A stretch of 9,085 nucleotides of DNA, from contig JAJYRT010000072.1 in assembly GCA_021793945.1 (NCBI GenBank), positions 1 to 9,085 of the forward strand, read 5' to 3'. Position 1 is the first letter of the stretch; each line of letters starts with the position of its first letter. A program made the translations under genes and the position numbers. Below, piece after piece: positions 1 through 9,085 of the stretch. A model generated the notes under the pieces. That model ran no database searches, was not told where the DNA came from, and worked only from the letters and a program-made list of their open reading frames with translations. This stretch comes from Thermoplasmata archaeon. GTDB lineage: Archaea > Thermoplasmatota > Thermoplasmata > Thermoplasmatales > Thermoplasmataceae.

Positions 1-10
1 GTGGGAACGA

Positions 11-1759
11 ATGGTTATTATTATTGCGATTGCAGCCTATGCTGCATTGTACTCCACCCTTTCAGTCATACGTTTCCTGACCTATAATGCTTATGTATAC
101 GACCTTGGGCTCAGTTCCTCACTCTTGTACAGCGCGGTACACAATGGAACTTATTTTTTTATCCAGAACCCAGGAAATATCACGGCTAACAAGATGATAT
201 ACATACTGCTGGCTGTAATCTTTCAATTCTACCCAAATTTTATCCCGCTTCTCATCTTCCAGTCAATATGGATAGCTGTTGGGGCATACCCTCTCTACAG
301 GATCTCGAAAAAAGTTATTGCTGATCCGGTTCTCTCTCTACTCCCTTCACTGCTTTATTTGCTGTATTACCCATTGGCGGGTGTCAGCTGGTACGATTTT
401 CACTTCATGGCGTTGTTTCCAACATTTTTCTTCTTCGGCTTCTGGCTATACCTGTGTGACAGGAAGGTGGCATCCGCCCTGGTTCTATTTCTTGCAGCGA
501 TGACAAATTATCTCGCGGCAGCAATCGTACTGATATTTGGCATTGTTGCCATATTCAGTAAGCGGGACGGCAGTTCGCGCATCCCGGATAAATTATACGG
601 GATATCGCTGATCGTATTTCCTTTGATTTTGTTCATGATCATAAACATGCACTTTGGCGTATCATACACAACCTCTGTTTCCAATGCGAGTGGTTTTCCC
701 ATGGATCTGTTTGCATACTTGTCTCTTAAGCTGTTCCTTGTCTTTTCACTCCTTTTTCCGTTATTCTTCATTTCACTGTATTCACCCAAGTACCTTTTAC
801 TGGCGCTGCCCTATGTCGCCTTTGTCTTTTTTCAGGGAAACCACCTTGCATATTTCAGCCCGATCAACTTCCAGTACCCCTCTCTTGCGATTCCTGGCCT
901 TTTCATTTCCTTTGTATACGGATTCAGGAGACTGATGGAAATTTCAAGGAAAGCCGGGAATTCCAGGAGAGTTGGCAGGGTTGTCAAGGCAATAGTTGCC
1001 GTGAACGTGTGCATGGCCGTGATCCTCACGCCTGTGGGGAGCATCATTTCTGGGAACAGCACTTTTTATGACGGACAAACAGCCATGACTTATACTGTAC
1101 AAGATTCCGCGATCAATGCCATGATTGCACAGATTCCACCCGGATCATCGGTCATGATCCAGGCAAACATGCCACAGCTCACTGCCGGGTATGACTGGAT
1201 GGTGGCATACGAGTTTAATGGGAGCAACTACCCGAAATTCGCAATTGACGATCCCTATGAGCACCTGTTCAACGATACGGAGCAGGTGTATCTTTCGAAC
1301 ACATCACAGGAGGTCAAGGTATTCAATGAATTCCTCAAATCCGGCAAATACGGCATTGTCGAGGAGCAGTATGGCATCATTCTTCTCGAGAGAAACTGGA
1401 CGGGATCACTGAAATTTTTCACTCCCCTGGAGTTCAATCACTCACTGACAATAAATGATAGCGGTAAGGCAACGTTGAACCTGAGCGAAAGCTTCATTGC
1501 TCCGGGAGCCTACAACGTCACTGTCTATCTTGGCAAATGGGTTACCTCGGCCCTTCAGTTCTCAGCCGGTATTGGCAACAGGACCATTCAAGGCAATGGG
1601 GTTAAAAACTGGAGCAACGGGAATGGAAATTTTGTCTCCTGCTCTATTTCCGTGGGAACGTCATATTATCTGGAACCACATTTCAGCCTGGCGATCAATA
1701 CCAATTCTACCCAGGCTGCAGCCGCATGGGTCAAAATTACACAGGATAGGCCAATGTAA
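11..1759 (+). CDS. DUF2079-family polytopic membrane protein, GT-C-like, with extra C-terminal domain (possibly 5' partial)
   Basis: Predicted integral membrane protein with about ten hydrophobic segments across residues 1-346, then a hydrophilic tail of about 235 residues. It is recognised as DUF2079 by YDLG (30-33) just after the first helix, WYDFHFMALFP (127-137), an IPPGSSV turn (375-381) and YGIILLER (454-461). Placement of an acidic residue in the first outer loop recalls GT-C glycosyltransferases that use lipid-linked sugars, but no reaction is proven for the family. The tail carries about twelve N-X-S/T sequons, suggesting it lies outside the cell. Residues after about 470 look beta-rich and have no counterpart in the paralogue at 4241-5836. 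The frame is open from base 2 (codons W-E-R precede the ATG), and the paralogue has some 20 more residues before its first helix, so the true start may lie upstream of the window. A 129-base gap containing a promoter separates it from the next gene. Confidence 0.8.
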   Translation: MVIIIAIAAYAALYSTLSVIRFLTYNAYVYDLGLSSSLLYSAVHNGTYFFIQNPGNITANKMIYILLAVIFQFYPNFIPLLIFQSIWIAVGAYPLYRISKKVIADPVLSLLPSLLYLLYYPLAGVSWYDFHFMALFPTFFFFGFWLYLCDRKVASALVLFLAAMTNYLAAAIVLIFGIVAIFSKRDGSSRIPDKLYGISLIVFPLILFMIINMHFGVSYTTSVSNASGFPMDLFAYLSLKLFLVFSLLFPLFFISLYSPKYLLLALPYVAFVFFQGNHLAYFSPINFQYPSLAIPGLFISFVYGFRRLMEISRKAGNSRRVGRVVKAIVAVNVCMAVILTPVGSIISGNSTFYDGQTAMTYTVQDSAINAMIAQIPPGSSVMIQANMPQLTAGYDWMVAYEFNGSNYPKFAIDDPYEHLFNDTEQVYLSNTSQEVKVFNEFLKSGKYGIVEEQYGIILLERNWTGSLKFFTPLEFNHSLTINDSGKATLNLSESFIAPGAYNVTVYLGKWVTSALQFSAGIGNRTIQGNGVKNWSNGNGNFVSCSISVGTSYYLEPHFSLAINTNSTQAAAAWVKITQDRPM

Positions 1760-1852
1760 TGACTGTCAGGGAATGCCACGCAATCCAACCCACATCCCAT
1801 CAGCTTATGTATCCTGTTATGCAAAATGCATTATCATTTCCCAGTTTACAAA

Positions 1853-1888
1853 GAAACTTTAAATGCTCGAATTTCCATAACGAGGGCA
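1853..1888 (+). promoter_or_regulatory. Archaeal promoter (BRE/TATA) for the glycosyltransferase operon
   Basis: GAAACTTTAAATG at 1853-1865 reads as a purine-rich BRE followed by a TATA-like box centred near 1861. The ATG at 1889 lies about 27 bases downstream, where an archaeal transcript would be expected to start, so the mRNA is probably leaderless. This argues against the longer reading frame from 1826, whose first codons would span the TATA box. Confidence 0.6.
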
Positions 1889-3115
1889 ATGAATAAAATT
1901 AGTGCTTCTCCCGAATTAGGGATCAAGTCGGGGGAGTCGCCAATGAAATCTCAACGCCTATCATCATATTCAGATAAGGATTTCGTAATAATAAACTGGC
2001 GGGATATATTGAATCCAAAGGCAGGCGGAGCTGAAAAATACTGTTATGAAATGGCCCGGAGGCTTGCCTCTGATGGTGTCAGGGTCACATGGATTTCTTC
2101 AGGATATTCCGGTGGTGCTTCACATGAAATCCATGAGGGAATCGAGATAGTGAGGAAGGGAAACATATTCACGGTTTACGTAGCAATGCTGGGAAAATTC
2201 ATGAAATTCAGGAAAAACGCCTATATTCTGGAGTCAGTGAACGCAATCCCTTTCCTTTCGGCTTTAATAAGCAGGAAGAGGAAGACTGTCATGATCCATC
2301 ATCTCATACCATACTCCGTTTTCAGGGAGAAACTTGGCCTGTTGGCGCCATTAGCGTACTTCATGCAGAACGTTCTGAATCCAGCCCTCTACAGGAAAGC
2401 AAGAGTTATAACAAACAGCGAATCCACAAAGAAAGAACTGATCAGTCAGGGATACAGGGACGTAAATATTGTCAAGACTGGAGTGGACGCTGGTTTTTAC
2501 AAGCCAGCATTAAAGATGGACTATCTGGTGGCACCCGGACCGCTGAGGCCATGGAAAAACCATTCGGACATACTGCAGGCACACTCAAGCCTCCCGGATA
2601 ATTTTCACCTTTTCATTTTTGGAACTGCAGAGACAGAAGAATATGAAAAAATCCTCAAAACCGAGGCAACAAATCTCGGAATCAGGGAGAGAGTGCACTT
2701 CCTCGGAAGAATTTCGGACGACGAGAAATCGAAGCTTTATTCAATCGCGAAGCTGTCTTTCAGCGCCTCGGTGAAGGAAGGGTGGGGACTGAGCAACATG
2801 GAATCGCAGTCGTTCGGATGTCCTGTCGTAGGATACGATGTTCCGGGAGTGAAGGATTCCGTCAGGAACAATGTCACTGGAAGGCTGGTCGAATACGGAA
2901 ATCCGGCCGCTCTTGCGTCATCCGCCAATGAACTGCTTGCCAACAGGGAACTTCTCAATCAGTACTCAGAACGTGCAGTTATATGGTCAAGGAACTTCCT
3001 CTGGCAGGAGTGCTACAAGGAATTTCTCAATGCAACCGTGGCATACAATAGGAAGGTCGATCTTGATCAGCATCACAACCTGTTTGAGTTCCTTCCCTGG
3101 ATCAAGACACGTTAA
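1889..3115 (+). CDS. GT4-type glycosyltransferase
   Basis: Predicted cytoplasmic, GT-B-fold retaining glycosyltransferase of 408 residues, a normal length for family GT4. It would transfer a sugar from a nucleotide-sugar donor to a growing glycan, probably on a lipid carrier; sugar and acceptor cannot be read from sequence. The N-terminal Rossmann domain opens with NWRDILNPKAGGAEKY (36-51), the glycine-rich loop typical of GT4. The C-terminal donor domain starts around PGPLRPWKNH (216-225) and has the E-X7-E signature EGWGLSNME (297-305), followed by FGCPVVGYDVPG. No membrane helix is evident. Start 1889 is preferred because it sits about 27 bases after a TATA box; ATG 1943 is an alternative (390 residues) with a GGGGAG ribosome-site-like stretch at 1931-1936. 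It is the first gene of a three-gene operon with the next glycosyltransferase and a DUF2079 protein. Confidence 0.85.
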   Translation: MNKISASPELGIKSGESPMKSQRLSSYSDKDFVIINWRDILNPKAGGAEKYCYEMARRLASDGVRVTWISSGYSGGASHEIHEGIEIVRKGNIFTVYVAMLGKFMKFRKNAYILESVNAIPFLSALISRKRKTVMIHHLIPYSVFREKLGLLAPLAYFMQNVLNPALYRKARVITNSESTKKELISQGYRDVNIVKTGVDAGFYKPALKMDYLVAPGPLRPWKNHSDILQAHSSLPDNFHLFIFGTAETEEYEKILKTEATNLGIRERVHFLGRISDDEKSKLYSIAKLSFSASVKEGWGLSNMESQSFGCPVVGYDVPGVKDSVRNNVTGRLVEYGNPAALASSANELLANRELLNQYSERAVIWSRNFLWQECYKEFLNATVAYNRKVDLDQHHNLFEFLPWIKTR

Positions 3116-3138
3116 TAAGCCCAAATCAATTAAACCGC

Positions 3139-3144
3139 TAAGGA
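3139..3144 (+). promoter_or_regulatory. Ribosome binding site before second glycosyltransferase
   Basis: TAAGGA lies four bases before the ATG at 3149, in the 33-base gap after the preceding stop. It supports this start over the in-frame ATG at 3179, which has no purine-rich stretch before it. The match to the archaeal anti-Shine-Dalgarno sequence is short. Confidence 0.4.
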
Positions 3145-3148
3145 TACC

Positions 3149-4240
3149 ATGTCAGAGATCAATTCACTGAATTTCAGTATGAAAAATAACTCCGCAGTGA
3201 TATCCTGTTCGCCTGTGAAAACTGGGCTTGGGACTTATTCCAGGCTTCTTTATGACCTCGATCTCTTTGAGAACCTTATCTTTTTCAGGAAGTCGTCCAG
3301 AAGCGATGAATCAGGGTATGAAAACGTGGTAAAACCGGACCACGGTCTGTACAATCTGCGGGCCTTTCTCTCCGTTTATGGCATCTCCTTCTGGAAGAAG
3401 TACATCCAGCGTTATGGGTTCATCCACCTCACTTCCCCGGAGTTCTTTCACCTTGTCAGGTACAATCATAACATGACAGGAACGGTACATGATCTCCAGC
3501 CCATTGATGATCATGTGTCTCGTAGCGCATACTCCTATGCCTTCATACAATACATGAAAAAGAATTACGAGGCAATGGGCAGCCTGAAGGGCGTGATCGC
3601 GATTTCCGACGTTACTGCTGAAGCAATAAAGGAGAAGCTTCCGGATGTCAATCCAGTCGTAATTCACCACTGGACTGATGACAGGTTCATTTTCAGGGAC
3701 AGGAATTCAGTGAGAAAGAAGCTCGGATTCGATAAGGATGTAAAGTACGTACTCAACGTGAGCTCTCCGGAGCCCAGAAAGAGCCTTGACCTGCTGCCGA
3801 AACTTATTGCCTCGCTTCCGGAGAATTTCAGGCTTATAAGAATAGGCAAAATGACCCCTGCCCTGCAGAGGATAACGGACAGCAGGTTTGTCAACATCGA
3901 TTCAGTATCCGACGAGGATTACCCTCTCTATTTCAATGCATCGGACGTATATTTCGGCCCCAGCGTCAGGGAAGGCTTCGGAAGGCCCACCATCGAGGCG
4001 ATTAACTCCTCTCTGCCTGTTGTCCTCTCAGACATACCGATAAACAGGGAGATCCTCAGGGACAGCAAATTCCTGATCGATCCTGAAACTCCTGAAGATT
4101 TCATGGATAAAATCATGCAGGCGGCAGATATGGGCGAGAGTGCGAGAGTTTCACTGTATTCTCACATAGGAGATTACTACAGGAAAGGCAGGGCTCTAAG
4201 GGAGTATAAGGAATTCTACGGAAGGATAGAGGTATCATAA
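3149..4240 (+). CDS. GT4-type glycosyltransferase
   Basis: Second predicted cytoplasmic GT-B glycosyltransferase, 363 residues. The N-terminal acceptor domain has GLGTYSRLL (26-34), the usual G-X-G-X-Y loop, and GTVHDLQPI (111-119), where the HD motif is common in mannosyltransferase-like GT4 enzymes. AISDVTAEAI (151-160) and VNPVVIHHW mark the interdomain hinge. The donor domain begins near LNVSSPEPRKSL (202-213) and has the E-X7-E motif EGFGRPTIE (275-283), followed by SSLPVVLSDIP. It is divergent from the preceding glycosyltransferase, so it probably makes a different linkage. It lies 33 bases after that gene, and its stop codon abuts the ATG of the downstream DUF2079 gene, so the three are probably co-transcribed. 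Sugar specificity is not determinable here. Confidence 0.85.
   Translation: MSEINSLNFSMKNNSAVISCSPVKTGLGTYSRLLYDLDLFENLIFFRKSSRSDESGYENVVKPDHGLYNLRAFLSVYGISFWKKYIQRYGFIHLTSPEFFHLVRYNHNMTGTVHDLQPIDDHVSRSAYSYAFIQYMKKNYEAMGSLKGVIAISDVTAEAIKEKLPDVNPVVIHHWTDDRFIFRDRNSVRKKLGFDKDVKYVLNVSSPEPRKSLDLLPKLIASLPENFRLIRIGKMTPALQRITDSRFVNIDSVSDEDYPLYFNASDVYFGPSVREGFGRPTIEAINSSLPVVLSDIPINREILRDSKFLIDPETPEDFMDKIMQAADMGESARVSLYSHIGDYYRKGRALREYKEFYGRIEVS
4229..4233 (+). promoter_or_regulatory. Ribosome binding site for second DUF2079 gene
   Basis: GAGGT, a good match to the archaeal Shine-Dalgarno core, ends seven bases before the ATG at 4241 and lies inside the last codons of the upstream glycosyltransferase. 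This fits translation of an internal operon gene. Confidence 0.55.
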
Positions 4241-5836
4241 ATGGATCAGGATGCAGTGGAGACCGGAAAGGCCGGAACCCCAGAAAAACGCATCTACCTG
4301 CTATTGCTGTTCGCCGGTCTCCTGTTGTACAATGCCGCCTGGATATACGTAAGCTACATCAGGTATACTTCCCTAAACTACTCCGTCTGGGACCTGGGAG
4401 TAAATTATGAGCGTGCCTGGCAGGTACTGCACGGGTCGCTCACTACCTTATCGGACTTCGTCGGATTTTTTTCCACCGACTTCATTGTGGTGATCCTGTC
4501 TCCTTTATCCATGATCAACCAGCTGTCTTCACTGCTCGCTGCACAGTTGGTTGCTCTTGACATTTCCTGCATATTGATTTACAAAATATCCATGTTCGTC
4601 CTGAAGGATCGATGGAAATCCACGGCAATCTCAACCGCTTTTCTCTTCTACCCGCCCCTTGCGGGGATAACGTGGTTTGATTTCCATTACCAGGTGTTCT
4701 TCATACCGTTTTTCCTTGCTGGATACCTTTTCTATCTACGGGGAAACTATGTTGCTTCTGGCGTGATGATGGTGCTGGGCGGTACTGTCAGATTTCCGTA
4801 CGTGGTTTTTCCATTGATATTCTCTCTCGGCGCAATTGTTTCGCAGTTTGCGACTGGTGGCGATGAAAGATCAAGGGCAAAGTTCTCATACGGCGTAATA
4901 CTGTTGGTGGTTGCAGCCATCCTTCTGGTTATAGGCTACGTGGAGAGCAATGGGATGGAATATGTGGCGTTTCTCTCCTCCTCATTCGGCGGGATCACAC
5001 CATTCGAACATACGCCCCTGGCCATATTGATCACGATCTTTCTCATATTTGCGTTCCTGCTGTTCCAGCCGGTTTTTTCAAGGAAATGGCTTCCTTTCCT
5101 TATACCATATATCGTGCTCATAGTGATCTCATCAAACACCTACTTTCTATACCCTCAGTTCTTCCACAGGCAATACGGAGGCCTTTACATCCCTTTCATG
5201 TTCCTTGGACTGATAGACTCTGTGGTTGTGCTGGAAAAATGCCTGAAGAATCATAAATTCAGGAGCAAACGAATAAAGAGAAAGGTCGTATGGCTGTCAA
5301 AGCATTCAGTCACGGCAGTTCTTGTTCTGATGATCGTAGCTGTCCCTTTCTTTCAGCCATACGGTCCGCTTAATTTCGCAAGCCCCAACAATTTCTACTT
5401 CGAGAAGGAAATGGCTAACTCAAACATCTCCCAGGTCAACGGCCTTAACACAATAATTGCCCTCATACCCGGAAATGCAACGGAAATACTCATCCAGAAC
5501 AATCTCCCCGAATACTTTCCAAGGCCACTTTACAACAATACTATCCTGGCGCCTCCCATAGTTAGCTTCCAGAATTTTTCGCTTTATTCCATACAGAGTG
5601 ACAGGTTTAACGTATCCGGACCTGGAGGAGTAACGATTTCCCTTCCCCTGCAATATGTTCTCCTCGATTATGGTTCAAGCCAGTTCACCGCTGGAAACCC
5701 GAGCATGAAGAACATGTCGGAAATGATGCTCGAATCCGGTTATTATGGTGTCTACGCACAGGACGGCCTCATAGTGCTATTGGAGCGGGGTTACTCCGGA
5801 CCTACCGTAATGGTAGGGAATCCATACTTTACGTGA
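4241..5836 (+). CDS. DUF2079-family polytopic membrane protein, GT-C-like (paralogue of 11-1759)
   Basis: Predicted membrane protein of 531 residues: a charged cytoplasmic N-terminus (1-16), about ten hydrophobic segments over 17-371, and an outward-facing tail (372-531). It shares the landmarks of the first DUF2079 protein: VWDLG (49-53) after helix one, AGITWFDFHYQVFF (141-154), LIPGNATEILIQNNLPEY (408-425) and YYGVYAQDGLIVLLERGY (501-518). Six N-X-S/T sequons fall in the tail and one in the first outer loop. It ends soon after the LLERGY element and so lacks the extra C-terminal domain of the paralogue. Its start codon directly follows the stop of the upstream GT4 gene, tying it to glycan synthesis. 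A GT-C-like transfer from a lipid-linked sugar outside the membrane is a reasonable inference; the family has no established reaction that I can cite. Confidence 0.82.
   Translation: MDQDAVETGKAGTPEKRIYLLLLFAGLLLYNAAWIYVSYIRYTSLNYSVWDLGVNYERAWQVLHGSLTTLSDFVGFFSTDFIVVILSPLSMINQLSSLLAAQLVALDISCILIYKISMFVLKDRWKSTAISTAFLFYPPLAGITWFDFHYQVFFIPFFLAGYLFYLRGNYVASGVMMVLGGTVRFPYVVFPLIFSLGAIVSQFATGGDERSRAKFSYGVILLVVAAILLVIGYVESNGMEYVAFLSSSFGGITPFEHTPLAILITIFLIFAFLLFQPVFSRKWLPFLIPYIVLIVISSNTYFLYPQFFHRQYGGLYIPFMFLGLIDSVVVLEKCLKNHKFRSKRIKRKVVWLSKHSVTAVLVLMIVAVPFFQPYGPLNFASPNNFYFEKEMANSNISQVNGLNTIIALIPGNATEILIQNNLPEYFPRPLYNNTILAPPIVSFQNFSLYSIQSDRFNVSGPGGVTISLPLQYVLLDYGSSQFTAGNPSMKNMSEMMLESGYYGVYAQDGLIVLLERGYSGPTVMVGNPYFT
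5801..5817 (+). other. Perfect short hairpin at the end of the DUF2079 gene
   Basis: CCTACC and GGTAGG form a perfect 6-bp stem around a GTAAT loop, about 17 bases before the TGA. No clear T-run follows. It could slow or help end transcription between the convergent genes, but archaeal termination mainly depends on T-tracts, so this may be chance. Confidence 0.25.
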
Positions 5837-5918
5837 TTCGACGGTCCCCTACGGGTATATGACGAGGTTGCGATTCCATTCTCAAGCTCGTGTTTCAATT
5901 GTTTCAGCCCCTGGCAGT

Positions 5919-6893
5919 TTACTGGTGTTTTTCGCATGAATAAATACGATGGCGCATATCCCGCGGATCACTGGAAACCCTTATCAATTGCTGGGAAACA
6001 AGGGTATCTATGGCTATCTGCACTGTCCTGCGATTGAGGCCCGTTATACTGCCAATCTGCCCCTGGTCCAGGGAAAGGTGGGAGGAAATAACATGATACA
6101 CAAATTTTGTCGCAGGACTTCCCGACACTTTCCCCGTTCCTGCGAAGCCTCCAAAGTTATCTCCCCTGAAGCCTGATCTCTGGCTTTGCAAAGGCAGAAC
6201 ACTCAGCAGGGAAACATTTCCCAGATTCACGTATGGGCCAAGTTTGGTTATGAGCTGCGCCTGCTGTTCCTCAAGTGGCGCTTCGAACATTATCCTCGAT
6301 TGATCAAAGTTCTCGATTATCCTGGAAACCCAGTCCCATTTTATGTGCCCCTCATTATCATATATCTCCACGCTTCTTCCCGTTTCCCGCCCCTCAATGA
6401 TCACCAGATCTGGTTCAAAGTCAAGTGCACTGTTGATTCCATCTATGGTATCCTCAAGAGATAGCTGATTTCCCGCGTTCTTCCTGCCAACCTCTATGTG
6501 CAGTTTCATGGCATGTTCCCTTGCGAATTCAGCAACCATTTTCTTTTCCCTGTTCGGTATGTCAATAACGCCCTCACTGAGTTCAATTACGGTAAAACCC
6601 GCATCTAGAATATGATCCAGGGCCTTCATGGTCTTGTTCTTTGAAGAGGCAATCTCCAGCATCGTACCACCGTTAGACACATCGACGCCATACTGTCGGT
6701 ACATCTGCACCCGTTTCCGAACCTCCGTTTCTTCCAGAAGGAGGGGTAGCCCCCATCCTATCTTTGCTACGGTCATAAAGCCGCTGGTCCATTCGAGGCT
6801 TTCCTGTATTCCGGGCAGCATACGATCTATGACCATTGTTTTCGGTTTCGGATCCAGATTATTCCTCTTAAGTTCATCAAAAAACAGTGCCAT
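5919..6893 (-). CDS. Phosphosulfolactate synthase (ComA) homologue fused to a C-terminal winged-helix DNA-binding domain
   Basis: Residues 1-250 match the ComA TIM-barrel family. True ComA joins sulfite to phosphoenolpyruvate to give (2R)-phospho-3-sulfolactate, first step of one coenzyme M route. Family landmarks in order: TMVIDRMLP (19-27), VAKIGWG (42-48), GVDVSNGGTMLE (69-80), FTVIELSEGVIDIP (100-113), IEVGRK (133-138), VIIEGRETG (164-172), IMFEAPLEEQQAQ (201-213), VNLGNVS (222-228) and RSGFRGDNFGG (239-249). ComA normally ends about here, near 250 residues. This protein continues for 74 more. After a GTGKVSGSP linker, residues 262-320 look like a winged helix: helix ATKFVYHVISSH, turn with QIGSITGL, recognition helix NRRTVQIAIDTLVSQ, then wing LIRVSSDPRDMRHRIYS. 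The start is placed by a TATA-like box 25-26 bases upstream (leaderless). It is divergent from the APS reductase gene. It could be an enzyme, a regulator using the barrel as a sensor, or both. A plant HSA32-like ComA relative without sulfite chemistry is the main alternative. Confidence 0.82.
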   Translation of the reverse strand: MALFFDELKRNNLDPKPKTMVIDRMLPGIQESLEWTSGFMTVAKIGWGLPLLLEETEVRKRVQMYRQYGVDVSNGGTMLEIASSKNKTMKALDHILDAGFTVIELSEGVIDIPNREKKMVAEFAREHAMKLHIEVGRKNAGNQLSLEDTIDGINSALDFEPDLVIIEGRETGRSVEIYDNEGHIKWDWVSRIIENFDQSRIMFEAPLEEQQAQLITKLGPYVNLGNVSLLSVLPLQSQRSGFRGDNFGGFAGTGKVSGSPATKFVYHVISSHLSLDQGQIGSITGLNRRTVQIAIDTLVSQQLIRVSSDPRDMRHRIYSCEKHQ

Positions 6894-6913
6894 GCCAATG
6901 TTACACTAAATCA

Positions 6914-6922
6914 ATATGTAAA
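6914..6922 (-). promoter_or_regulatory. TATA-like box for the ComA-wHTH gene
   Basis: On the minus strand this reads TTTACATAT, centred about 25 bases before the start codon at 6893. The spacing fits a leaderless transcript. Confidence 0.5.
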
Positions 6923-6934
6923 TCTTCCCATAAG

Positions 6935-6963
6935 ATATGAAATGCATGCTCAAAACTTCATAT
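6935..6963. repeat. Inverted repeat ATATGAA / TTCATAT in the divergent promoter
   Basis: Arms at 6935-6941 and 6957-6963 are perfect 7-bp complements with a 15-base spacer that contains the first GCATGC element. The size and spacing suit a dimeric winged-helix regulator, but AT-rich arms can arise by chance. Confidence 0.35.
6943..6955 (+). promoter_or_regulatory. Candidate operator copy 1 (TGCATGCTCAAAA)
   Basis: First of two 13-base elements identical at 12 positions, each built on the palindrome GCATGC. This copy lies between the two TATA boxes, about 20 bases upstream of the ComA-wHTH TATA box. It is a candidate binding site for a regulator; the regulator's identity is not shown by sequence. 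Confidence 0.45.
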
Positions 6964-6976
6964 AACACACCTATAT

Positions 6977-6989
6977 TGCATGCTTAAAA
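6977..6989 (+). promoter_or_regulatory. Candidate operator copy 2 (TGCATGCTTAAAA), overlapping the APS reductase TATA box
   Basis: Second copy of the element, 34 bases (just over three helical turns) after the first and in the same direction. Its 3' half is the probable TATA box of the APS reductase gene, so a protein bound here would compete with TBP/TFB and repress. Confidence 0.45.
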
Positions 6990-6992
6990 ATA
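6983..6992 (+). promoter_or_regulatory. TATA-like box for the APS reductase / ATP sulfurylase operon
   Basis: CTTAAAAATA centred near 6987 predicts a transcript start around 7013, giving a leader of about eight bases before ATG 7021. A second AT-rich stretch, CATATATC at 6995-7002, is a weaker alternative. No ribosome binding site precedes 7021, as expected for a short leader. Confidence 0.45.
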
Positions 6993-7020
6993 CACATATA
7001 TCTGAGAAAAATCATGGGCA

Positions 7021-7731
7021 ATGTTGAATGAAAAAATGCAAGAATCTGCTGATATACTGCTCCGGGCATACAAAACATACGGTGACAAGGTGGTTTTCCT
7101 CACGAGCTTCAGCATGGAGGATAATGTAATCACCGACCTCATGAGCAGGGCGGGAATAGGCATAAGGCATTTCACCTTGGATACCGGCCGCCTTGCCCAG
7201 GAAACCTACGACATAATGGAAATAATTTCCAACAGGTATGGAATAACTCCGGAGATTGTCCTCCCGAGGGCAGATGAAGTTGAGGATATGGTGAGAGCGC
7301 ATGGAATCAACCTCTTCCGCGATTCCCCATCCATGAGGGAACTGTGCTGCGAGACCAGGAAAATAAGGCCGTTGAACCGCATTCTCTCCGTAAAAGGAGC
7401 ATGGATTTCCGGCATAAGGGCAGAACAGACCCGTTATAGAAAGAAAAGCGAAATGGTGGAATCAGATCCGCTGCGTCCCGGGATCATGAAATACAATCCA
7501 CTACTGAACTGGAGTTCAGCGTATGTAAAGGAATACACGGAAAAATTCGCGATTCCAGTCAATGCCCTGTATTCCAGGGGGTACAGGAGCATAGGCTGCG
7601 CTCCGTGCACGAGGGCAGTCCTGCCGCATGAGAGTGAACGTAGCGGAAGATGGTGGTGGGAAGACGGCGTGAAAGAGTGCGGAATCCATGCGGCCGTTCG
7701 ATTCATTCCTGCACTGAAAGGGGATGAGTAA
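7021..7731 (+). CDS. cysH: Adenylyl-sulfate (APS) reductase, CysH family, iron-sulfur type
   Basis: Predicted cytoplasmic thiol-dependent reductase that converts APS to sulfite and AMP, the second step of sulfate assimilation. The 236-residue protein is close to the usual length of CysH without a thioredoxin domain. Landmarks: TSFSMEDNVI (28-37), the modified nucleotide-binding loop; TLDTGRLAQETY (52-63); SGIRAEQTRYRK (130-141), which contacts the sulfonucleotide. Cys109-Cys110 (RELCCETRK) and Cys193-X2-Cys196 (GCAPCTR) form the [4Fe-4S] set that marks APS reductases rather than cluster-free PAPS reductases. Cys220 in KECGIH is the catalytic thiol that carries the sulfo group. The electron donor should be thioredoxin or a similar thiol protein and is not encoded nearby. 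Its 3' end meets the ATP sulfurylase gene, so the two consecutive enzymes are co-transcribed. ATG 7036 is a possible later start. Confidence 0.92.
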   Translation: MLNEKMQESADILLRAYKTYGDKVVFLTSFSMEDNVITDLMSRAGIGIRHFTLDTGRLAQETYDIMEIISNRYGITPEIVLPRADEVEDMVRAHGINLFRDSPSMRELCCETRKIRPLNRILSVKGAWISGIRAEQTRYRKKSEMVESDPLRPGIMKYNPLLNWSSAYVKEYTEKFAIPVNALYSRGYRSIGCAPCTRAVLPHESERSGRWWWEDGVKECGIHAAVRFIPALKGDE

Positions 7732-7732
7732 C

Positions 7733-8863
7733 ATGGTTTCAAAACCGCATGGAGGCAAGCTGGTCACTGTAGGGAGCCTGAATTCGCAATCATTTGGGCG
7801 CAGGGACATGTCTTTGGAAGTTGATTCAAGGACTGCTGTCAACCTCTTCCTTATAAAAACCGGCATATTCAGCCCGCTGGTTTCATTCAGCACACGGGAG
7901 GATTATGACAGCATCTTGAAGGACCAGAGACTGGGAAACGGGATACCATGGTCAATACCCATAATTCTTGACATCGATCCCGGGAAATTCAAGGTGTCCG
8001 AGGGAGACACGATCATTTTGAGGCGCAATGGTCATTATCTTGCTGAAATGTACGTCGATGATATGTGGGAGTTCAGCAAGGGGGAATTCTGCGACAGGAT
8101 ATTTGGAACAAGGGATCCGGGTCATCCCGGCGTAGAAAGAACGCTAGAGATGGGTTCGATGATTTTATCGGGGAAGGTTGTGGGTATATCAGGCCAGGAC
8201 TTGCCCTTCAATGAATACTTCCTGACACCGGTTCAGGCAAGAAAACTGTTCAACGACAGGTCATGGAAAACAATAGCGGCCTTCCAGACCAGGAATATAC
8301 CACATCTTGGGCATGAATACCTGCAGAAGTCTGCGCTGAACATGGTAGACGGATTGTTCATTAACCCTGTGGTAGGAAGAAAGAAGGCAGGTGACTTCAG
8401 TGACGCAATAATCGTGGGAGCATATGACCGTACCCTGAAATCTTATTACCCCACTGAAAGGGTGCTGTTTTCCGTTCTGCATTACGAGATGTATTATGCC
8501 GGTCCGAGGGAGGCAGTGATGCATGCAATAATGAGGAAGAATTTTGGTTGCACGCATTTCATAATAGGCAGGGATCACGCAGGTGTGGGTGACTATTACC
8601 CTCCATACGCAGCCCGGGAAAATCTGGAGGCCTTTGACGACCTTGGTATTGAGATCATTCCATTTGAGGAGGCAGTTTACTGCAAGGCGTGCAAATGGAT
8701 CACAACAGTCAATAACTGCCCCCATGGAGAGGACAGGAGAATTCGGTTCAGTGCCTCAATGATAAGGGAGAAATTGCAGAAAGGGATGGATATCCCGGAA
8801 GAGATAATGCGAGGTGACGAGGTGGAATGGATCAGGAAGCAGGACAGCATCTTCGTGACCTGA
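7733..8863 (+). CDS. sat: Sulfate adenylyltransferase (ATP sulfurylase)
   Basis: Predicted cytoplasmic homo-oligomeric enzyme that activates sulfate with ATP to APS and pyrophosphate, the first step of sulfate assimilation. The 376 residues match the archaeal/bacterial single-chain Sat without an APS kinase domain. An N-terminal PUA-like domain (about 1-165) starts with the conserved SKPHGGKLV. The catalytic domain has QTRNIPHLGHE (185-195) with the HXGH nucleotide site, GRDHAGVGDYY (279-289) and FSASMIREKL (339-348). Cys317-X2-Cys320, Cys329 and His331 (CPHG) resemble the zinc site of thermophilic Sat enzymes. ATG 7733 is preferred: family members begin near MVSKPHGG, and AGGGG at 7719-7723 lies nine bases upstream. 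ATG 7724 would overlap the APS reductase stop by eight bases and has no spacer after the purine run. It lies one base after the APS reductase stop, and no APS kinase follows, consistent with direct use of APS. Confidence 0.93.
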   Translation: MVSKPHGGKLVTVGSLNSQSFGRRDMSLEVDSRTAVNLFLIKTGIFSPLVSFSTREDYDSILKDQRLGNGIPWSIPIILDIDPGKFKVSEGDTIILRRNGHYLAEMYVDDMWEFSKGEFCDRIFGTRDPGHPGVERTLEMGSMILSGKVVGISGQDLPFNEYFLTPVQARKLFNDRSWKTIAAFQTRNIPHLGHEYLQKSALNMVDGLFINPVVGRKKAGDFSDAIIVGAYDRTLKSYYPTERVLFSVLHYEMYYAGPREAVMHAIMRKNFGCTHFIIGRDHAGVGDYYPPYAARENLEAFDDLGIEIIPFEEAVYCKACKWITTVNNCPHGEDRRIRFSASMIREKLQKGMDIPEEIMRGDEVEWIRKQDSIFVT

Positions 8864-9017
8864 TTGTTCCTTTCTGTTACGGTGGTGTGCTGCAAATTCC
8901 CGGAGCTGGGGCATATTCAACAAATATCGGTTATAGTATCTGCGTTTTATCTCTATGAATTCCAGTTACTGGCCATGGAAATATTTATTTCAGCTTCACC
9001 ACTTATTAGCTGATAAA
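8864..9017. other. Intergenic region after sat
   Basis: This 154-base gap begins with a T-rich stretch (8867-8879) that may contribute to termination, but no long T-run or strong hairpin is visible. Its right part carries a promoter for the next gene. I see no RNA gene in it. Confidence 0.4.
8978..8990 (+). promoter_or_regulatory. BRE/TATA promoter for the gene starting at 9018
   Basis: GAAATATTTATTT centres near 8985, predicting a transcript start around 9011 and a leader of about six bases before ATG 9018. This indicates a transcription unit separate from sat. Confidence 0.5.
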
Positions 9018-9085
9018 ATGAATCTCAACGAAGTTGCCGGTTACATTGAATCCGGGGCAGAAGCAAGAAAGGCGCTGGATCCTTC
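9018..9085 (+). CDS. N-terminal fragment of an unidentified protein (runs off the window)
   Basis: An ATG at 9018 opens a frame that stays open for 22 codons to the window end, beginning MNLNEVAGYIESG and continuing with EARKALDPS. A well-placed TATA-like box lies upstream and the codon use (AGA/AGG, balanced third positions) resembles the neighbours, so it is probably a real gene. The fragment is too short to assign a family; it looks amphipathic and soluble, with no signal peptide or membrane segment. Confidence 0.5.
   Translation, partial: MNLNEVAGYIESGAEARKALDP

What the first reader, a model, noticed from the sequence alone, without database searches (positions are those of the whole stretch)
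5919..6893. ComA (phosphosulfolactate synthase) fused to a winged-helix DNA-binding domain
Seen: a continuous frame with all ComA family landmarks to residue 249, where the family normally ends, followed by a linker and about 60 residues with a clear winged-helix pattern. Known: ComA is a stand-alone TIM-barrel enzyme using sulfite and PEP. Inferred: the protein is either a dual-function (trigger) enzyme or a transcription factor that uses the ComA barrel to sense sulfite, PEP or a sulfonate. Its place opposite the sulfite-producing operon fits such a loop. I know of no described regulator of this architecture.
Basis: partly seen in the sequence, partly recalled or inferred. Interest (0 to 1): 0.75.

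Follow-up and report, generated by a model that had tools for sequence, protein, structure and literature searches.

The report
Enzyme-derived sulfite gene switch in archaea
In acid-loving archaea, an enzyme that normally uses sulfite carries a DNA-binding domain and sits back to back with the genes that make sulfite, so it is most likely a gene switch that reads sulfite through an enzyme pocket.

Summary
Window 5919-6893 (-) encodes 324 residues: a ComA barrel (19-245, E 1e-58) plus a C-terminal winged helix, modelled confidently, with MarR-type folds as closest matches. All 80 genome loci fetched carry the tail. In 36 loci plus the window the immediate divergent neighbour is cysH, usually followed by sat. 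The gap between them holds, in related loci, a 19-bp palindrome (ATATGnAAnnnTTnCATAT-like) far above shuffles; its matrix also finds a site upstream of comA in 7 of 8 loci that it was not built from, some beside UDP-sulfoquinovose synthase or a sulfonate transporter. The window's own gap carries only a weak or re-spaced version. Of 41 genomes with the fusion, 39 have ATP sulfurylase, 38 a UDP-sulfoquinovose synthase homologue, 7 a sulfite-reductase-type gene. Best reading: a one-component regulator that senses sulfite and/or PEP through a ComA barrel and controls sulfite production and its own gene. Whether it still catalyses is open: core residues are kept, other positions changed family-wide, and the ComC family was found in 0 of 8 genomes. 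My searches found no description of this architecture.

The parts
5919..6893 (-). comA-wHTH gene, 324 aa; close relatives are named phosphosulfolactate synthase in databases where they have a name
6150..6839 (-). ComA TIM barrel, residues 19-248
   Evidence: Pfam PF02679 E 1.3e-58; aligned to 1qwg residues 15-249; model confidence mostly over 90
5934..6116 (-). MarR-like winged helix, residues 260-320; recognition helix about 288-300 with the RRTVQ motif
   Evidence: which helix reads DNA is inferred from MarR structures (recalled)
6894..7020 (.). 127-bp divergent gap between comA-wHTH and cysH, the presumed shared control region
   Evidence: distance from cysH start to projected comA start 80-139 bp in 36 regions (35 loci and the window), 119-139 in 32 of them
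6914..6932 (.). weak match to the cross-clade palindrome (TATGGGAAGATTTACATAT on the - strand), centre about 30 bp before the comA start; candidate operator only
   Evidence: held-out rank 11 of 9067, 2.4 bits; -0.2 bits with the final matrix
6935..6963 (.). inverted repeat ATATGAA - 15 nt - TTCATAT: the half-sites of the cross-clade motif, 10 bp wider; candidate operator only
   Evidence: post hoc, one example
7021..7731 (+). cysH, APS/PAPS reductase (makes sulfite)
   Evidence: PF01507 E 7e-37; NF002537 221 bits over cut-off 154, TIGR02055 215 bits under its cut-off of 235
7724..8863 (+). sat, ATP sulfurylase; overlaps cysH by 8 bp
   Evidence: PF01747 E 1e-80; TIGR00339 328 bits over cut-off 323

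Best explanation
A one-component transcription factor of Thermoplasmata and some Nitrososphaerota, made by fusing a MarR-like winged helix to the C-terminus of a ComA (phosphosulfolactate synthase) barrel. Shown by computation: the fusion, its conservation, the divergent cysH-sat neighbour, and a palindromic motif in the shared control region of related loci and in front of comA in others. Inferred: the palindrome is its operator; the protein controls its own gene and cysH-sat, hence the flow of sulfate to sulfite; the barrel senses sulfite, PEP or the adduct (ComA uses sulfite and PEP), with binding changing the grip on DNA, most simply as end-product repression so that toxic sulfite does not build up. 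The sulfite is probably wanted for sulfonated sugars (UDP-sulfoquinovose) rather than for cysteine by way of a sulfite reductase. Whether the barrel still catalyses is left open; the trigger-enzyme rival below is a special case of this reading.
For: Fold and domain. Conserved tail: all of L001-L080 and 117 of 122 ComA frames in the 141 loci held then, some overlapping; the 5 without it are a different ComA subtype, 48-73 bits on the fused-family barrel profile against 214-384 for the tailed frames printed. Neighbour: cysH is the immediate divergent neighbour in 36 loci plus the window; cysH homology is seen in 38 of 80 loci, some of which end too close to comA to show a neighbour. Gap. Palindrome: score 117.8 against 42 +/- 3.7 in 40 dinucleotide shuffles, maximum 54.7. 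Held-out scan: the best site of the whole locus lies in the gap region in 19 of 32; 200 column-shuffled matrices give mean 3.4, maximum 16. Eight loci not used for training with no cysH seen beside comA: upstream site ranks 1-5 in 7 of 8; 500 shuffled matrices mean 1.5, maximum 6. Two sites lie 32-33 bp apart in 8 of 11 pairs. Other neighbours also concern sulfite or sulfonates: UDP-sulfoquinovose synthase near comA in L007, L014, L042; SsuA-type sulfonate-binding protein divergent to comA in L039, with a homologue so placed in L040. 41 fusion genomes: Sat 39, UDP-sulfoquinovose synthase homologue 38, NIR_SIR 7. 34 of 57 canonical ComA invariants are kept in at least 90% of 57 fused proteins, including K137, E168, R170, E171, E205.
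Against: No binding or expression data. In the window itself the motif is weak (rank 11 of 9067; no site of 6 bits or more); it is also weak or absent in L034 (Ferroplasma), L065 and L008. Shared ancestry inflates motif scores although relatives of 65% identity or more were left out of the held-out training. The soil Thermoplasmata loci mostly show no cysH beside comA and gave no credible operator. A shared promoter gap could keep two genes together without regulation. Some pattern sites lie upstream of unrelated genes, so the target set is not known. Only 36 of 200 genomes of the class draw have PF02679.
Confidence: 0.7

Rival explanations
1. Trigger enzyme (a special case of the best explanation): the barrel is a working phosphosulfolactate synthase that also regulates. 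It removes sulfite by adding it to PEP and, through the winged helix, turns down sulfite production when the substrate is bound.
For: Core ComA residues kept in at least 90% of 57 fused proteins (34 of 57 canonical invariants). Only 7 of 41 genomes have a NIR_SIR gene that could reduce sulfite. ComB (PF04029) is present in 22 of 41.
Against: 23 of 57 canonical invariants are not kept; K209 is Glu in 57 of 57, T48 is Leu in 43 and S49 is Pro in 46 of 57, at places just after barrel strands in the model and so near the active face (inference). The ComC family was found in 0 of 8 genomes. ComB is not tied to the fusion: in the 200-genome draw 17 of 36 genomes with PF02679 and 20 of 164 without it have ComB. 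NCBIfam's ComA equivalog cut-off is not reached (204.6 against 280).
Confidence: 0.35
2. Plain phosphosulfolactate synthase with a C-terminal extension used for assembly or stability; cysH-sat neighbour because they feed it sulfite.
For: Named so in the databases where a name is given, apart from one 'hypothetical protein'. The neighbour supplies the substrate.
Against: The tail is MarR-like by profile and fold, with invariant Arg, Thr and Gln in the helix that MarR proteins use on DNA (the helix role is recalled). The palindrome is also found before comA in loci with other neighbours.
Confidence: 0.12
3. Regulator that controls mainly genes elsewhere (glycan or sulfosugar genes); cysH-sat are bystanders sharing a promoter region.
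For: UDP-sulfoquinovose synthase homologues in 38 of 41 genomes and near comA in three loci; in the window glycosyltransferases and DUF2079 proteins lie on the far side. Three pattern sites lie upstream of other genes, one 134 bp before a glycosyltransferase-like gene (L130; gene naming is my reading). In front of UDP-sulfoquinovose synthase the best site ranks first in its piece of about 2-3 kb in 5 of 20 places, highest 13.0 bits at 238 bp in L186.
Against: The other 19 places before UDP-sulfoquinovose synthase score only -2.8 to 9.2 bits, while comA-cysH gaps of related loci often score 12-20. Of nine pattern sites read, four lie inside frames of unrelated genes and two at comA promoters; most relaxed-pattern sites were not read.
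Confidence: 0.12

Closest known systems
ComA, (2R)-phospho-3-sulfolactate synthase of methanogens and Bacillus (PF02679; 1qwg, 1u83)
   Same: Same barrel over residues 18-248 (1qwg Foldseek E 1.4e-22); charged core residues kept.
   Different: M. jannaschii ComA is 251 aa and ends where the tail begins; 23 of 57 canonical invariants not kept, some changed family-wide; under the TIGR03849 cut-off; ComC family in 0 of 8 genomes.
MarR-family regulators (PF12802, PF01047)
   Same: Winged-helix fold; palindromic sites in related loci.
   Different: Only the roughly 65-residue winged helix; the solved chains listed are mostly 124-169 aa, and their dimerisation helices (recalled) are absent, so the barrel must supply dimerisation and sensing.
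Enzyme-derived archaeal regulator IMPDH VII (MTH126) of Methanothermobacter
   Same: A relative of a metabolic enzyme with a predicted winged helix-turn-helix, binding a promoter region; from a passage of PMC3087415.
   Different: Its other part is described there as two CBS domains of an IMP dehydrogenase-related protein; not ComA, not sulfur.
Bacterial trigger enzymes such as BirA, PutA and NadR (recalled)
   Same: Enzyme and DNA-binding domain in one chain controlling the linked pathway.
   Different: Different folds and pathways; no ComA member known to me.

Membership tests
ComA / phosphosulfolactate synthase | Pfam PF02679 over the curated cut-off | tested here: met
   198.8 bits against 25.2
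ComA / phosphosulfolactate synthase | NCBIfam archaeal ComA equivalog TIGR03849 over its cut-off | tested here: not met
   204.6 bits against 280
ComA / phosphosulfolactate synthase | Residues invariant in stand-alone ComA | tested here: inconclusive
   34 of 57 kept in at least 90% of 57 fused proteins; K209 is Glu in 57 of 57
ComA / phosphosulfolactate synthase | Downstream pathway ComB and ComC in the genome | tested here: not met
   In relatives' genomes: ComC family PF02615 0 of 8; ComB family 22 of 41, also in 20 of 164 genomes without PF02679. The window's own genome is not held
ComA / phosphosulfolactate synthase | Sulfite addition to PEP | not testable with these tools
   needs an enzyme assay
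MarR-like winged helix (domain) | Winged-helix fold | tested here: met
   model pLDDT 92.8; MarR-type structures among the best matches, 28 matches at E up to 0.001
MarR-like winged helix (domain) | Pfam MarR model over its cut-off in the window protein | tested here: not met
   22.4 bits against 27 for the tail alone; 43 of 49 aligned tails match MarR_2 at E up to 0.01
MarR family proper | Own dimerisation helices around the winged helix | tested here: not met
   the tail model consists of the winged helix alone; the definition is recalled
Palindrome-binding regulator | Conserved palindrome at its own and the target promoter | tested here: inconclusive
   present in related loci; weak in the window itself; binding not measured
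Trigger enzyme | Catalysis and DNA binding in one protein | not testable with these tools
   neither activity measured

The most novel reading that the evidence does not exclude
A bifunctional sulfite governor: a catalytically live ComA barrel that consumes sulfite with PEP and, by the same substrates, switches its winged helix on paired operators about three helical turns apart, coupling sulfate reduction to sulfosugar demand and to carbon status. It would be the first ComA-based transcription factor that I know of and a sulfite-sensing switch built from an enzyme.
Probability: 0.35. Interest if true: 0.85.

Novelty: new variant of a known kind. Interest (0 to 1): 0.72.

Why it matters
The control of sulfate reduction in archaea is little described (my recall), and many proteins filed as phosphosulfolactate synthase in Thermoplasmata look instead like regulators or dual-function proteins. 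The case gives a directly testable operator, candidate ligands (sulfite and PEP) and a likely link from sulfate through sulfite to the sulfonated sugars of acidophile surfaces. It also warns that a ComA hit is not evidence for coenzyme M synthesis.

Tried and rejected
Viral contigs: no match to the window protein. Ordinary stand-alone ComA: rejected as the sole role because of the conserved winged helix and the palindrome.

ComB as proof of catalysis: rejected as weak, since ComB also occurs without PF02679 (17 of 36 against 20 of 164) and in G207 lies beside ribosomal protein genes (those names are my reading of the sequences).

Target search by pattern: the strict pattern gave 6 sites in 5 of 8 genomes, 3 of them at comA promoters. 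The relaxed one gave 49 forward matches against 20 for the reversed-pattern control over 8 genomes. Of nine sites whose surroundings were read, two are comA promoters (L136, L137), four lie inside frames of unrelated genes (L125, L127, L133, L138) and three lie upstream of other genes (L123 194 bp, L130 134 bp, L141 27 bp); a tenth, in L167, lies inside a ribosomal-protein-like frame. Most relaxed sites were not read, so further targets are not excluded. Before UDP-sulfoquinovose synthase (17 stretches fetched plus L007, L014, L042) one site reaches 13.0 bits; the other 19 score -2.8 to 9.2.

Soil-clade palindrome (31 upstream stretches, score 126 against 46 at width 19): rejected as comA coding sequence, because most sites fall at the projected start and reflect the N-terminal codons (this explanation is my reading).

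The chance expectation of 0.5 printed for the held-out test was too lenient, because intergenic DNA is AT-rich; column-shuffled matrices give 3.4 of 32, maximum 16, and that figure is used; the matrix trained on all regions gives 26 of 32. Before the motif counts L075 was dropped (no usable gap) and so were four near-duplicates (L028, L035, L044, L046), leaving 32 of 37 regions. Of the nine loci listed for the independent test L012 was dropped (no upstream DNA); L042 was not tried (comA at the contig start); L026 has only 129 bp upstream, so its neighbour is unseen; L021, L022 and L026 are relatives of each other, as are L039 and L040. Rank 1 in 3 of those 8 was matched by 3 of 500 shuffled matrices, rank up to 5 in 7 of 8 by none. 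The neighbour table left out L077.

Papers: no text on a ComA-winged-helix fusion seen in searches (listings only). Passages were seen in PMC11507031, PMC3087415, PMC4153887, PMC12448462 and PMC4388408 (of the last also the abstract); term look-ups without hits in PMC5473848, PMC5155288 and PMC7285479. Searches were on neighbouring topics. The library holds open-licence papers only.

Full report
What is there. The frame at 5919-6893 on the minus strand is real and continuous, 324 aa. Residues 19-245 match Pfam ComA at E 1.3e-58, and the best solved relatives, forms of M. jannaschii ComA such as 1qwg, align up to residue 248. The remaining 75 or so residues are a linker and a winged helix. In single-sequence search the tail is a weak MarR hit, under Pfam's cut-off. 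The profile of the whole family reaches three MarR-type PDB chains at E 0.004-0.009. The profile of the tail alone has MerB2 first (E 0.0004), then MarR-type regulators at 0.0005-0.0016. AlphaFold2 gives the winged-helix order of elements in the whole protein (mean pLDDT 90.3) and in the tail alone (92.8); Foldseek of the tail lists mostly MarR-type regulators, some bound to operator DNA.

How widespread. A protein search gave 97 homologues, 94 of them 301-349 aa long. A scan of species genomes found 258 stretches encoding a relative and kept the best 80; record titles name Thermoplasmata or Thermoplasmatota, Nitrososphaerales and Thaumarchaeota MAGs, Ferroplasma acidarmanus and a few MAGs labelled bacterium or archaeon. 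A tail profile finds the winged helix in all 80 of these and in 117 of 122 ComA frames over the 141 loci held at that time, some of which overlap. The five without it (L084, L091, L092, L093, L113) score 48-73 bits on the fused-family barrel profile, against 214-384 for the tailed frames printed, and belong to another ComA subtype. In a draw of 200 genomes of the Ferroplasma class, 36 have PF02679.

Neighbours. In the window cysH (7021-7731) and sat (7724-8863) start 127 bp away on the other strand. CysH homology is found in 38 of 80 loci, some loci being too short to show a neighbour; cysH is the immediate divergent neighbour in 36 loci plus the window. From the cysH start to the projected comA start it is 80-139 bp in 36 regions (35 loci and the window), 119-139 in 32 of them. 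In L074 and L080 sat lies directly upstream on the same strand. Elsewhere other sulfite or sulfonate genes can be near: UDP-sulfoquinovose synthase in L007 (578.6 bits, cut-off 575), in L014 (572.8, just under, interrupted by a long insertion) and in L042 (61% identical by tblastn); in L039 a sulfonate-type ABC substrate-binding protein (TIGR01728, 202.8 bits over 163.5) with ATPase and permease genes, divergent to comA, and a homologue of it so placed in L040. Many soil Thermoplasmata loci have none of these nearby.

Operator candidate. A search for a palindromic 19-mer over 32 comA-cysH regions (the gap plus 30 bp of either gene) gave ATAtGaAAAaTTTtCaTAT, score 117.8; 40 dinucleotide shuffles gave 42 +/- 3.7, maximum 54.7. 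In a held-out test (relatives of 65% identity or more removed from training) the best site of the entire locus fell in that region in 19 of 32 and ranked within ten in 29. Column-shuffled palindromic matrices put the best site there in 3.4 of 32 on average, at most 16, over 200 trials. A further check uses eight loci that were not in the training set and show no cysH beside comA (their proteins are 49-58% identical to the nearest training member): the upstream site ranks first in 3 and within five in 7 of 8; of 500 shuffled matrices 3 reach three firsts and none reaches seven within five. Where two sites pass 6 bits they lie 32-33 bp apart in 8 of 11 pairs, about three helical turns. Many best sites lie near the middle of the gap, with a second one nearer to one start.

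Results against. The window's own gap does not carry a good site: rank 11, 2.4 bits in the held-out test, -0.2 bits with the final matrix, whose best site near there has 1.9 bits. It does hold ATATGAA (6935-6941) and TTCATAT (6957-6963) 15 nt apart, the same half-sites with 10 bp more between them; this is post hoc. Ferroplasma (L034) and L065 have no site of 6 bits, and L008 only one of 7.1 (held-out ranks 91, 10 and 36). In the soil clade no operator was found; the apparent palindrome is comA coding sequence. In front of UDP-sulfoquinovose synthase one of 20 places has a 13-bit site, the others at most 9.2. Three of nine pattern sites read lie upstream of unrelated genes. So the set of targets beyond comA and cysH-sat is open.

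Where the sulfite goes. I took 41 genomes with the fusion: the 8, 28 more from the draw, and 5. For G058, G130 and G166 the tail was not checked; the tail-less G016, G068, G098, G185 and the fragmentary G091 were left out. ATP sulfurylase is found in 39, a UDP-sulfoquinovose synthase homologue in 38 (G210 only a piece at a contig end), but NIR_SIR in only 7. Many are incomplete assemblies, so absences are soft. Agl3 of Sulfolobus makes UDP-sulfoquinovose from UDP-glucose and sulfite (abstract of PMC4388408), and a Thermoplasma acidophilum protein is in that paper's list of compared sequences (passage). The title of a reference cited in PMC12448462 says that Thermoplasma acidophilum surface glycoproteins carry an N-linked glycan with 6-C-sulfofucose. 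So a supply of sulfite for sulfonated sugars is the likely purpose of cysH-sat here; that is inference, and genomes without the fusion were not counted for UDP-sulfoquinovose synthase.

Sensor or enzyme. Of 57 columns invariant in 8 stand-alone ComA (7 methanogen sequences, 1 B. subtilis) 34 are kept in at least 90% of 57 fused proteins, including D20, K43, K137, E168, R170, E171, E205, R240 and R244. The other 23 are not; K209 is Glu in 57 of 57, T48 is Leu in 43 and S49 is Pro in 46. The pocket thus seems to be under selection but retuned (inference). ComC (PF02615) is in 0 of 8 genomes. ComB (PF04029) is in 22 of 41 but also in 20 of 164 genomes without PF02679, against 17 of 36 with it, so it says little.

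Verdict. The most likely role is a transcription factor that reads sulfite and/or PEP through a ComA-derived barrel and controls sulfite production and itself. A live enzyme in the same chain is possible. It is a new variant of a known kind, the enzyme-derived regulator; an archaeal precedent of that kind is the IMP dehydrogenase-related IMPDH VII (passage in PMC3087415). No description of a ComA-based regulator turned up in the searches made.

Noticed in passing
L014:9495-11780: UDP-sulfoquinovose synthase in a Nitrososphaerales MAG is split by an insertion of roughly 350 residues with an intein-like look (my reading), beside comA-wHTH.
   Followed up: partly
L021, L022, L026: A second comA-wHTH copy in some Thermoplasmata MAGs; in L021 and L022 its divergent neighbour is a Ras-like GTPase gene (Pfam call on L022), and L021 and L026 rank high for the palindrome upstream.
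   Followed up: partly
6935-6963: Inverted repeat ATATGAA - 15 nt - TTCATAT in the window's gap: the half-sites of the cross-clade motif, one helical turn wider.
   Followed up: partly
11-5836: Two DUF2079 membrane proteins flank two GT4-type glycosyltransferases on the plus strand; the same order is kept in L001 and L002. Perhaps a surface glycan cluster.
   Followed up: no
L167:650-1315: ComB homologue of G207 lies beside ribosomal protein genes (my reading), not sulfur genes, suggesting another role for ComB there.
   Followed up: partly
L130:1644-2708: A palindrome site 134 bp before a glycosyltransferase-like gene in G208, a possible further target.
   Followed up: no
L016, L020, L037: One MAG (TL1-4.bin52) holds three comA-wHTH loci with cysH; possibly a mixed bin.
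   Followed up: no
L009, L012, L072: MAGs labelled 'bacterium' carry the archaeal fusion; their labels may be wrong.
   Followed up: no
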